Shown here piece after piece: positions 1 through 64,000 of a stretch of 64,000 nt of DNA. How positions within the stretch are numbered: position 1 is the stretch's first letter; every line of letters starts with the position of its first letter. The notes beneath the pieces are model-generated. The model had not been told where the DNA came from. It saw only the letters and a program-made list of their open reading frames with translations, and searched no databases. This DNA is from Candidatus Hydrogenisulfobacillus filiaventi (GTDB lineage Bacteria; Bacillota; Sulfobacillia; Sulfobacillales; R501), in NCBI GenBank assembly GCA_902809825.1, contig LR778114.1, positions 1,550,001 through 1,614,000 on the forward strand. Direction: 5' to 3'. A program made the position numbers and the translations under genes.

Positions 1-48
1 TCTGCACCAGGTTATAGGTAAAGGAATCGTAGTTGTCGATGACCAGGG

Positions 49-52
<4 letters not shown>
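1..52 (-). CDS. trpG: Anthranilate synthase glutamine amidotransferase subunit (N-terminus only)
   Basis: Only the first 17 codons lie in the window. They read MTLVIDNYDSFTYNLVQ, the conserved beginning of TrpG/PabA glutamine amidotransferases, which release ammonia from glutamine for the chorismate-using partner. The ATG overlaps the trpE stop (ATGA), the usual translational coupling of the two subunits. The gene runs off the left edge, so the catalytic Cys-His-Glu triad is not visible. In many Firmicutes one amidotransferase serves both TrpE and PabB, and no other amidotransferase gene is seen next to pabB here, so it may do both jobs (inference). Confidence 0.9.
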
Positions 53-1503
<1,451 letters not shown>

Positions 1504-1509
1504 CCTCAT

Positions 1510-1789
1510 CCTCCCGCAAAACGAAAAATCCCTTCGTCCCTGGGACGAAGGAACCTCCGCGGTGCCACCCATGTTAAACCCACAACGGGTTTCACTCAGC
1601 CGGTACAGGACTGCCGTCCGATACCGCCTCCGTTGATAACGGGTGGAGTTCCCGGCCGTACGTACACCTTCCGGTTCCGCAGGCTGCTCCCGAGCCCATT
1701 CCCCGGACTCCGTCCCACCGGCCTTCCACCGTCGCCGGCTCGCTAAGGGCCCTCTGTCCGGGTACTCGCCTCGATCATTGCATGAACTT
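1510..1789 (-). promoter_or_regulatory. T-box leader, tRNA-Trp responsive
   Basis: The minus-strand leader has T-box landmarks in order: an AGTA element of the S-turn near the 5' end, the GGTGGAAGG stretch, a specifier-like GAATGGG with a UGG (Trp) codon at 1698-1696, and the T-box sequence GGGTGGCACCGCGG at about 1571-1558. A 9-10 bp hairpin (CCTTCGTCCC pairing with GGGACGAAGG) followed by ATTTTT forms the terminator just before trpE. T-boxes bind uncharged tRNA through the specifier and the acceptor end to favour antitermination. The specifier call is by eye but agrees with the downstream gene. Confidence 0.93.
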
Positions 1790-1795
1790 TTCCTG

Positions 1796-1824
1796 AGCAT
1801 ACCGGGATGATCCCGGCCTGTCAA
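1796..1824 (-). promoter_or_regulatory. Sigma-A type promoter of trpE, with a palindrome in the spacer
   Basis: TTGACA (1824-1819) and TATGCT (1801-1796) are separated by exactly 17 bp, a near-consensus vegetative promoter. It lies between the recG stop and the T-box leader, which would then start near 1789. The spacer is largely filled by the perfect palindrome CCGGGA-TCA-TCCCGG (1802-1816). That could be a repressor operator, or part of a weak hairpin ending the upstream recG transcript. Confidence 0.8.
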
Positions 1825-1828
1825 GCGC

Positions 1829-3952
1829 CTAGTGGAGCACCGACGCCGGCCGGGCCTCCCCGAGCGCCTCGTCCACCCAGCGGCGCAGGAGGGCCCGTTC
1901 CGGCGCCGCCAGGGCGGGGTCCTCCGCCAGCAGGGCCCGCGCCTCGGCCCGGGCCTGCTGCAGGATGTCGAGGTCGGTCAGGGGGTCGGCCAGCTGAAAC
2001 GCGCGGACGCCGTGCTGGCGGATACCCAGCACCTCCCCCGGGCCGCGCAGGTGCAGGTCCTCCTCCGCCAGGGCCAGCCCGTCCCGCAACCGCACCATGG
2101 CGCCGATGCGGGCCTGGGCCTCCTCGGATTCGCTGTCATGGATAAGGAAGCAGAAGCCGGGATCGCGGCCCCGGCCCACCCGGCCCCGCAGCTGGTGCAG
2201 CTGGGCCAGCCCGAAGCGGTCGGCGCTCTCGATCACCATCACGGTGGCGTTGGGAACGTCCACCCCCACCTCCACGATGGTGGTGCTGACCAGGACATCA
2301 ATCGCCCCCTGACGGAAGCGGTCCATTACCGCCTCCCGCTCCGCCCGCGGCATCTGACCATGCAGCAGCCCCACCCGCCAGCCGGGCACCGCCGCCATCC
2401 CCCGCGCCAGCTCCACGGCACCCCGCCCGGGCAGCTGGGGGGACTGCTGCACCAGCGGGCACACCACATAAGCCTGCCGCCCGCGGCGCACCTCCTCCGC
2501 CACTTTCTGGTAGGCGTCGCGGCGGCGCGCCTGGGGAAGGGCCACGGTGGTAACCGGCCGCCGGCCGGGGGGCAAGCCTTCAATGCGGGAGAGGGCCAGA
2601 TCCCCGTAGACCGTAAGGGCAAGGGTCCGGGGAATGGGGGTGGCCGTCATGACCAGCAGGTCGGGGGCGAAGCCTTTGCCGGTCAGCACCGCCCGCTGAC
2701 GCACCCCGAAGCGGTGCTGTTCGTCAATGACCACCACCCCCAGGTCCCGGAACTGAACCCCCTGGGAAAGGAGGGCCTGTGTCCCCACCACCAGCGGCAA
2801 CCGGCCGGCCTCCACCGCCTCCCGGACGCCATCGGCGGCGCGGTCGTTCCCGACCAGCAGCCCCACTTCCAGGCCCAGCGGGCGCAGCCATCCCTCCAGT
2901 ACGGCGGCCTGCTGTTCAGCCAGGATTTCGGTCGGCGCCATCAGCGCCGCTTGCCGCCCTGCATCCACCGCCGCCAGCAGGGCCAGGGCAGCCAGGACGG
3001 TCTTCCCGGAACCCACCTCACCCTGCAGCAGGCGGGCCATAGGCCGGGGCGCGGCCAGGTCGGCCGCGATCTCCGACCAGGCCGCCTCCTGACCGGGGGT
3101 CAGCGGGAACGGCAGGGCCTCCCGGAACCGCCGGGCCAGCGGGCCGTCGGGCTGCTGCGCCTGTCCGGGCTGACTGCCGGGGCCGTGCAACAGCTGCACC
3201 GCCAGCGCAATCCGGAAGAATTCGTCGAAGACCAGACGCCGCCGGGCGCGTTCCCGCTCCCGGCTGTCGGCGGGAAAGTGCATCCGGGTGACCGCCCAGG
3301 CCCGCGGCGGCAAGTCCAGCCGCTCCCGCAACGGCAGCGGCAGGGGATCCGCCGCCTGGGCCGCCAGGGCAGGCACGTGCCGGCGCATGAACTCCCGCAT
3401 CCAGCGCTGTTTGAGACCCCCGCTCAGGGGATATACCGGCACCAGACCGGTGGGGGCCACCTCCCCCTCCTCCAGGGCCTCCCACTCGGGATGGGTCATA
3501 GCCAGCTGCCGGCCGCGCCATTCCACCGGGCCGGACAGGAGCACCCGCCGCCCGGGCTGGAAGACGCGGCTCAGGTAGGCGGCGTGGAAGAACGTGACCG
3601 CCAGGCGGGCCGCCCCTTCCCCCACCTCTACATGCAGGATGGGGCCCGACCGCCCCGGCCGCGGGTCCAGCCGGGCCCGCAGCACGGTCGCGGCCACCGT
3701 CGCCTCCAGGCCGGGGCGCAGGCCGGCCAAAGGGGTAAGGGCGGTGCGGTCGAGATGCCGGCGCGGCCAGAGGCTCAGCAGGTCCTCCGCCACGTGCAGG
3801 CCCAGCGCCGCCAGGTCCGCGGCCCGGGCCGGCCCTACCCCCGTCAGTCGGTCGAGGGGGTCCCGGAGCCCGACTCCACCACGATTTCGAGCCAGGGACC
3901 GGTCTCGGCGGGCGGCAGCGGCACCACCACGGCGTTGAGTCGGCTCTCCCAC
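1829..3952 (-). CDS. recG: ATP-dependent DNA helicase RecG
   Basis: RecG is a superfamily 2 helicase that reverses stalled replication forks and branch-migrates junctions. The protein (707 residues, typical length) has the wedge/OB region first (VGP helix-hairpin near residue 38, then an OB fold), Walker A GEVGSGKT near the middle, the DEQH box characteristic of RecG, the ATATPIPRT motif and a helicase C lobe with VSTTIVEVGVDVPNA and QLRGRVGR. The only in-frame start that keeps the N-terminal helices is a GTG overlapping the end of fakA by 109 bases. That is long for an overlap, so a later non-ATG start is possible. The recG-after-fakA order matches Bacillus. Confidence 0.95.
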   Translation of the reverse strand: MGEPTQRRGGAAAARRDRSLARNRGGVGLRDPLDRLTGVGPARAADLAALGLHVAEDLLSLWPRRHLDRTALTPLAGLRPGLEATVAATVLRARLDPRPGRSGPILHVEVGEGAARLAVTFFHAAYLSRVFQPGRRVLLSGPVEWRGRQLAMTHPEWEALEEGEVAPTGLVPVYPLSGGLKQRWMREFMRRHVPALAAQAADPLPLPLRERLDLPPRAWAVTRMHFPADSRERERARRRLVFDEFFRIALAVQLLHGPGSQPGQAQQPDGPLARRFREALPFPLTPGQEAAWSEIAADLAAPRPMARLLQGEVGSGKTVLAALALLAAVDAGRQAALMAPTEILAEQQAAVLEGWLRPLGLEVGLLVGNDRAADGVREAVEAGRLPLVVGTQALLSQGVQFRDLGVVVIDEQHRFGVRQRAVLTGKGFAPDLLVMTATPIPRTLALTVYGDLALSRIEGLPPGRRPVTTVALPQARRRDAYQKVAEEVRRGRQAYVVCPLVQQSPQLPGRGAVELARGMAAVPGWRVGLLHGQMPRAEREAVMDRFRQGAIDVLVSTTIVEVGVDVPNATVMVIESADRFGLAQLHQLRGRVGRGRDPGFCFLIHDSESEEAQARIGAMVRLRDGLALAEEDLHLRGPGEVLGIRQHGVRAFQLADPLTDLDILQQARAEARALLAEDPALAAPERALLRRWVDEALGEARPASVLH

Positions 3953-5271
3953 CAGGTTCGTTCCTCCTCGCTGCTGCGGGCGTCGATGTACACCGTGACC
4001 GGACCCCCGTCCGCCGGGCCCGCTATCCGGTCCGCCAGGTCGGCCCGGGAAGGCAGCGGCGGCCCCGCTCCCTCCAGCCGCCAGCCGCCGGGTTCCCGCC
4101 AGACCCGGTAATGCCGGGCTCCCGCCACCGCTTGGGCCATGATGCGCCGGTTCTCCCCCCAGGCGCGGCCGGGATCATAATGCAGAGCGGCCAGAGCGGC
4201 CAGGGCGGGGCCGGGCACCGCCAGCGCCCCGGCAGGACCGCGCCCCGGCAGGGCCCAGATCCAGCCCGCGCCGTCGGCGGCGGCGGCGGGCTCCGCCAGT
4301 TCCGCCCCCAGTTCGGCCAGCACCGGGGCCCACCGTGCCTCCCCGGCCACCCGCAGACCGCCCTCCGCCCGGGCCGCCTCGGCCATCTGCAGGCGCATGT
4401 CCTGCAGTTCCAGCCGCCGGATGCCGCCCCAGCCGGCGAGCAGGGCCACCAGTTCGGCCGGGCGGTCGGTGTGGACATGCACCTTGAGCCCGGCTTCGGA
4501 GGCGGCCACCACCACCGAGTCCCCCAGTTCCTCCAGCCGCGCCGCCGCCTCTTCGGCAGCCAGCCCCCCGATGGGGCCGGTGAGGAGCGCCTCCACGTCG
4601 TAGGGCCGCGCCACCGGCACCGCCGCCTGGCGGCGGGCCCTTTCCCCGTCGCCGGGAACGGCGGCCGGGGGAGCCACCCCTTCCACCAGCGCCCAGGCCT
4701 CGACCACCGCCAGCCAGCCCCGGGCGCCGGCGTCCACCACCCCGGCCCGCCGCAGTGCCGGCAGCTGGTCGCGGGTCCCGGCCAGGGCCTCCCAGCCCGC
4801 TTCCAGCGCCGCCGCCAGCACCGCCGCCACCGTCGGCGCCCCCCGCGCCGCCGCCGCCATGGCACGGGCGACGGTGAGGACGGTGCCCTCCACCGGGCGG
4901 TAGACCTTGGCATACGCCTGTTCGGCCGCCCGCTGCAGCGCCTCCGCCAGGCCGTCCGCATCCCAGGCCTCCCGGCCGCGGGCGGCCAGCTGCATCCCCC
5001 GCAGCAGCTGGGACAGGATCATGCCGGAATTGCCGCGGGCCCCCAGCATCGCCCCGTCCGCGGCAGCCCGGGCCACCACCTCCAGGCTGCTGCCGGCAGC
5101 CCGCCCGGCAGCCGCCCGGGCCTCCCGCAGGGTCGCCAGCATGTTGTGACCGGTGTCCCCGTCCGGCACCGGGAAGACATTCAAACGGTCAATCTCTCGG
5201 GCCTGCTGCCCCAGCCGCTCCTCCGCCGCCGCCAGCCATTGCCGCAGGCGTTCGCCCGTGACGGTTGTCAT
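3844..5271 (-). CDS. fakA: FakA/YloV-like fatty acid kinase (DhaL domain)
   Basis: The N-terminal DhaL-type kinase domain is clear: NVFPVPDGDTGHNM near residue 30 (the Asp residues bind Mg-ATP) and GARGNSGMILSQLLRG near residue 78. In Firmicutes this family phosphorylates fatty acids held by a FakB/DegV carrier, feeding exogenous fatty acids to PlsX/PlsY. At 475 residues it is shorter than the roughly 550 of Bacillus YloV; the loss is in the poorly conserved C-terminal half. It sits between asp23 and recG as in Bacillus. No fakB is visible in the window. Confidence 0.85.
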   Translation of the reverse strand: MTTVTGERLRQWLAAAEERLGQQAREIDRLNVFPVPDGDTGHNMLATLREARAAAGRAAGSSLEVVARAAADGAMLGARGNSGMILSQLLRGMQLAARGREAWDADGLAEALQRAAEQAYAKVYRPVEGTVLTVARAMAAAARGAPTVAAVLAAALEAGWEALAGTRDQLPALRRAGVVDAGARGWLAVVEAWALVEGVAPPAAVPGDGERARRQAAVPVARPYDVEALLTGPIGGLAAEEAAARLEELGDSVVVAASEAGLKVHVHTDRPAELVALLAGWGGIRRLELQDMRLQMAEAARAEGGLRVAGEARWAPVLAELGAELAEPAAAADGAGWIWALPGRGPAGALAVPGPALAALAALHYDPGRAWGENRRIMAQAVAGARHYRVWREPGGWRLEGAGPPLPSRADLADRIAGPADGGPVTVYIDARSSEEERTWWESRLNAVVVPLPPAETGPWLEIVVESGSGTPSTD

Positions 5272-5326
5272 CCACGCTGCCCGGGCCCGGCCTGCCGGCC
5301 CGGTTCCTCCTGTTCCTCAAGCTGGC

Positions 5327-5668
5327 TCAACGGACGCCCTGGACATGCACGGTGATGCGCTGGGGACGGACCCCTACGGCGTCCTGCAGCCGGAACCCGA
5401 TGTGCTCCACAATGGCCCGCCCGACTTCAGCGATCCGCACCCCGTAGCCGACCACCACGTAGACATCCACTTCCAGGCGCCCGTCCTCCTCCCGCACCTG
5501 CACACCCCGGGCCAGGTTCTCCCGCCGCAGCAGCTCCTGCAGGCCTTCGGATACGCCGCGCGGGATCATGCCCACCACCCCGTAGCTCTCCACCGTGGCC
5601 AGGCCGGCCAAGGTGGCAATCACGTCCTCCCCTACCGTCAGCCGGCCCCACGGGGTCTCCCGTTCCAT
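5327..5668 (-). CDS. Asp23/Gls24 family protein (YloU-like)
   Basis: This 113-residue protein has the Asp23/Gls24 pattern: an opening GRLTVGEDVIATLAGLAT segment, a central GV..MIPRGVSEGL stretch, and the VDVYVVVGYGVRI strand followed by a helix and a terminal ITVHVQGVR strand. Family members are linked to cell envelope homeostasis and alkaline stress; no enzymatic activity is established. It lies directly upstream of fakA, the conserved yloU-yloV pairing, and divergent from rpmB. Confidence 0.9.
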   Translation of the reverse strand: MERETPWGRLTVGEDVIATLAGLATVESYGVVGMIPRGVSEGLQELLRRENLARGVQVREEDGRLEVDVYVVVGYGVRIAEVGRAIVEHIGFRLQDAVGVRPQRITVHVQGVR

Positions 5669-5681
5669 GCCTGTCCCACCC

Positions 5682-5711
5682 TTGCGCCGTCATCGACCCC
5701 TATGCTATCAT
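5682..5711 (+). promoter_or_regulatory. Probable promoter of rpmB
   Basis: TTGCGC (5682-5687) and TATCAT (5706-5711) are 18 bp apart, about 68 bases before the rpmB start. The -10 region TATGCTATCATAG also reads CTATGATAG on the other strand, so the same segment could supply a -10 element for the divergent asp23-fakA-recG transcript. Confidence 0.5.
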
Positions 5712-5778
5712 AGCCGCGACTTTTCCCGGCGGCCGGGTCTCAAAACCGTGCGCCGGAGGGCGACAGGAGGACACGGCT

Positions 5779-5970
5779 TTGGCCTACCGGTGCGAAATCT
5801 GCGGGAAGCACGGCAAGTCCGGCAACCGCGTGAGCCATTCCCATCACAAGACCCGCCGGCGTTGGAAGCCCAACATCCAGCGGGTGCACGCGGTGGTGGA
5901 CGGTCGCAACCGTCACATCTACGTCTGCACGGCCTGCCTGCGCGCGGGACGGGTGACGCGGGCGGTCTAG
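5779..5970 (+). CDS. rpmB: 50S ribosomal protein L28
   Basis: The 63-residue protein is L28 of the large ribosomal subunit. It has the RCEICGK opening, the SHSHHKTRR segment and a C-terminal VCTACLRAG; the two CxxC pairs make it the zinc-binding form. Translation starts at TTG, preceded by a perfect AGGAGG eight bases upstream. It is the only plus-strand gene of the block, between asp23 and spoVM as in Bacillus. Confidence 0.97.
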   Translation: MAYRCEICGKHGKSGNRVSHSHHKTRRRWKPNIQRVHAVVDGRNRHIYVCTACLRAGRVTRAV

Positions 5971-5986
5971 CGCGCCCGGCCCGGCG

Positions 5987-6018
5987 GCGCGGCCCGCGGC
6001 GGCGGGCCGCTGCAGTTT
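5987..6018 (+). terminator. Rho-independent terminator of rpmB
   Basis: A 9-bp stem GCGGCCCGC/GCGGGCCGC with a four-base loop is followed within a few bases by a run of five T. It lies between the convergent ends of rpmB and hslO. Confidence 0.8.
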
Positions 6019-6029
6019 TTGCGGCCCTT

Positions 6030-6950
6030 TCAGGGCCGCTCCCGGCGGAGACGCTCCAGTTCTGCGGCCGGGAAACGGTAGGAACGGCGGCAGTAGGGAC
6101 ACGTCACCTCGGCCCCGCCCTCACTGATCAGCGCTTCCAGCTCACTGGCCGGCAGGGCTGCCAGGATGTCCCGGCTGCGTACCGGTCCGCAATGGCAGCT
6201 GTAGGCCAGCCGCTCCGGCGGGAAGTAGTGCACCGGCCCGGGCAGCAGCGCCTCCAGGAGGTCCTCCGGGCGGGCGCCGGCGGCCAGCCGGCGGCTCACC
6301 GCACCCAAGGCCTCCACCCGGTCGGCCAGCAGGTCGCCCAAACCGGCCGGGGCATCCGGCAGGAGCTGCACCACCAGCCCGCCGGCCGCCGCCACCAGCC
6401 CGCTGCGCCCCACCAGCACCCCCAACGCCACCGCACTCGGGACCTGCTCCGATTGCAGATAATAGCGGGTCAGGTCCTCCGCAATCTCCCCCGTAACCAG
6501 CTCCACCTCAGTGCGGTAGCCCTGGTCGCTCTCCCGGTCCACCACCGTGACCGAGAGGCTGCCCCGGTTGCCGACGGCTTGTCCCACCGCCAGCTTGCCG
6601 TCCGGACGCAAGGGCAACTCCACATCCGGACGCTCGATACGGGCCCGCAGCTCCCCGCCGGTTTCCGCCTGCGCCTGCACCATACCGGCCGGGCCGCCCC
6701 CGTTTACCGACACCGTCAGCCGGAAGCGGGTCTTGAAGTCCGCAGCCAGCAGGGCCGCGGCCGCCAGCAGCCGCCCCATGGCGGCCGCCGCCACCGGTGT
6801 CGCTGCATGCAGTTCCTGTGCGGTCAGCGCGCTCTTGGTCACCAGTGCCGCCACCGCCCGCACGGCCCCCCCGGCCGCCGTGGCCCGGACCCGGTAGTCC
6901 TGCCAGGGTCCGGGCAGCCGCGCTTCCCTGCCGGTCTGCACCCTCGCCAC
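6030..6950 (-). CDS. hslO: Redox-regulated chaperone Hsp33
   Basis: Hsp33 is a cytoplasmic holdase switched on by oxidation of a zinc centre. The 306-residue protein has the family fold with GRLLAAAALLA, SVNGGGPAGMVQAQA and KLAVGQAVGN segments, and the C-terminal zinc motif in the form SCHCG (CxC) followed about 35 residues later by CPYC (CxxC). All four cysteines are present, so redox control should be intact. It ends convergently with rpmB. Confidence 0.95.
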   Translation of the reverse strand: MARVQTGREARLPGPWQDYRVRATAAGGAVRAVAALVTKSALTAQELHAATPVAAAAMGRLLAAAALLAADFKTRFRLTVSVNGGGPAGMVQAQAETGGELRARIERPDVELPLRPDGKLAVGQAVGNRGSLSVTVVDRESDQGYRTEVELVTGEIAEDLTRYYLQSEQVPSAVALGVLVGRSGLVAAAGGLVVQLLPDAPAGLGDLLADRVEALGAVSRRLAAGARPEDLLEALLPGPVHYFPPERLAYSCHCGPVRSRDILAALPASELEALISEGGAEVTCPYCRRSYRFPAAELERLRRERP

Positions 6951-7007
6951 CGCCTCCGTCCCGGCCCTTGCCGCCGCCGGCCCCCCGGCCGGCGGGCGGG
7001 CCGCCGT

Positions 7008-7091
7008 CTATCGCTTCCGATCCCACAGGCCCAGGAACAACTGCAGGATACGCCCGACCAGGCGGGGAACCTTCACCACCTGCACCTGCAT
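7008..7091 (-). CDS. spoVM: SpoVM-like sporulation peptide (27 residues)
   Basis: The frame encodes a 27-residue peptide beginning MQVQVVKVPRLVG and ending LGLWDRKR. Bacillus SpoVM (26 residues) has the same architecture: a short basic/hydrophobic start, a K-x-P motif near residue 8, an amphipathic helix with L, I and G at matching places, and a charged tail. SpoVM recognises the curved forespore membrane and anchors the coat ATPase SpoIVA. A good AGGAGGGG ribosome site precedes the ATG. The location, close to rpmB, asp23 and fakA, is the Bacillus spoVM locus. Small size limits certainty, but residue pattern and synteny agree. Confidence 0.83.
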   Translation of the reverse strand: MQVQVVKVPRLVGRILQLFLGLWDRKR

Positions 7092-7108
7092 GCCTGACCC
7101 CTCCTCTG

Positions 7109-7375
7109 CTACCTGCCCCCTCCGGGGGCGAACAGCCGCCAGATCAGCCAGACCAGAGCCGCCACCGCCACCAATGGTCCCAGAGCCGCCCACAGCAGCC
7201 AGAGCCCGATCCCGAGCGGCCACAGGAAGAGCGGCAGCAGCCGGAGGAGCCCGGCCAATGCCAGCAGGGCCAGCACCAGCGCCACCGCCCGCAACCGGCC
7301 CACCCGGGTCACCGCCAGAGGCCGGCTGCCCCAGCGGACCGGCCGGGGCCGGCCCAACGGCCGACCGTACGCCAT
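7109..7375 (-). CDS. Small membrane protein, unknown function
   Basis: The 88-residue product has a basic N-terminus and then two or three hydrophobic stretches (AVALVLALLALAGLL, LFLWPLGIGLWLLWAALG, LVAVAALVWLIWRLF). I chose the ATG of MAYGRPLG because AAGGGGG lies eight bases before it; the upstream GTG has no room for a ribosome site. It occupies the place between rsgA and spoVM where Bacillus has rpe and thiN. No family is recognised. Confidence 0.6.
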   Translation of the reverse strand: MAYGRPLGRPRPVRWGSRPLAVTRVGRLRAVALVLALLALAGLLRLLPLFLWPLGIGLWLLWAALGPLVAVAALVWLIWRLFAPGGGR

Positions 7376-7460
7376 CCCTGCCACCCCCTTCCCGCCGCCG
7401 CATCCGTGGCGACACCCTCCATGCTATACGGCAGGGGCCTCAGGGGTGACAGGGAGCCGC

Positions 7461-8354
7461 CTACGGCGCGGCCGCGGGCACCCGCGGCGGGTGCCCGGGC
7501 CCCTCTGCCAGGATGCGGCGGTAATGATGGTACCGCAGGGCGTCCACCGTCCCGGCCTCCACCGCCGCCCGCACCCCGCAGCCCGGTTCCTCCCCGTGCA
7601 GGCAATCCGGAAAACGGCAGCGGATCCCTTCCCACTCCCGGAAAGCGGCCCGCACCGCCAACGGGTCCTCCCAGTGGAGGTCGAGGTGGGTGAAGCCGGG
7701 GGTGTCGGCCAGCCACCAGCCCGGTCCGGCCTCCACGATGCGCACCCGGCGCGTGGTCTGCCGCCCGCGCCCGATCCGGCTCAGTTCCTGCACCACCTCC
7801 CCCGCCGCCGGCACCAGCCGGTTGAGCAGGGAGGACTTGCCGGCCCCGCTCTCCCCGCTCAGAACCCAGATGCCGGAGCGGGGGTGGCGCCGGAAGGCAT
7901 CCAGGCCGGTCCCGGTGCGGCTGCTGACCGCCCAGACGGGATAGCCGGCGGCCCGGTAGACCGCGGCCAGGGTCTCCACCGGCCCCGGGTCCTCCACCAG
8001 GTCGACCTTGGTCACCACCACCTCGGCCGCCAGTCCCAGCAGCTCCGCCGCCACCAGGCGCCGATCCAGCAGCCAGCGCGACCCTTCCGGATGCCGGAGG
8101 GAGAAGCACGCCAGCACCCCATCCGGGTTGGCCACCGGCGGCCGGCCCAGGACCCGCCGCCGCGGCAGCACCTGTAGGATCCGGGCTTCGCCGGCCTCGG
8201 GGTCGGTGACCTCGATTTCGACCTCATCACCGGCCAGGATGCGGCCCGCCTCCAGCTTGAGCCGTCCCCGCAGGTGGCAGAGATAGCGGCGGCCGTCCGC
8301 CGGCACCCACACGGTCGGCCGGTTGGCTTCCACCGTCTCGACCCGCCCCTGCAT
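7461..8354 (-). CDS. rsgA: Small ribosomal subunit biogenesis GTPase RsgA
   Basis: RsgA (YloQ/CpgA) is a circularly permuted GTPase that checks late 30S assembly and releases when GTP is hydrolysed. An N-terminal OB-fold is followed by the permuted motifs: G4 TKVDL near residue 113, G1 GESGAGKSS near residue 166 and G3 DTPG near residue 216. The C-terminal zinc knuckle CRFPDCLHGEEPGC has the family spacing. Length (297) is normal. It follows prkC as in Bacillus. Confidence 0.96.
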   Translation of the reverse strand: MQGRVETVEANRPTVWVPADGRRYLCHLRGRLKLEAGRILAGDEVEIEVTDPEAGEARILQVLPRRRVLGRPPVANPDGVLACFSLRHPEGSRWLLDRRLVAAELLGLAAEVVVTKVDLVEDPGPVETLAAVYRAAGYPVWAVSSRTGTGLDAFRRHPRSGIWVLSGESGAGKSSLLNRLVPAAGEVVQELSRIGRGRQTTRRVRIVEAGPGWWLADTPGFTHLDLHWEDPLAVRAAFREWEGIRCRFPDCLHGEEPGCGVRAAVEAGTVDALRYHHYRRILAEGPGHPPRVPAAAP

Positions 8355-8361
8355 GCGCTGC

Positions 8362-10287
8362 CTAACCTCCCGTGGTGGTGTTACCGGTCCCGCCCGGCGC
8401 CGGCGCCGGGGAGGGACCGTAGTTCGGCACCAGGGCGGTCGGCGGTTGTGCCTGCCCGTTCAGGAAGACGAGCAGCTGGCCGGAGGTGCCGTACCACACA
8501 AAGGGCAGGTTGACGGTCTGGCCGGGCCCCACCCGCTGGTAATAGACCTCCTCATTGTCCATGTTGTCGGTAATGACCACCTTGACCACCGAGTCCGGCG
8601 GGGCCGAGGCTGGCACCTGAAAGCGGGCGGTACTGAGGTTGCGGGTGGCGGAGGCGCTGGCAGGGCTGGGCCCCTCTGATACCACCACGCTAACGGCGCT
8701 GACGCCCGCAGCCTTGGTGTAGGGCGCCGGGCTCTGGTCAATGATGGTATTGGCCGGCTGGGTGCTGTATTGCAAGGTCGAGGAACCCAGGGCCAGGTTG
8801 AGGGCCGCCAGCTGTGCGGAGGCCTCCCCCACCGTGAGACCGGCCAGGTTAGGCACCAACTGCCCCAGGCCCGTGCCTTTGGAGACCCAGAGCGTCACTT
8901 CGGTCCCTTCCCGGGCGCGGGTACCGCTGGACGGCCGTTGCCGCACCACCTGCCCGCGCGGGGCGCGGCTGTCCACGTGGCGCACCCGCACGCGCAGGCC
9001 GGCCACCTGCAGCACCTGGCTGGCCTGAAAGACGTCCTCCCCCTCCACCAGCGGCACCCGGATCATGACCGGGCCGGAACTGACCACCAGCTCCACCGGC
9101 CGCCCGGCTTTGACAGCGGTCCGGGGTCCGGGCACCTCATGCAGCACCCGGCCGGGCGGTACCGTCGCCGACGGGGCGCGGCCGGCCACCTCCGCCACCA
9201 GCCCCGCTTGACGCAGCCGGGCCTCCGCCTGCGCCAGCGGCTGGCCCAGGACGTCAGGTACGGTCACGGTCGGGACCGCCAGCCAGCGGTCCAGGGCGTA
9301 GGCCCCCCCTAACCCCAACGCCAGCAGCAGCGCGGCGGCGCCGGCCGCCCAGGCCCACCAGCGCCGTTTGCGCCGGGGCCGGCGGGGCGCAGCCGGCGCT
9401 GGCGCGGCCGCAGCAGCGGGGGCCTCGCGCTCCGGGGCGCGCGCCGCCGCCGCTTCCCAGGGCAGTTCCCCCTGACGCACCCGCTGGATGTCCGCCCGCA
9501 GGCTGGCGGCACTCTGATACCGGTCGGCCGGATCCTTGGCCAGGGCCCGCTCCACAAGGCGGGCCACCCCTTCCGGGATGCCGGGCCGCACGGCATCCAC
9601 CCGCGGCGCCTGGTCCTGCAGATGCTTGATGGCCACCCCGATGGGACTGTCCCCCTCGAAGGGCAGGCGGCCGGTCAGCATCTCGAACAGCACCACCCCC
9701 AGGGAGTAGATATCGGACTGGGCCCCCACCATCTTGCCGCGGGCCTGCTCCGGACTCAGGTACTGCACCGTGCCCAGCAGGGAGCCGGTGTTGACCAGGG
9801 TGCCGCTGGTCGCGGCGTAGGCAATGCCGAAGTCGGTGACCTTGACCACCCCGTCGGCCGCCAGCAGGATGTTCTGGGGCTTGATGTCGCGGTGGATGAG
9901 GCGGGCGGCGTGCGCCACGCTCAAGGCCTGCGCCACCTGGTCCGCGATGGACAGGGCCTCCTCCACCGGCAAGGGGCCGGTCCGGTCCAGGTACTGGCGG
10001 AGGGTCTCCCCGTCCACGTACTCCATGACCATGTAATGGAGGTCGGGAGCCTCCCGCCCTACCTCATAGACATGGACCACATGGGGGTCGTTGAGGGAGG
10101 CGGCGGCGCGCGCCTCCCCGGCAAACCGGCGCACCACCTCCTCGTCCTCCGCCCACTGGTGCTTCAGCATCTTAACCGCTACCCAGCGGTTCTCCTGCCG
10201 GTCCCAGGCCCGGTAGACCAAGGACATGCCGCCGGTCCCGATGCGCTCCACCACCTGGTAGCGGCCGCCCAGCACTTTACCGACCAT
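8362..10287 (-). CDS. prkC: PASTA-domain serine/threonine protein kinase
   Basis: A membrane Ser/Thr kinase of the PrkC/PknB type. The N-terminal kinase domain shows the glycine loop IGTGGMSLVY, the AVKML lysine, HRDIKPQNIL and DFGIAY. After a basic stretch there is one transmembrane segment near residues 310-335, then three extracellular PASTA repeats, each starting with a VP motif, and a C-terminal extension. PASTA repeats sense muropeptides/lipid II, and PrkC signals spore germination in Bacillus. The start ATG overlaps the end of prpC by 11 bases, so kinase and phosphatase are translationally coupled. 641 residues is typical. Confidence 0.96.
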   Translation of the reverse strand: MVGKVLGGRYQVVERIGTGGMSLVYRAWDRQENRWVAVKMLKHQWAEDEEVVRRFAGEARAAASLNDPHVVHVYEVGREAPDLHYMVMEYVDGETLRQYLDRTGPLPVEEALSIADQVAQALSVAHAARLIHRDIKPQNILLAADGVVKVTDFGIAYAATSGTLVNTGSLLGTVQYLSPEQARGKMVGAQSDIYSLGVVLFEMLTGRLPFEGDSPIGVAIKHLQDQAPRVDAVRPGIPEGVARLVERALAKDPADRYQSAASLRADIQRVRQGELPWEAAAARAPEREAPAAAAAPAPAAPRRPRRKRRWWAWAAGAAALLLALGLGGAYALDRWLAVPTVTVPDVLGQPLAQAEARLRQAGLVAEVAGRAPSATVPPGRVLHEVPGPRTAVKAGRPVELVVSSGPVMIRVPLVEGEDVFQASQVLQVAGLRVRVRHVDSRAPRGQVVRQRPSSGTRAREGTEVTLWVSKGTGLGQLVPNLAGLTVGEASAQLAALNLALGSSTLQYSTQPANTIIDQSPAPYTKAAGVSAVSVVVSEGPSPASASATRNLSTARFQVPASAPPDSVVKVVITDNMDNEEVYYQRVGPGQTVNLPFVWYGTSGQLLVFLNGQAQPPTALVPNYGPSPAPAPGGTGNTTTGG

Positions 10288-11023
10288 TGTCCTCCCCCGG
10301 CTCTTCCGGCGGATGCCATTCCACGATCACGGCCGTGATATTGTCCGGGCCGCCCCGATCCAGGGCCGCCGCGACCAGGGCCTCCGCCGCCTGCGGGCCG
10401 GCAGGCTCCCGGTCTAGCACCGCCTGCAGGGCGGCGTCCTCGACCACCGCCGTCAGGCCGTCGGTACACAGCAGCAGGCGGGTGCCGGGCCCCAGGCGGA
10501 AGAGTTCGCGGTCCACGCTGACGCGGGCGAAAGGCCCCACCGCCCGGGTCAGCACGTGGCGTTGGGGATGATTGGCGGCCTCGGCGTCGGTGAGGGACCC
10601 TGACGCCACCATTTCCCCGGCCACGGAATGGTCCCGTGTCACCCGGACCAGGGTGCCGGGACGATGGAGGTAGGCGCGGGAGTCGCCCACATGCGCCACC
10701 ACTCCTTCCGGGCCGGTGCACATGGCTGCGGTCAGGGTGGTACCCATGCCCTCCCGGGACCGGTCGGCCGCGGATTCCCGGTAAACAGCCCGGTTGGCCT
10801 CCGCCACCGCCTCGGTCAGCAGTTCGGGCTGGCGGTGCCGTTCCATGAAGGATTCCAGCGCCGCCAACGCCAGCCGGCTGGCCTCGCCGCCATAGGGGGC
10901 GCCGCCCATGCCGTCAGCCACCGCCACCAGGACCCGCTCATCCCCCCAGAAGCGGATGATGAAGGCATCCTGGTTTTCACCCCGGACCCGGCCGCGGTGG
11001 GATAACCCATAGGCCTTGAGAAT
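10277..11023 (-). CDS. prpC: PP2C-family Ser/Thr protein phosphatase
   Basis: PrpC (Stp) is the Mn-dependent PP2C phosphatase that opposes PrkC. Visible motifs are RGENQDAF, ADGMGGAPYGGEAS, GDSRAYL and DNITAVIVE, supplying the metal-binding aspartates. No ATG, GTG or TTG lies near the conserved N-terminus: the frame at the expected position reads ATT CTC AAG GCC TAT, eight bases after GAGGAGGGG. An ATT start therefore fits both the ribosome site and the family length (about 248 residues). The next ATG in frame is 186 bases upstream, inside rlmN. The gene overlaps rlmN by 47 bases. Confidence 0.9.
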   Translation of the reverse strand: MLKAYGLSHRGRVRGENQDAFIIRFWGDERVLVAVADGMGGAPYGGEASRLALAALESFMERHRQPELLTEAVAEANRAVYRESAADRSREGMGTTLTAAMCTGPEGVVAHVGDSRAYLHRPGTLVRVTRDHSVAGEMVASGSLTDAEAANHPQRHVLTRAVGPFARVSVDRELFRLGPGTRLLLCTDGLTAVVEDAALQAVLDREPAGPQAAEALVAAALDRGGPDNITAVIVEWHPPEEPGEDNGR

Positions 11024-12074
11024 CGCGCATCCCCTCCTCGCGCCGGCGCAGCTGGCCGCAAGCCGCGTCGATATCCCGGCCGAATTCCTTCCGTATGGTA
11101 CAGGAAATGCCGCCCGCTTGCACCAGGTCCAGAAAGCGGGCCGCCGCGGCCGGGGTGGAAGCCTGCCAGGGGAGTTCAGGCACGGGATTCCAGGGGATGA
11201 GGTTGACATGCGCCCCGCCGTCCAGCGGGCGCAGCAGGGCCACCAGCTGCCGCGCCTGGGCAGGGGTGTCGTTGAGGCCGCGGAGCAACAGGTACTCGAA
11301 GGTGACCCGCCGCCGGGTCCGCCGCCAGTAGTAGGCGGCCGCCTCCATCACAGCCTCCAGGGGGTAGGCCTGGTTGACCGGCATCAGCCGGGTGCGGAGC
11401 TCGTCGTCCGCCGCATGCAGGCTGACCGCCAGGGTGACCGGCAGGCCTTCATCGGCCAGCCGCCGTATGCGGGGGGCCAGCCCGCTGGTGGACACGGTCA
11501 TATGGCGGTAGCTGAGGCCAAGGCCTTCCGGCTCATGGGCCAGGCGCAGGAAACGGACGGTGGCCGTGTAGTTGTCCAGGGGCTCCCCGCTGCCCATGAG
11601 GTCGACGCGGCTCACCCGGGCGCCCGGGTCCGCCTCCGCCAGGTAAGTGTTGGCGAAGCGGACCTGCTCCAGCATCTCGCCCGCAGTCAGGTTGCGCAGC
11701 CGCCCCGACAGCCCGGAGGCGCAGAAGGTGCAGCCCATGGCGCAACCCACCTGGCTGGAGACACAGAGACTGTACCCGTAATCGTGCGGCAGCAGCACCG
11801 TTTCCACCCGGGCGCCGTCGGGGAAGGCCAGCAGCCACTTGACCGTCCCGTCCGGGGAACGTTGCTCGGCCAGGCATCGCGCCCGCCCCCAGGGAGCCCG
11901 CTGCGCCATGGCCGTCCGCAGGGCTTTGGGCCAGACGGTCACGGCCGCGTAGTCCGCCACCCCCTCCCGCCAGAGGGCCCGGAACAGCTGCCGGCCCCGG
12001 AACCGGGGCTGCCCGGCCTCCTCCAGCAGGGCCTCCAGCTCCTGTGGACCGGCCGACAGGACATCGGGTGTCAC
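10977..12074 (-). CDS. rlmN: Dual-specificity 23S rRNA/tRNA adenine-C2 methyltransferase RlmN
   Basis: A radical-SAM enzyme that methylates C2 of A2503 in 23S rRNA and A37 in some tRNAs. The CxxxCxxC iron-sulfur motif is CAMGCTFC near residue 117, the GSGEPLDN motif follows, and the cysteine that carries the methyl intermediate is in DAACGQL near the C-terminus. Length 365 is typical. It overlaps rsmB upstream by four bases and prpC downstream, indicating one transcript. Confidence 0.96.
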   Translation of the reverse strand: MTPDVLSAGPQELEALLEEAGQPRFRGRQLFRALWREGVADYAAVTVWPKALRTAMAQRAPWGRARCLAEQRSPDGTVKWLLAFPDGARVETVLLPHDYGYSLCVSSQVGCAMGCTFCASGLSGRLRNLTAGEMLEQVRFANTYLAEADPGARVSRVDLMGSGEPLDNYTATVRFLRLAHEPEGLGLSYRHMTVSTSGLAPRIRRLADEGLPVTLAVSLHAADDELRTRLMPVNQAYPLEAVMEAAAYYWRRTRRRVTFEYLLLRGLNDTPAQARQLVALLRPLDGGAHVNLIPWNPVPELPWQASTPAAAARFLDLVQAGGISCTIRKEFGRDIDAACGQLRRREEGMRDSQGLWVIPPRPGPG

Positions 12075-13411
12075 AGCGTTCCCCCCTCCTCCGCTGCGGC
12101 CGGGGCACGCAGTCGGGCGATGAAGAAGCCGTCCATGCCCAGGTCGCCCGGCAACAGGCGCAGGTAGCCCTCCGGCGTGACGTAGCCCTGCAAAGCCGGA
12201 TGGGGCAGGTAGGGCGTCACCGCCTCCACCGCCAGCCCCGGCCAGCGGTGCCGGGCCTGCGCCACCACCTCCTCCGTCTCCTCGGGTTCCACCGAGCAGG
12301 TGCTATACACGATGACGCCGCCGGGCCGCACCGCCTGCACCGCCGCCCCGAACAGGGCCAGCTGCAAGCCGGCCAGCTGGTGGATATCGTGAAGGGTCTT
12401 CTTCCAGCGCGCATCCACCCGCCGGCGCAGCACCCCGAGGCCGCTGCAGGGCGCATCCAGGATCACCCGGTCGTAGCGTCCCGGGTCGCGGGCGGCAGCA
12501 GTGCGGGCGTCATTGACCTCAAAACTGATGTGGGAGGCAAATCCTAGACGGGCGACGTTGTCCCGCAAGAGTTCGATGCGATGGGGGGAAAGGTCCACCG
12601 CCCGCACGTGGCCCTGCCCGTGCAGGCGTTCCAGCACGTGGGTAGCCTTCCCCCCCAGCCCGGCGGCCAGGTCGATGATGGACTCCCCCGGCTGCGGATC
12701 CAGCACCCACGTCACCAGCATGCCGGATTCGTCCTGCACCGTGACCCAGCCCCGGCGGAAGGGTTCCCATTCCTCCAGCCAGAGGGATCCGCTCACCCGG
12801 ATCCCTTCGGGCAGGTATGGCGAGGGCTCCGCCCGGATGCCGTCCCGTTCCAGCGCCTCCAGCACCGCCTCCCGCGTGGTCCGTTCCAGGTTCACCCGCA
12901 GGGTGAGCGGCGGCACCCGGTTGTCCTCGGCCAGGATGCGTTCGAGGTCCGGGCCGAAGCGCTGCCGCCAGCGCTCGACCAGCCAGTCGGGGTGCGAGTA
13001 GCGCACGCCGAGGTCCTCGGGCTCCGGCCGCGGCCCCACCGCTCCCCGCCGCAGGATGGCGTTGACCAGACCGGCCGCCCGCGGCTGCACCAGCTTGGCA
13101 TGCTCCACTGCGGCGTGGACCACCGCATAGGACGGGATGCGGTTCAGAAAGCCAATCTGGAAGAAGCCCATGCGCAGGATGTCCTCGATATCGGGCTCCA
13201 GGTTGCCACGCTTATACTGATCAATCCAGGCGTCCAGATAGCGCCGGTGGCGCAGCACCCCGTACACCAGCTGCGCCATCAGCGACCGGTCGGAAGGGGA
13301 GAGCGTCACTTCATGGGTGCGCCTCGCCAGCGCCTCGTTTACGGGCATGCCTTCCCGCACCAGGCGGAGCACGTTCAGGGCCTCCGCCCGTGCGGGCCCG
13401 GGCCCAGTCAT
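12071..13411 (-). CDS. rsmB: 16S rRNA cytosine-C5 methyltransferase RsmB
   Basis: The enzyme methylates C967 of 16S rRNA using SAM. An N-terminal NusB-like RNA-binding domain (about residues 1-140) is followed by the Rossmann methyltransferase domain with the SAM loop DLAAGLGGKATH, catalytic motif IV LDAPCSGLG and motif VI YSTCSVEPEE, which hold the two cysteines needed for catalysis and release. 446 residues is typical. Four-base overlaps with fmt and rlmN tie it into the operon. Confidence 0.96.
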   Translation of the reverse strand: MTGPGPARAEALNVLRLVREGMPVNEALARRTHEVTLSPSDRSLMAQLVYGVLRHRRYLDAWIDQYKRGNLEPDIEDILRMGFFQIGFLNRIPSYAVVHAAVEHAKLVQPRAAGLVNAILRRGAVGPRPEPEDLGVRYSHPDWLVERWRQRFGPDLERILAEDNRVPPLTLRVNLERTTREAVLEALERDGIRAEPSPYLPEGIRVSGSLWLEEWEPFRRGWVTVQDESGMLVTWVLDPQPGESIIDLAAGLGGKATHVLERLHGQGHVRAVDLSPHRIELLRDNVARLGFASHISFEVNDARTAAARDPGRYDRVILDAPCSGLGVLRRRVDARWKKTLHDIHQLAGLQLALFGAAVQAVRPGGVIVYSTCSVEPEETEEVVAQARHRWPGLAVEAVTPYLPHPALQGYVTPEGYLRLLPGDLGMDGFFIARLRAPAAAEEGGTL

Positions 13412-14367
13412 GCCAGCGTCACCCCCTCCGTCAGCCGCTGCCCGCGGCAGAAGGCGCCGGGGGTCATGGGCCGGCGCCCGGCCGGCTGAATCAGGTCCAG
13501 GGACAGGCTGCCGTCCCGCAGACCGACCACCCAGCTGTCCTCCTCGCGACCATGGCGGCCCAGGTCCCGCCCCAGGCGGGCCTGGCCCGGCCCCAACCCC
13601 GCTGCCGGGAGGGGATGGGCCTCCAGCACCTTAATCCGTTTGCCTTGCCAGGTAGTATAGGCGCCGGGCTCGGGTGCCATGCTGCGCACCCGCCGGGCCT
13701 CCTGCTCGGCGGATCCCGACCAGTCCAGCCGTTCCATCCCCGCCGCAAACTTGGGGGCCAGGGTCACCCCCGCCGGATCCTGGGGGACCAGCGGCGCCGT
13801 CCCGGCCAGCAGGGCCTCCAGCCATTGGGTCAGCAGGGTCGCGCCCAGTTCCGCCAGCAGGGCCTCCAATTCCCCTGCATTCAGCTCTTCCACCCGCACC
13901 GGCCGTTGCGCCACGATAGGCCCGGCATCCAGTTCCGGCTCCATACGCATGAGGGTGACCCCGCTGAAGGCGTCCCCGCTCCAAATGGCCCAACGGACCG
14001 GGTTGGCCCCGCGCCAACGCGGGAGCAGGGAGGCATGCAGGTTGTAGGCCCCCCGCTTGGGCAGCGCCAACAGCCAGGGCGGCAGGATACGGCCGTAGGC
14101 CGCCGTAACCAGCAGGTCCGGCTCCCAGGCCTCCCACACCGCGCGGAAATCCGCCAGCCGCTCGGGTTTGTCCACGGTGAGCCCCCGCTCGCCGGCCCAC
14201 GCCCCCACCACCGAGGGCTGCAGGCGGTGCGCCCGGCCCCGCGGCCGGTCGGGCTGCGTCACCACCCGCACCGCCACCCCCGCCGTGATTAAGGCCGAGA
14301 GAGCCGGCACCGCATAAGCCGGGGTGCCCATAAACAGGATGCGCGGTTGATGGGCTTCTCGCCGCAA
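13408..14367 (-). CDS. fmt: Methionyl-tRNA formyltransferase
   Basis: Fmt formylates the initiator Met-tRNA using 10-formyl-THF. The N-terminal domain has ILFMGTPAYAVPAL and the SLLPRWRGANPVRWAIW segment that holds the formyl-binding and catalytic residues; the C-terminal OB domain contains the usual GAFCRGQRL. Length 319 is standard. The start is TTG with GAGGT a few bases upstream. It is the first gene of the minus-strand block, as moaA diverges from it. Confidence 0.96.
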   Translation of the reverse strand: MRREAHQPRILFMGTPAYAVPALSALITAGVAVRVVTQPDRPRGRAHRLQPSVVGAWAGERGLTVDKPERLADFRAVWEAWEPDLLVTAAYGRILPPWLLALPKRGAYNLHASLLPRWRGANPVRWAIWSGDAFSGVTLMRMEPELDAGPIVAQRPVRVEELNAGELEALLAELGATLLTQWLEALLAGTAPLVPQDPAGVTLAPKFAAGMERLDWSGSAEQEARRVRSMAPEPGAYTTWQGKRIKVLEAHPLPAAGLGPGQARLGRDLGRHGREEDSWVVGLRDGSLSLDLIQPAGRRPMTPGAFCRGQRLTEGVTLA

Positions 14368-14425
14368 GGTACCTCGCCCCGCTCTCTAGCGACCGGCACC
14401 AGGCGGTCGCGGAAATGCATGCCCC

Positions 14426-14454
14426 ATTCTAGGGGTTCCTGGCAGCGTCTGCAC
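14426..14454 (-). promoter_or_regulatory. Possible promoter of the fmt-rsmB-rlmN-prpC-prkC-rsgA block
   Basis: GTGCAG and TAGAAT are 17 bp apart, about 59 bases before the fmt start. The -10 matches consensus at five of six positions, the -35 poorly. The same -35 type (TTGCAG) is seen before the TDT transporter and tkt. Confidence 0.4.
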
Positions 14455-14594
14455 CGCCATTTTGCCCGCCCCGCCCGCAATCAGTTAGACGCCGCCCGCC
14501 CCCGCCTTGTTACAGGCAGGCGGTATCCTTCGCAAATTCCGATGAGCGCCCGGCAGAACCGGATACCCGGATCACAATCCCGCCGGCGGGCGGA

Positions 14595-14603
14595 TGCTAT
14601 GAT
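14595..14603 (+). promoter_or_regulatory. Extended -10 promoter of moaA
   Basis: TGCTATGAT is a TG-N-TATGAT extended -10 element ending 26 bases before the moaA ATG. No good -35 sits 17 bp upstream, which extended -10 promoters tolerate. Confidence 0.45.
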
Positions 14604-14629
14604 AGAGCCACCGGCAGGAGGGATGGCCC

Positions 14630-15652
14630 ATGACGCAACCTGAAAACAGCCTGCAGGACCGGCTCGGCCGCCCGCTGAGGGATCTGCGCATCTCGGTGAC
14701 GGATCGCTGCAATTTCCGCTGCGTCTACTGCATGCCGCGCACCGTGTTCGGCGCCGGCTTCCGGTTTCTGCCCCGGCGGGAGCTCCTGACCTTCGAGGAG
14801 ATCGCCCGGGTGGCCCGGGTAGCGGTCCGCCTGGGGGTGCGCAAGATCCGTCTCACAGGCGGGGAACCGTTGCTCCGCAGCAACCTCGAGGAGCTGGTGG
14901 CCCTGCTGGCCGCTCTGCCCGGGCTGGAGGACCTGGCGCTCACCACCAACGGCTCCCTGCTCACCCCGGCCCGCGCCCGGGCCCTTTATGCAGCCGGACT
15001 CCGGCGGGTCAACATCAGCCTGGACGCCCTGGACGACGCCACCTTCGCGACCGTCAACGGGGTCGGCTACCCGGTCCGGCGGGTATTGGCCGCAGTTGAG
15101 GCCGCCGACGCAGCCGGACTGCGGCCGGTGAAGATCAACATGGTGGTGAAGCGCGGGCTAACCGACCAGGCGGTGGAGGCCATGGCCGCCCGCTTCCGCC
15201 ATACCCCCCATATCCTCCGGTTCATCGAATTTATGGACGTCGGCACCGCCAACGGCTGGGATCCGGCGGGGGTGGTGCCGTCTCAGGAAATCCTGGAGCG
15301 GATCCATCGCCGCTGGCCGCTGGAACCAGTGGCCGGCCCCCGCCTAGGGATGGTGGCAGCCCGGTACCGTTACCGGGACGGCGCGGGCGAGATCGGCTTC
15401 ATCAGCTCCGTGAGTCAACCCTTCTGCAGCGGCTGCACCCGTCTGCGCCTTTCCCCGGAAGGCCGCCTCTACACCTGCCTGTTCGGGAGCGCCGGGACCG
15501 ACCTGCGCACGCCCCTACGCAGCGGCGCCGACGACACCGCCCTCACCAGCCTGTTGTCCGGTGTCTGGCGTGACCGCACCGACCGCTACTCCGAGGAGCG
15601 GGCCGCCGCCCCCCGCCGGGAGCGGGTGGAGATGTTCCGCATCGGAGGTTGA
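14630..15652 (+). CDS. moaA: GTP 3',8-cyclase MoaA
   Basis: The first enzyme of molybdenum cofactor synthesis, a radical-SAM protein with two 4Fe-4S clusters. The N-terminal cluster motif CNFRCVYC is near residue 27, followed by the SAM motif LTGGEPLLR. The C-terminal cluster cysteines are in FCSGCTRLRLSPEG with a further Cys in LYTCLFG. Length 340 is typical, but the usual double-glycine terminus is RIGG, as expected. A GGAGGG ribosome site precedes the ATG. It stands alone, divergent from fmt; no other moa genes are in the window. Confidence 0.96.
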   Translation: MTQPENSLQDRLGRPLRDLRISVTDRCNFRCVYCMPRTVFGAGFRFLPRRELLTFEEIARVARVAVRLGVRKIRLTGGEPLLRSNLEELVALLAALPGLEDLALTTNGSLLTPARARALYAAGLRRVNISLDALDDATFATVNGVGYPVRRVLAAVEAADAAGLRPVKINMVVKRGLTDQAVEAMAARFRHTPHILRFIEFMDVGTANGWDPAGVVPSQEILERIHRRWPLEPVAGPRLGMVAARYRYRDGAGEIGFISSVSQPFCSGCTRLRLSPEGRLYTCLFGSAGTDLRTPLRSGADDTALTSLLSGVWRDRTDRYSEERAAAPRRERVEMFRIGG

Positions 15653-16035
15653 GGTCTGCCCCTGCCCGGCGGGCTCTTTTCCCGGCGGATTGCCGCTCCG
15701 GCAGTTCGTCGGGTTTTTCACCTCCTCATCCCGGCCGGGGAATTTTGATGAACCCTGTCGGACACCAAGAACAGTTATCATTCCCGGTCCCCCGGGAATG
15801 GGAATCCTCTTCAACCCTGGTATTAGCGCCAGAAGGCCAATATCCGGACCCCTGGCTTTCATGGATTTTGACCGCATTTAATTAAACAAACAACTCGTAC
15901 AAATTATAATTACGGTGCATTAAACGACAAACCGAATTGAAGTTCAGGCCGTACTAGGTCTAGTATTGACCTGGCCGGACTACCGGGAGATGCACCGGAA
16001 TCCAATCCGGCGACCCATTTAAGGGAGGTTCAACC
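15653..16035 (+). other. AT-rich intergenic region before the SOR gene
   Basis: No gene is seen in these 383 bases. The right half (about 15860-15945) is clearly AT-richer than the surrounding genome, with ATTAAACAAACAAC and AAATTATAATTACGG stretches. It holds candidate promoters for SOR. No convincing moaA terminator is present; a weak TGCCG/CGGCA hairpin followed by GGGTTTTT is the nearest thing. Confidence 0.6.
15937..15966 (+). promoter_or_regulatory. Candidate promoter of the SOR gene
   Basis: TTGAAG and TAGTAT lie 18 bp apart, giving a leader of about 65 bases. A second candidate just upstream is TTAAAC (15882-15887) with a perfect TATAAT (15905-15910) at 17 bp spacing. The choice between them cannot be made from sequence. 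Confidence 0.45.
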
Positions 16036-16956
16036 ATGCCGAACCCTTACATCGCAGTGAACACGGCCAAGGTCTGCAACCGGCCGGAAAGTTTTGAAGC
16101 ATTCCAGCGCGTGGGCCCCAAGGTGTGCATGGTCACGGCCAATAACAGCGGGTTCCTCGGCTTCCAGAACCACGTCCAGGTCGGCGTGTTCCCCATGGGC
16201 GGCCGTTACGGCGGCGCGCAAATGGACATGCATGACAAGCTCAACCCCTTGGGCATCATGCAGTACACCATGTGGAAGCGGTGGGAAGACCACGAGCAGA
16301 TGCACGTCGACCAGTTCGACTCCATCTTCCGGCTCTGCTCGCAGTGCCTGGGCATGGTGGTGGAAGGGCCCTGGGAGCCGGTCTATGAGATCGTCGCCCA
16401 TAAGATGCCCGACACCGTCGGTATGACCGATGTCCCGGCGGCCCTCGGTGCCGCCTTTGCCGCCGGCCAGCCGGTCCCGCCGGTGGCCCTGCCCTACGGC
16501 CAGCGCATCATTGCCCACAGCGAGCACCTCATCATCCCCGGCCTCGAGAAGGAATTCGAGGACGCCATCGTACCGGTGATGGAGGCCTTCGAAAAGGCCC
16601 CCGGCTTCCTGGGCTACATGGTCATGAAGCAGATTGGCGCCTCCGCCATCGGCAGCATGCAGCTGGTGCCGGAAGGGCTGCACCAGGCCCTGCAGACCCT
16701 GGGCGACTACCCGCCGCGGGTCAAGGAGGGGAATTTCCAGCTGGTCCAGGCCAAGAGCACGCCCGCCGAGTACGTGGTGCACATGGAATGGGCGGACCTC
16801 AACGCGGCCATGTTCGGCATCTCCCGGGTCGCCATCAACCACGAGGTGCGCACCCTGCACGATCGCGCGCTCAAGACCGTGCTGCGCGGACCGTACGTGA
16901 CCCTCTGGAACCCCATGATGGAGGACACCTCCTGGCGGCGGTACCTCAACTCCTAA
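16036..16956 (+). CDS. sor: Sulfur oxygenase/reductase
   Basis: SOR disproportionates elemental sulfur with O2 to sulfite (with thiosulfate) and sulfide, without external cofactors, in the cytoplasm of thermoacidophiles; it forms a 24-subunit hollow sphere. The 306-residue protein matches the family's 305-310 residues. The non-haem iron ligands are exactly placed: His86, His90 (HEQMH) and Glu114 (EGPWEP). The active-site cysteine is Cys31 (KVCM), and Cys101 and Cys104 form the CSQC pair. An AGGGAGG site precedes the ATG. It is monocistronic with a terminator behind it. A TDT-family exporter nearby may remove the sulfite product (inference). Confidence 0.97.
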   Translation: MPNPYIAVNTAKVCNRPESFEAFQRVGPKVCMVTANNSGFLGFQNHVQVGVFPMGGRYGGAQMDMHDKLNPLGIMQYTMWKRWEDHEQMHVDQFDSIFRLCSQCLGMVVEGPWEPVYEIVAHKMPDTVGMTDVPAALGAAFAAGQPVPPVALPYGQRIIAHSEHLIIPGLEKEFEDAIVPVMEAFEKAPGFLGYMVMKQIGASAIGSMQLVPEGLHQALQTLGDYPPRVKEGNFQLVQAKSTPAEYVVHMEWADLNAAMFGISRVAINHEVRTLHDRALKTVLRGPYVTLWNPMMEDTSWRRYLNS

Positions 16957-16982
16957 GGCTGCGGTCCCTTCCCGCCGCTACC

Positions 16983-17016
16983 GGCCGCGCCCGCACTCCG
17001 GGCGCGGCCCCGTTTT
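16983..17016 (+). terminator. Rho-independent terminator after SOR
   Basis: An 11-bp perfect GC stem (GGCCGCGCCCG with CGGGCGCGGCC, five-base loop) is followed after three bases by TTTT. Confidence 0.7.
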
Positions 17017-17126
17017 GCGCGACAGGATTTCCGGCCCGGCGTGCCGAATGATTCCGGTTATGCAGGGCCGGTCCGGTCCTGCGGTCTAGTTGTCCCTCAC
17101 CTCATGCGCAAAGGAGGCCGTAGCTC

Positions 17127-17717
17127 GTGGCAACCGACACCACGACCACTTTGGCCGACCTGGTCTGGCCGCGAAGGGGCGCCTGGTCCGCTACCCTGGA
17201 GGTGGTTGCCGCCAGCCTGTTCCTGGCCCTCGCCGCGCAGGTGGCCATCCGCCTGCCCTTTACCCCGGTTCCGGTGACCGGGCAGACCTTCGGGGTCCTC
17301 CTCACGGGATCCCTGCTCGGCAGCCGGCGGGGAACGGCCGCCGTTCTGCTATACCTGCTGGAAGCAGGCGCCGGGCTACCCTTCCTGGCCGCCGGCGGCA
17401 CGGGTTGGCCCTGGACCCTGGGTCCGCTGGGCGGCTATCTCGTAGGCTTCGTGCTGATGGTCTGGCTGGTGGGCCGCCTCAGCGAACGCCGTTGGGACCG
17501 CCGTTTCCGCACCTCGGTCCTGGTCATGCTGGCCGGGGAGGCGGCGGTCTACGCCGTAGGCGTGCCCTGGCTGGCTTTCTATGTCGGTGGCCTGGGCAAG
17601 GCCCTGGTGCTGGGCCTGCTGCCCTTCCTGCCCGGGGACGCCCTCAAGCTTCTCCTGGCGGCGGGGCTCTTGCCGGCGGGCTGGCGATGGCTCGGCCGGC
17701 GGCCACGGCGTAGATAG
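17127..17717 (+). CDS. bioY: Biotin transporter substrate-binding subunit BioY
   Basis: BioY is the S component of an ECF-type biotin importer. The 196-residue membrane protein has the family signature around PFTPVPVTGQTFGVLLTG, the GSLLGSRRGTAAVLLYLLEA helix, the GPLGGYLVGF segment and the closing LPGDALKLLLAAGL. Six membrane helices are expected and visible as hydrophobic blocks. Translation starts at GTG after AAAGGAGG. No EcfA or EcfT genes are adjacent, so it must use shared ones elsewhere or act alone. Confidence 0.93.
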   Translation: MATDTTTTLADLVWPRRGAWSATLEVVAASLFLALAAQVAIRLPFTPVPVTGQTFGVLLTGSLLGSRRGTAAVLLYLLEAGAGLPFLAAGGTGWPWTLGPLGGYLVGFVLMVWLVGRLSERRWDRRFRTSVLVMLAGEAAVYAVGVPWLAFYVGGLGKALVLGLLPFLPGDALKLLLAAGLLPAGWRWLGRRPRRR

Positions 17718-17731
17718 CGGCGCCAAACAGG

Positions 17732-17757
17732 CCGGGCCCCGCACTGGCGGGGCCCGG
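17732..17757. terminator. GC hairpin between convergent bioY and the TDT transporter
   Basis: An 11-bp perfect stem (CCGGGCCCCGC with GCGGGGCCCGG, four-base loop) sits between two convergent genes. Neither side has a T-run, so bidirectional termination is only probable. Confidence 0.5.
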
Positions 17758-17772
17758 TGCATCTCGGCCGAC

Positions 17773-18873
17773 TCAGGAGGCCCGACCGGCCGCCAGGCGC
17801 TGCGCGTGCGGTACGCCCCCCGTAACCCAGGCGCAACGGCGCACCAGGCCCACGACGGTCCGCACCGCCACCACCAGCCAGAAGACCGCCAGCATGACAA
17901 ACAGCCCCCGCGCCATATCCTGCAACAACCAGTCCCCCAGCTGCCGGTAGAGGAAGTCGGTCCCGCCGGTGAACACGCCCAGGGGAAAGGTCAGCCCCCA
18001 CCAGCCCAGGTTGAAGGGCATGCCCCGTTTCAGGTAGTGCAGGGTTAGGAGGATGCTGATGGCCAGCCACCACAGCCCGAAGCCCCACAGCATCAGGGCC
18101 GCCAGCACGCTCCCGCCCGCCATGGCCTGCCCCAACGTCCCGAACACCAGCGGCATATACCGCCCCAGACCCACCAGCCCCATCACCCCGGTCCCGAGTG
18201 TACCAAGGGAGATCCAGGTCGAGGCGGCCATCTCCTTGGGCGGCAGCTTATGCAGGGCCAAACGGAGGAACAGAAATCCCAGGATGAGGAAGGCCAGCGG
18301 CACGCTCAACGCCCACAGGCCCATCGAAATCAGCAGCAGAGTGCGCTGGGCCTCCAGGCCTACGACATGTGGAATCAGCAGGGACCCGCTGGCAGCCACC
18401 ACTTCGGCCGGCACCACCGGAATGAGCCAGATGCCGGTCAGGCGGTCCAGCGCGTGGTCCTGCCGGATAAACATCATATAAGGCACCACAATGCCGGCCA
18501 CCACCGCCATCGCCACGTTCGCCACCCACACCACGAACGCCACCTGCACCGCCACCGGGCCGAACACCCCCGGTCCCATGTCGACAAACCCATTCACCAC
18601 AGTCGTCAGGGCCATGGGCATCGCGCCCCAGAACATGGACTGAACCGGGTCATGCAGGATCGCTTTCATACCCGGGCGGTCGAGGAGCATCCGGAGGTGG
18701 ATGAGGATCAGGAACAGCCCCACCAGCAGCGTATTGAACAGCCAGAGGACCGTCCCCGCCTCCCGCAGCCATCCGGGAGCCCCCGGGTAAAGATAGGCGC
18801 CCAGGGCGGTGATCCCAGTTCCCATGCCGACGGTAAACCAGTTCGGACCGAAGTGCCGGAGCATTTGCACCAT
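17773..18873 (-). CDS. TDT/SLAC1-family exporter, possible sulfite or C4-dicarboxylate transporter
   Basis: The 366-residue protein is almost entirely hydrophobic, with about ten membrane helices and the start FGPNWFTVGMGTGI that marks the TehA/SLAC1/Ssu1 (TDT) family. A conserved phenylalanine gates the pore in this fold, but I cannot place it by eye. Family members export sulfite (Ssu1), carry malate, or act as anion channels. The gene is two genes away from SOR, which makes sulfite, so sulfite export is the attractive reading. It is an inference from context; substrate cannot be read from the sequence. It has its own strong promoter. Confidence 0.85.
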   Translation of the reverse strand: MVQMLRHFGPNWFTVGMGTGITALGAYLYPGAPGWLREAGTVLWLFNTLLVGLFLILIHLRMLLDRPGMKAILHDPVQSMFWGAMPMALTTVVNGFVDMGPGVFGPVAVQVAFVVWVANVAMAVVAGIVVPYMMFIRQDHALDRLTGIWLIPVVPAEVVAASGSLLIPHVVGLEAQRTLLLISMGLWALSVPLAFLILGFLFLRLALHKLPPKEMAASTWISLGTLGTGVMGLVGLGRYMPLVFGTLGQAMAGGSVLAALMLWGFGLWWLAISILLTLHYLKRGMPFNLGWWGLTFPLGVFTGGTDFLYRQLGDWLLQDMARGLFVMLAVFWLVVAVRTVVGLVRRCAWVTGGVPHAQRLAAGRAS

Positions 18874-18914
18874 TTTCCCTGCCTATGTTGGATGTTGTCT
18901 GAACTTCTTCGGTC

Positions 18915-18943
18915 ACTATATCAATTGTTTAAGCCACCTGCAA
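18915..18943 (-). promoter_or_regulatory. Promoter of the TDT transporter
   Basis: TTGCAG (18943-18938) and TATAGT (18920-18915) are exactly 17 bp apart. The transcript would start near 18908, leaving a leader of about 35 bases. Confidence 0.65.
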
Positions 18944-19051
18944 GCTGCGGACGGTAAACCTCGGTTACAATCCCCTTGGCCTTCTGTCCAAGTCCGGCCG
19001 TTCCTGCGTTAGGACTCGGGAGCGGGTGTTTATTTTGCCTGACTAAGTAAG

Positions 19052-19093
19052 TCGTCGATCCCCGACCGCGGCAAAATCCCGGGGGATCGACGA
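19052..19093. repeat. Perfect inverted repeat upstream of the CRISPR leader
   Basis: TCGTCGATCCCC and GGGGATCGACGA form a 12-bp perfect inverted repeat around an 18-base loop, 120-160 bases before the first CRISPR repeat. It could be a protein-binding site or a terminator protecting the array from read-through; no T-run follows on either strand. Confidence 0.6.
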
Positions 19094-19214
19094 TCGAGGC
19101 CGGAACCCTGCAACGCGCTCCCAGCCAAGCAAAAACTTACCCACACCATGTAGCACTATTTATTTACCATTTCCTGGGGATCTTGAAAAAACCCGCTGAT
19201 TCAAGGTACTATGG
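19094..19214 (+). promoter_or_regulatory. CRISPR leader
   Basis: The 120 bases before the first repeat become AT-rich toward the array (TATTTATTTACC, CTTGAAAAAACCC). Leader position on this side is supported by the repeat's ATTGAAAC end pointing right and by the degenerate repeats at the other end. The core promoter is not obvious. Confidence 0.7.
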
Positions 19215-22200
19215 GTTCGTAGCCTACCTATGAGGAATTGAAACCCGGCGCACTTTGTGGCTATGGCCATTGGGGCAGGGTTCGTAGCCTACCTATGAGG
19301 AATTGAAACTAGGTGGCCCACGCGGCCATGGCCGGGTCGCCCTTGGTTCGTAGCCTACCTATGAGGAATTGAAACCTGTTCCGGGTGCCAGACCCGGAGG
19401 ACAGCAACAAGTTCGTAGCCTACCTATGAGGAATTGAAACGCCTACGTCAACACGCAAGGGAAGACCGCCGTGTTTTGTTCGTAGCCTACCTATGAGGAA
19501 TTGAAACCCATGGCAGATCCACAGGCCCCGCCTCGTCCTCCGGGTTCGTAGCCTACCTATGAGGAATTGAAACCAATGGAACAACCCGCTCAACACCACG
19601 CTCGACGCGTTCGTAGCCTACCTATGAGGAATTGAAACGACGGTCCCATGGGGTAACGACGGGGGGATCGGTCAGTTCGTAGCCTACCTATGAGGAATTG
19701 AAACAACAGTTCCGGGACGTAATCGAGGAAGAGGTCGAAGTTCGTAGCCTACCTATGAGGAATTGAAACGGACGGCGGTCACGGCCACCACGACGCTGGG
19801 GCCGGTTCGTAGCCTACCTATGAGGAATTGAAACACATTCCGAACAGCGAACCACCTGAGCCCGTTTCATCGTTTGTAGCCTACCTATGAGGAATTGAAA
19901 CCCGCGACCACCACCAGTCCCGCGCGCCACGCGGTGAGTTCGTAGCCTACCTATGAGGAATTGAAACACAGCACGCTCACGGTGACGGGCACCGCGTCGG
20001 GGGCCGTTCGTAGCCTACCTATGAGGAATTGAAACTATCAGCACTCGTGGACTGGGTGAGTTTCACGCTTGTTCGTAGCCTACCTATGAGGAATTGAAAC
20101 GGCAGGGAGGCGAATAGCCATGCAAGTGCAACGCGTTCGTAGCCTACCTATGAGGAATTGAAACCTCGTCCAGCGGGTCCCGACAGACCTGCTGGCGAAC
20201 CGTTCGTAGCCTACCTATGAGGAATTGAAACGTTCCCAGCCGGCCTGCGCGGCTGGGTCGCGTGGGTTCGTAGCCTACCTATGAGGAATTGAAACCCACC
20301 ACCGGCCAGCTGGTATGGAGCCGGCTGGCGGGCGTTCGTAGCCTACCTATGAGGAATTGAAACTCCTGGTACACGTTCAGGCTGGCCGCGTTTTGGAGGT
20401 TCGTAGCCTACCTATGAGGAATTGAAACCCACCGGCGTATACCCCAGGTCGTACGTCAGGGTGGCGTTCGTAGCCTACCTATGAGGAATTGAAACGCAAA
20501 GTCCTCCAGGGCATGCTCGCTCACATGCGGTTCGTAGCCTACCTATGAGGAATTGAAACCCTTGGACCCGCAGCCCGCCCTGCGTGATCTGGCGGTTCGT
20601 AGCCTACCTATGAGGAATTGAAACACTCCAGCATGAGCCGGTCCCGAGCTCCCGGAACGGTTCGTAGCCTACCTATGAGGAATTGAAACCAGCCACTGCG
20701 CGTCGGTGGTCTCAGGCATGGGCGTGTTCGTAGCCTACCTATGAGGAATTGAAACTCCGGCCCCCCCAGCGCGTCTATCGCGGCCTCCACCGCCGTTCGT
20801 AGCCTACCTATGAGGAATTGAAACACCCGGCGTGCTGGGGGCGGAGCCGCCCCCGAGGAGGGAGTTCGTAGCCTACCTATGAGGAATTGAAACGAGGGGA
20901 ACCTGGTGCTGGCGGGGGACCTGGCCGTCGTGTTCGTAGCCTACCTATGAGGAATTGAAACTCATCGCCGTCGGCTACCCGGGCGATCTCGCCCTCGCGT
21001 TCGTAGCCTACCTATGAGGAATTGAAACTGAGCCTGATTGGCCTCGGGTGGTTGGGTGAGGATGGTTCGTAGCCTACCTATGAGGAATTGAAACGCTGCG
21101 GACGCTGGCCGCCCAACACCCGTTGCCGCCGGAGTTCGTAGCCTACCTATGAGGAATTGAAACTGGTTTTGGGCGGGCGCGGCCGGGCGGGTTTTTCGGT
21201 TCGTAGCCTACCTATGAGGAATTGAAACCAAGATCGCTTGGTCATGTACGCGACCCGGGACGCGACGTTCGTAGCCTACCTATGAGGAATTGAAACATGC
21301 GCGCATGAAGGCGGTCACCAAGGCCAAACGGGTTCGTAGCCTACCTATGAGGAATTGAAACTTGAACCAGCGCACCACGGCGGTCACATGCGCGGTGGTT
21401 CGTAGCCTACCTATGAGGAATTGAAACGCGGTCAACGCCAGCGGGGATGTCCCCCCCAACATCCGTTCGTAGCCTACCTATGAGGAATTGAAACCCGGAT
21501 CGTCCCAGGGCGCGGCCTCGGGCAGCGTGTCCAGTTCGTAGCCTACCTATGAGGAATTGAAACCCCAATTGATGGTGGTGATGTTCTCCCCAGGACTGGG
21601 TTCGTAGCCTACCTATGAGGAATTGAAACGCCCTGGGAGAATTCCAGATGCAGCCGCTGCACACGTTCGTAGCCTACCTATGAGGAATTGAAACGCCGCT
21701 TGATACGCCGCCGCCCACTGGGCGCGTGTCGTTCGTAGCCTACCTATGAGGAATTGAAACAAATAGCGGCCGGATGCGGATGTCGGGCCGCGCATGGTTC
21801 GTAGCCTACCTATGAGGAATTGAAACTCAGGGCCGTCATTTCCTCCACTATGACTACATACTGGTTCGTAGCCTACCTATGAGGAATTGAAACCCCTTCG
21901 GCCCTTGATTGTTCTTGTCCTTGTTCTGTTCGTAGCCTACCTATGAGGAATTGAAACCCGGCGCCCATTGCACCAGCTCGGCGTGCTCCTGAAAGTTCGT
22001 AGCCTACCTATGAGGAATTGAAACGCGGCGCCCCCGGCGGCGTCGCCGTGGCAGCTCTGGGTTCGTAGCCTACCTATGAGGAATTGAAACACCCACGGTC
22101 AGGGGCTTATTTGTTGTTGGCCCGCAAGTTCGTAGCCTACCTATGAGGAATTGAAACACCGCCCACACCAGCAACGTGATGACCGCAAACACGTTCGTAG

Positions 22201-24460
22201 CCTACCTATGAGGAATTGAAACTTCGTCCAGCCACCAGGCTTCGTCCTGCGGCGCCAGGTTCGTAGCCTACCTATGAGGAATTGAAACTACAGCGTGTCG
22301 CTCGCGGCGCCCCCGACGGCCTCCAGTTCGTAGCCTACCTATGAGGAATTGAAACCCTGCTCTCCAGACGCTCAACCTGGACGCGGGCGAGTTCGTAGCC
22401 TACCTATGAGGAATTGAAACGCGCCCCAGGGCGTATAGACGATCCGGCCCCCCCAGTTCGTAGCCTACCTATGAGGAATTGAAACCGTCCAAAAAATCGG
22501 CGGTTTCCCTGCCTGGATCCGTTCGTAGCCTACCTATGAGGAATTGAAACAACCGGCACCGGCAGGGGCGCCCAGGCCGCGTCCTGGGTTCGTAGCCTAC
22601 CTATGAGGAATTGAAACTTGGAGGGGTATTACGAACCGGCGTGGGCCGATCCCGGTTCGTAGCCTACCTATGAGGAATTGAAACCCCCTTGATCGTTCGC
22701 GTAGAGGTAAGGCTGGGGCTGTTCGTAGCCTACCTATGAGGAATTGAAACCCCGGAGGATGGTCACTACGACATTGAACACTACGGGTTCGTAGCCTACC
22801 TATGAGGAATTGAAACCGTCCACCCCCACGCGGGGGGTGGAACAGATTGGGGTTCGTAGCCTACCTATGAGGAATTGAAACGCGGGGAGCAGATCGGGCG
22901 CGACGTGATCGGCCAGAGTTCGTAGCCTACCTATGAGGAATTGAAACCCCAGTGCACCAGGGGTTCGTGGCGGGCGAGGAGGTTCGTAGCCTACCTATGA
23001 GGAATTGAAACTATTTAAACCACCAACCAGTGATACAAAAAGGCACCAGTTCGTAGCCTACCTATGAGGAATTGAAACCCAGGCCCACAAAGTCCAGGCC
23101 GGGTCCTGCAGTGCCTGTTCGTAGCCTACCTATGAGGAATTGAAACAAGGGCCCGGAAGGTGCCATAAAGAAGGGAGGAATTGCGTTCGTAGCCTACCTA
23201 TGAGGAATTGAAACATGGCGACGAGCGCCACCAAAAACAGGCTACCGAGTTGTTCGTAGCCTACCTATGAGGAATTGAAACTTCACGGGGACCTGGGTCG
23301 CTCGGGCCGGTGGCCGCAGTTCGTAGCCTACCTATGAGGAATTGAAACTCTCGGCCGCCCCAATGGGCACGTCCGGGATGGCCTCGTTCGTAGCCTACCT
23401 ATGAGGAATTGAAACATTGGTGCTGTTGGTGAACCCGAAGCCCGCTGCCGTGAGTTCGTAGCCTACCTATGAGGAATTGAAACCTAGAGGCCATGAGCGA
23501 GGCCGAACACGTGGGCGTGTTCGTAGCCTACCTATGAGGAATTGAAACCCGGCGTGTGCCAATCGTGTGCCACGCTAGCTCGGCTCGTTCGTAGCCTACT
23601 TATGAGGAATTGAAACGGGTCCCGGCCCAGCTCCCAGTACAGCCGATAGCGGTTCGTAGCCTACCTATGAGGAATTGAAACGACCGGAGGGGCGGCGAAG
23701 GCGGCGAAGGCATGGCAGCGTTCGTAGCCTACCTATGAGGAATTGAAACCATTGTAGGCGCTCAAGGCCGCCTCCCAGCTTCCGGTTCGTAGCCTACCTA
23801 TGAGGAATTGAAACATAATGGCTGGATCCGCTTTCGCCTGCTCTGCCCGTTCGTAGCCTACCTATGAGGAATTGAAACATTGACCTGGACTCCTGGGGCG
23901 GCTACGCCCTGACCGTTCGTAGCCTACCTATGAGGAATTGAAACCGGGTCCGGGGTTGGTGGGCTCCGCCGCTCCGTCGAAGCGTTCGTAGCCTACCTAT
24001 GAGGAATTGAAACTCGGAAGGAATGAATGGACAGACGACAAGCACTGTCGTTCGTAGCCTACCTATGAGGAATTGAAACCCACGACGAGCGACGCTGCCC
24101 CAGGGGGCCCCGAAGGGGTTCGTAGCCTACCTATGAGGAATTGAAACTATGCGCAGCGTCTTCGGTACGTTGCACCCCCCTAGTTCGTAGCCTACCTATG
24201 AGGAATTGAAACACTACGGCCCGACGCGAACCGTAAACGCATCCCACCAAAGTTCGTAGCCTACCTATGAGGAATTGAAACCAGCCCATAAAGCCCTCCG
24301 GGCCGGGCTGGTGGTGTTCGTAGCCTACCTATGAGGAATTGAAACCCTCCTTCAGTCCGCAAGCCATGCTGACGAAATGGGGTCGTGCCCTACCGATGAG
24401 GAATTGAAGCTGGTCGGACCGGCCAACCGGCCTGAGCCCTGGCTTGTTCGTAGCCTACCT
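19215..24460 (+). CRISPR. CRISPR array, 78 near-perfect 30-bp repeats plus two decayed ones
   Basis: The repeat starts GTTCGTAGCC, continues TACCTATGAG and ends GAATTGAAAC. I count 78 full repeats from 19,215 to 24,345, spaced 64-69 bases, giving 77 spacers of about 34-39 bases. Two copies carry one C-to-T change (positions 19,875 and 23,600). A 79th unit at 24,381 has five mismatches, and an 80th at 24,446 keeps only 15 bases before unrelated sequence. The ATTGAAAC end is typical of type I-B and some type III systems. No cas gene occurs on either side within the window. I saw no duplicated spacers by eye; spacer targets cannot be assigned here. Confidence 0.99.
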
Positions 24461-24664
24461 CTACGGGTTAACCCCGCCTTGACCCAACCGGTACCGGGCT
24501 GAGCCGTAGAATTCTTGACACCCACGTCAACGCCAGCCTGGCGTAGGCATTGCCGATGACCAGCTGAACCCGCCAGCAAACAGCGGGGGCATTCGTTCGG
24601 AACATGCCGCTGGAAACACAAACGCGGGGGACGGTTCCCCGCCCCCCGGTCCCGGTCCCGTCCC
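24461..24664. other. Intergenic region between CRISPR array and cbbS
   Basis: No gene is recognised. On the minus strand a GGGGACGG/CCGTCCCC hairpin (24,665-24,627) starting at the cbbS stop, followed by GCGTTTGTGTTT, may terminate the cbb transcript. I looked for transposase remnants and found none I could support. Confidence 0.4.
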
Positions 24665-25093
24665 CTAGTCGCCGAAGCGCTGCCCCGGCGGCCGGTCGGT
24701 CGCGTAGCTGTGCAGCGTGTAGCGCTGCACCCGGTCGTGCGCCTCCTGCCGCTCCAGCCCGAACCCCGGGTCCTCCGGCGGCCGCTGCACAATAAACATC
24801 AGCGCGATCGTCTGCCGCCCCAGCGTGGGGTCGAACGCGCTCACCCGCACGTAGTGGTGCGGAAACGCCTTGCGGCACTCGTTGATCTCGTACAGCACCG
24901 CCGCCGGGTCCTGCTGATCGAACATCGGCAGCCCCCACATCTCCCAGTACGTGTTCCGGGGATGCGGGTCGTCCGTGTACTCCACGTTGATCGCCCAGTT
25001 GTGGTCCAGGCAGTACTGGATCTGCTTGCGGATCTGCTCGTCCGTTAAGGGCGGCAGATACGAAAACGTCCCCTGCGTCAGATGAAACGCCAT
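24665..25093 (-). CDS. cbbS: RuBisCO small subunit, red type
   Basis: The 142-residue protein is the small subunit of form I RuBis[18 protein letters not shown] at the N-terminus, [18 protein letters not shown] in the middle and the extended C-terminal tail with [16 protein letters not shown] mark the red-type (IC/ID) lineage of proteobacteria and red algae rather than the green type. In red-type enzymes this tail forms a beta-hairpin in the central solvent channel. It lies 27 bases after cbbL. No cbbX activase gene is in the window. Confidence 0.96.
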
Positions 25094-25120
25094 CCTCGTC
25101 CCGTCCTCCCCCGGCTCCCC

Positions 25121-26650
<1,530 letters not shown>

Positions 26651-27328
26651 TCAGCCCCTGGCTCCCTGTTTGATGGCGGCGATGGCGGCCGCCCGGTCAC
26701 GGCGTCCGAAGACCGCCGACCCTGCGACCAGCACCTCCGCCCCTGCCTCGACGGTGAGCCCGGCAGTTTCCGCATTAATCCCGCCGTCCACCTCAATCCG
26801 GATGCGGTCCAGCCCCCGCCCGTCCAGAAGACTGCGCAGGGCCCGCACCTTCTCCACCATCGCGGGAATGAAGGCCTGCCCTCCGAAGCCGGGGTTGACC
26901 GTCATCACCAGCACCATATCGATATCGTCGAGCACATGCTCCACCGCATTCAATGGTGTGGCCGGGTTGAGGGCCAACCCCACCTGCTTGCCGGCCTGCC
27001 GGATCATCTGCAAGGCCCGGTGCACATTGGGCGTGGACTCGGCGTGAATGGTGATGATGTCGGCGCCGGCGGCAGCGAAGTCGTTAATGTACCGCTCCGG
27101 CTGCACAATCATGAGGTGCACGTCCAGCGGCGCGTCGGTGACGGGCCGCAGCGCCGCCACCACCAAGGGACCCATCGTGATGTTGGGCACGAACTGCCCG
27201 TCCATCACATCCACATGGATCCACTCCGCGCCGCCGGCCACCACCTCCCGCACTTCCTCACCCAGGCGGGCGAAATCGGCCGACAGGATGGACGGGGCCA
27301 GGATGGGCCCCGTTGCCCGGCTGGACAT
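26651..27328 (-). CDS. rpe: Ribulose-phosphate 3-epimerase
   Basis: Interconverts xylulose-5-phosphate and ribulose-5-phosphate. The 225-residue TIM barrel has [13 protein letters not shown] at the start, the metal-binding [32 protein letters not shown] and the catalytic VDGGIN. In Bacillus rpe sits between rsgA and thiN in the prkC locus. Here that site lacks it and the gene is in the Calvin cluster upstream of cbbL, where it recycles pentose phosphate for prk. Confidence 0.97.
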
Positions 27329-27384
27329 TGCGCCCTCCCTCCGCCCCGGAAGCCCGTGGCCCGTATTCAGCGCCGGATGCGCTG

Positions 27385-28344
27385 TCAGATCTGTTCAATC
27401 AGGAAGTTGTTAGCCGGCTCCGGCTCCTGGCTATGGGTCTGACTCAGGTGCGAGATCATGCTCGCCACCAGGATGCGCGATACCGCCACCGGGTCATACC
27501 GCAGCTGGTTGAGGTGCCGGGTCACGTTCTCGCTAAGCAGGTGCCGGTCGCTGACCATCTCAATCAGCGAGTGCAGGCTGAAGCGGTCGGTGATCCCGGA
27601 CAGGGACGCGATCTCGACCTCCTCGCCGATGATGCGGTCGTGGAAGTGGTCCGCGCTGATGAGCCCCAGGCGTCCCGCCAATGCCAGCCACTTGACCAGC
27701 CGGCGCTTGGAACCGCGCAGCCGTTCCGCGAAACGCACCCGCACCGGCTCGGGGTTCTCGGCTGTGGGAACGGTGTCGTGGTCCGCCAGGTAGTGGATCA
27801 CGATGTCCGCGAACGCCTTCTGCGGCTCGATGTAATGCTCCACATCGGGGCGACGGCGCTCGATCTCGGCCATAACCTCCTCGGGGGTGTACCCCCGGGC
27901 ACCCGAGTCCCGCCGCACCTTCCACTGCACCCGCAGTTCGGTGTCGGTGTCGAAGTAAATCCGGAGGTCGAGGGCATCGCGCAGGCGCTCCAGGTACAGC
28001 GTGTGCAGGCCTTCCAGGATGATGATGTCCTTGGGGACAATCTCCTCGGTAGGCCCATGCATGCCGGTGGAGTGGTCGTAGGTCGGCTTGCGGATGGGTC
28101 GTCCCTGCCGCAACGCCCACACGTGATCCACCACCAGCCCGAGGTTGTTGGCCTTCCACGGGTGGAGCGCCGTCACCCCGATCAAGTTCCGCTCACGACG
28201 GTCCAGCGAGTGGTAATCGTCAAGGGAGATGACCGTAACCCGGTCCTCCCCCAGAATGTCCCGCAGCGCGGCCGCGTAGGTGGATTTGCCCGCCCCGCTG
28301 TCCCCTGCGATCCCCAAAATGGTCACCCGGCGCCGTGAAGCCAC
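27385..28344 (-). CDS. prk: Phosphoribulokinase
   Basis: Phosphorylates ribulose-5-phosphate to the RuBisCO substrate. The P-loop [12 protein letters not shown] lies near the N-terminus, followed by the DDYHSLDR segment with the catalytic Asp, [11 protein letters not shown], and KPTYDHSTG, all diagnostic of PRK rather than uridine kinase. I place the start at a GTG eight bases after AAGGGAG, giving 319 residues. An upstream ATG in frame would add 58 residues of unlikely basic sequence. First gene of the cbb transcript; no cbbR regulator is adjacent. Confidence 0.95.
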
Positions 28345-28735
28345 GAAACTCACTCCCTTCCGCGCACGCCTCCGGCGGCTGTTACAAATGATTCCCAGGT
28401 CCTTATCCGGGTGAACCCGCTCCGCGCCCGCGGCCACCGGACGGCGCCTACGCCGTTGGGTCCAATCCAGAAAACCTTGCCCGCGGGAGGGAATACACCG
28501 GGAAAAGCCGGTTGCCATACCCTACTAGTATATGCGATGCCGACCATCCGGTCCCTGCGGATTCGCAGGATCGGTGTTCGGTAGAAAGAATTGTATGTGA
28601 TTTTATTCCCATATGCACTATCTTTTCGAACTAATTTTCCCTTAAACTTTTTTTCCCTCTTATGAAATTATTCTGTATTCTTCGGCACGGTGCCCCGGCC
28701 CGCGCCTGCGGGCTTGTTTGTGAGCGACCGAACAA

Positions 28736-28764
28736 TTGTCAGCGATCCCCTGAGGGCTTATAAT
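28736..28764 (+). promoter_or_regulatory. Promoter P1 of tkt-tal
   Basis: TTGTCA and a perfect TATAAT are exactly 17 bp apart. The transcript would start near 28,771 and carry a leader of about 225 bases. Confidence 0.75.
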
Positions 28765-28854
28765 CGGGGCAGACCGAACGTCGAGCACCCCGTTCCGGTG
28801 ACGTTGCCTGTCGCTTGGCCCCCCTGGCCGGTGTGCATGATGCCATGCCGGTAT

Positions 28855-28882
28855 TTGCAGGCACTCCGCCCTCCATTATAAA
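28855..28882 (+). promoter_or_regulatory. Promoter P2 of tkt-tal
   Basis: TTGCAG and TATAAA are 16 bp apart, downstream of P1, giving a leader of about 110 bases. Confidence 0.5.
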
Positions 28883-28996
28883 GCAAGGCACGCGGCGAGA
28901 AGGAGGGGCCACCGCCTTCGGTCTGGTGCGGCCCGCTCCGATGCCGGACGCCGGGACCGGTCGACAGCGAACCCTTTAAGAAGGAGCAGACTGCCC

Positions 28997-30997
28997 ATGG
29001 CCACAGTGAGGGAGTCCACCCTCGAGCAGTTAGCGATCACCACCATTCGGACCCTGGCGATGGATGCGGTGGAGCAGGCTCAGTCCGGCCATCCCGGGTT
29101 GCCCATGGGCGCCGCGCCCATGGCCTACGTGCTTTGGACCGACTTTCTCAAGCACAATCCGGCTGACCCCGCCTGGCCCGATCGTGACCGCTTCGTCCTT
29201 TCCGCGGGCCACGGCTCCATGCTGCTCTATGCCCTGTTGCACCTGACGGGTTACGACCTGCCGCTGGAGGAGCTCAAGCGGTTCCGGCAGTGGGGATCGA
29301 AGACCCCCGGCCATCCGGAGTACGGTCTCACCCCCGGCGTGGAGACCACCACCGGTCCCCTGGGTCAGGGCATCGCCACGGCGGTGGGCATGGCCCTGGC
29401 CGAGCGCTTCCTGGCGGCCCGCTACAACCGGCCCGATCTGCCGATCGTCGACCACATGACCTATGTCCTGGCCGGCGACGGCGACCTGATGGAAGGCGTC
29501 AGCGGCGAGGCCTCGTCCCTGGCGGGCCACCTGGGCCTGGGCAAGCTCGTGGTGCTGTATGACGACAACCACGTGTCCATTGAAGGCGCCACCGACCTGG
29601 CCTTCACGGAGGACGTGCTGGCGCGGTATGCCGCCTATGGCTGGCACACCCAGCGGGTGGCGGACGGCAACGACCTCGACGCCATCCGGGCTGCCCTGGA
29701 GGCCGCCCGCACCGTCACCGACCGGCCTAGCATCATCGCCGTCCGCACCCACATCGGCTACGGCAGTCCGCATAAGCAGGACTCCGCCAGCAGCCACGGG
29801 GCCCCCCTGGGCCAGGAGGAGGTCAAGCTCACCAAGGAAGCCTACGGGTGGCCGGTGGAACCCCCCTTCTACGTACCGGAGGAGGTCCGCAGCTTCATGG
29901 CCCGGGCCCGCGAGACCGGTGCCCGCCGGCAGGCGGAGTGGGAGGCCCTTTGGGAGCGCTACCGGGCTGCCTACCCGCAGGAGGCGGCGGAGCTGGCACG
30001 GACCTGGGAGCACACCCTGCCGGCAGGGTGGGACCAGGACCTGCCCCAGTTTGAGCCGGGGAAGAAGATCGCCACCCGCAGCGCCTCCGGGCAGGTGCTG
30101 AATGTGCTGGCCCAGCGCATCCCCACCCTGATCGGCGGCTCTGCCGACCTGGCTCCCTCCAACAACACCCTCATCAAAGGGGAAGCGGACCAGTCGGCGG
30201 CGCATCCCGAGGGCCGCAACCTCCACTTCGGGGTGCGGGAGCACGCCATGGGCGCGATGCTGAACGGGATGTCGCTGCACGGCCTGCGTGTATACGGCGG
30301 TACCTTCCTGGTGTTCGCCAACTACATGCGGCCAGCCATCCGTCTGGCGGCGCTCATGCACCAGCCCGTCACCTACGTCTTCACCCATGACTCCATCGGC
30401 CTGGGCGAGGATGGGCCAACCCATCAGCCCATCGAGCATCTGGCGGCGCTGCGGGCCATGCCCAACCTCATCGTCATCCGGCCCGCGGACGCCAACGAGA
30501 CCCGGGAAGCTTGGAAAGTGGCGCTGGCCAGCACCCGGACCCCGGTCGCCCTGGCGCTGAGCCGCCAGAACCTGCCGGTGATCACCAGCGGGACCCCCGC
30601 GGTGGACAAGGGCGCCTACGTGCTGCGGGAGGCCTCCGGCAGCGGACTGCCCGACCTGATCCTGATGGCGACCGGATCAGAGGTCGCCGTGGCCCTGGAG
30701 GCGGCCGACCGCCTGGAGGCGGAAGGCGTCCGCACCCGGGTGGTCAGCTTCCCCAGCTGGGAGCTGTTCGAACAGCAGCCGGCCGCTTACCGGGAGTCGG
30801 TGCTGCCGGCCGCCGTGGACGCCCGCATCGCCATCGAAGCGGCCAGCCCCATGGGCTGGGAGCGGTACGTGGGAACCCGCGGGCGTATCATCGGCATGAC
30901 CGGCTTCGGCGCCTCCGCGCCTTACGAGGTCCTGTTCCGCGAATACGGCTTTACGCCCGAACACGTGGTGGAGGTCTACCGGGAGATGCGGGGCTAG
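28997..30997 (+). CDS. tkt: Transketolase
   Basis: Thiamine-diphosphate enzyme moving two-carbon units between sugar phosphates; in the Calvin cycle it makes xylulose-5-P and ribose/erythrose-5/4-P. The 666-residue protein has [18 protein letters not shown] at the N-terminus, the ThDP/Mg motif [19 protein letters not shown], the transketolase signature [20 protein letters not shown] and the C-terminal [29 protein letters not shown] precedes the ATG. It leads the plus-strand half of the cluster and is followed 37 bases on by tal. Confidence 0.97.
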
Positions 30998-31034
30998 CAT
31001 CCCGGAACCCGCCCGATTTTGAGGAGGTAGATGC

Positions 31035-32135
31035 ATGGCGACGTCGATCCACGCCCTGAACGAACTGGGCCAGAGCATCTGGTACGACAACATCCGCCGC
31101 GGGCTGCTCGACTCCGGCGAACTGGCCCGGTTGATTGAGGCCGGCGTCAGCGGGGTGACGTCCAACCCCACCATTTTCGAGAAGGCCATCGGGGGCAGCA
31201 ACGACTACGACGCCGCCATCACGGAACTGGTCCGCCGGGGCCTCGACGCCCAGGCCATCTACGACCAGTTGACCCTGGAGGACATCGGGCGCGGGGCGGA
31301 CCTGCTGCGGCCGGTCTACGACCGCACCAACGGCGAGGACGGCTACATTTCCATCGAGGTGCCGCCCACCCTGGCGGCCGACACCCCGGCCACGGTGGCG
31401 GAGGCGCGCCGGATCTTCGGCACCCTCAACCGGCCTAATGTGATGATCAAGGTGCCGGCCACCCCGGAGGGCATCCCCGCTATCCGCACCCTCATCGCCG
31501 ACGGGGTCAATGTCAATGTGACCCTCATCTTCAGCCTGAAGACCTACGACGACGTCATCACCGCCTACTGGGAAGGTCTGGAGGACCGCCTGCAGCGGGG
31601 CCTGCCGGTGGACCGCGTGGCGTCCGTGGCCAGCTTCTTTGTCAGCCGGGTGGACACCCTGGTCGACAAGCTGATCGACGAGCGCGGCCTGGACCCCGCC
31701 CTGCGCGGCAAGGCGGCAGTGGCCAACGCCAAGCTGGCCTATGAGCTTTTCCAGCGGCGGTCGGCCGAACCGCGCTGGGCGGCGCTGGCAGCCAAGGGGG
31801 CGCGGGTGCAGCGGCCGTTGTGGGCCTCCACCAGCACCAAGAACCCGGCCTACCCGCCGCTGCTCTACGTCGACACCCTCATCGGTCCCCACACCGTCAA
31901 CACCCTGCCCCCGCAGACCGTGGAGGCGGTGCTGCAGTCGGTGAAGGTGGCCCGCACCGTGGATGCCGACCTCGACCGCGCCCACGCGGACCTGGAAGCG
32001 TTGGAGGCGGCCGGCATCTCCATGGACTGGGTGACCGACCAGCTCATGCAGCAGGGCGTGAAGGCGTTCGAGGACTCCTTCGCCAGCCTCATGGCCGGCC
32101 TGGAGAAGAAGGTGGCAGCGGTGGCGGCGGGCTAG
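31035..32135 (+). CDS. tal: Transaldolase
   Basis: Transfers dihydroxyacetone between sugar phosphates via a Schiff-base lysine. The 366-residue protein is of the longer bacterial Tal type: GVTSNPTIFEKAI near residue 40, the catalytic Lys in VMIKVPATPEG near residue 140, VNVTLIFSL, and a late ASTSTKNPAYPPLLYV. A GAGGAGG site precedes the ATG. It shares the tkt transcript and ends at a strong terminator. Transaldolase is not needed for the canonical Calvin cycle, so it may link regeneration to the oxidative pentose pathway. Confidence 0.96.
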   Translation: MATSIHALNELGQSIWYDNIRRGLLDSGELARLIEAGVSGVTSNPTIFEKAIGGSNDYDAAITELVRRGLDAQAIYDQLTLEDIGRGADLLRPVYDRTNGEDGYISIEVPPTLAADTPATVAEARRIFGTLNRPNVMIKVPATPEGIPAIRTLIADGVNVNVTLIFSLKTYDDVITAYWEGLEDRLQRGLPVDRVASVASFFVSRVDTLVDKLIDERGLDPALRGKAAVANAKLAYELFQRRSAEPRWAALAAKGARVQRPLWASTSTKNPAYPPLLYVDTLIGPHTVNTLPPQTVEAVLQSVKVARTVDADLDRAHADLEALEAAGISMDWVTDQLMQQGVKAFEDSFASLMAGLEKKVAAVAAG

Positions 32136-32151
32136 CCCCCGTCCCCTGCCG

Positions 32152-32179
32152 GGCCCGGGAGTGCGCTCCCGGGCCTTTT
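32152..32179 (+). terminator. Terminator of tkt-tal
   Basis: A 10-bp perfect stem (GGCCCGGGAG with CTCCCGGGCC, TGCG tetraloop) is followed directly by TTTT. It also separates tal from the convergent pxpA. Confidence 0.85.
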
Positions 32180-32184
32180 GCTGT

Positions 32185-32961
32185 CTACCCCACGGCCGGC
32201 GGCAGCGGTCGGACCCGGATGCCGGCGGCCTCCAGTCCCTGACGCAGGCGACGGACGATGGCGGCGGCCCCCGGGGTATCCCCATGCACGCACAGGGTTT
32301 CCACGGCTAACGGTACCCGGACCCCGTCCGCACTCACGACGCTGCCGGTCCGCACCATCTCCACCGCCCGTTCGACAATGGCCTCGGGGTCGTGGAGCAC
32401 CGCCCCCGGCCGGCTGCGGGGCAAGAGGCTGCCATCGGCGGCATACCCGCGGTCCGCGTAGGCTTCCATGGCCACCCGCAGCCCCCGCGCACGCCCGGCC
32501 CGGGCCAGCTCTCCCCCGTAGGCGATGAGGATGAGGCCGGGGTCGTAAGCCGCTACCGCATCCGCGATGGCCCCCGCTACTCGGGCATCCTTGACCGCCA
32601 GATTAGCCAGGGCGCCATGGGGCTTGACATGCACCAGCGGGACGCCGGCAGCACGCGCAAAAGCCGCTACCGCCCCGATCTGGTAAAGCACATCGGTCCG
32701 GATCTCCTCCGGGCTCAGGGCCATCGGCCGCCGACCGAAGCCGACCAGGTCGGGAAAACCGGGATGAGCCCCCACGTTCACCCCGTAGCGCCGGGCCAGG
32801 GTCACGGTGCGCTCCAAGGTGCGGGGATCACCGGCATGAAACCCCGCTGCGACATTGGCCGACGTGATCCAGGGCATCAGCTCCTCATCGGATCCCAGGC
32901 GGTATGCCCCGAACCCCTCCCCCATGTCGCAATTCAGGTCAATCGCATCGGGTCCGTTCAT
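32185..32961 (-). CDS. pxpA: 5-oxoprolinase subunit A (LamB/YcsF family)
   Basis: PxpA, with PxpB and PxpC, opens 5-oxoproline (pyroglutamate) to glutamate using ATP. The 258-residue protein has the family start DLNCDMGEGFGAYRLGSDEE, then SANVAAGFHAGDPRT, GAHPGFPDLVGFGRR, VKPHGALANLA and the C-terminal CVHGDTPGA. The start chosen is the MNGPDAIDLNCD methionine; upstream sequence belongs to pxpC. It overlaps pxpC by 23 bases. Confidence 0.95.
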   Translation of the reverse strand: MNGPDAIDLNCDMGEGFGAYRLGSDEELMPWITSANVAAGFHAGDPRTLERTVTLARRYGVNVGAHPGFPDLVGFGRRPMALSPEEIRTDVLYQIGAVAAFARAAGVPLVHVKPHGALANLAVKDARVAGAIADAVAAYDPGLILIAYGGELARAGRARGLRVAMEAYADRGYAADGSLLPRSRPGAVLHDPEAIVERAVEMVRTGSVVSADGVRVPLAVETLCVHGDTPGAAAIVRRLRQGLEAAGIRVRPLPPAVG

Positions 32962-34165
32962 GGCTGCCCACCTCCCCTTCCCGCCAGCCCCCCAGCGGCC
33001 GCAGCAGGGCCAGGGTGTCCCCGGCCTGCGCCCGCCACCCCTCCGGGGCCAGCCAGGCCAGTTCCCCGGCAACGGGAGCTGTAACCTCCCGGCTGCTACC
33101 GAGGCTGTCCATCCATCCCAGACCGGTCCCGGCCGCGACCCGGGCCGGGACCCGGCGGGCCCGCCGGAATACCCCGTCCCACGGGGCCGGCACCGGTAGC
33201 CAGGCGCGTCCGCCATCCGGCTGCCGCCGCCATTCCCGCACCGGGACCGCCTCTACCGCCGCTTGCCGGGCCAGGGACCGGCGGCGGGCCGCGGCCGCGT
33301 CCACCGCCCGGAACCGCACGACCTGCCCGGGCCGCAACTGCCCCAGCACCGGCAGGTCGCCGGTGCTCACCGTGGCCACCACCGGATACCCCCCCATCGT
33401 CCCCCGCGCCGCCAGCAGCACGATGGGGGAGCCGTCGGGCGGGACTTGCACCGCCCCCACCGCCATGCCTTCCGATAGGAGGCCCCCGCCCGGGGCGGGA
33501 CCCGGCAGGCGCCCCTCCAGCCGGATCCCCATCCGGTCGGCTGCGGGCGATACCCGGAAGGACCGCCCCCAGAAGGCCGCTACCGTCTCCGGTGCCAACA
33601 GGTCATCCCGGGGCCCCGGTACCGCCGCCAAGGTCACCACCGCAGGCGGTGGCGGCAGCGGCCGGCACAGGCTGCGCACCCGGCCGGGGACCAGCCCGGG
33701 CGCGGGGGCCGCCCCCACCGGCAGCACATCCCCTGCCCGCAGCCTGCGGCCCTCGAGCCCCCCGAAGGCGCCGGCCAGGTCGGTACTGCGACTGCCCAGC
33801 ACCCGCGGCACGGCGATGCCGCCATGCACCGCCAGGTAGGCACGGGCGCCGGCCGGCGGGCCCACCACCACCTCCGACCCGGCCGGTGCCCAGAACCCGG
33901 ACCAGGGGGGCAGTTCCGCCCCGTCCAACGCCACAGACACCGCACCGGTCACCGCCAGCAGCAGGTCCCGCTCTATCTGCAGCCGCCCGCCGGTCCAGGT
34001 GAACTCCACTCCTGCCGCCCACACCGGATTCTCCGCCAGGCGGTTGGCCCAGGCCAGGGCAACCGGATCGAGGGCTCCGCCGCGGGCCACCCCGTAGTCC
34101 TCCCACCCGAACCGTCCGGTATCCTGGACCGTGGCCAGCAGCCCGGGGTCCATCACCCGGATCAC
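32939..34165 (-). CDS. pxpC: 5-oxoprolinase subunit C fused to a biotinyl-lipoyl-like domain
   Basis: The first 300 or so residues are PxpC (biotin-dependent carboxyltransferase-like fold): PGLLATVQDTGRFGWEDYGV at the start, GAMD-type GALDPVALAWANRL, then SRSTDLAGAFGG and GRLLSEG-like GGGLLSEGMAVGAVQVPPDG. The last 80 or so residues add a domain with the shape of a biotinyl carrier: VTAPVAGELAWLAPEGWRAQAGDTLALLRP. The lysine that would carry biotin is missing; the expected place reads GWMDSLGS. Total 408 residues, longer than stand-alone PxpC (about 310-330). It overlaps pxpB by four bases. Confidence 0.92.
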   Translation of the reverse strand: MIRVMDPGLLATVQDTGRFGWEDYGVARGGALDPVALAWANRLAENPVWAAGVEFTWTGGRLQIERDLLLAVTGAVSVALDGAELPPWSGFWAPAGSEVVVGPPAGARAYLAVHGGIAVPRVLGSRSTDLAGAFGGLEGRRLRAGDVLPVGAAPAPGLVPGRVRSLCRPLPPPPAVVTLAAVPGPRDDLLAPETVAAFWGRSFRVSPAADRMGIRLEGRLPGPAPGGGLLSEGMAVGAVQVPPDGSPIVLLAARGTMGGYPVVATVSTGDLPVLGQLRPGQVVRFRAVDAAAARRRSLARQAAVEAVPVREWRRQPDGGRAWLPVPAPWDGVFRRARRVPARVAAGTGLGWMDSLGSSREVTAPVAGELAWLAPEGWRAQAGDTLALLRPLGGWREGEVGSHERTRCD

Positions 34166-34881
34166 GCCGGGGCCTCCGGTTCCAGCACCTCCACCGCCGG
34201 CTCAGCCGGGCTGCCGGCCAGGCGGGCGAAGGCGTCGGCATCAATGGGATCAAAGTGCAGGACATCCCCCGGCCGGTACGGCACCGGCGGCACACGGTCA
34301 GGCCGAAAGAGGCGAAGGGGCGTACGGCCGATAAGGTTCCATCCGCCGGGGGTGGCAAGGGGGTAGATACCGGTCTGCCGGCCGCCGATCCCGACCGACC
34401 CCGCCGGTACCTTGAGCCGCGGGGTGTCCAGACGGGGGGTGGCCAGGCGGGGGTCCAGTCCGCCCAACATGGGGAAGCCGGGGGAAAAACCCAGAGCGTA
34501 AACCGGGTAGTCCCGCCCGGCGTGGAGGGTCACCACCGTCTGCGGGGTCAGGTGGTGCCGGGCGGCCACCGCCTCCAGGTCCGGCCCCCATTCCCCGCCA
34601 TAGCACACAGGGATGCGCACCCGCCGCCCCCCCGGGAACGGGGGGGCGGGTCCGGGCCGGGCGGCCTCCACCAGGGCTGCCACCCCGGCCCCGTCCCACC
34701 GCCGCGGATCGAAGACCACCAGCAGGGTGGTGTAGCCCGGCACGGTCTCCAGGATGCCGGGCAGCCCCCGCAGAGCGGCCGCCAGGCGGTGGACCCCCCG
34801 GTTGACCGCCGGATCCTCCTCCCGGCCCAGTTCCACCAGCACGGCCGCATCCCCGGCCGCCCGCACCCGCCACCGGTCCAT
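34162..34881 (-). CDS. pxpB: 5-oxoprolinase subunit B
   Basis: PxpB (KipI-like N-terminal fold plus cyclophilin-like domain) is the partner of PxpC in the 5-oxoprolinase complex. Visible features are the AAGDAAVLVELG start, PGYTTLLVVFDP, IPVCYGGEWGPDLE, the FSPGFPMLGGLDPRL segment and GIGGRQTGIYPLATPGGW. I chose the ATG with GGCGGAGG seven bases upstream (239 residues); an ATG nine codons earlier overlaps the flavin reductase stop. Confidence 0.95.
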   Translation of the reverse strand: MDRWRVRAAGDAAVLVELGREEDPAVNRGVHRLAAALRGLPGILETVPGYTTLLVVFDPRRWDGAGVAALVEAARPGPAPPFPGGRRVRIPVCYGGEWGPDLEAVAARHHLTPQTVVTLHAGRDYPVYALGFSPGFPMLGGLDPRLATPRLDTPRLKVPAGSVGIGGRQTGIYPLATPGGWNLIGRTPLRLFRPDRVPPVPYRPGDVLHFDPIDADAFARLAGSPAEPAVEVLEPEAPA

Positions 34882-34904
34882 GCTGCTGCCTCCGCCCAGC
34901 CGGC

Positions 34905-35384
34905 TCAACCGCCGTAGTTCCAGCCCGTCTCCCGCATAGCCAGGGGGTCACCGCTGCGGAACACCTCGGCCCCCACCACCTCCGCCAGGTAGACGGTGTG
35001 GTCCCCCTCGGCCAGGGTGCGCCGCACCCGGCACTCGAAATAGCCCAGGGTGTCGGTCAATACCGGGCAGCCGGTTTCAGGCGCCAGCCGGAACTCGGCC
35101 GAGCCCAGTTTGTTGCCTACGCGGTGCGCAGGCTTGAAGAACTGGGCCGCCAGGTCCTTCTGCCCGGCCGCCAGCACCGAAACGGCGAACACCCCCTCGG
35201 CGTCGATGTACTCCTGGGACAGGGTTCCGGCCTTGGCCGCCAGGACCACCAGCGGCGGCTGAAAGGAGGCCTGGGTCAGCCAGTTGGCGGTGAAGGCGTT
35301 GAGCTCCTCACCCTTGCGCACCCCCACCACGTACAGGCCGTAGGTGATCCCCCGCAACATGGTCTTCTTGGCTGCTTCATCCAT
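34905..35384 (-). CDS. Flavin reductase-like FMN-binding protein
   Basis: The 159-residue protein has the flavin reductase (DIM6/NTAB) fold: GITYGLYVVGVRKGEELNAF at the start, FTANWLTQASFQPPLVVLAA, FAVSVLAAGQ and the late DHTVYLAEVVGAEV. Family members bind FMN and pass electrons to partner oxygenases or act as diaphorases. The ATG overlaps the upstream PLP-enzyme stop by eight bases (ATGGATGA) with GGAGGAG in front. The true partner is unknown. Confidence 0.88.
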   Translation of the reverse strand: MDEAAKKTMLRGITYGLYVVGVRKGEELNAFTANWLTQASFQPPLVVLAAKAGTLSQEYIDAEGVFAVSVLAAGQKDLAAQFFKPAHRVGNKLGSAEFRLAPETGCPVLTDTLGYFECRVRRTLAEGDHTVYLAEVVGAEVFRSGDPLAMRETGWNYGG

Positions 35385-36627
35385 TGGACGCCGCTCCTCC
35401 CCGGACGGCCCCGCCGTCCCCGGTCTCTCGTGCGGTACCGGACCCGGCCGGCAACGCAGCCCGGATATCCGCCAGGATGTCCTCCGGGTCCTCAATGCCG
35501 ACTGAAATCCGGACCAGGCCGTCACCGATGCCGAGCGCCTGCCGTTCCTCGACGGTCAGCGACCGGTGCGAAGCCATTTTAGGATACAGGCACAAGCTGT
35601 AGATATCCCCTACGGTGGTGCCGGGCAGGATGAGCCGCAACCGCCGCAGGAACTCATACACCCCGGCTGTGTCCACCCCCAGGTCGAGACTGACCGCCGC
35701 CCCGGCCAGACCGGCCGGGAACAGCCGTGCTACCCGCTCTGCTTCGGGGCCCCGGGCCAGCACGGGGTGAAAGACCCGCACCGGCCGCCCTTCCGCCGCC
35801 AGGGCCCCGGCCACATAGGCGGCACTGGCGCACTGGCGCGGGAACCGCAAGGCCAGGGTCCGCAGGCCGCGCAGCAGAAGCCAGGCCTCCATCGGGCCGG
35901 GCACGGCCCCGGTCAGGCGGATGTCATGCCGCAGGCGCTCCAGCCACGGCCCCGGTCCCGCCACCACCACCCCGCCCAGGGCATCCCCGTGCCCGCCCAG
36001 GTATTTGGTGGCACTGTGCACCACCAGGTCGGCCCCCCACTCCAGGGGCCGCGTCATGAGCGGGGTGGTGAAGGTATTGTCCACCACCACGGCGGCCCCG
36101 GCCTCCCGGGCCAACGCCGCCACGGCCGGGCCGTCCACCACCCGCATCAGCGGGTTGGTCAGGATCTCGAACAACACCGCCCGCGGGCGCTCGCGGCGGA
36201 TGGTCTCCGCAGCTGCCGCCAGGTCGACAAGGTCCCCGGTGACCACCCGGATCCCCCAGGTTCCCAGCAGGTCGCGGGCCAGGTTGAGGGTGGCGCCGTA
36301 GACGTCCCGGCTCACCAGCAGACGGTCCCCCGGCTGCAGGCGCACCGCCAGCAGCGCCCCCAGCAGGGCCCCCATCCCGGAGGCGTAGACCACGGCACCC
36401 TGGCCGCCTTCGAGCTCGTTCACCGCCTCCGCCAGGGCAGCCAGGGTGGGGTTGTCGTGACGGCCGTAGCTGAACCCCGCCTGCCGCCCGCCCAGGATGG
36501 CGTCCAGCTCCTCCGGGTCCGCCGCCAGGAAGGTGGTACTGAGATACACCGGGTCCACGGTGGGGCGGGCGGCGGGAGCGGACCCCGCGTGCACCACCCG
36601 CGTCTCCGGCGCCCACTGCCGGTTCAT
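35377..36627 (-). CDS. Cystathionine gamma-synthase/gamma-lyase family PLP enzyme
   Basis: A Cys/Met-metabolism PLP enzyme of 416 residues. It has TRVVHAG at the start, YLSTTF, SYGRHDNPTLAALAEAVNELEGG, the VVDNTFTTPLMTRPLEWGAD substrate region and the PLP lysine in HSATKYLGGHGD, with late SHRSLTVEERQALGIGDGLVRISVGIED. Sequence cannot separate synthase, gamma-lyase or homocysteine-forming sulfhydrylase activity. The last 25 residues are a low-complexity tail. It overlaps the ABC exporter gene by four bases. Confidence 0.92.
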   Translation of the reverse strand: MNRQWAPETRVVHAGSAPAARPTVDPVYLSTTFLAADPEELDAILGGRQAGFSYGRHDNPTLAALAEAVNELEGGQGAVVYASGMGALLGALLAVRLQPGDRLLVSRDVYGATLNLARDLLGTWGIRVVTGDLVDLAAAAETIRRERPRAVLFEILTNPLMRVVDGPAVAALAREAGAAVVVDNTFTTPLMTRPLEWGADLVVHSATKYLGGHGDALGGVVVAGPGPWLERLRHDIRLTGAVPGPMEAWLLLRGLRTLALRFPRQCASAAYVAGALAAEGRPVRVFHPVLARGPEAERVARLFPAGLAGAAVSLDLGVDTAGVYEFLRRLRLILPGTTVGDIYSLCLYPKMASHRSLTVEERQALGIGDGLVRISVGIEDPEDILADIRAALPAGSGTARETGDGGAVRGGAASNG

Positions 36628-38483
36628 GCCTTCGCCTCCTCCGCCGCAAGGTGCAGGCCCGCCGCACCCGCGGCAAACTGTTCCGTGTACAACAGGCGGT
36701 AGAGCCCGCCCCGGGCCAGCAGCGCCTGATGCGTCCCCCGCTCCACAATGCGGCCGTGGTCCACCACCAGGATGGTGGCGGCCCGCAGCACCGTGGACAG
36801 GCGGTGGGCGATCGCAATCACGGTACGGCCGGCCACCAGGCGCTCCAGCGCGGCCTGGATCAGGCGCTCGGCGTGGGAGTCCAGGGCGCTGGTGGCCTCG
36901 TCCAGCAGCAGGTAGGCCGGCTGCCGGAGGATGGCACGGGCAATGGCCAGGCGTTGCTTCTCGCCGCCGGACAGACGGTACCCGTGCTCCCCGACCAGGG
37001 TGTGCAGGCCATCGGGCAGGCGGGCCACCAGTTCCGTCAGCTGGGCGGCCTCCACCGCCTCCTCCACCGCCCGCGCATCGGCATCCGGACGGCCGTACAG
37101 CAGGTTCTCGAGCAGGGTAGCGTGAAAGAGCACCGGCTCCTGGGTCACCAGGGCCAGCCGCCGCCGCAGGTCGGCCTGGGCGACCTCGCGCAGATCAAGC
37201 CCCTCCAGGCGTACCGTCCCGCCGGTAGGGTCGTAAAACCGGGCCGCCAAGGCCAGGATAGTGGACTTGCCCGCCCCGCTGGGCCCCACCAGCGCCACCA
37301 TGCTGCCGGGGCGCACACAGAAGCTGACCTCCTGGAGGGCGTCCGTGGCGCTGCCGGGATACCGGAACGATACCCCCTCGAAGCACAGGCCGTCGCGGGG
37401 GACGGCCGGCAGCGGCCGGGGACGGGGCGGGTCCGCCACCTCCACCGGCAGGTCCAGGAAGGCGAAGATGCGCTCGAACAGCGCCACCGCCCCCAGCAGG
37501 GTGGCATTGGTTCCGGCCAGGGAGGAGGCCGGGGCGTACAGGCGCAGGAGATAGGTGGCAAAGGCCACCACGGTGCCCAGCTGCACCTGGTGACGGATGA
37601 TGAGGAAGGCCCCGTAGCCGAACAGCAATCCCGGTCCCAGGGCTGCCAGCGACTGGATGATCACCATCATCCACTGCGTCACCGCCGTCTGCCGGACTTG
37701 GGCCCGGCGCACCGCCTCGGCCTCAGCGCTGAAGCGCGCCAGTTCACGCGCCTCGGCGCCAAAGCCCTTGACGGCCAGGATACCCGGCAGGGCCAGGGCT
37801 TCCTCCAGCACCCCCGTCATCCGCTCCAGCGCCTCCTGGGTCTCCCGGACCGCCTCATAACGCCGCCGGCCGAAGTAGATCACCGGCAGGGCGAAGGCGG
37901 GCAGCGCGGCAGTGGCGGCCAGGGTGAGCCGCCAGTTGAGAACAAACATCACCGTCAGGGTCAGCCCTACCGTGAGCACGTTCTGTACCGTACCCAGGAG
38001 GGCTTGGGCCAGGACGTTCTGCAGGGAACCCAGGTCGTTGACGAACCGGGAGTGGAGGTTCCCGCCGCGGCGCCCGACAAAAAAGGCCAGGCCCATGGCC
38101 TCCAGGTGGGCAAACAACTGCCGTCGCAGACTCAGGATGACCCCCTGCGCGACCACCGCGGCCAGGTAGTGTTCCGCCCAGCCGGCCACCGCCTGGGCGG
38201 CCGTGACCGCCACCATCAGGGCGCTCAGGACCAGGATGGCATGGATGTCGTGCGCCGGCAGCGACCGGTCCAGGATGCGGCGGATCAGGAGGGGGGGAAC
38301 CAGACCCAGACCCACCGTCAGCGCCGCCAGGCCCAACCCGCCGGCCACCGCCGCCCGGTAGGGACGGAAGAGGCCCGCCGCCCGCCGCGTCACCGGTCCC
38401 CAGGCCGGCCGTCCATTCTTGAGGTATTCCCGCGCCTGCTGCTGCTGCCACAAGGCGTGCAACGGGCCGTGCATGCCCATCAC
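36624..38483 (-). CDS. ABC transporter, fused permease-ATPase (multidrug/lipid exporter type)
   Basis: A half-size type IV ABC exporter of 619 residues. Six membrane helices fill about residues 45-340. The nucleotide-binding domain has Walker A GPSGAGKST, signature LSGGEKQR, Walker B YLLLDEATSALD and the H-loop IAHRLST. It would work as a homodimer. Substrate is unknown; overlap with the PLP-enzyme gene suggests co-transcription with sulfur-amino-acid genes. The start is GTG. It diverges from pabB. Confidence 0.93.
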   Translation of the reverse strand: MMGMHGPLHALWQQQQAREYLKNGRPAWGPVTRRAAGLFRPYRAAVAGGLGLAALTVGLGLVPPLLIRRILDRSLPAHDIHAILVLSALMVAVTAAQAVAGWAEHYLAAVVAQGVILSLRRQLFAHLEAMGLAFFVGRRGGNLHSRFVNDLGSLQNVLAQALLGTVQNVLTVGLTLTVMFVLNWRLTLAATAALPAFALPVIYFGRRRYEAVRETQEALERMTGVLEEALALPGILAVKGFGAEARELARFSAEAEAVRRAQVRQTAVTQWMMVIIQSLAALGPGLLFGYGAFLIIRHQVQLGTVVAFATYLLRLYAPASSLAGTNATLLGAVALFERIFAFLDLPVEVADPPRPRPLPAVPRDGLCFEGVSFRYPGSATDALQEVSFCVRPGSMVALVGPSGAGKSTILALAARFYDPTGGTVRLEGLDLREVAQADLRRRLALVTQEPVLFHATLLENLLYGRPDADARAVEEAVEAAQLTELVARLPDGLHTLVGEHGYRLSGGEKQRLAIARAILRQPAYLLLDEATSALDSHAERLIQAALERLVAGRTVIAIAHRLSTVLRAATILVVDHGRIVERGTHQALLARGGLYRLLYTEQFAAGAAGLHLAAEEAKA

Positions 38484-38608
38484 GCATCCCCCTCCTGCCC
38501 CTCCGGGGCCAGGGCATCCCCCGTCATCCTATCATGTTGCCGGCCAGGGGGCAGGAACCCGGGCGCCGGATCCCGAATTCCCCCCTGTTAGGAAGGAGGC
38601 GCGGATGG

Positions 38609-39874
38609 ATGGCAGTGCTGGAGGTGGTGCCCCCGTTGGACCCGGCGGCGGTGCTGGGGCGGCTGGAGGCGGCGGCGGAGGGCTTCTGGGTGGACCTGCC
38701 CGGGGGTGGCTTCGTAGCCGGGTGCTGCCCCGAACGTACCCTCACCGCCGTCCCCGGCCAGCAGCCCCTGGCCGGGTGGGAACCGCCGGCGCCGGGCCCC
38801 GAGCCGGCTCCGGCCTGGGCGGGGGTGCTGACCTATGAGCTCGGAAGCCTGCTGGATCCCCGCCCTTCCCGGCCCTGCCGCCGGCAGCCGTTCCCCCTCT
38901 GGCACCTCGGCTATTACCCGGCTGTACTGTATGCGGATACGGACGGCCGCCAGTTCCTGGCTGATGCCCGCGGGGTCGCAGCCGCCCGGGCCGGGCTGGA
39001 GGCATGGCGGCGGGAAGCGCGGGTCCCGGACCCGGCCCCGCCGCTGGTAGTGACCGCCGCCTCCTGGGACCGGCGGGGGTTCCTGGAAGGGGTACGCACC
39101 GTTCAGGCGGCCATCCGGCGGGGCGACGTCTACCTGGTCAACCTGGCCCGCATCCTGCACCTGGCCGGTCCTCCGGCCGACGCTACCCGCTTCCTGGCCC
39201 TGCGCAGCCGCCTGCACCCGGCCCGGGGGGCCTTCTACCGCACCCGGACCTGGGCCGTGCTCTCGGCCAGCCCGGAACTCTTCCTGGAGCGCACCCCGGC
39301 CGGCGTGGTCCGCACCGCCCCCATCAAGGGCACCCGGCCCCGCGGCCGTAACCCGGAGGCCGACCGGGCCCTGGCCGGGGAACTGCTGGCCAGCGAAAAA
39401 GACCGGGCGGAGCTCATCATGGTGGTCGACCTGGAGCGCAACGACCTCAACCGGGTCGCAGCCGCGGGCTCGGTACGGATGAGCCGCGGGCCCCACCTGG
39501 AGTCCCTCCCCTATGTGCACCACCTGGTGGCCGAGGTGGAGGGGCGCTATCCGTGGCCGGACCCGGTGCCGCTCTTCCGGTCCCTGTTCCCCGGGGGGTC
39601 CGTGACCGGAGCCCCCAAGCTGGCGGCGATGGACTGCATTGCGCGGCTGGAACCGGAGGCCCGCGGGCCCTATACCGGCAGCATCGGATTTGCGGGCGGT
39701 AACGGCTACTGGCACTGGAATATCGCCATCCGGACCCTGACCCGCTTCGGGGATGACTACCGGCTGGGGGCCGGCGCCGGCATCACCGTGGACTCCGACC
39801 CCGAGGCCGAGTGGCGGGAGACGCTGGAAAAGGCTGACGGGCTGCTGCGGGCGCTGGGGGTGCCGGCCCCCTGA
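38609..39874 (+). CDS. pabB: Aminodeoxychorismate synthase component I
   Basis: PabB makes 4-amino-4-deoxychorismate from chorismate for folate synthesis. The 421-residue protein shares the chorismate-binding fold with TrpE but has PIKGTRPRG; the Lys in this motif forms the covalent intermediate typical of PabB. MVVDLERNDLNRV and GGSVTGAPKLAAMD follow. The ATG of MAVLEVVPP is nine bases after AAGGAGG. It pairs with pabC. A damaged partial copy lies about 12.9 kb downstream. Confidence 0.93.
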   Translation: MAVLEVVPPLDPAAVLGRLEAAAEGFWVDLPGGGFVAGCCPERTLTAVPGQQPLAGWEPPAPGPEPAPAWAGVLTYELGSLLDPRPSRPCRRQPFPLWHLGYYPAVLYADTDGRQFLADARGVAAARAGLEAWRREARVPDPAPPLVVTAASWDRRGFLEGVRTVQAAIRRGDVYLVNLARILHLAGPPADATRFLALRSRLHPARGAFYRTRTWAVLSASPELFLERTPAGVVRTAPIKGTRPRGRNPEADRALAGELLASEKDRAELIMVVDLERNDLNRVAAAGSVRMSRGPHLESLPYVHHLVAEVEGRYPWPDPVPLFRSLFPGGSVTGAPKLAAMDCIARLEPEARGPYTGSIGFAGGNGYWHWNIAIRTLTRFGDDYRLGAGAGITVDSDPEAEWRETLEKADGLLRALGVPAP

Positions 39875-39915
39875 ACCCGGGAGAGCAGGCAAAGGAGGAG
39901 AAGGGGAAACCGGGC

Positions 39916-40689
39916 ATGGAGACGGTCTGGCATTGGGCGGAGGGCACCTGGCGGCCCGGGAGCGGTATGCTGGACAGCAGGGACTCCCTCTGGAGGCGGG
40001 GGCTGGCCCTGGTGGAAACGGTGCGCACGGGACCGGAGGGGGCCCCTTTGTGGTCCTGGCACCGGGAACGCCTGGCGGGCGGCCTCGCCCGTCTGGGCTG
40101 GCCGGCAGCCCTGCCCGAAGGGCTGCCGGAGGTGGCGGCCCCGGCCGCCCTCCGGCTGGTCGCCTCCTGGTCCCCGGAGCGGCCGGCTGTCACCCTCCGC
40201 GCCCATCTGCGGCCCCTGCCGGCCCCGCCGCCCTGGCCGGCCCTGGCCTACCCGCCGCTGGCGGCCTGTCCGCCGCCCGCTCCGCTGCACGGCCTCAAAA
40301 CCTTGAGCCATTCCCTGGCCGCAGGAGAGGACCCGGCACCGTGGTACGATCGCGTGCTGGCTAATCCCCGGGGGGAGGTCATGGAGACGCTCCGTCACAA
40401 CCTCTTCTGGACCGACCGCGAAGGACGGGTCTTCACCCCCTCCCTGGAGACGGGCTGCGTGGCGGGGGTGGGACGGCGCTGGGCCCTCGCCCGTCTGCGC
40501 GCCTGGAGCATTGCGGTCGCGGAGGTGGCAACGGCCCCCCCGGACCCCGAGGACATCGCCGAATGCTGGCTCACCAATGCCTTGAGCGGCCCGGTGCCGG
40601 TGGGTGCCCTGGGCCACCACCCGCTGGATCCCGGCCGGGCGCGCCTGGGACCGGCCCTGGCCGGCGGCTGGCCGCCGGCTCAGCGGTAG
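39916..40689 (+). CDS. pabC: Aminodeoxychorismate lyase (class IV aminotransferase)
   Basis: PabC releases pyruvate from aminodeoxychorismate to give p-aminobenzoate. The 257-residue PLP enzyme has the fold-type IV order: the early arginine region, the Schiff-base lysine in HGLKTLSH near residue 125, and LANPRGEVMETLRHNLFW with the glutamate that holds the cofactor ring, then TPSLETGCVAGVGRRW. It follows pabB by 41 bases with AAAGGAGG in front. The tail is convergent and overlaps the next gene by ten bases. Confidence 0.88.
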   Translation: METVWHWAEGTWRPGSGMLDSRDSLWRRGLALVETVRTGPEGAPLWSWHRERLAGGLARLGWPAALPEGLPEVAAPAALRLVASWSPERPAVTLRAHLRPLPAPPPWPALAYPPLAACPPPAPLHGLKTLSHSLAAGEDPAPWYDRVLANPRGEVMETLRHNLFWTDREGRVFTPSLETGCVAGVGRRWALARLRAWSIAVAEVATAPPDPEDIAECWLTNALSGPVPVGALGHHPLDPGRARLGPALAGGWPPAQR

Positions 40690-41006
40690 CGCTCGGCAAT
40701 CACCATCAGGGCCGCTGCCCGTTCCGCGGTGTTGAGCTGCCCCAGCACCGCCAGCTGACAATCCCCGTCCTCGAACAGGGCATGGGCGATGTGGAGGAGG
40801 ATCTGCTTCGGGCGCGCCCAGGATTCCGCCGTCGCAAAAATAGCCTCCCAGTCGATATGCCGGTGTTCGAAATCGACCGCAGCCATGATGGCAGCCCGTT
40901 CGCGGTCGGAGAACAGGGGCAGGGCGAACATCTCGATGGCGGCGTTCCAGCGCGGATCGCTGCGCACCCACAGATTACGCCCGATGAGATACTGATACGT
41001 CGTCAT
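40680..41006 (-). CDS. Hypothetical protein, 108 residues
   Basis: I do not recognise a family. The protein is predicted to be soluble and mainly helical, rich in Ala and Glu, starting MTTYQYLIGRNLWVRSDP and containing a HIDWEAIFATAESW segment and a LLHIAHALFEDGDC segment. The start has no strong ribosome site. It is identical in the second copy, and it lies in the nrdR orientation. Confidence 0.7.
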   Translation of the reverse strand: MTTYQYLIGRNLWVRSDPRWNAAIEMFALPLFSDRERAAIMAAVDFEHRHIDWEAIFATAESWARPKQILLHIAHALFEDGDCQLAVLGQLNTAERAAALMVIAERYR

Positions 41007-41135
41007 GCCTACCCCCCCGGGTGCCTGCCGGCCCCTCCTTCGACACAGCTATTTCTCTTTCGCCATTTCCGCCTGCTTTCCTTCTGCATTCCCGGTCCGG
41101 CACCCGCCCTTTTTCTTGCCCCGCCCGGCTCGGCC

Positions 41136-41618
41136 TCATTCCCGCTCCCCGGCCGGCTCCGGCTGGCGGGCCGGTTCCAGCCGTTTCAACTCCTCCTGAA
41201 ACTCCCGCGCATCGGCAAACCGCCGGTAGACGGAGGCAAAACGGACATACGCCACCTCGTCGAGCGCGCGCAGGCGGGTGATGACCTCCTCGCCCACCAC
41301 CTCCGTGGGGACCTCCCGGGCAAACCGCTCCCGGATGGCCTGTTCCACCTCCGCCGCCAGCGTTTCCAGCTGTTCCACCGGCACCGGCCGCTTCCGGCAG
41401 GCGGTCAGCAGCCCGTTCAGGATCTTTTCCCGGTTGAACGGTTCCCGACGGCCGTCCTTTTTGATGACCCAGAAGGTTTGTTCCTCCACCCGCTCGCGGG
41501 TGGTGAAACGGAAATGACAGGCGGGACACTCCCGGCGCCGGCGGATTTCCCGGTTATCCGCCGCCGGGCGCGAATCAAGCACTTTACTATCCTCGAAACC
41601 GCAACGCGGGCACCGCAT
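41136..41618 (-). CDS. nrdR: Transcriptional regulator NrdR
   Basis: NrdR represses ribonucleotide reductase genes when dATP is bound. The 160-residue protein has the zinc ribbon with MRCPRCG at the N-terminus and CPACHFRF near residue 31, then an ATP-cone domain with FWVIKKDGRREPFNREKIL. The natural start is the MRCPRC methionine; a longer frame upstream has no homology. No nrd genes are in the window. The second copy differs by one Lys-to-Arg change in WVIKKDG. Confidence 0.96.
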   Translation of the reverse strand: MRCPRCGFEDSKVLDSRPAADNREIRRRRECPACHFRFTTRERVEEQTFWVIKKDGRREPFNREKILNGLLTACRKRPVPVEQLETLAAEVEQAIRERFAREVPTEVVGEEVITRLRALDEVAYVRFASVYRRFADAREFQEELKRLEPARQPEPAGERE

Positions 41619-41763
41619 GATCCGTTTCCCTTCCCCGGCGGCCTGTCCCGGGCTCTTTTTTTCATGGTACCCCATCCGGCGCAATGGGGCCAGCCGGCTC
41701 CGGCTGCGCCAACCGGGTATAATCAGCCGGGACCCCTAGCGCACCAGCGGAAGGAGGGCCGCC

Positions 41764-42105
41764 ATGGCCTACCGGGTTGTGTTTCACCTCAACGCTGCGG
41801 ATCCGGATGCCCACCGCAAGGCGCTGGCCAATATCGCCAACCTGCTGAACGAACTGCCCGACGCCGTGGTGGAACTGGTGGTGCAGGGCGATGCCCTCGA
41901 CCTGGTTTTAACGGGGCGCAGCGCCGCTGCCGCCGAGCTGGACCGCCTCCAGGAGCAGGGGGTGCGGGTGGCGGCCTGCGCCAACACCATGCGCGCCCGG
42001 GCGGTGACGGCCGCCGAACTGCTGGCCGGCGTCAGCGTGGTCCCCTCCGGGGTAGGGGAGCTGGTCCGCCGTCAGCAGGAGGGATGGGCCTACATCAAGC
42101 CCTAG
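41764..42105 (+). CDS. DsrE/DsrF-like family protein
   Basis: The 113-residue protein has the DsrE fold pattern: VVFHLNAADPDAHRKALANI at the start, VELVVQGDALDLVL in the middle and a late VRVAACANTM that holds the conserved cysteine, ending GVGELVRRQQEGWAYIKP. DsrE proteins carry sulfane sulfur or serve as scaffolds in sulfur oxidation. With SOR in the genome a sulfur-trafficking role is reasonable but not shown. GGAAGGAGG precedes the ATG. Confidence 0.85.
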   Translation: MAYRVVFHLNAADPDAHRKALANIANLLNELPDAVVELVVQGDALDLVLTGRSAAAAELDRLQEQGVRVAACANTMRARAVTAAELLAGVSVVPSGVGELVRRQQEGWAYIKP

Positions 42106-42283
42106 CCCCTGAACCCCGTCCAGCAGCAGGGACGCCGCCCGCCGTTCTTCCCGGGCCCGGCGGACAGCCGCCCTGAACCCCACCGCCACCCCGGCCCGCG
42201 GCACCGTTCAAGCGAAACGGGCCGCTCTGCCGGCGGCGGCCGTGGTATAGTCGCGCCAACCGGAAGCGAAAGGGGCGATAGCC

Positions 42284-42367
42284 GTGGCAATGTGGTACAC
42301 GCTGGGCGGCATCCTGGGTGCCGTAGCGGTGGTCTGGCTCATGCTCCTGAGGGGCCTGGCCGAATGA
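42284..42367 (+). CDS. Small single-span membrane peptide (27 residues)
   Basis: GTG (or the ATG two codons later) opens a frame for MWYTLGGILGAVAVVWLMLL followed by RGLAE. It is one hydrophobic helix with a charged tail. AAAGGGG stands in front and a strong hairpin follows. The duplicate is identical. No known family; it could be a true micro-protein or chance. Confidence 0.45.
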   Translation: MAMWYTLGGILGAVAVVWLMLLRGLAE

Positions 42368-42373
42368 TAGACG

Positions 42374-42398
42374 GGGGCCGGGACGGCGTCCCGGCCCC
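42374..42398. terminator. Terminator between convergent small ORF and HPP gene
   Basis: An 11-bp perfect stem (GGGGCCGGGAC with GTCCCGGCCCC, three-base loop) lies between two convergent genes. T-runs are lacking. The second copy at 55,107-55,131 has one G fewer before the stem. Confidence 0.55.
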
Positions 42399-42403
42399 GT
42401 CCC

Positions 42404-42946
42404 CTATCCGGCCGCCTCCTCCCCCTGCAGCAGGTTGCCCAGGGGATAGGGCGGCCAGGCAGCCACCCGCCGGCTCAGCAGGGTGGCGGTTCCCACCGCC
42501 ACCAGGGTAAAGGGCAACACCGAGGCCAGGGCGAACCAGGGGCCGGGGTGCAGCAGCAGGGGATACATGGAGAGGGCCAGCGCGGGCGGGTGGTACAGGC
42601 CCAGACGGCTCAACAGCATAAAAACCCCCGCCGCGGTGAGGGCCGCCAGCAGCGGCCCGTGTCCCAGCATCCCGGCCAGGGTGCCCAGACCGGCCGCCAA
42701 GGTGGACCCCAGCACGACCGCGGCCGGCCGGGCCACCGGTTGATGGGGCAACAGCAGGATGATGCTGAGGGTAGCCGCAAACGGGGGGACCAGGTAGGCG
42801 GTCAGCGGGCGGCCCACCCCGTCCAACAGGGCAAACCCGCTCAGGATGGCCGCAAACCACAGATAAGCCGGCCAGGGCAGATGGAAGGCCGGGGTGGCGA
42901 AGCGCTCCCGGCACCCATGCCAGGCTGCGAGCCGCATTCCCGTCAC
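42404..42946 (-). CDS. HPP family membrane protein
   Basis: A 180-residue protein with four or five membrane helices. The HPP motif is in GLYHPPALALSMYPLLL, with a second conserved LVPPFAATLSIILLLPH stretch. Some family members transport nitrite in plant and cyanobacterial plastids; others are uncharacterised. It diverges from the lipoprotein gene. The second copy differs by one Glu-to-Gly near the C-terminus. Confidence 0.85.
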   Translation of the reverse strand: MTGMRLAAWHGCRERFATPAFHLPWPAYLWFAAILSGFALLDGVGRPLTAYLVPPFAATLSIILLLPHQPVARPAAVVLGSTLAAGLGTLAGMLGHGPLLAALTAAGVFMLLSRLGLYHPPALALSMYPLLLHPGPWFALASVLPFTLVAVGTATLLSRRVAAWPPYPLGNLLQGEEAAG

Positions 42947-43125
42947 CTCCTCCTCTTCCTGCCACCGCTATCATGCTACCGCCGGCGGCGAACGCGCGCC
43001 AGACCCGCCCCCGGGTCCCGCCGGCAGACCCTTGACGGCCGCTGGACGGTCCTGCTACCGTCAACGCGCTACGCGGGCCGGTCCCGCCCCGCGGCGGCTC
43101 CGGCCGGGGAAGGAGCCCACCCGTT

Positions 43126-43579
43126 ATGGCCGCCGGCGCCGGACGCCGGCTGCTACCCGTTCTGACCGCCTTCCTCGTCACCGCCACCGCCGCCGGCTGC
43201 GGACATCGCGCCTCCGCTTCCCGGCCGCCGGTGCCGGGTGCCAGCGCGATCAGCGGCAGCTGGGCCTACGACCCCGTCGGCCCCCAGACGGCATCCACCA
43301 CCCGGGAAACGCTCACCGGGCCGGGGACGGGGCCGCTGACCCTCACCATCCGCATGCTGGCCATCGGCCCCCAGGTCTGGATGGAAAGTGTCCCGCCCGG
43401 GGGGCTGGCACACCGCTCCGGTACCGCCCTCGGCGCCGTTGCCGGTGGCGGATCTGCTGCCCGATTACACCGCCGTCCGCAGTCTTCCCCCCGCATGGTG
43501 GACAGCCGGCTCACGGAGGGGGTGGCGGCCCTTCTCACCGTTGCCAGAAACATGCCCGCCCGTCCCCGCCGCCGGCTGA
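43126..43579 (+). CDS. Putative lipoprotein, apparently frameshifted
   Basis: The N-terminus is a signal peptide with a lipobox (LVTATAAGC), so the mature protein would be anchored by a diacyl-cysteine. The frame runs sensibly to WMESVPPGG, then a run of six G shifts it. Removing one G joins it to WHTAPVPPSAPLPVADLLPDYTAV, which reads to the stop. Both copies carry the same six G. The mature part has no recognised domain. It converges on the TadC-like gene, the last gene of the secretion cluster. A TTGACG box at 43,032-43,037 might be the -35. Confidence 0.55.
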
Positions 43580-43598
43580 CGGCCGGAGGCGGGGGCGG

Positions 43599-44231
43599 TC
43601 AGGGCAGGCCGGCCAGGCCCCGGCCGGCCAGGATCACCATCGGATACGCCAGCAGCACCAGCACATTCAGCAACTGCAGGGCGGAAAGGAGGGCCAACCA
43701 CAGCGGGGCGCGGGCAGCGGCACGGGCCTGCACCGCTTCCTCGCGGGCGCTCCACGCCTCCAGCTGCCGTTCGGCCTCCGCCGCCGCCATGCCCCCCTGG
43801 TGCCCACGCCCCAGCCAGGTCACCAGCTCCTCCCATTCCGCCGGCAACGGCGCCGGCACCTCCCCGGCCAGAACCGCCCGAGCCACTTCCCGCAGCCCGG
43901 GATCCCCCGCCATCGCCACCGCCCCTTCCACCGCCGGCCAGAACCCGCTCCCGGCCGCCAGATACAGGGCGATGGCCTCCAGCAGTACCGCCGCCGCCCG
44001 CCGGCGGGCTGCCGCTACCTGCCGCTGCCGGCGGCGCCGGTGGATGGCGGCCCCGCCGGCCCCCGCCGCCAGAACCGCGCCCGCCATCAGCCAGGTGCCC
44101 GCCGAGCGCCAGCCGGCCCCGATCCAGGCCAGCAGTGCCGCGGCCAGGACCGCCCCGGTTTCCGCCTCCCCCGGCAGCCAGGCCAGCCCGGCGGCCAGGG
44201 CCGCCCAGGCGGCTTGTGCCCATCCCTGCAT
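43599..44231 (-). CDS. Type II secretion F-domain protein, TadC-like
   Basis: The 210-residue protein has two N-terminal and two C-terminal membrane segments flanking a cytoplasmic region with AVLLEAIALYLAAGSGF..AVEGAVAM, the T2SSF pattern of TadC/GspF platform proteins. Platform proteins sit in the inner membrane and couple the rotary ATPase to pilus assembly. It is the last gene of the nine-gene cluster and intact here; the second copy is frameshifted near residue 140. Confidence 0.75.
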   Translation of the reverse strand: MQGWAQAAWAALAAGLAWLPGEAETGAVLAAALLAWIGAGWRSAGTWLMAGAVLAAGAGGAAIHRRRRQRQVAAARRRAAAVLLEAIALYLAAGSGFWPAVEGAVAMAGDPGLREVARAVLAGEVPAPLPAEWEELVTWLGRGHQGGMAAAEAERQLEAWSAREEAVQARAAARAPLWLALLSALQLLNVLVLLAYPMVILAGRGLAGLP

Positions 44232-44240
44232 CGGTTCCCC

Positions 44241-44954
44241 CTACCCCTCCCCCGCCCCGAGGCGGCCGGCGGCTGCCAGCGCGGTGGTACTTACGGCGGC
44301 CACGGCCGTCAGCACGCCCACCCCGCCACCGGTAGCCGCCAGCACCCGCCAGAAGGCGGGCAGTGCCAGCGCCAGCACGGCCGTGGTCAGCAGCGGCGCC
44401 AGGGCCATCACCAGGAGGGTGGTCCGGCGGCCCTGCGCCTCCTCCTCCTGTCTCCGGCGCCGGCGCTCCCGGCGGGAGGCGGCGGCATCCGCCGCCTGCA
44501 CCACCGCCGTCAGGCTGCCCCCCTGCCGCATCACCAGCATCCAGCCCGTCTCCACCGCCTCCCAGTCCGGACCCGGCCACCGGTCCACCAGCCGGCGCAG
44601 CACCTGCCCGGGATCCGCCCCCGCCGGCCAGACGATGCCGGCCTCCCGCAGGGTGTCCTCCAACGCCGGGGAAGGCCTGGCCCGTCTCCAGCCGGTAGGC
44701 CAGCCGGCCCAGCGCGCGGCGGCCGTCCTCCTCCGTCCGCCGGCGCCGGCGCTCTCCGTCCAGCATCCGGACCCACCACCAGAAACCGCCCGCCCATACC
44801 GCCGCCGGCACCCCGTCCCAGGGCCGCGGTCCCTGCCACGCCGCCAGCAGCCCCGCCAGCAGCGGCGGCCAGGGCAGGCGGCGTTGCCCCCGCGACCGGT
44901 CCGCCCCGCCAGCAGCGCCACGGCAGCCGCCGGCAGCAGCACACTCAGCCCCAC
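44241..44954 (-). CDS. Type II secretion F-domain protein, TadB-like (frameshifted in this copy)
   Basis: A consensus of both copies gives about 237 residues: an N-terminal membrane pair, a basic cytoplasmic region with RALGRLAYRLETGQAFPPAL, AGIVWPAGADPGQVLRRL, and a long C-terminal TLLVMALAPLLTTAVLALAL pair. This is the TadB half of the paired Tad platform. In this copy the N-terminal third is out of frame (missing C near 44,905 and GG near 44,672) while the C-terminus is right; the second copy is the reverse. It overlaps cpaF by ten bases. Confidence 0.7.
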   Translation of the reverse strand: MGLSVLLPAAAVALLAGRTGRGGNAACPGRRCWRGCWRRGRDRGPGTGCRRRYGRAVSGGGSGCWTESAGAGGRRRTAAARWAGWPTGWRRARPSPALEDTLREAGIVWPAGADPGQVLRRLVDRWPGPDWEAVETGWMLVMRQGGSLTAVVQAADAAASRRERRRRRQEEEAQGRRTTLLVMALAPLLTTAVLALALPAFWRVLAATGGGVGVLTAVAAVSTTALAAAGRLGAGEG

Positions 44955-46093
44955 AGCGGCCCCTCCCCGCCGGCCGCCGGGTCGCGCCGGAAGCGGGTGG
45001 TCCAGCCCCCTGGCCCCCGCATGGCTACCTCCTGTACCAGGCGGCGGCCATCGGCATGGCGTGCCAGATAGATCACCAGGTCCACCGTGGCCCGGATCTC
45101 CCGTTCCACCAGGGGTAACGGCCAGGCCGGGGCCGCCCGGGCCGCCAGGCGGGCCAGCCGCTGCAGGGCGGCCGTGCCCTGACCCCGGCTATGGACGGTC
45201 GAAAGCGAACCCGGATGGCCGGTGGCCATGGCCTCCAGCAGGTCCAGACTCTCCTCCCCGCGCACCTCCCCCACTACGATGCGGTCGGGCCGCATGCGCA
45301 GGGCTTGCCGGACCAGCTCCCGGACCGGATAGCGTTCCCCGGCCTCCAGGGAGACGGTATGACGGTGATAGACCTCCAGCCGCAGTTCCGGCACCTCCTC
45401 GATCACCACCACCCGCTCCCCTTCCGGGATGGCTGCGGCCAGCAGGCGCAGGAGGGTGGTCTTACCCGTCCCGGCCCCGCCTGCGATCAGCACGTTGGCC
45501 CGCCGCCGCACGGCATCCTGCAGCTCCTCCCAGAGCGGCCGTTCCAAGGTTCCCGCAGCCAGCAGCTCCTCCGCCCGCGGCGCCCGCAGCGGTGCCCGCC
45601 GGATGGTCAGTGCCGGGAAGCGGGTCACCGGGGGCACCAGGCAATGGATGCGGGAACCGTCCGCCAACCGCGCGTCGCAGACGGGGCTGCCCGGGTTGAG
45701 GGTGCGGCCGGCCCGGGCCGCCAGCCGTTGCACCAGGGCCAGCAGATCCTCCACCCCCGCGAAATGCAGGCTCACCGGGTGCAGGCGGCCCTGCCGTTCA
45801 CAGTAGGCCTGCGCGGGCCCGTTGATCATGATCTCGGTGATGCTATCATCAGCCAGGAGGACATCCAGCGGCCCCAGGCCGGTCAGCCGGTGCAGCAGCG
45901 CCCGTACCTCCCGTTCCCCGGGCAGGCCGCGCCCGGCCCGGTCCCGCAGGAAGCGGCGCACCGCTGCCTCCAGCGCCTCCAGGGCCGGACCGTCCCACAC
46001 CAGGTGTCCCGCCAGGTCGGGATGCTCGCGAGTGAAGGCCGCCGCCCAGGAATCCGCCACCAGCGCCGGCACCCCGCCTTCCCCGGACTTCAT
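44945..46093 (-). CDS. cpaF: CpaF/VirB11-family secretion ATPase
   Basis: A hexameric traffic ATPase that powers Tad pilus assembly. The 382-residue protein has the CpaF layout: a helical N-domain, [20 protein letters not shown] with the N-terminal substrate domain, Walker [12 protein letters not shown] near residue 215, [10 protein letters not shown], the Asp box [20 protein letters not shown] and STVHSRG histidine region. The ATG overlaps the CpaE-like stop. Intact in this copy; the second copy is frameshifted about 15 codons from its end. Confidence 0.93.
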
Positions 46094-47090
46094 CAGCGGG
46101 GCCCCCTCTCCGCGGCGCGCAGGCCGCCGCTCCGCAACCGCCGCGGCCAGCCGCCGGCAGGACCGGCCGCCTCGGGCAGGCTCCACCACTCGAGGCCGGT
46201 GCGCCGCCGCCATTCCGCCGCCGCACTGCCGCTCCCGCCCAGCCCCGCGGCGGCCATTGCCAGGCGGGGCACCGCCAGACGCAGGACCTCCGCCAGGCGC
46301 AGGGCAGGCACAAGGCCGGTCCCGGTGCCCGGCACCAGCAGCACCAGATCCAGGTGTTCCAGCACCTGCAGCACCGGCGGCCGCCGGGGATCCCGCCCCA
46401 GGTACCAACCCTGCCAGGGGTCCGCAGCCGCCAGCACCTCCTGCCAGGCCGCCGGGGCCGGCAGGGGCGGGTCGGGGTCCAGCACCGAGGGGGACCGGAT
46501 GGCCTGCCCGAGCACGCCCGGCAACCGCCGCCGCACCAGGGCCGCCAGGGCTGCGGGCGCCACCCAGCGCTCCCCGCCCGGCAGAGCGGCAGTCAGGTCC
46601 CCAATGCCCCACTCGGCGTCGACCACCAGGCCGGGGCCGTAGGCCGCCGCCGCCCGCGCCGCCACGGCCAGGAACAAGCCCACCGGCCGGGCGTCCGCGC
46701 CCGCTCCCAGTACCCCCAGCGCCGGGGGCGAAGGCCGGGTGTCTCTCCCCCCCCTGCCGCCCGACACCAGGCCCACAACCGGCCGGGGTCGAGGCGATCC
46801 GTCCAGACCTCCCACTGCGGCCGGCCCGCCAGCACCTGCCGCCAGTTCCCGGCCGCGCCCCGTCCGACCACACCACCCCGCCCCGCCAGCGGTCCCACCA
46901 CGCGGCCGGAATCCTCCGGCTCCGGCAGCCCGGGCAGGGCAACCCCAGGAACAGGCGTTCTCCCCGCCGGCGCCGGTTGCGCCAGGTCAGCCCAGGCGGG
47001 CACGGTGCGCAGGCCGGGCCCGCATTCCGCCCGCAGGCGGGCCTCCAGCCCCGGATGCCCGCTTGCCACCAGGATGCCGGTCGTCTTCAT
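46093..47090 (-). CDS. CpaE/MinD-like protein with degenerate P-loop (frameshifted in this copy)
   Basis: Consensus of both copies gives about 335 residues: a receiver-like N-part starting MKTTGILVASGHPGLEARLR, and a MinD-like part with GLVVDAEWGIGDLTAAL (the deviant Walker A' region's VDADxxxGD counterpart) and LDLVLLVPGTGTG. The P-loop position reads GVLGAGADARPVGLF, lacking the KGGxGKT lysines, so ATP binding is doubtful. CpaE guides Tad pili to the pole. Here the C-terminal half is open and the N-terminal half is broken by several missing C or G bases; ATG overlaps the SAF-protein stop. Confidence 0.65.
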
Positions 47091-47732
47091 GGCGCGCACA
47101 TCACCACCATTTCCTTCCCGCTGCCCGCCACCGTCCGGTAGGCGTTCCACACCGGGGCCGGCATTGCCACCACCAGCCCCCCGCCGCTGCCGCCGGTCCA
47201 GCTGTTGCCGGCCGCCACCGCCACCACCGGCAACGGGGGCGATTCCCAGGCCTGACGCCCGCTCCCCGCCAGCACCCGCACCCGCGCCCCCGGACGCACC
47301 AGCCCCGCCAGGGCGGCGGGCAGGGCGGGGAGGGGAACCCAGACCGTGCCTGCGCTGCCGCCCGGAGGCCGGCGGCTGACCGCGCCCGCGGCCAGCAGGC
47401 TGCCCGCCGGCAGGAAGCGGGTGGTATACAGGGGGACCGGCAGGCTGCGCCGGGTTCCGCAAGCCCGGCGGCCCCAGCCGTACCCAGTCGACCGGCACCC
47501 AGCGCACCGCCGCGGGGGAAATCCGTACCCCCGCCGGCAGCGGCACCGCCGCCACCGGCACCAACTGCCGCTGCCGGTCCTGCCAGGCCGATGCCGCCAG
47601 GCTCACCGCAGCGCCGGCCAGCCACGCCACGCCCCATACGCGGCGGCTCCTGCCGCCCGCCCGCGGCGGCCCGTCCCGCCCTAACCACCGCCGCCAGGCT
47701 TGTTCCATTCCGGCCGGCAACCGTACCGCCAT
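47087..47732 (-). CDS. CpaB/SAF-domain protein (frameshifted in this copy)
   Basis: Consensus length is 214 residues: a basic cytoplasmic start, one membrane helix (VAWLAGAAVSLAASAW), then a SAF domain with VPVAAVPLPAGVRISPAAVRWVPV and FLPAGSLLAAGAVS. CpaB/RcpC are periplasmic or cell-wall-side assembly factors of Tad pili. In this copy an extra G near 47,430 breaks the frame in the middle of the SAF domain. The second copy is open throughout. Confidence 0.75.
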
Positions 47733-47737
47733 CCATC

Positions 47738-50017
47738 TCAGCCGCCCTTTCCCGTGAGCAGCGCCGACTCCGCCGGAGCCGCCCAGATTTGCAGCGGGAT
47801 ATGGTCCTCCTCGGCCAGGAGCAGCCCTTCCCCACCCCTGCGGTCAGCAGGCGCTCCACTTCGGCCTCGGACAGGTGAAACAGCCGCGCCAGGTCGTCCG
47901 CCGCCTCCACGTGCTGGCGCAACAGCAGCACGACCGGCGCGTTGCGCAGACATACCTCGGCCGCCCGGCTACGGACGAAATCCCCCACGTCCTGGGTCAC
48001 CAGCGCCAGGGCGGTCCGCCACTTGCGCGCCCGCCGGAAGAGTTCCTCTACATAGAGGGCACTGTCGGCGTCATTGAGCAGATACCAGGCCTCGTCGATC
48101 ACCACCAGCCGGGGCTGGCGGGACCGGGTTTGTGCGGCCAGCCGTTCCACCACCGCCAGGTACATCGCCTGCTTGAAATGCATCGTGAGCCGGCTGAGGT
48201 CATAGACCACCCAGTCCGCCTCCGGCAGGCTGCCGCTGCCGCCATTCCGCCACCGCTCCAGGTAGGGGCCAGTTCCGCCGCCAGGCCCGGATCCAGCGCC
48301 GCCAGGCGCCCGGCAAACCGCCCCGCCAGGACCCCGGGGTCCGGGATCCGGGGCCAGAACCCTTCGTCGGCATCCGGCTGCTCCGCCTCCCACAAGGCCC
48401 GGACCAATGTGCTGCGCAGGGCGCCGTCCTCCCGGCCCAGCAACCGGAGCAGGAACCGGGTAAGGAAGTCCATCCGGGCCGGCCGATCCTCCGGCTGTCC
48501 GGCGTGCACTGCGAAGGGATTGAAGCCGTCTGCCTCGGCCTGACCCAGGCGCACCACCTGCGCCCCGGCCCGTTCCAGGCCGGCATACCCCCCCTCGGGG
48601 TCGACCACCGCCACCGGCAGCCGCCGGTACCGCGCCCGCAGGACCTCCAGTTTGGCGGCAAAGCTCTTGCCAGACCCGGACCAGCCCAAGGTGATGGAAT
48701 GCGGGGACGGAAGGCGGAAGCGGTCCAGCACGACTGGGGCGTGGCTGAGCGCGTTGGTCCCCAGCACCGTCCCCTCCGGGTCCATCCGGTCCTGAACCGC
48801 CATAGGAAAGAGGGTGGCCCAGCTGGCGGTGTCCCACTCCCGGTGGGCCGTCGGGCACCCGGCTGCCCAGGTGACCCGGTAGCCCTCGGTCTGCCGAAAC
48901 CGCAGGGGGCGCAGCACCAGCATCATGCCCCCGGCCAGGGCCTCCAACAGCCGGCCCGCCTCGTCCAGCTGTTCCCGGGACCCGGCCCACGCCGTCACCA
49001 CCATTCCCGCATCCACCAGCCGGGTCCGACCCTGCACCAGCTCCGTACGCAGGCGCTCCGCGTCCGCGATAGCGGTCTCCGCCCCGGGTCCCGCAAGCCG
49101 CCCAGGCGCCGGCGGGCCTCCTGGCCGCCCTGTTCGCGGATGAGGCGGCGGCCAAGTTCCCTAGCGCGTCCGCCACCGGCCGCGGGTCGATGCACAGGCT
49201 GACGGCGAGGGGATAGGGGAAGTGCAGCAGGGGCAACATCCAACCTGGCCGCACCTCGCGCGGCCACCCCACCACCTCCCAGCTGCGGACCCAACGGTCG
49301 CCCACCCGGAGCTCGTCGGGGAACACCTCCACCGCCGACGGCCACACCAGGTCGGGCACCCCGGGCTGCCGCCCGCCCCAGGGGGCGGTCACGGTCCCAC
49401 TCCCACCGCACCCCGCGCGGCAGCGCCCGTCCGGCCCCTACGCTGGCATAGATGAACTCGAACAGTTCCACCCCTTCCAGAGGCCGGATGCGGACCCCGA
49501 GCGGCTTCAGTCCCTGTTCCAGCACCCCGCGCCGGCGCAGTAGCTCCTGGCGCGCCTCCTCCCACAGCTCCTCCCCGCCGCAAAGGCCGGGTCCGAGTAT
49601 CAAATCCCTGCCAGGATAGGATCAGGAAGAACCGCCGCCGGAGCAGATGCTGGACCTGCCCGGTACGCCGGATGAAGTCCAGGTAGTCCCGCAGCGGCGG
49701 CCGCAGATGCGCCTCCACCGTCTCCTCCTGCGCCTTGAGCTGCCCCAGGTACTCGTCCAGGCGCAAGGCATCCGCCCGTACCAGGATTTGCAACGGAAAG
49801 TCAAGCCCGTTGAGGAATGCGGTGTACTCCGCACCAGCCGCTCCTGCTCCGGGGCCGGACGCAGGGCGAAATTGACCGGGGTGGCCTCCACCACCGCCGT
49901 GAAGCGGTCCCGCTCCAGCAGGCACAGATCGGGTCCCACCGCCCGCAACGGCACCAGCCGGTTGAGGGCCGCCTCCTGCCGGCTGCGCCGCCGGGCTACC
50001 TCCTGCCACGCCGGCAT
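47738..50017 (-). CDS. TraC/VirB4-family conjugation ATPase (multiply frameshifted in this copy)
   Basis: Consensus of both copies gives about 760 residues. The N-terminal region (FTAVVEATPVNFALRPAPEQ) is the TraC/VirB4 N-domain. The ATPase domain has Walker A LGWSGSGKSF, AVVDPEGEYAGL, and Walker B LVVIDEAWYLLND, then QDVGDFV and LLLRQHVEAADDLARLFHLS. VirB4 ATPases energise type IV secretion and pilus biogenesis at the membrane. Relative to copy 2 this copy lacks C or CC at about 49,836, 49,580, 49,163, 49,087 and 47,831 and a G at 48,266, so it is read in pieces. Confidence 0.8.
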
Positions 50018-50032
50018 TGTCCTCCTCCTCCC

Positions 50033-50317
50033 TTACCCCCGTGGCGGCAGAAACCGTCGGGGTCCACACCGAAACCGCACCCGCCACCAGATCAGCTCCG
50101 GCAGCCGGCGCCCACCGGGCCGGGCCCAGGCCAGGCCGGCTCCCGCTAGCGAGACGGCCCCGACCACCAGCCAGCGCCCGTTCCCCCAGCCGCGGCTCCA
50201 GTGCCACAGCGCCACGTCGACCACCACCGCGGCCGCCGGCCAGATGAGGTCGCCGACCGTCAGTCCCCATAGCACCTCGGGCTCCCGGGCCAGCGGCACC
50301 GGCACCTCCCGTCCCAT
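50033..50317 (-). CDS. PrgI-family protein (VirB3-like)
   Basis: The 94-residue protein has two hydrophobic segments (TVGDLIWPAAAVVVDVALWHW and LVVGAVSLAGAGLAWARPGG) and a tail RRLPELIWWRVRFRCGPRRF, the PrgI pattern of Gram-positive type IV secretion loci, where the gene always stands before the VirB4/TraC ATPase. That order is seen here, 15 bases apart. GAGGGG precedes the ATG. Intact in this copy; broken in the second. Confidence 0.82.
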   Translation of the reverse strand: MGREVPVPLAREPEVLWGLTVGDLIWPAAAVVVDVALWHWSRGWGNGRWLVVGAVSLAGAGLAWARPGGRRLPELIWWRVRFRCGPRRFLPPRG

Positions 50318-50331
50318 CCGCGCCCCTCCCT

Positions 50332-51105
50332 TCACCACCGCGGCAGCGTGCCTCCGGGCCCCAGGCCCAGGCTCCGGCGCAGCAGGCTCGGCGCCTGGGT
50401 CATAGCCCATAACACGCCCGCCGTGAAGAGAGGCCGTGAGCCTGCCGTCCCTGGTGCCTGCCACAGCAGGACCAGCAGACGTAACAGCAGGGCATGGGCG
50501 CTCTGCACAAACACCGCCGCCACCAGTTCCCGGGCCCAACGGCCCACCCCGTCCGCGCGACCCCCGGCCCACCACCACAACACCATCCAGGGCCCCAACG
50601 CTCCCAGCAGCACGACCTCCACCGCCCGGGCCGCATAAAAGACCGCCAGGTAGCCTGCCAGGGCGGCCGAGGCGATCCCCAGCAGCAGGGTGAGGGCCGG
50701 GGTGAGGACGGCGGTGGGCGCAGAAACCGCTGCCGGCAGACCCCCTTCCGGGCGCAGCGCGGCCACCAGCGCGTTGTTAACGGCCAGCAGCGCTGCCGGC
50801 ACCTGCGGCAGCAGCAGCATCCACAGCCCTCCTGCCACGGCCCGCCCCACCACGGTCAGCGCCCGCCCGCCCGCCCGGCCCGCCGGCCAGACGGTCCGCA
50901 CCAGCGCCAGCGCCAATGCCAGTCCGGCCGCGCCCAGGGCGAGGGTGCGCGAGGTGCGCAGCACCGCCCAGGCCGGGGCGGGCAGGACCAGGGGGGCCAG
51001 CGCCACCCGCCCCAGGACCCCGGCCACCAGGTGCACCGCCAGGCCCCAGATCTGGGCCGCCCACCGGCCCAGGACCGCGCCCCAGGGATTCAGCCCGCCC
51101 GCCAT
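50332..51105 (-). CDS. TrbL/VirB6-like multi-span membrane protein
   Basis: The 257-residue protein has six or more membrane helices, including a central LLGIASAALAGYLAVFYAARAVEVVLLGALG stretch split by charged residues and a late LVAAVFVQSAHALLLRLLVLLW. Such proteins form the inner-membrane channel of type IV secretion systems. It lies between the pilin-like gene and the PrgI gene, the usual place of TrbL/VirB6 in Gram-positive loci. Family assignment is from topology and context, not a sharp motif. Confidence 0.7.
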   Translation of the reverse strand: MAGGLNPWGAVLGRWAAQIWGLAVHLVAGVLGRVALAPLVLPAPAWAVLRTSRTLALGAAGLALALALVRTVWPAGRAGGRALTVVGRAVAGGLWMLLLPQVPAALLAVNNALVAALRPEGGLPAAVSAPTAVLTPALTLLLGIASAALAGYLAVFYAARAVEVVLLGALGPWMVLWWWAGGRADGVGRWARELVAAVFVQSAHALLLRLLVLLWQAPGTAGSRPLFTAGVLWAMTQAPSLLRRSLGLGPGGTLPRW

Positions 51106-51108
51106 CGC

Positions 51109-51341
51109 TCACGACGCCACGTACTGGAGGAGCTGCCGCAGGGCGTCCACCAGCAGGATGAGCACCAGCCCCACCGCCGCCCGGCCCATGACCTCCTTGG
51201 CCCCCTCCACCGCCCGCGGACTGTGGGCGATCATGTAGCGCAGGCCCCGTAGACCATGACCAGGGTGAACACCCCGCCCGCCATATCCACCAGCATGGCG
51301 GTCAGGCGACTGACCACCGCCAGGAACCGGGCGTCTGCCAT
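51109..51341 (-). CDS. VirB2/TrbC-like pilin-type protein (frameshifted in this copy)
   Basis: Combined from both copies the product is about 77 residues: MADARFLAVVSRLTAMLVDM, a hydrophobic AGGVFTLVMVYGGLRYMI, a short polar loop ending AKEVMGRAA, and VGLVLILLVDALRQLL. Two helices joined by a G-x-x-Y/K loop with AKE before the second are standard for Gram-positive VirB2-like pilins. One C is missing near 51,245 in this copy; the second copy has the extra C. It is the first gene of the cluster, after the thioesterase terminator. Confidence 0.72.
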
Positions 51342-51391
51342 TGCCGGCATCCCCGCCGCCGGTACCGGATTCCTGGCAGGTTCCGTGGCGC

Positions 51392-51426
51392 AAAACCGCA
51401 CCCCGGCCGACGGGGCCGGGGTGCGG
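51392..51426 (-). terminator. Terminator of the thioesterase gene
   Basis: A 13-bp perfect stem (CCGCACCCCGGCC with GGCCGGGGTGCGG) is followed on the minus strand by TTTTG. It separates the thioesterase transcript from the secretion cluster. Confidence 0.75.
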
Positions 51427-51445
51427 CAGCCGGGCTTGCCGGGGA

Positions 51446-52018
51446 TCACAGTTCCTCCCGCATCCGGGCCCGGTGGGCCAGGCGGGCCTGGCGGCGGGCC
51501 TCGGCGGCATGGAAGCGGGCCACCTCCTCGGAGCGGGTGAGCAACAGGGGCGGCACGGGGACCGGCCGCCCATCCGCGTCAATGGCTACAAAGGTCAGAT
51601 AGGCCCGGGAGGTCAGTTCGCGTTCCGAAGCCCCCAGCTCCTCGCGGTAGACCTCGACCCCCACCTCCATGGAAGTGCGTCCGGCCCAGTTGACCTCGGC
51701 CACCAGCGAGACCACCTGGCCCACCTTGACCGGCAGCAGGAAATCCAGCCGGTCCATGGACGCAGTTACCGCCACCCGCCCCGCGTGGCGGGCGGCGGCG
51801 ATGGCGGCCGCCAGGTCCACCCAATGCATTACGCGGCCGCCCAAGATGTTGCCCAGCTGATTGGCATCGCTGGGCAGCACCAGCTCGGTCATCTCGGTCC
51901 GGGAATGGGCGGGGCTGCGGGGGCCAGCCCCGGATCCCCGCCCAGTGCCATCGGCTCCATCACAGGGGTTCACTCCTTCGGCCCGGGCCGGCGCATGAGC
52001 ACCGGCGCCCACGGACAT
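51446..52018 (-). CDS. Acyl-CoA thioesterase, hotdog fold
   Basis: The core is a hotdog thioesterase of the YkhA/YciA type: MTELVLPSDANQLGNILGGR with the HxN-type SDAN segment, VMHWVDLAAAIAAARHA, VTASMDRLDFLLPVKVGQVV and RTSMEVGVEVYREEL. It hydrolyses acyl-CoA; chain length is not readable. The ATG chosen gives a 47-residue disordered N-terminal extension; a start at MTELVLP is possible. Upstream lies the junction with copy 2. The duplicate, if it exists, is beyond the window. Confidence 0.87.
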   Translation of the reverse strand: MSVGAGAHAPARAEGVNPCDGADGTGRGSGAGPRSPAHSRTEMTELVLPSDANQLGNILGGRVMHWVDLAAAIAAARHAGRVAVTASMDRLDFLLPVKVGQVVSLVAEVNWAGRTSMEVGVEVYREELGASERELTSRAYLTFVAIDADGRPVPVPPLLLTRSEEVARFHAAEARRQARLAHRARMREEL

Positions 52019-52131
52019 TGTTAGGCTATACGGACGCGGGAAAGGCAGGGAATCCGATGGGCGTGGAAACCTGGTCCCATGGTTTCCCGGGGTTGCCTCC
52101 GGCGAGGCCCCTCTCAATAATTAGGCCAAGC

Positions 52132-52659
52132 GCGCAGCCGCCTGCACCGGCCCGGGGCCTTCTACCGCACCCGGACCTCGGCCGTGCTCTCGGCCAGCCC
52201 GGACCTCTGCCTGGAGCGCGCCCCGGCCGGCGTGGTCCGCACCGCCCCCATCAAGGGCACCCGGCCCCGCGGCCGTAACCCGGAGACCGACCGGCCCCTG
52301 GCGGGGGAACTGCTGGCCAGCGAGACAGGCCGGGCGGAGCTCATCGTGGTGGTCGACCTGGAGCACAACGACCTCGACCGGGTCGCAGCCGCGGGCGGGG
52401 TACGGATGCGCCGCGGGCCCCACCTGGAGTCCCTCCCCTATGTGCACCACCTGGTGGCCGAGGTGGAGGGGCGCTATCCGTGGCCGGACCCTACTGGCAC
52501 TGGAATATCGCCATCCGGACCCTGACCCGCTTCGGGGATGACTACCGGCTGGGGGCCGGCGCCGGCATCACCGTGGACTCCGACCCCGAGGCCGAGTGGC
52601 GGGAGACGCTGGAAAAGGCTGACGGGCTGCTGCGGGCGCTGGGGGTGCCGGCCCCCTGA
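52132..52659 (+). pseudogene. pabB remnant
   Basis: This keeps only the C-terminal half of PabB, has lost 142 bases including the GGSVTGAPK region, and so shifts frame. Nearly all of its substitutions change the protein (for example ERND to EHND, SPELF to SPDLC), the pattern of unselected change. It could not be functional as written. Confidence 0.9.
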
Positions 52660-52700
52660 ACCCGGGAGAGCAGGCAAAGGAGGAGAAGGGGAAACCGGGC

Positions 52701-53425
52701 ATGGAGACGGTCTGGCATTGGGCGGAGGGCACCTGGCGGCCCGGGAGCGGTATGCTGGACAGCAGGGACTCCCTCTGGAGGCGGGGGCTGGCCCTGGTGG
52801 AAACGGTGCGCACGGGACCGGAGGGGCCCCTTTGTGGTCCTGGCACCGGGAACGCCGCTGCCGGAGGTGGCGGCCCCGGCCGCCCTCCGGCTGGTCGCCT
52901 CCTGGTCCCCGGAGCGGCCGGCTGTCACCCTCCGCGCCCATCTGCGGCCCCTGCCGGCCCCCGCCGCCCTGGCCGGCCCTGGCCTACCCGCCGCTGGCGG
53001 CCTGTCCGCCGCCCGCTCCGCTGCACGGCCTCAAAACCTTGAGCCATTCCCTGGCCGCAGGAGAGGACCCGGCACCGTGGTACGATCGCGTGCTGGCTAA
53101 TCCCCGGGGGGAGGTCATGGAGACGCTCCGTCACAACCTCTTCTGGACCGACCGCGAAGGACGGGTCTTCACCCCCTCCCTGGAGACGGGCTGCGTGGCG
53201 GGGGTGGGACGGCGCTGGGCCCTCGCCCGTCTGCGCGCCTGGAGCATTGCGGTCGCGGAGGTGGCAACGGCCCCCCCGGACCCCGAGGACATCGCCGAAT
53301 GCTGGCTCACCAATGCCTTGAGCGGCCCGGTGCCGGTGGGTGCCCTGGGCCACCACCCGCTGGATCCCGGCCGGGCGCGCCTGGGACCGGCCCTGGCCGG
53401 CGGCTGGCCGCCGGCTCAGCGGTAG
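52701..53425 (+). pseudogene. pabC, damaged copy
   Basis: Identical start and ribosome site to pabC, then one G fewer in a G run near 52,825 and a 49-base deletion at 52,856, followed by one extra C near 52,961. The C-terminal half, with HGLKTLSH and LANPRGEVMETL, returns to the original frame. The N- and C-terminal halves are in different frames. Confidence 0.88.
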
Positions 53426-53742
53426 CGCTCGGCAATCACCATCAGGGCCGCTGCCCGTTCCGCGGTGTTGAGCTGCCCCAGCACCGCCAGCTGACAATCC
53501 CCGTCCTCGAACAGGGCATGGGCGATGTGGAGGAGGATCTGCTTCGGGCGCGCCCAGGATTCCGCCGTCGCAAAAATAGCCTCCCAGTCGATATGCCGGT
53601 GTTCGAAATCGACCGCAGCCATGATGGCAGCCCGTTCGCGGTCGGAGAACAGGGGCAGGGCGAACATCTCGATGGCGGCGTTCCAGCGCGGATCGCTGCG
53701 CACCCACAGATTACGCCCGATGAGATACTGATACGTCGTCAT
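53416..53742 (-). CDS. Hypothetical protein, 108 residues (second copy)
   Basis: Identical in sequence to the protein beside pabC in copy 1: soluble, helical, unknown family. Convergent with the damaged pabC copy. Confidence 0.7.
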   Translation of the reverse strand: MTTYQYLIGRNLWVRSDPRWNAAIEMFALPLFSDRERAAIMAAVDFEHRHIDWEAIFATAESWARPKQILLHIAHALFEDGDCQLAVLGQLNTAERAAALMVIAERYR

Positions 53743-53869
53743 GCCTACCCCCCCGGGTGCCTGCCGGCCCCTCCTTCGACACAGCTATTTCTCTTTCGCC
53801 ATTTCCGCCTGCTTTCCTTCTGCATTCCCGGTCCGGCACCCGCCCTTTTTCTTGCCGCCCGGCTCGGCC

Positions 53870-54352
53870 TCATTCCCGCTCCCCGGCCGGCTCCGGCTGG
53901 CGGGCCGGTTCCAGCCGTTTCAACTCCTCCTGAAACTCCCGCGCATCGGCAAACCGCCGGTAGACGGAGGCAAAACGGACATACGCCACCTCGTCGAGCG
54001 CGCGCAGGCGGGTGATGACCTCCTCGCCCACCACCTCCGTGGGGACCTCCCGGGCAAACCGCTCCCGGATGGCCTGTTCCACCTCCGCCGCCAGCGTTTC
54101 CAGCTGTTCCACCGGCACCGGCCGCTTCCGGCAGGCGGTCAGCAGCCCGTTCAGGATCTTTTCCCGGTTGAACGGTTCCCGACGGCCGTCCCTTTTGATG
54201 ACCCAGAAGGTTTGTTCCTCCACCCGCTCGCGGGTGGTGAAACGGAAATGACAGGCGGGACACTCCCGGCGCCGGCGGATTTCCCGGTTATCCGCCGCCG
54301 GGCGCGAATCAAGCACTTTACTATCCTCGAAACCGCAACGCGGGCACCGCAT
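53870..54352 (-). CDS. nrdR: Transcriptional regulator NrdR (second copy)
   Basis: Same 160-residue protein as copy 1 with zinc ribbon and ATP cone, differing by Lys to Arg in WVIKRDG. Two bases are missing in the non-coding stretch just downstream. Confidence 0.95.
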   Translation of the reverse strand: MRCPRCGFEDSKVLDSRPAADNREIRRRRECPACHFRFTTRERVEEQTFWVIKRDGRREPFNREKILNGLLTACRKRPVPVEQLETLAAEVEQAIRERFAREVPTEVVGEEVITRLRALDEVAYVRFASVYRRFADAREFQEELKRLEPARQPEPAGERE

Positions 54353-54497
54353 GATCCGTTTCCCTTCCCCGGCGGCCTGTCCCGGGCTCTTTTTTTCATG
54401 GTACCCCATCCGGCGCAATGGGGCCAGCCGGCTCCGGCTGCGCCAACCGGGTATAATCAGCCGGGACCCCTAGCGCACCAGCGGAAGGAGGGCCGCC

Positions 54498-54839
54498 ATG
54501 GCCTACCGGGTTGTGTTTCACCTCAACGCTGCGGATCCGGATGCCCACCGCAAGGCGCTGGCCAATATCGCCAACCTGCTGAACGAACTGCCCGACGCCG
54601 TGGTGGAACTGGTGGTGCAGGGCGATGCCCTCGACCTGGTTTTAACGGGGCGCAGCGCCGCTGCCGCCGAGCTGGACCGCCTCCAGGAGCAGGGGGTGCG
54701 GGTGGCGGCCTGCGCCAACACCATGCGCGCCCGGGCGGTGACGGCCGCCGAACTGCTGGCCGGCGTCAGCGTGGTCCCCTCCGGGGTAGGGGAGCTGGTC
54801 CGCCGTCAGCAGGAGGGATGGGCCTACATCAAGCCCTAG
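54498..54839 (+). CDS. DsrE/DsrF-like family protein (second copy)
   Basis: Identical to the copy 1 protein, including the VRVAACANTM cysteine and its GGAAGGAGG ribosome site. Confidence 0.85.
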   Translation: MAYRVVFHLNAADPDAHRKALANIANLLNELPDAVVELVVQGDALDLVLTGRSAAAAELDRLQEQGVRVAACANTMRARAVTAAELLAGVSVVPSGVGELVRRQQEGWAYIKP

Positions 54840-55017
54840 CCCCTGAACCCCGTCCAGCAGCAGGGACGCCGCCCGCCGTTCTTCCCGGGCCCGGCGGACA
54901 GCCGCCCTGAACCCCACCGCCACCCCGGCCCGCGGCACCGTTCAAGCGAAACGGGCCGCTCTGCCGGCGGCGGCCGTGGTATAGTCGCGCCAACCGGAAG
55001 CGAAAGGGGCGATAGCC

Positions 55018-55101
55018 GTGGCAATGTGGTACACGCTGGGCGGCATCCTGGGTGCCGTAGCGGTGGTCTGGCTCATGCTCCTGAGGGGCCTGGCCGAATG
55101 A
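55018..55101 (+). CDS. Small single-span membrane peptide (second copy)
   Basis: Identical 27-codon frame (MWYTLGGILGAVAVVWLMLL plus RGLAE), again followed by the GGGGCCGGGAC hairpin. Confidence 0.45.
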   Translation: MAMWYTLGGILGAVAVVWLMLLRGLAE

Positions 55102-55106
55102 TAGAC

Positions 55107-55131
55107 GGGGCCGGGACGGCGTCCCGGCCCC
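55107..55131. terminator. Terminator between convergent small ORF and HPP gene (second copy)
   Basis: The same 11-bp GGGGCCGGGAC/GTCCCGGCCCC hairpin as in copy 1. Confidence 0.55.
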
Positions 55132-55136
55132 GTCCC

Positions 55137-55679
55137 CTATCCGGCCGCCTCCCCCCCCTGCAGCAGGTTGCCCAGGGGATAGGGCGGCCAGGCAGCCACC
55201 CGCCGGCTCAGCAGGGTGGCGGTTCCCACCGCCACCAGGGTAAAGGGCAACACCGAGGCCAGGGCGAACCAGGGGCCGGGGTGCAGCAGCAGGGGATACA
55301 TGGAGAGGGCCAGCGCGGGCGGGTGGTACAGGCCCAGACGGCTCAACAGCATAAAAACCCCCGCCGCGGTGAGGGCCGCCAGCAGCGGCCCGTGTCCCAG
55401 CATCCCGGCCAGGGTGCCCAGACCGGCCGCCAAGGTGGACCCCAGCACGACCGCGGCCGGCCGGGCCACCGGTTGATGGGGCAACAGCAGGATGATGCTG
55501 AGGGTAGCCGCAAACGGGGGGACCAGGTAGGCGGTCAGCGGGCGGCCCACCCCGTCCAACAGGGCAAACCCGCTCAGGATGGCCGCAAACCACAGATAAG
55601 CCGGCCAGGGCAGATGGAAGGCCGGGGTGGCGAAGCGCTCCCGGCACCCATGCCAGGCTGCGAGCCGCATTCCCGTCAC
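55137..55679 (-). CDS. HPP family membrane protein (second copy)
   Basis: Same 180-residue membrane protein with the YHPPALALSMYP motif. One T-to-C substitution turns the C-terminal GEEAAG into GGEAAG. Confidence 0.85.
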   Translation of the reverse strand: MTGMRLAAWHGCRERFATPAFHLPWPAYLWFAAILSGFALLDGVGRPLTAYLVPPFAATLSIILLLPHQPVARPAAVVLGSTLAAGLGTLAGMLGHGPLLAALTAAGVFMLLSRLGLYHPPALALSMYPLLLHPGPWFALASVLPFTLVAVGTATLLSRRVAAWPPYPLGNLLQGGEAAG

Positions 55680-55857
55680 CTCCTCCTCTTCCTGCCACCG
55701 CTATCATGCTACCGCCGGCGGCGAACGCGCGCCAGACCCGCCCCGGGTCCCGCCGGCAGACCCTTGACGGCCGCTGGACGGTCCTGCTACCGTCAACGCG
55801 CTACGCGGGCCGGTCCCGCCCCGCGGCGGCTCCGGCCGGGGAAGGAGCCCACCCGTT

Positions 55858-56311
55858 ATGGCCGCCGGCGCCGGACGCCGGCTGCTACCCGTTCTGACCG
55901 CCTTCCTCGTCACCGCCACCGCCGCCGGCTGCGGACATCGCGCCTCCGCTTCCCGGCCGCCGGTGCCGGGTGCCAGCGCGATCAGCGGCAGCTGGGCCTA
56001 CGACCCCGTCGGCCCCCAGACGGCATCCACCACCCGGGAAACGCTCACCGGGCCGGGGACGGGGCCGCTGACCCTCACCATCCGCATGCTGGCCATCGGC
56101 CCCCAGGTCTGGATGGAAAGTGTCCCGCCCGGGGGGCTGGCACACCGCTCCGGTACCGCCCTCGGCGCCGTTGCCGGTGGCGGATCTGCTGCCCGATTAC
56201 ACCGCCGTCCGCAGTCTTCCCCCCGCATGGTGGACAGCCGGCTCACGGAGGGGGTGGCGGCCCTTCTCACCGTTGCCAGAAACATGCCCGCCCGTCCCCG
56301 CCGCCGGCTGA
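55858..56311 (+). CDS. Putative lipoprotein, apparently frameshifted (second copy)
   Basis: Same lipobox LVTATAAGC and the same run of six G after WMESVPP that breaks the frame. As the indel is shared, it predates the duplication or is a systematic sequencing error. Confidence 0.55.
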
Positions 56312-56330
56312 CGGCCGGAGGCGGGGGCGG

Positions 56331-56962
56331 TCAGGGCAGGCCGGCCAGGCCCCGGCCGGCCAGGATCACCATCGGATACGCCAGCAGCACCAGCACATTC
56401 AGCAACTGCAGGGCGGAAAGGAGGGCCAACCACAGCGGGGCGCGGGCAGCGGCACGGGCCTGCACCGCTTCCTCGCGGGCGCTCCACGCCTCCAGCTGCC
56501 GTTCGGCCTCCGCCGCCGCCATGCCCCCCGGCGCCCACGCCCCAGCCAGGTCACCAGCTCCTCCCATTCCGCCGGCAACGGCGCCGGCACCTCCCCGGCC
56601 AGAACCGCCCGAGCCACTTCCCGCAGCCCGGGATCCCCCGCCATCGCCACCGCCCCTTCCACCGCCGGCCAGAACCCGCTCCCGGCCGCCAGATACAGGG
56701 CGATGGCCTCCAGCAGTACCGCCGCCGCCCGCCGGCGGGCTGCCGCTACCTGCCGCTGCCGGCGGCGCCGGTGGATGGCGGCCCCGCCGGCCCCCGCCGC
56801 CAGAACCGCGCCCGCCATCAGCCAGGTGCCCGCCGAGCGCCAGCCGGCCCCGATCCAGGCCAGCAGTGCCGCGGCCAGGACCGCCCCGGTTTCCGCCTCC
56901 CCCGGCAGCCAGGCCAGCCCGGCGGCCAGGGCCGCCCAGGCGGCTTGTGCCCATCCCCTGCA
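56331..56962 (-). CDS. TadC-like T2SSF protein (second copy, frameshifted)
   Basis: Sequence follows copy 1 except near 56,527, where CCCCCCTGGTG has become CCCCCCGGCG; the lost base puts residues before and after about position 140 in different frames. Confidence 0.7.
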
Positions 56963-56971
56963 TCGGTTCCC

Positions 56972-57688
56972 CTACCCCTCCCCGCCCCGAGGCGGCCGGC
57001 GGCTGCCAGCGCGGTGGTACTTTACGGCGGCCACGGCCGTCAGCACGCCCACCCCGCCACCGGTAGCCGCCAGCACCCGCCAGAAGGCGGGCAGTGCCAG
57101 CGCCAGCACGGCCGTGGTCAGCAGCGGCGCCAGGGCCATCACCAGGAGGGTGGTCCGGCGGCCCTGCGCCTCCTCCTCCTGTCTCCGGCGCCGGCGCTCC
57201 CGGCGGGAGGCGGCGGCATCCGCCGCCTGCACCACCGCCGTCAGGCTGCCCCCCTGCCGCATCACCAGCATCCAGCCCGTCTCCACCGCCTCCCAGTCCG
57301 GACCCGGCCACCGGTCCACCAGCCGGCGCAGCACCTGCCCGGGATCCGCCCCCGCCGGCCAGACGATGCCGGCCTCCCGCAGGGTGTCCTCCAACGCCGG
57401 GGGGAAGGCCTGGCCCGTCTCCAGCCGGTAGGCCAGCCGGCCCAGCGCGCGGCGGCCGTCCTCCTCCGTCCGCCGGCGCCGGCGCTCTCCGTCCAGCATC
57501 CGGACCCACCACCAGAAACCGCCCGCCCATACCGCCGCCGGCACCCCGTCCCAGGGCCGCGGTCCCTGCCACGCCGCCAGCAGCCCCGCCAGCAGCGGCG
57601 GCCAGGGCAGGCGGCGTTGCCCCCGCGACCGGTCCGCCCCCGCCAGCAGCGCCACGGCAGCCGCCGGCAGCAGCACACTCAGCCCCAC
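56972..57688 (-). CDS. TadB-like T2SSF protein (second copy, C-terminus frameshifted)
   Basis: Open from [17 protein letters not shown] through the whole cytoplasmic region and most of the last membrane pair, then one extra T near 57,021 replaces the last 20 or so residues. This copy gives the correct N-terminal two thirds. Confidence 0.72.
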   Translation of the reverse strand: MGLSVLLPAAAVALLAGADRSRGQRRLPWPPLLAGLLAAWQGPRPWDGVPAAVWAGGFWWWVRMLDGERRRRRTEEDGRRALGRLAYRLETGQAFPPALEDTLREAGIVWPAGADPGQVLRRLVDRWPGPDWEAVETGWMLVMRQGGSLTAVVQAADAAASRRERRRRRQEEEAQGRRTTLLVMALAPLLTTAVLALALPAFWRVLAATGGGVGVLTAVAAVKYHRAGSRRPPRGGEG

Positions 57689-58826
57689 AGCGGCCCCTCC
57701 CCGCCGGCCGCCGGGTCGCGCCGGAAGCGGGTGGTCCAGCCCCTGGCCCCCGCATGGCTACCTCCTGTACCAGGCGGCGGCCATCGGCATGGCGTGCCAG
57801 ATAGATCACCAGGTCCACCGTGGCCCGGATCTCCCGTTCCACCAGGGGTAACGGCCAGGCCGGGGCCGCCCGGGCCGCCAGGCGGGCCAGCCGCTGCAGG
57901 GCGGCCGTGCCCTGACCCCGGCTATGGACGGTCGAAAGCGAACCCGGATGGCCGGTGGCCATGGCCTCCAGCAGGTCCAGACTCTCCTCCCCGCGCACCT
58001 CCCCCACTACGATGCGGTCGGGCCGCATGCGCAGGGCTTGCCGGACCAGCTCCCGGACCGGATAGCGTTCCCCGGCCTCCAGGGAGACGGTATGACGGTG
58101 ATAGACCTCCAGCCGCAGTTCCGGCACCTCCTCGATCACCACCACCCGCTCCCCTTCCGGGATGGCTGCGGCCAGCAGGCGCAGGAGGGTGGTCTTACCC
58201 GTCCCGGCCCCGCCTGCGATCAGCACGTTGGCCCGCCGCCGCACGGCATCCTGCAGCTCCTCCCAGAGCGGCCGTTCCAAGGTTCCCGCAGCCAGCAGCT
58301 CCTCCGCCCGCGGCGCCCGCAGCGGTGCCCGCCGGATGGTCAGTGCCGGGAAGCGGGTCACCGGGGGCACCAGGCAATGGATGCGGGAACCGTCCGCCAA
58401 CCGCGCGTCGCAGACGGGGCTGCCCGGGTTGAGGGTGCGGCCGGCCCGGGCCGCCAGCCGTTGCACCAGGGCCAGCAGATCCTCCACCCCCGCGAAATGC
58501 AGGCTCACCGGGTGCAGGCGGCCCTGCCGTTCACAGTAGGCCTGCGCGGGCCCGTTGATCATGATCTCGGTGATGCTATCATCAGCCAGGAGGACATCCA
58601 GCGGCCCCAGGCCGGTCAGCCGGTGCAGCAGCGCCCGTACCTCCCGTTCCCCGGGCAGGCCGCGCCCGGCCCGGTCCCGCAGGAAGCGGCGCACCGCTGC
58701 CTCCAGCGCCTCCAGGGCCGGACCGTCCCACACCAGGTGTCCCGCCAGGTCGGGATGCTCGCGAGTGAAGGCCGCCGCCCAGGAATCCGCCACCAGCGCC
58801 GGCACCCCGCCTTCCCCGGACTTCAT
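57678..58826 (-). CDS. cpaF: CpaF/VirB11-family ATPase (second copy, C-terminus frameshifted)
   Basis: Identical to copy 1 through Walker A, Walker B and the STVHSRG region. A missing C near 57,740 shifts the last 15 codons and lets the frame run on into the TadB gene, an artificial fusion. Confidence 0.9.
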
Positions 58827-59833
58827 CAGCAGGGGGCCCTCTCCGCGGCGCGCAGGCCGCCGCTCCGCAACCGCCGCGCCAGCCGCCGGCAGGACCGGCC
58901 GCCTCGGGCAGGCTCCACCACTCGAGGCCGGTGCGCCGCCGCCATTCCGCCGCCGCACTGCCGCTCCCGCCCAGCCCCGCGGCGGCCATTGCCAGGCGGG
59001 GCACCGCCAGACGCAGGACCTCCGCCAGGCGCAGGGCAGGCACAAGGCCGGTCCCGGTGCCCGGCACCAGCAGCACCAGATCCAGGTGTTCCAGCACCTG
59101 CAGCACCGGCGGCCGCCGGGGATCCCGCCCCAGGTACCAACCCCTGCCAGGGGTCCGCAGCCGCCAGCACCTCCTGCCAGGCCGCCGGGGCCGGCAGGGG
59201 CGGGTCGGGGTCCAGCACCGAGGGGGACCGGATGGCCTGCCCGAGCACGCCCGGCAACCGCCGCCGCACCAGGGCCGCCAGGGCTGCGGGCGCCACCCAG
59301 CGCTCCCCGCCCGGCAGAGCGGCAGTCAGGTCCCCAATGCCCCACTCGGCGTCGACCACCAGGCCGGGGCCGTAGGCCGCCGCCGCCCGCGCCGCCACGG
59401 CCAGGAACAAGCCCACCGGCCGGGCGTCCGCGCCCGCTCCCAGTACCCCCCAGCGCCGGGGGCGAAGGCCGGGTGTCTCCTCCCCCTCCCCTGCCGCCCG
59501 ACACCAGGCCCACAACCGGCCGGGGTCGAGGCGATCCGTCCAGACCTCCCACTGCGGCCGGCCCGCCAGCACCTGCCGCCAGTTCCCGGCCGCGGCCCCG
59601 TCCGACCACACCACCCCGCCCCGCCAGCGGTCCCACCACGCGGCCGGAATCCCCTCCGGCTCCGGCAGCCCGGGCAGGGCAACCCCCAGGAACAGGCGTT
59701 CTCCCCCCGCCGGCGCCGGTTGCGCCAGGTCAGCCCAGGCGGGCACGGTGCGCAGGCCGGGCCCGCATTCCGCCCGCAGGCGGGCCTCCAGCCCCGGATG
59801 CCCGCTTGCCACCAGGATGCCGGTCGTCTTCAT
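58826..59833 (-). CDS. CpaE/MinD-like protein with degenerate P-loop (second copy)
   Basis: Here the N-terminal two thirds are open: MKTTGILVASGHPGLEARLR, GVLGAGADARPVGLF where the P-loop should be, and GLVVDAEWGIGDLTAAL. An extra C near 59,150 shifts the last third, which is right in copy 1. Both copies agree on the missing P-loop lysine. Confidence 0.65.
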   Translation of the reverse strand: MKTTGILVASGHPGLEARLRAECGPGLRTVPAWADLAQPAPAGGERLFLGVALPGLPEPEGIPAAWWDRWRGGVVWSDGAAAGNWRQVLAGRPQWEVWTDRLDPGRLWAWCRAAGEGEETPGLRPRRWGVLGAGADARPVGLFLAVAARAAAAYGPGLVVDAEWGIGDLTAALPGGERWVAPAALAALVRRRLPGVLGQAIRSPSVLDPDPPLPAPAAWQEVLAAADPWQGLVPGAGSPAAAGAAGAGTPGSGAAGAGHRDRPCACPAPGGGPASGGAPPGNGRRGAGRERQCGGGMAAAHRPRVVEPARGGRSCRRLARRLRSGGLRAAERAPC

Positions 59834-60474
59834 GGCGCGCACATCACCACCATTTCCTTCCCGCTGCCCGCCACCGTCCGGTAGGCGTTCCACACCGGGG
59901 CCGGCATTGCCACCACCAGCCCCCCGCCGCTGCCGCCGGTCCAGCTGTTGCCGGCCGCCACCGCCACCACCGGCAACGGGGGCGATTCCCAGGCCTGACG
60001 CCCGCTCCCCGCCAGCACCCGCACCCGCGCCCCCGGACGCACCAGCCCCGCCAGGGCGGCGGGCAGGGCGGGGAGGGGAACCCAGACCGTGCCTGCGCTG
60101 CCGCCCGGAGGCCGGCGGCTGACCGCGCCCGCGGCCAGCAGGCTGCCCGCCGGCAGGAAGCGGGTGGTATACAGGGGACCGGCAGGCTGCGCCGGGTTCC
60201 GCAAGCCCGGCGGCCCCAGCCGTACCCAGTCGACCGGCACCCAGCGCACCGCCGCGGGGGAAATCCGTACCCCCGCCGGCAGCGGCACCGCCGCCACCGG
60301 CACCAACTGCCGCTGCCGGTCCTGCCAGGCCGATGCCGCCAGGCTCACCGCAGCGCCGGCCAGCCACGCCACGCCCCATACGCGGCGGCTCCTGCCGCCC
60401 GCCCGCGGCGGCCCGTCCCGCCCTAACCACCGCCGCCAGGCTTGTTCCATTCCGGCCGGCAACCGTACCGCCAT
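59830..60474 (-). CDS. CpaB/SAF-domain protein (second copy, intact)
   Basis: The full 214-residue reading: basic start, one membrane helix, SAF domain with LPAGVRISPAAVRWVPV and FLPAGSLLAAGAVS, then a beta-rich C-part ending KEMVVMCAP. The start chosen is MAVRLPAG; MDGGTV four bases upstream is in another frame. Confidence 0.78.
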   Translation of the reverse strand: MAVRLPAGMEQAWRRWLGRDGPPRAGGRSRRVWGVAWLAGAAVSLAASAWQDRQRQLVPVAAVPLPAGVRISPAAVRWVPVDWVRLGPPGLRNPAQPAGPLYTTRFLPAGSLLAAGAVSRRPPGGSAGTVWVPLPALPAALAGLVRPGARVRVLAGSGRQAWESPPLPVVAVAAGNSWTGGSGGGLVVAMPAPVWNAYRTVAGSGKEMVVMCAP

Positions 60475-60479
60475 CCATC

Positions 60480-62766
60480 TCAGCCGCCCTTTCCCGTGAG
60501 CAGCGCCGACTCCGCCGGAGCCGCCCAGATTTGCAGCGGGATATGGTCCTCCTCGGCCAGGAGCAGCCCTTCCCCCACCCCTGCGGTCAGCAGGCGCTCC
60601 ACTTCGGCCTCGGACAGGTGAAACAGCCGCGCCAGGTCGTCCGCCGCCTCCACGTGCTGGCGCAACAGCAGCACGACCGGCGCGTTGCGCAGACATACCT
60701 CGGCCGCCCGGCTACGGACGAAATCCCCCACGTCCTGGGTCACCAGCGCCAGGGCGGTCCGCCACTTGCGCGCCCGCCGGAAGAGTTCCTCTACATAGAG
60801 GGCACTGTCGGCGTCATTGAGCAGATACCAGGCCTCGTCGATCACCACCAGCCGGGGCTGGCGGGACCGGGTTTGTGCGGCCAGCCGTTCCACCACCGCC
60901 AGGTACATCGCCTGCTTGAAATGCATCGTGAGCCGGCTGAGGTCATAGACCACCCAGTCCGCCTCCGGCAGGCTGCCGCTGCCGCCATTCCGCCACCGCT
61001 CCAGGTAGGGGGCCAGTTCCGCCGCCAGGCCCGGATCCAGCGCCGCCAGGCGCCCGGCAAACCGCCCCGCCAGGACCCCGGGGTCCGGGATCCGGGGCCA
61101 GAACCCTTCGTCGGCATCCGGCTGCTCCGCCTCCCACAAGGCCCGGACCAATGTGCTGCGCAGGGCGCCGTCCTCCCGGCCCAGCAACCGGAGCAGGAAC
61201 CGGGTAAGGAAGTCCATCCGGGCCGGCCGATCCTCCGGCTGTCCGGCGTGCACTGCGAAGGGATTGAAGCCGTCTGCCTCGGCCTGACCCAGGCGCACCA
61301 CCTGCGCCCCGGCCCGTTCCAGGCCGGCATACTCCCCCTCGGGGTCGACCACCGCCACCGGCAGCCGCCGGTACCGCGCCCGCAGGACCTCCAGTTTGGC
61401 GGCAAAGCTCTTGCCAGACCCGGACCAGCCCAAGGTGATGGAATGCGGGGACGGAAGGCGGAAGCGGTCCAGCACGACTGGGGCGTGGCTGAGCGCGTTG
61501 GTCCCCAGCACCGTCCCCTCCGGGTCCATCCGGTCCTGGACCGCCATAGGAAAGAGGGTGGCCCAGCTGGCGGTGTCCCACTCCCGGTGGGCCGTCGGGC
61601 ACCCGGCTGCCCAGGTGACCCGGTAGCCCTCGGTCTGCCGAAACCGCAGGGGGCGCAGCACCAGCATCATGCCCCCGGCCAGGGCCTCCAACAGCCGGCC
61701 CGCCTCGTCCAGCTGTTCCCGGGACCCGGCCCACGCCGTCACCACCATTCCCGCATCCACCAGCCGGGTCCGACCCTGCACCAGCTCCGTACGCAGGCGC
61801 TCCGCGTCCGCGATAGCGGTCTCCGCCCCCGGGTCCCGCAAGCCGCCCAGGCGCCGGCGGGCCTCCTGGCCGCCCTGTTCGCGGATGAGGCGGCGGCCAA
61901 GTTCCCCTAGCGCGTCCGCCACCGGCCGCGGGTCGATGCACAGGCTGACGGCGAGGGGATAGGGGAAGTGCAGCAGGGGCAACATCCAACCTGGCCGCAC
62001 CTCGCGCGGCCACCCCACCACCTCCCAGCTGCGGACCCAACGGTCGCCCACCCGGAGCTCGTCGGGGAACACCTCCACCGCCGACGGCCACACCAGGTCG
62101 GGCACCCCGGGCTGCCGCCCGCCCTTAGGGGCGGTCACGGTCCCACTCCCACCGCACCCCGCGCGGCAGCGCCCGTCCGGCCCCTACGCTGGCATAGATG
62201 AACTCGAACAGTTCCACCCCTTCCAGAGGCCGGATGCGGACCCCGAGCGGCTTCAGTCCCTGTTCCAGCACCCCGCGCCGGCGCAGTAGCTCCTGGCGCG
62301 CCTCCTCCCACAGCTCCTCCCCCCGCCGCAAAGGCCGGGTCCGAGTATCAAATCCCTGCCAGGATAGGATCAGGAAGAACCGCCGCCGGAGCAGATGCTG
62401 GACCTGCCCGGTACGCCGGATGAAGTCCAGGTAGTCCCGCAGCGGCGGCCGCAGATGCGCCTCCACCGTCTCCTCCTGCGCCTTGAGCTGCCCCAGGTAC
62501 TCGTCCAGGCGCAAGGCATCCGCCCGTACCAGGATTTGCAACGGAAAGTCAAGCCCGTTGAGGAATGCGGTGTACTCCCGCACCAGCCGCTCCTGCTCCG
62601 GGGCCGGACGCAGGGCGAAATTGACCGGGGTGGCCTCCACCACCGCCGTGAAGCGGTCCCGCTCCAGCAGGCACAGATCGGGTCCCACCGCCCGCAACGG
62701 CACCAGCCGGTTGAGGGCCGCCTCCTGCCGGCTGCGCCGCCGGGCTACCTCCTGCCACGCCGGCAT
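60480..62766 (-). CDS. TraC/VirB4-family conjugation ATPase (second copy, one frameshift)
   Basis: Two open parts overlap by 14 bases: 213 residues (MPAWQEVARRRSRQEAALNR to WEWDRDRP) and 552 residues (TAPKGGRQPGVPDLV to LLTGKGG) holding Walker A LGWSGSGKSF and Walker B LVVIDEAWYLL. The first stops in CGCCCCTAAGGG; copy 1 has CGCCCCCTGGGG at the same place. One protein is the natural reading, as VirB4/TraC proteins need both parts. GGGAGGAGGAGG precedes the ATG. Confidence 0.82.
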
Positions 62767-62781
62767 TGTCCTCCTCCTCCC

Positions 62782-63065
62782 TTACCCCCGTGGCGGCAGA
62801 AACCGTCGGGGTCCACACCGAAACCGCACCCGCCACCAGATCAGCTCCGGCAGCCGGCGCCCACCGGGCCGGGCCCAGGCCAGGCCGGCTCCTAGCGCGA
62901 GACGGCCCCGACCACCAGCCAGCGCCCGTTCCCCCAGCCGCGGCTCCAGTGCCACAGCGCCACGTCGACCACCACCGCGGCCGCCGGCCAGATGAGGTCG
63001 CCGACCGTCAGTCCCCATAGCACCTCGGGCTCCCGGGCCAGCGGCACCGGCACCTCCCGTCCCAT
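62782..63065 (-). CDS. PrgI-family protein (second copy, frameshifted)
   Basis: The N-terminal half is as in copy 1, then CCCGCTAGCGAG has become CCTAGCGCGAG near 62,893, which stops the frame after VVGAVSR. The C-terminal half continues in another frame. Confidence 0.72.
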
Positions 63066-63079
63066 CCGCGCCCCTCCCT

Positions 63080-63850
63080 TCACCACCGCGGCAGCGTGCC
63101 TCCGGGCCCCAGGCCCAGGCTCCGGCGCAGCAGGCTCGGCGCCTGGGTCATAGCCCATAACACGCCCGCCGTGAAGAGAGGCCGTGAGCCTGCCGTCCCT
63201 GGTGCCTGCCACAGCAGGACCAGCAGACGTAACAGCAGGGCATGGGCGCTCTGCACAAACACCGCCGCCACCAGTTCCCGGGCCCAACGGCCCACCCCGT
63301 CCGCGCGACCCCCGGCCCACCACCACAACACCATCCAGGGCCCCAACGCTCCCAGCAGCACGACCTCCACCGCCCGGGCCGCATAAAAGACCGGCAGGTA
63401 GCCTGCCAGGGCGGCCGAGGCGATCCCAAGCAGCAGGGTGAGGGCCGGGGTGAGGACGGCGGTGGGCGCAGAAACCGCTGCCGGCAGACCCCCTTCCGGG
63501 CGCAGCGCAGCCACCAGCGCGTTGTTAACGGCCAGCAGCGCTGCCGGCACCTGCGGCAGCAGCAGCATCCACAGCCCTCCTGCCACGGCCCGCCCCACCA
63601 CGGTCAGCGCCCCGCCCGCCCGGCCCGCCGGCCAGACGGTCCGCACCAGCGCCAGCGCCAATGCCAGTCCGGCCGCGCCCAGGGCGAGGGTGCGCGAGGT
63701 GCGCAGCACCGCCCAGGCCGGGGCGGGCAGGACCAGGGGGGCCAGCGCCACCCGCCCCAGGACCCCGGCCACCAGGTGCACCGCCAGGCCCCAGATCTGG
63801 GCCGCCCACCGGCCCAGGACCGCGCCCCAGGGATTCAGCCCGCCCGCCAT
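63080..63850 (-). CDS. TrbL/VirB6-like membrane protein (second copy)
   Basis: Same multi-span protein as in copy 1, one residue shorter (RAGGALT instead of RAGGRALT, from a three-base loss) and with YLPVFY for YLAVFY. Open throughout. Confidence 0.7.
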   Translation of the reverse strand: MAGGLNPWGAVLGRWAAQIWGLAVHLVAGVLGRVALAPLVLPAPAWAVLRTSRTLALGAAGLALALALVRTVWPAGRAGGALTVVGRAVAGGLWMLLLPQVPAALLAVNNALVAALRPEGGLPAAVSAPTAVLTPALTLLLGIASAALAGYLPVFYAARAVEVVLLGALGPWMVLWWWAGGRADGVGRWARELVAAVFVQSAHALLLRLLVLLWQAPGTAGSRPLFTAGVLWAMTQAPSLLRRSLGLGPGGTLPRW

Positions 63851-63853
63851 CGC

Positions 63854-64000
63854 TCACGACGCCACGTACTGGAGGAGCTGCCGCAGGGCGTCCACCAGCA
63901 GGATGAGCACCAGCCCCACCGCCGCCCGGCCCATGACCTCCTTGGCCCCCTCCACCGCCCGCGGACTGTGGGCGATCATGTAGCGCAGGCCCCCGTAGAC
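63854..64000 (-). CDS. VirB2/TrbC-like pilin (second copy, partial at window end)
   Basis: The C-terminal 48 codons read VYGGLRYMIAHSPRAVEGAK and VGLVLILLVDALRQLLQYVAS in one frame, because the C run here has five C where copy 1 has four. The N-terminus is beyond the window. Confidence 0.72.
   Translation of the reverse strand, partial: VYGGLRYMIAHSPRAVEGAKEVMGRAAVGLVLILLVDALRQLLQYVAS

Follow-up and report, generated by a model that had tools for sequence, protein, structure and literature searches.

Gene order and signals at the spoVM locus

The window, which is the whole 64,000-nucleotide stretch of the 'Candidatus Hydrogenisulfobacillus filiaventi' genome (R50) that was analysed, contains a 27-codon gene, spoVM, in the gene order pknB-rsgA-(rpe)-orf91-spoVM-hslO-rpmB-asp23-dak. 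The features of this locus are as follows:

3844..5271, minus strand: a gene that we take to be Dak/yloV-like; synteny anchor by conserved position
5327..5668, minus strand: presumably an Asp23-family gene (yloU-like); adjoins rpmB in relatives and in Bacillus-type loci
5779..5970, plus strand: rpmB (ribosomal protein L28); synteny anchor
6030..6950, minus strand: hslO (Hsp33); directly downstream of spoVM
7008..7091, minus strand: spoVM, 27 codons, MQVQVVKVPRLVGRILQLFLGLWDRKR
7098..7106, minus strand: spoVM ribosome-binding site GAGGAGGGG, read directly
7109..7384, minus strand: orf91, a 91-aa hydrophobic membrane protein; directly upstream of spoVM
7420..7450, minus strand: promoter-like element, GTCACC...CGTATAGCATG, in the gap between rsgA and orf91; read by eye
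7461..8354, minus strand: rsgA (cpgA); upstream synteny anchor
8362..10287, minus strand: a protein kinase gene, assumed here to be pknB/prkC-like; synteny anchor upstream of rsgA

An earlier, sequence-only reading of this DNA had proposed spoVM at exactly these coordinates, leaving the strand unstated; the start codon (ATG at 7091-7089) and the stop codon (TAG at 7010-7008) lie on the minus strand, and the ribosome site that it claimed is present 6 nt before the ATG. It had also set the gene in the rpmB neighborhood, which is right in outline, but rpmB lies at a distance of ~1.1 kb in convergent orientation, and hslO separates the two genes. In some relatives (e.g., G005) rpe sits between rsgA and orf91, and its end is visible in another genome, G003; rpe is absent from the R50 rsgA-orf91 interval (window 7385-7460).

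A short gene under selection

Does the 27-codon frame stand on its own? The frame stays open upstream, giving a nominal 135-aa ORF (7008-7415) that overlaps orf91 in a different frame, and with the high G+C content no stop interrupts its 135 codons, which start at a GTG. It is nonetheless extremely improbable that the peptide comes from a random open frame or forms the end of such a 135-aa protein: it has its own ATG and ribosome site, conservation within the long frame is limited to the last 27 codons, and the long reading collides with orf91, which is conserved as a protein in its own frame (pN/pS 0.36). The 135-aa version was considered and rejected. Several relatives have open frames of only 28-50 codons at the spoVM position.

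A tblastn search recovered the peptide in 39 of 42 order genomes, R50 itself counted, with E-values from 4e-13 to 9e-5; the misses are two drafts that are 61-63% complete (G040 and G041) and G003. It lies at one syntenic place in the 30 loci examined. Sulfobacillus thermotolerans Kr1 (CP019454) and S. harzensis DSM 109850 carry it too, as do two genomes deposited under the name S. benefaciens. The sequence-only reading would have been refuted by a peptide that close relatives do not share; they conserve it, at the same interval. A comparison of 29 distinct orthologues over 22 codons shows variation at the third position in 21 codons and no change at the second in 16; pS averages 0.76 and pN 0.14, giving a pN/pS of 0.19 for the core, a further argument against a chance ORF, and the two alternative frames are broken by stops in 25/29 and 11/29 orthologues. 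By these measures, spoVM is under purifying selection and reads as a coding sequence.

Identity of the peptide

The curated NCBIfam model of SpoVM, NF033436, has a cut-off of 31 bits. The R50 peptide scores 13.3 bits (E 0.064 over 18,950 models), below this cut-off, and only one of 61 relatives exceeds it; the curated model misses nearly the whole order. A blind genome-wide scan of R50 with NF033436 does not list the spoVM locus, and the identification therefore rests on position and on relatives. A phmmer search with the peptide against PDB chains gave no match.

The relatives are informative at two levels. Within the order, 19 of 25 members match SpoVM_broad at E ≤ 1 (best E 5e-4), whereas any other family is matched by three of the 25 at most. 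At the level of the class, peptides encoded at the rsgA-rpmB interval match the SpoVM model at 38 bits in G052, over the cut-off, and at 28 bits in G058; these two, from other families of the class, bridge the order peptides to the model.

The residue pattern points the same way. SpoVM is 27 aa long in R50 and 26-29 aa across the order, in which M1, V3, V5, V6, K7, V8, P9, V12, G13, L16, Q17, and W23 are invariant among 25 distinct sequences; Pro9 alone is reported to be shared by every SpoVM homologue in the alignment of Ribis et al. (PMC5607322). The helix that follows Pro9 is strongly amphipathic, with a hydrophobic moment of 0.72 reached by 0.6% of permutations; the corresponding value for a Bacillus-type SpoVM is 0.61. 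The R50 peptide resembles B. subtilis SpoVM (26 aa, NF033436) in length, gapless register, Pro9, Gly13, Ile15, Gly21, the amphipathic helix, a net charge of +5, and a position between rsgA and rpmB-yloU-yloV; its gapless identity to a Bacillus-type SpoVM is 8/26 (permutation p 0.002). Loci with Bacillus-type SpoVM (54-61 bits) have rpmB and dak as neighbors, joined in several cases by asp23 or rsgA. The differences lie in the N-terminus (QVQVVKV in R50, KFYTIKL in B. subtilis), in the score under the curated cut-off and the low identity, and in the locus itself, which in R50 has hslO before rpmB, orf91 upstream of spoVM, and no rpe in the interval. Residue 2 is Q or R, unlike the Lys reported to be important at this position in B. 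subtilis. This substitution and the weak direct similarity (13.3 vs 31 bits) speak against a SpoVM assignment. The assignment, also that of the sequence-only reading, is well supported by synteny, by the intermediates from the class that the model recognizes, by Pro9, and by the amphipathic helix: the 27-codon gene is very probably a true but diverged SpoVM orthologue.

A membrane-protein family upstream of spoVM

The orf91 stop and the spoVM start are 17 nt apart in R50 and 17-77 nt apart in relatives. The Orf91 protein has no match above the curated cut-off to any Pfam or NCBIfam family, and its AlphaFold model, of low confidence (pTM 0.34), is one long helix with no clear hairpin. A strict motif search for orf91 was dropped because it missed most copies, and an ORF-and-hydrophobicity rule was used in its place. 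A profile built from the order sequences finds orf91 in 37 of 42 order genomes and, save for one marginal extra match, only adjoining spoVM; it is missing from G003, the two genomes of genus g15, and two incomplete drafts. With the same profile, the class member G055 shows a weak match immediately before spoVM, and several class members have similar proteins of 51-82 aa ahead of spoVM.

The association reaches well beyond the class. A profile of 12 order and class orf91 sequences was run against 1,199 ORFs from 30 spoVM loci across the phylum. At 18 of the 30 it picks out the ORF immediately before spoVM, with E-values between 1e-13 and 3e-4; no other ORF does better than 0.5, and shuffled sequences give nothing. 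A reverse profile, for which only the phylum sequences were used, recognizes 29 of 32 order-locus proteins, failing at the two g15 loci that lack orf91 and on the divergent R50 copy (E 4.1), which is tied to the family solely through the order-level profile and not through the phylum-wide model. A comparable short hydrophobic ORF precedes other genes of the neighborhood in 4 of 201 cases. There is no orf91 at Bacillus- or Paenibacillus-type loci, the type labels themselves being inferred. Judged from these profiles, orf91 belongs to a previously unnamed membrane-protein family that accompanies spoVM across much of the phylum.

A similar arrangement is known. In C. difficile, CD25622, which encodes a 50-aa protein of unknown function, lies directly upstream of spoVM and is co-transcribed with it; CD25622 was reported as conserved primarily in Peptostreptococcaceae (PMC5607322). 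The two loci share a small-protein gene directly upstream of spoVM and the proximity of spoVM to rpmB; in contrast to CD25622 as reported, the family found here at the same position is spread across the phylum. CD25622 is probably a member of the orf91 family.

What does such a partner do? We lean slightly towards a two-gene arrangement in which, over much of the spore-forming phylum but outside the Bacillus- and Paenibacillus-type loci seen here, spoVM is usually the second gene and its partner encodes a putative membrane protein of 50-90 aa that would act with SpoVM on the outer forespore membrane. Alternatively, orf91 may be a passenger in a conserved operon, functionally unconnected to SpoVM, a possible if rather doubtful explanation. 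It would account for the genomes that have spoVM without orf91 (G030 and G032) and for the Bacillus- and Paenibacillus-type loci, and it agrees with the phenotype of a CD25622 insertion in C. difficile, likely polar on spoVM, which resembles a spoVM mutant alone and shows no extra defect (PMC5607322). A mere passenger is harder to reconcile with an association that spans much of the phylum (18/30 loci, as compared to 4/201 for neighboring genes) and with the joint loss of orf91 and spoVM in G003. G030 and G032 (loci L016 and L018) belong to one genus.

Upstream elements

The promoter-like element before R50 orf91 is a looser form of a pattern that occurs upstream of orf91 in relatives, CACC-N14-16-CGTAnnATG. 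The strict pattern occurs in the gap before orf91 at 23 of 32 order loci, and the R50 locus is among those without it. One of the 23 is L018, from which orf91 has been lost; there the element is retained after rpe, upstream of spoVM. As a sign of shared SigE control, the same pattern was sought upstream of spoIVA and spoIIIAA and is absent there; these regions carry instead TCATAT/GCATAA-N14-CATA elements, which resemble SigE sites when judged by the usual SigE consensus. The element upstream of orf91-spoVM thus differs from the SigE-like elements before spoIVA and spoIIIAA. Separately, a strongly conserved stretch, TCATATCTTGCTACTGTCATTCATAGGGTGATCCCGGGACAGGCGAGGACCGGCG, lies ~50-90 nt upstream of spoIVA in most genomes of the order (L095-L113); beyond the SigE-like promoter, it has the look of a leader under conservation or of a regulator site.

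A sporulation programme retained

The sequence-only reading took the peptide as direct evidence that the organism makes spores. This goes too far: according to the species description, 'Spore formation was not observed' (PMC10080006). Moreover, SpoVM alone is weak evidence for function because a C. difficile spoVM mutant still makes spores (PMC5607322). What else of the pathway is encoded? The genes were checked through family searches and selected stretches. SpoIVA, for which the earlier reading had asked and whose absence, with that of other coat genes, would have refuted it, is present (TIGR02836, 728.7 bits vs a cut-off of 459.9); it is 492 aa long, with an intact Walker A motif (GPVRTGKST), and keeps Gly486, a residue that matters for SpoVM binding in B. 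subtilis. R50 further encodes Spo0A (384 bits), SigE (402 bits), SigK (330 bits), SpoIIAB, SigF, SpoVAD, SpoIVB, SpoIIE, SpoIIIAB, SpoIIIAA, and three SASPs; a second SigF/SigG-type factor, directly after SigE, is presumably SigG. SigF, SpoIVB, SpoVAD, SpoIIE, SpoIIIAA, and SpoIIIAB score below their NCBIfam cut-offs, as might be expected of a deep branch. Among the genes checked, this set points to a retained sporulation programme, which is not to say that the programme runs.

It could be argued that SpoVM is a relic, R50 having recently stopped sporulating so that the peptide no longer acts; the species description (PMC10080006) and a genome of 2.57 Mb, smaller than most in the order, would fit. 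We think this unlikely, given that Spo0A, SpoIIAB, SigF, SpoVAD, SpoIIE, SigE, SigK, SpoIVB, SpoIVA, SpoIIIAA/AB, and the SASPs are all present as open frames, and that a genome which did lose the programme, G003, lost spoVM, orf91, spoIVA, and the SASPs outright.

G003 serves as a natural control. It belongs to the same order, is 97% complete, and keeps Spo0A; family searches found no SigF/SigG-level match, SpoIIIAA, SpoIVA, or SASP, and the SpoIIE search gave a phosphatase-domain match only. Its locus (L068; G003:C138:1-640) takes in the end of rpe and, past a gap of ~400 nt, hslO; neither spoVM nor orf91 is found in this gap. G003 appears asporogenous. Its sister in the same genus, G005, has both spoVM and orf91. 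Elsewhere in the class, G047 lacks both a SpoIVA match and a recognizable spoVM, though the rpmB-rsgA interval is present. These observations suggest that spoVM was lost along with sporulation genes, in one clear loss event within the order; the pattern is suggestive, not statistical.

A possible role for the pair

By analogy to B. subtilis and C. difficile, orf91 and spoVM would be transcribed together by the mother cell during sporulation. The amphipathic helix of SpoVM (residues 10-26, after the break at Pro9) would insert into the convex outer forespore membrane and recruit the ATPase SpoIVA, which would polymerize into the basement layer of the coat. Orf91 may reside in the same membrane and, we hypothesize, would most likely aid SpoVM or its partners in one of three ways: insertion, retention, or coupling to cortex synthesis.

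It is also conceivable, if quite improbable, that the peptide is SpoVM by descent and has its main role elsewhere, for example in FtsH inhibition or cortex-synthase placement, rather than in anchoring SpoIVA. In B. subtilis, SpoVM binds SpoVD as well, and the placement of SpoVD depends on it (PMC7911427); in C. difficile, SpoIVA encasement can largely proceed without SpoVM (PMC5607322). Against such a shift, R50 SpoIVA keeps Gly486, and position 6 of SpoVM is a conservative Val.

Implications

By kind, spoVM of R50 is an ordinary gene in a diverged form. Galperin et al. (2012; PMC3533761) noted that spoVM is rarely annotated and asked whether distant versions might exist in spore-formers in which searches had failed; Sulfobacillus was not found in the main text of that paper. 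The order of R50 is a case of such 'distant versions of SpoVM', and a worked one: the curated model fails, and synteny, selection, and intermediates recover the gene. For the organism, the prediction is of a sporulation programme, open to testing, that persists in R50 although no spores were described. For the family, the orf91 proteins linked to spoVM have no place in models of coat assembly derived from B. subtilis. If the two-gene arrangement holds, these proteins would represent a missing coat or cortex morphogenetic factor, lacking at the B. subtilis locus, and could help explain why B. subtilis and C. difficile differ in their dependence on SpoVM.
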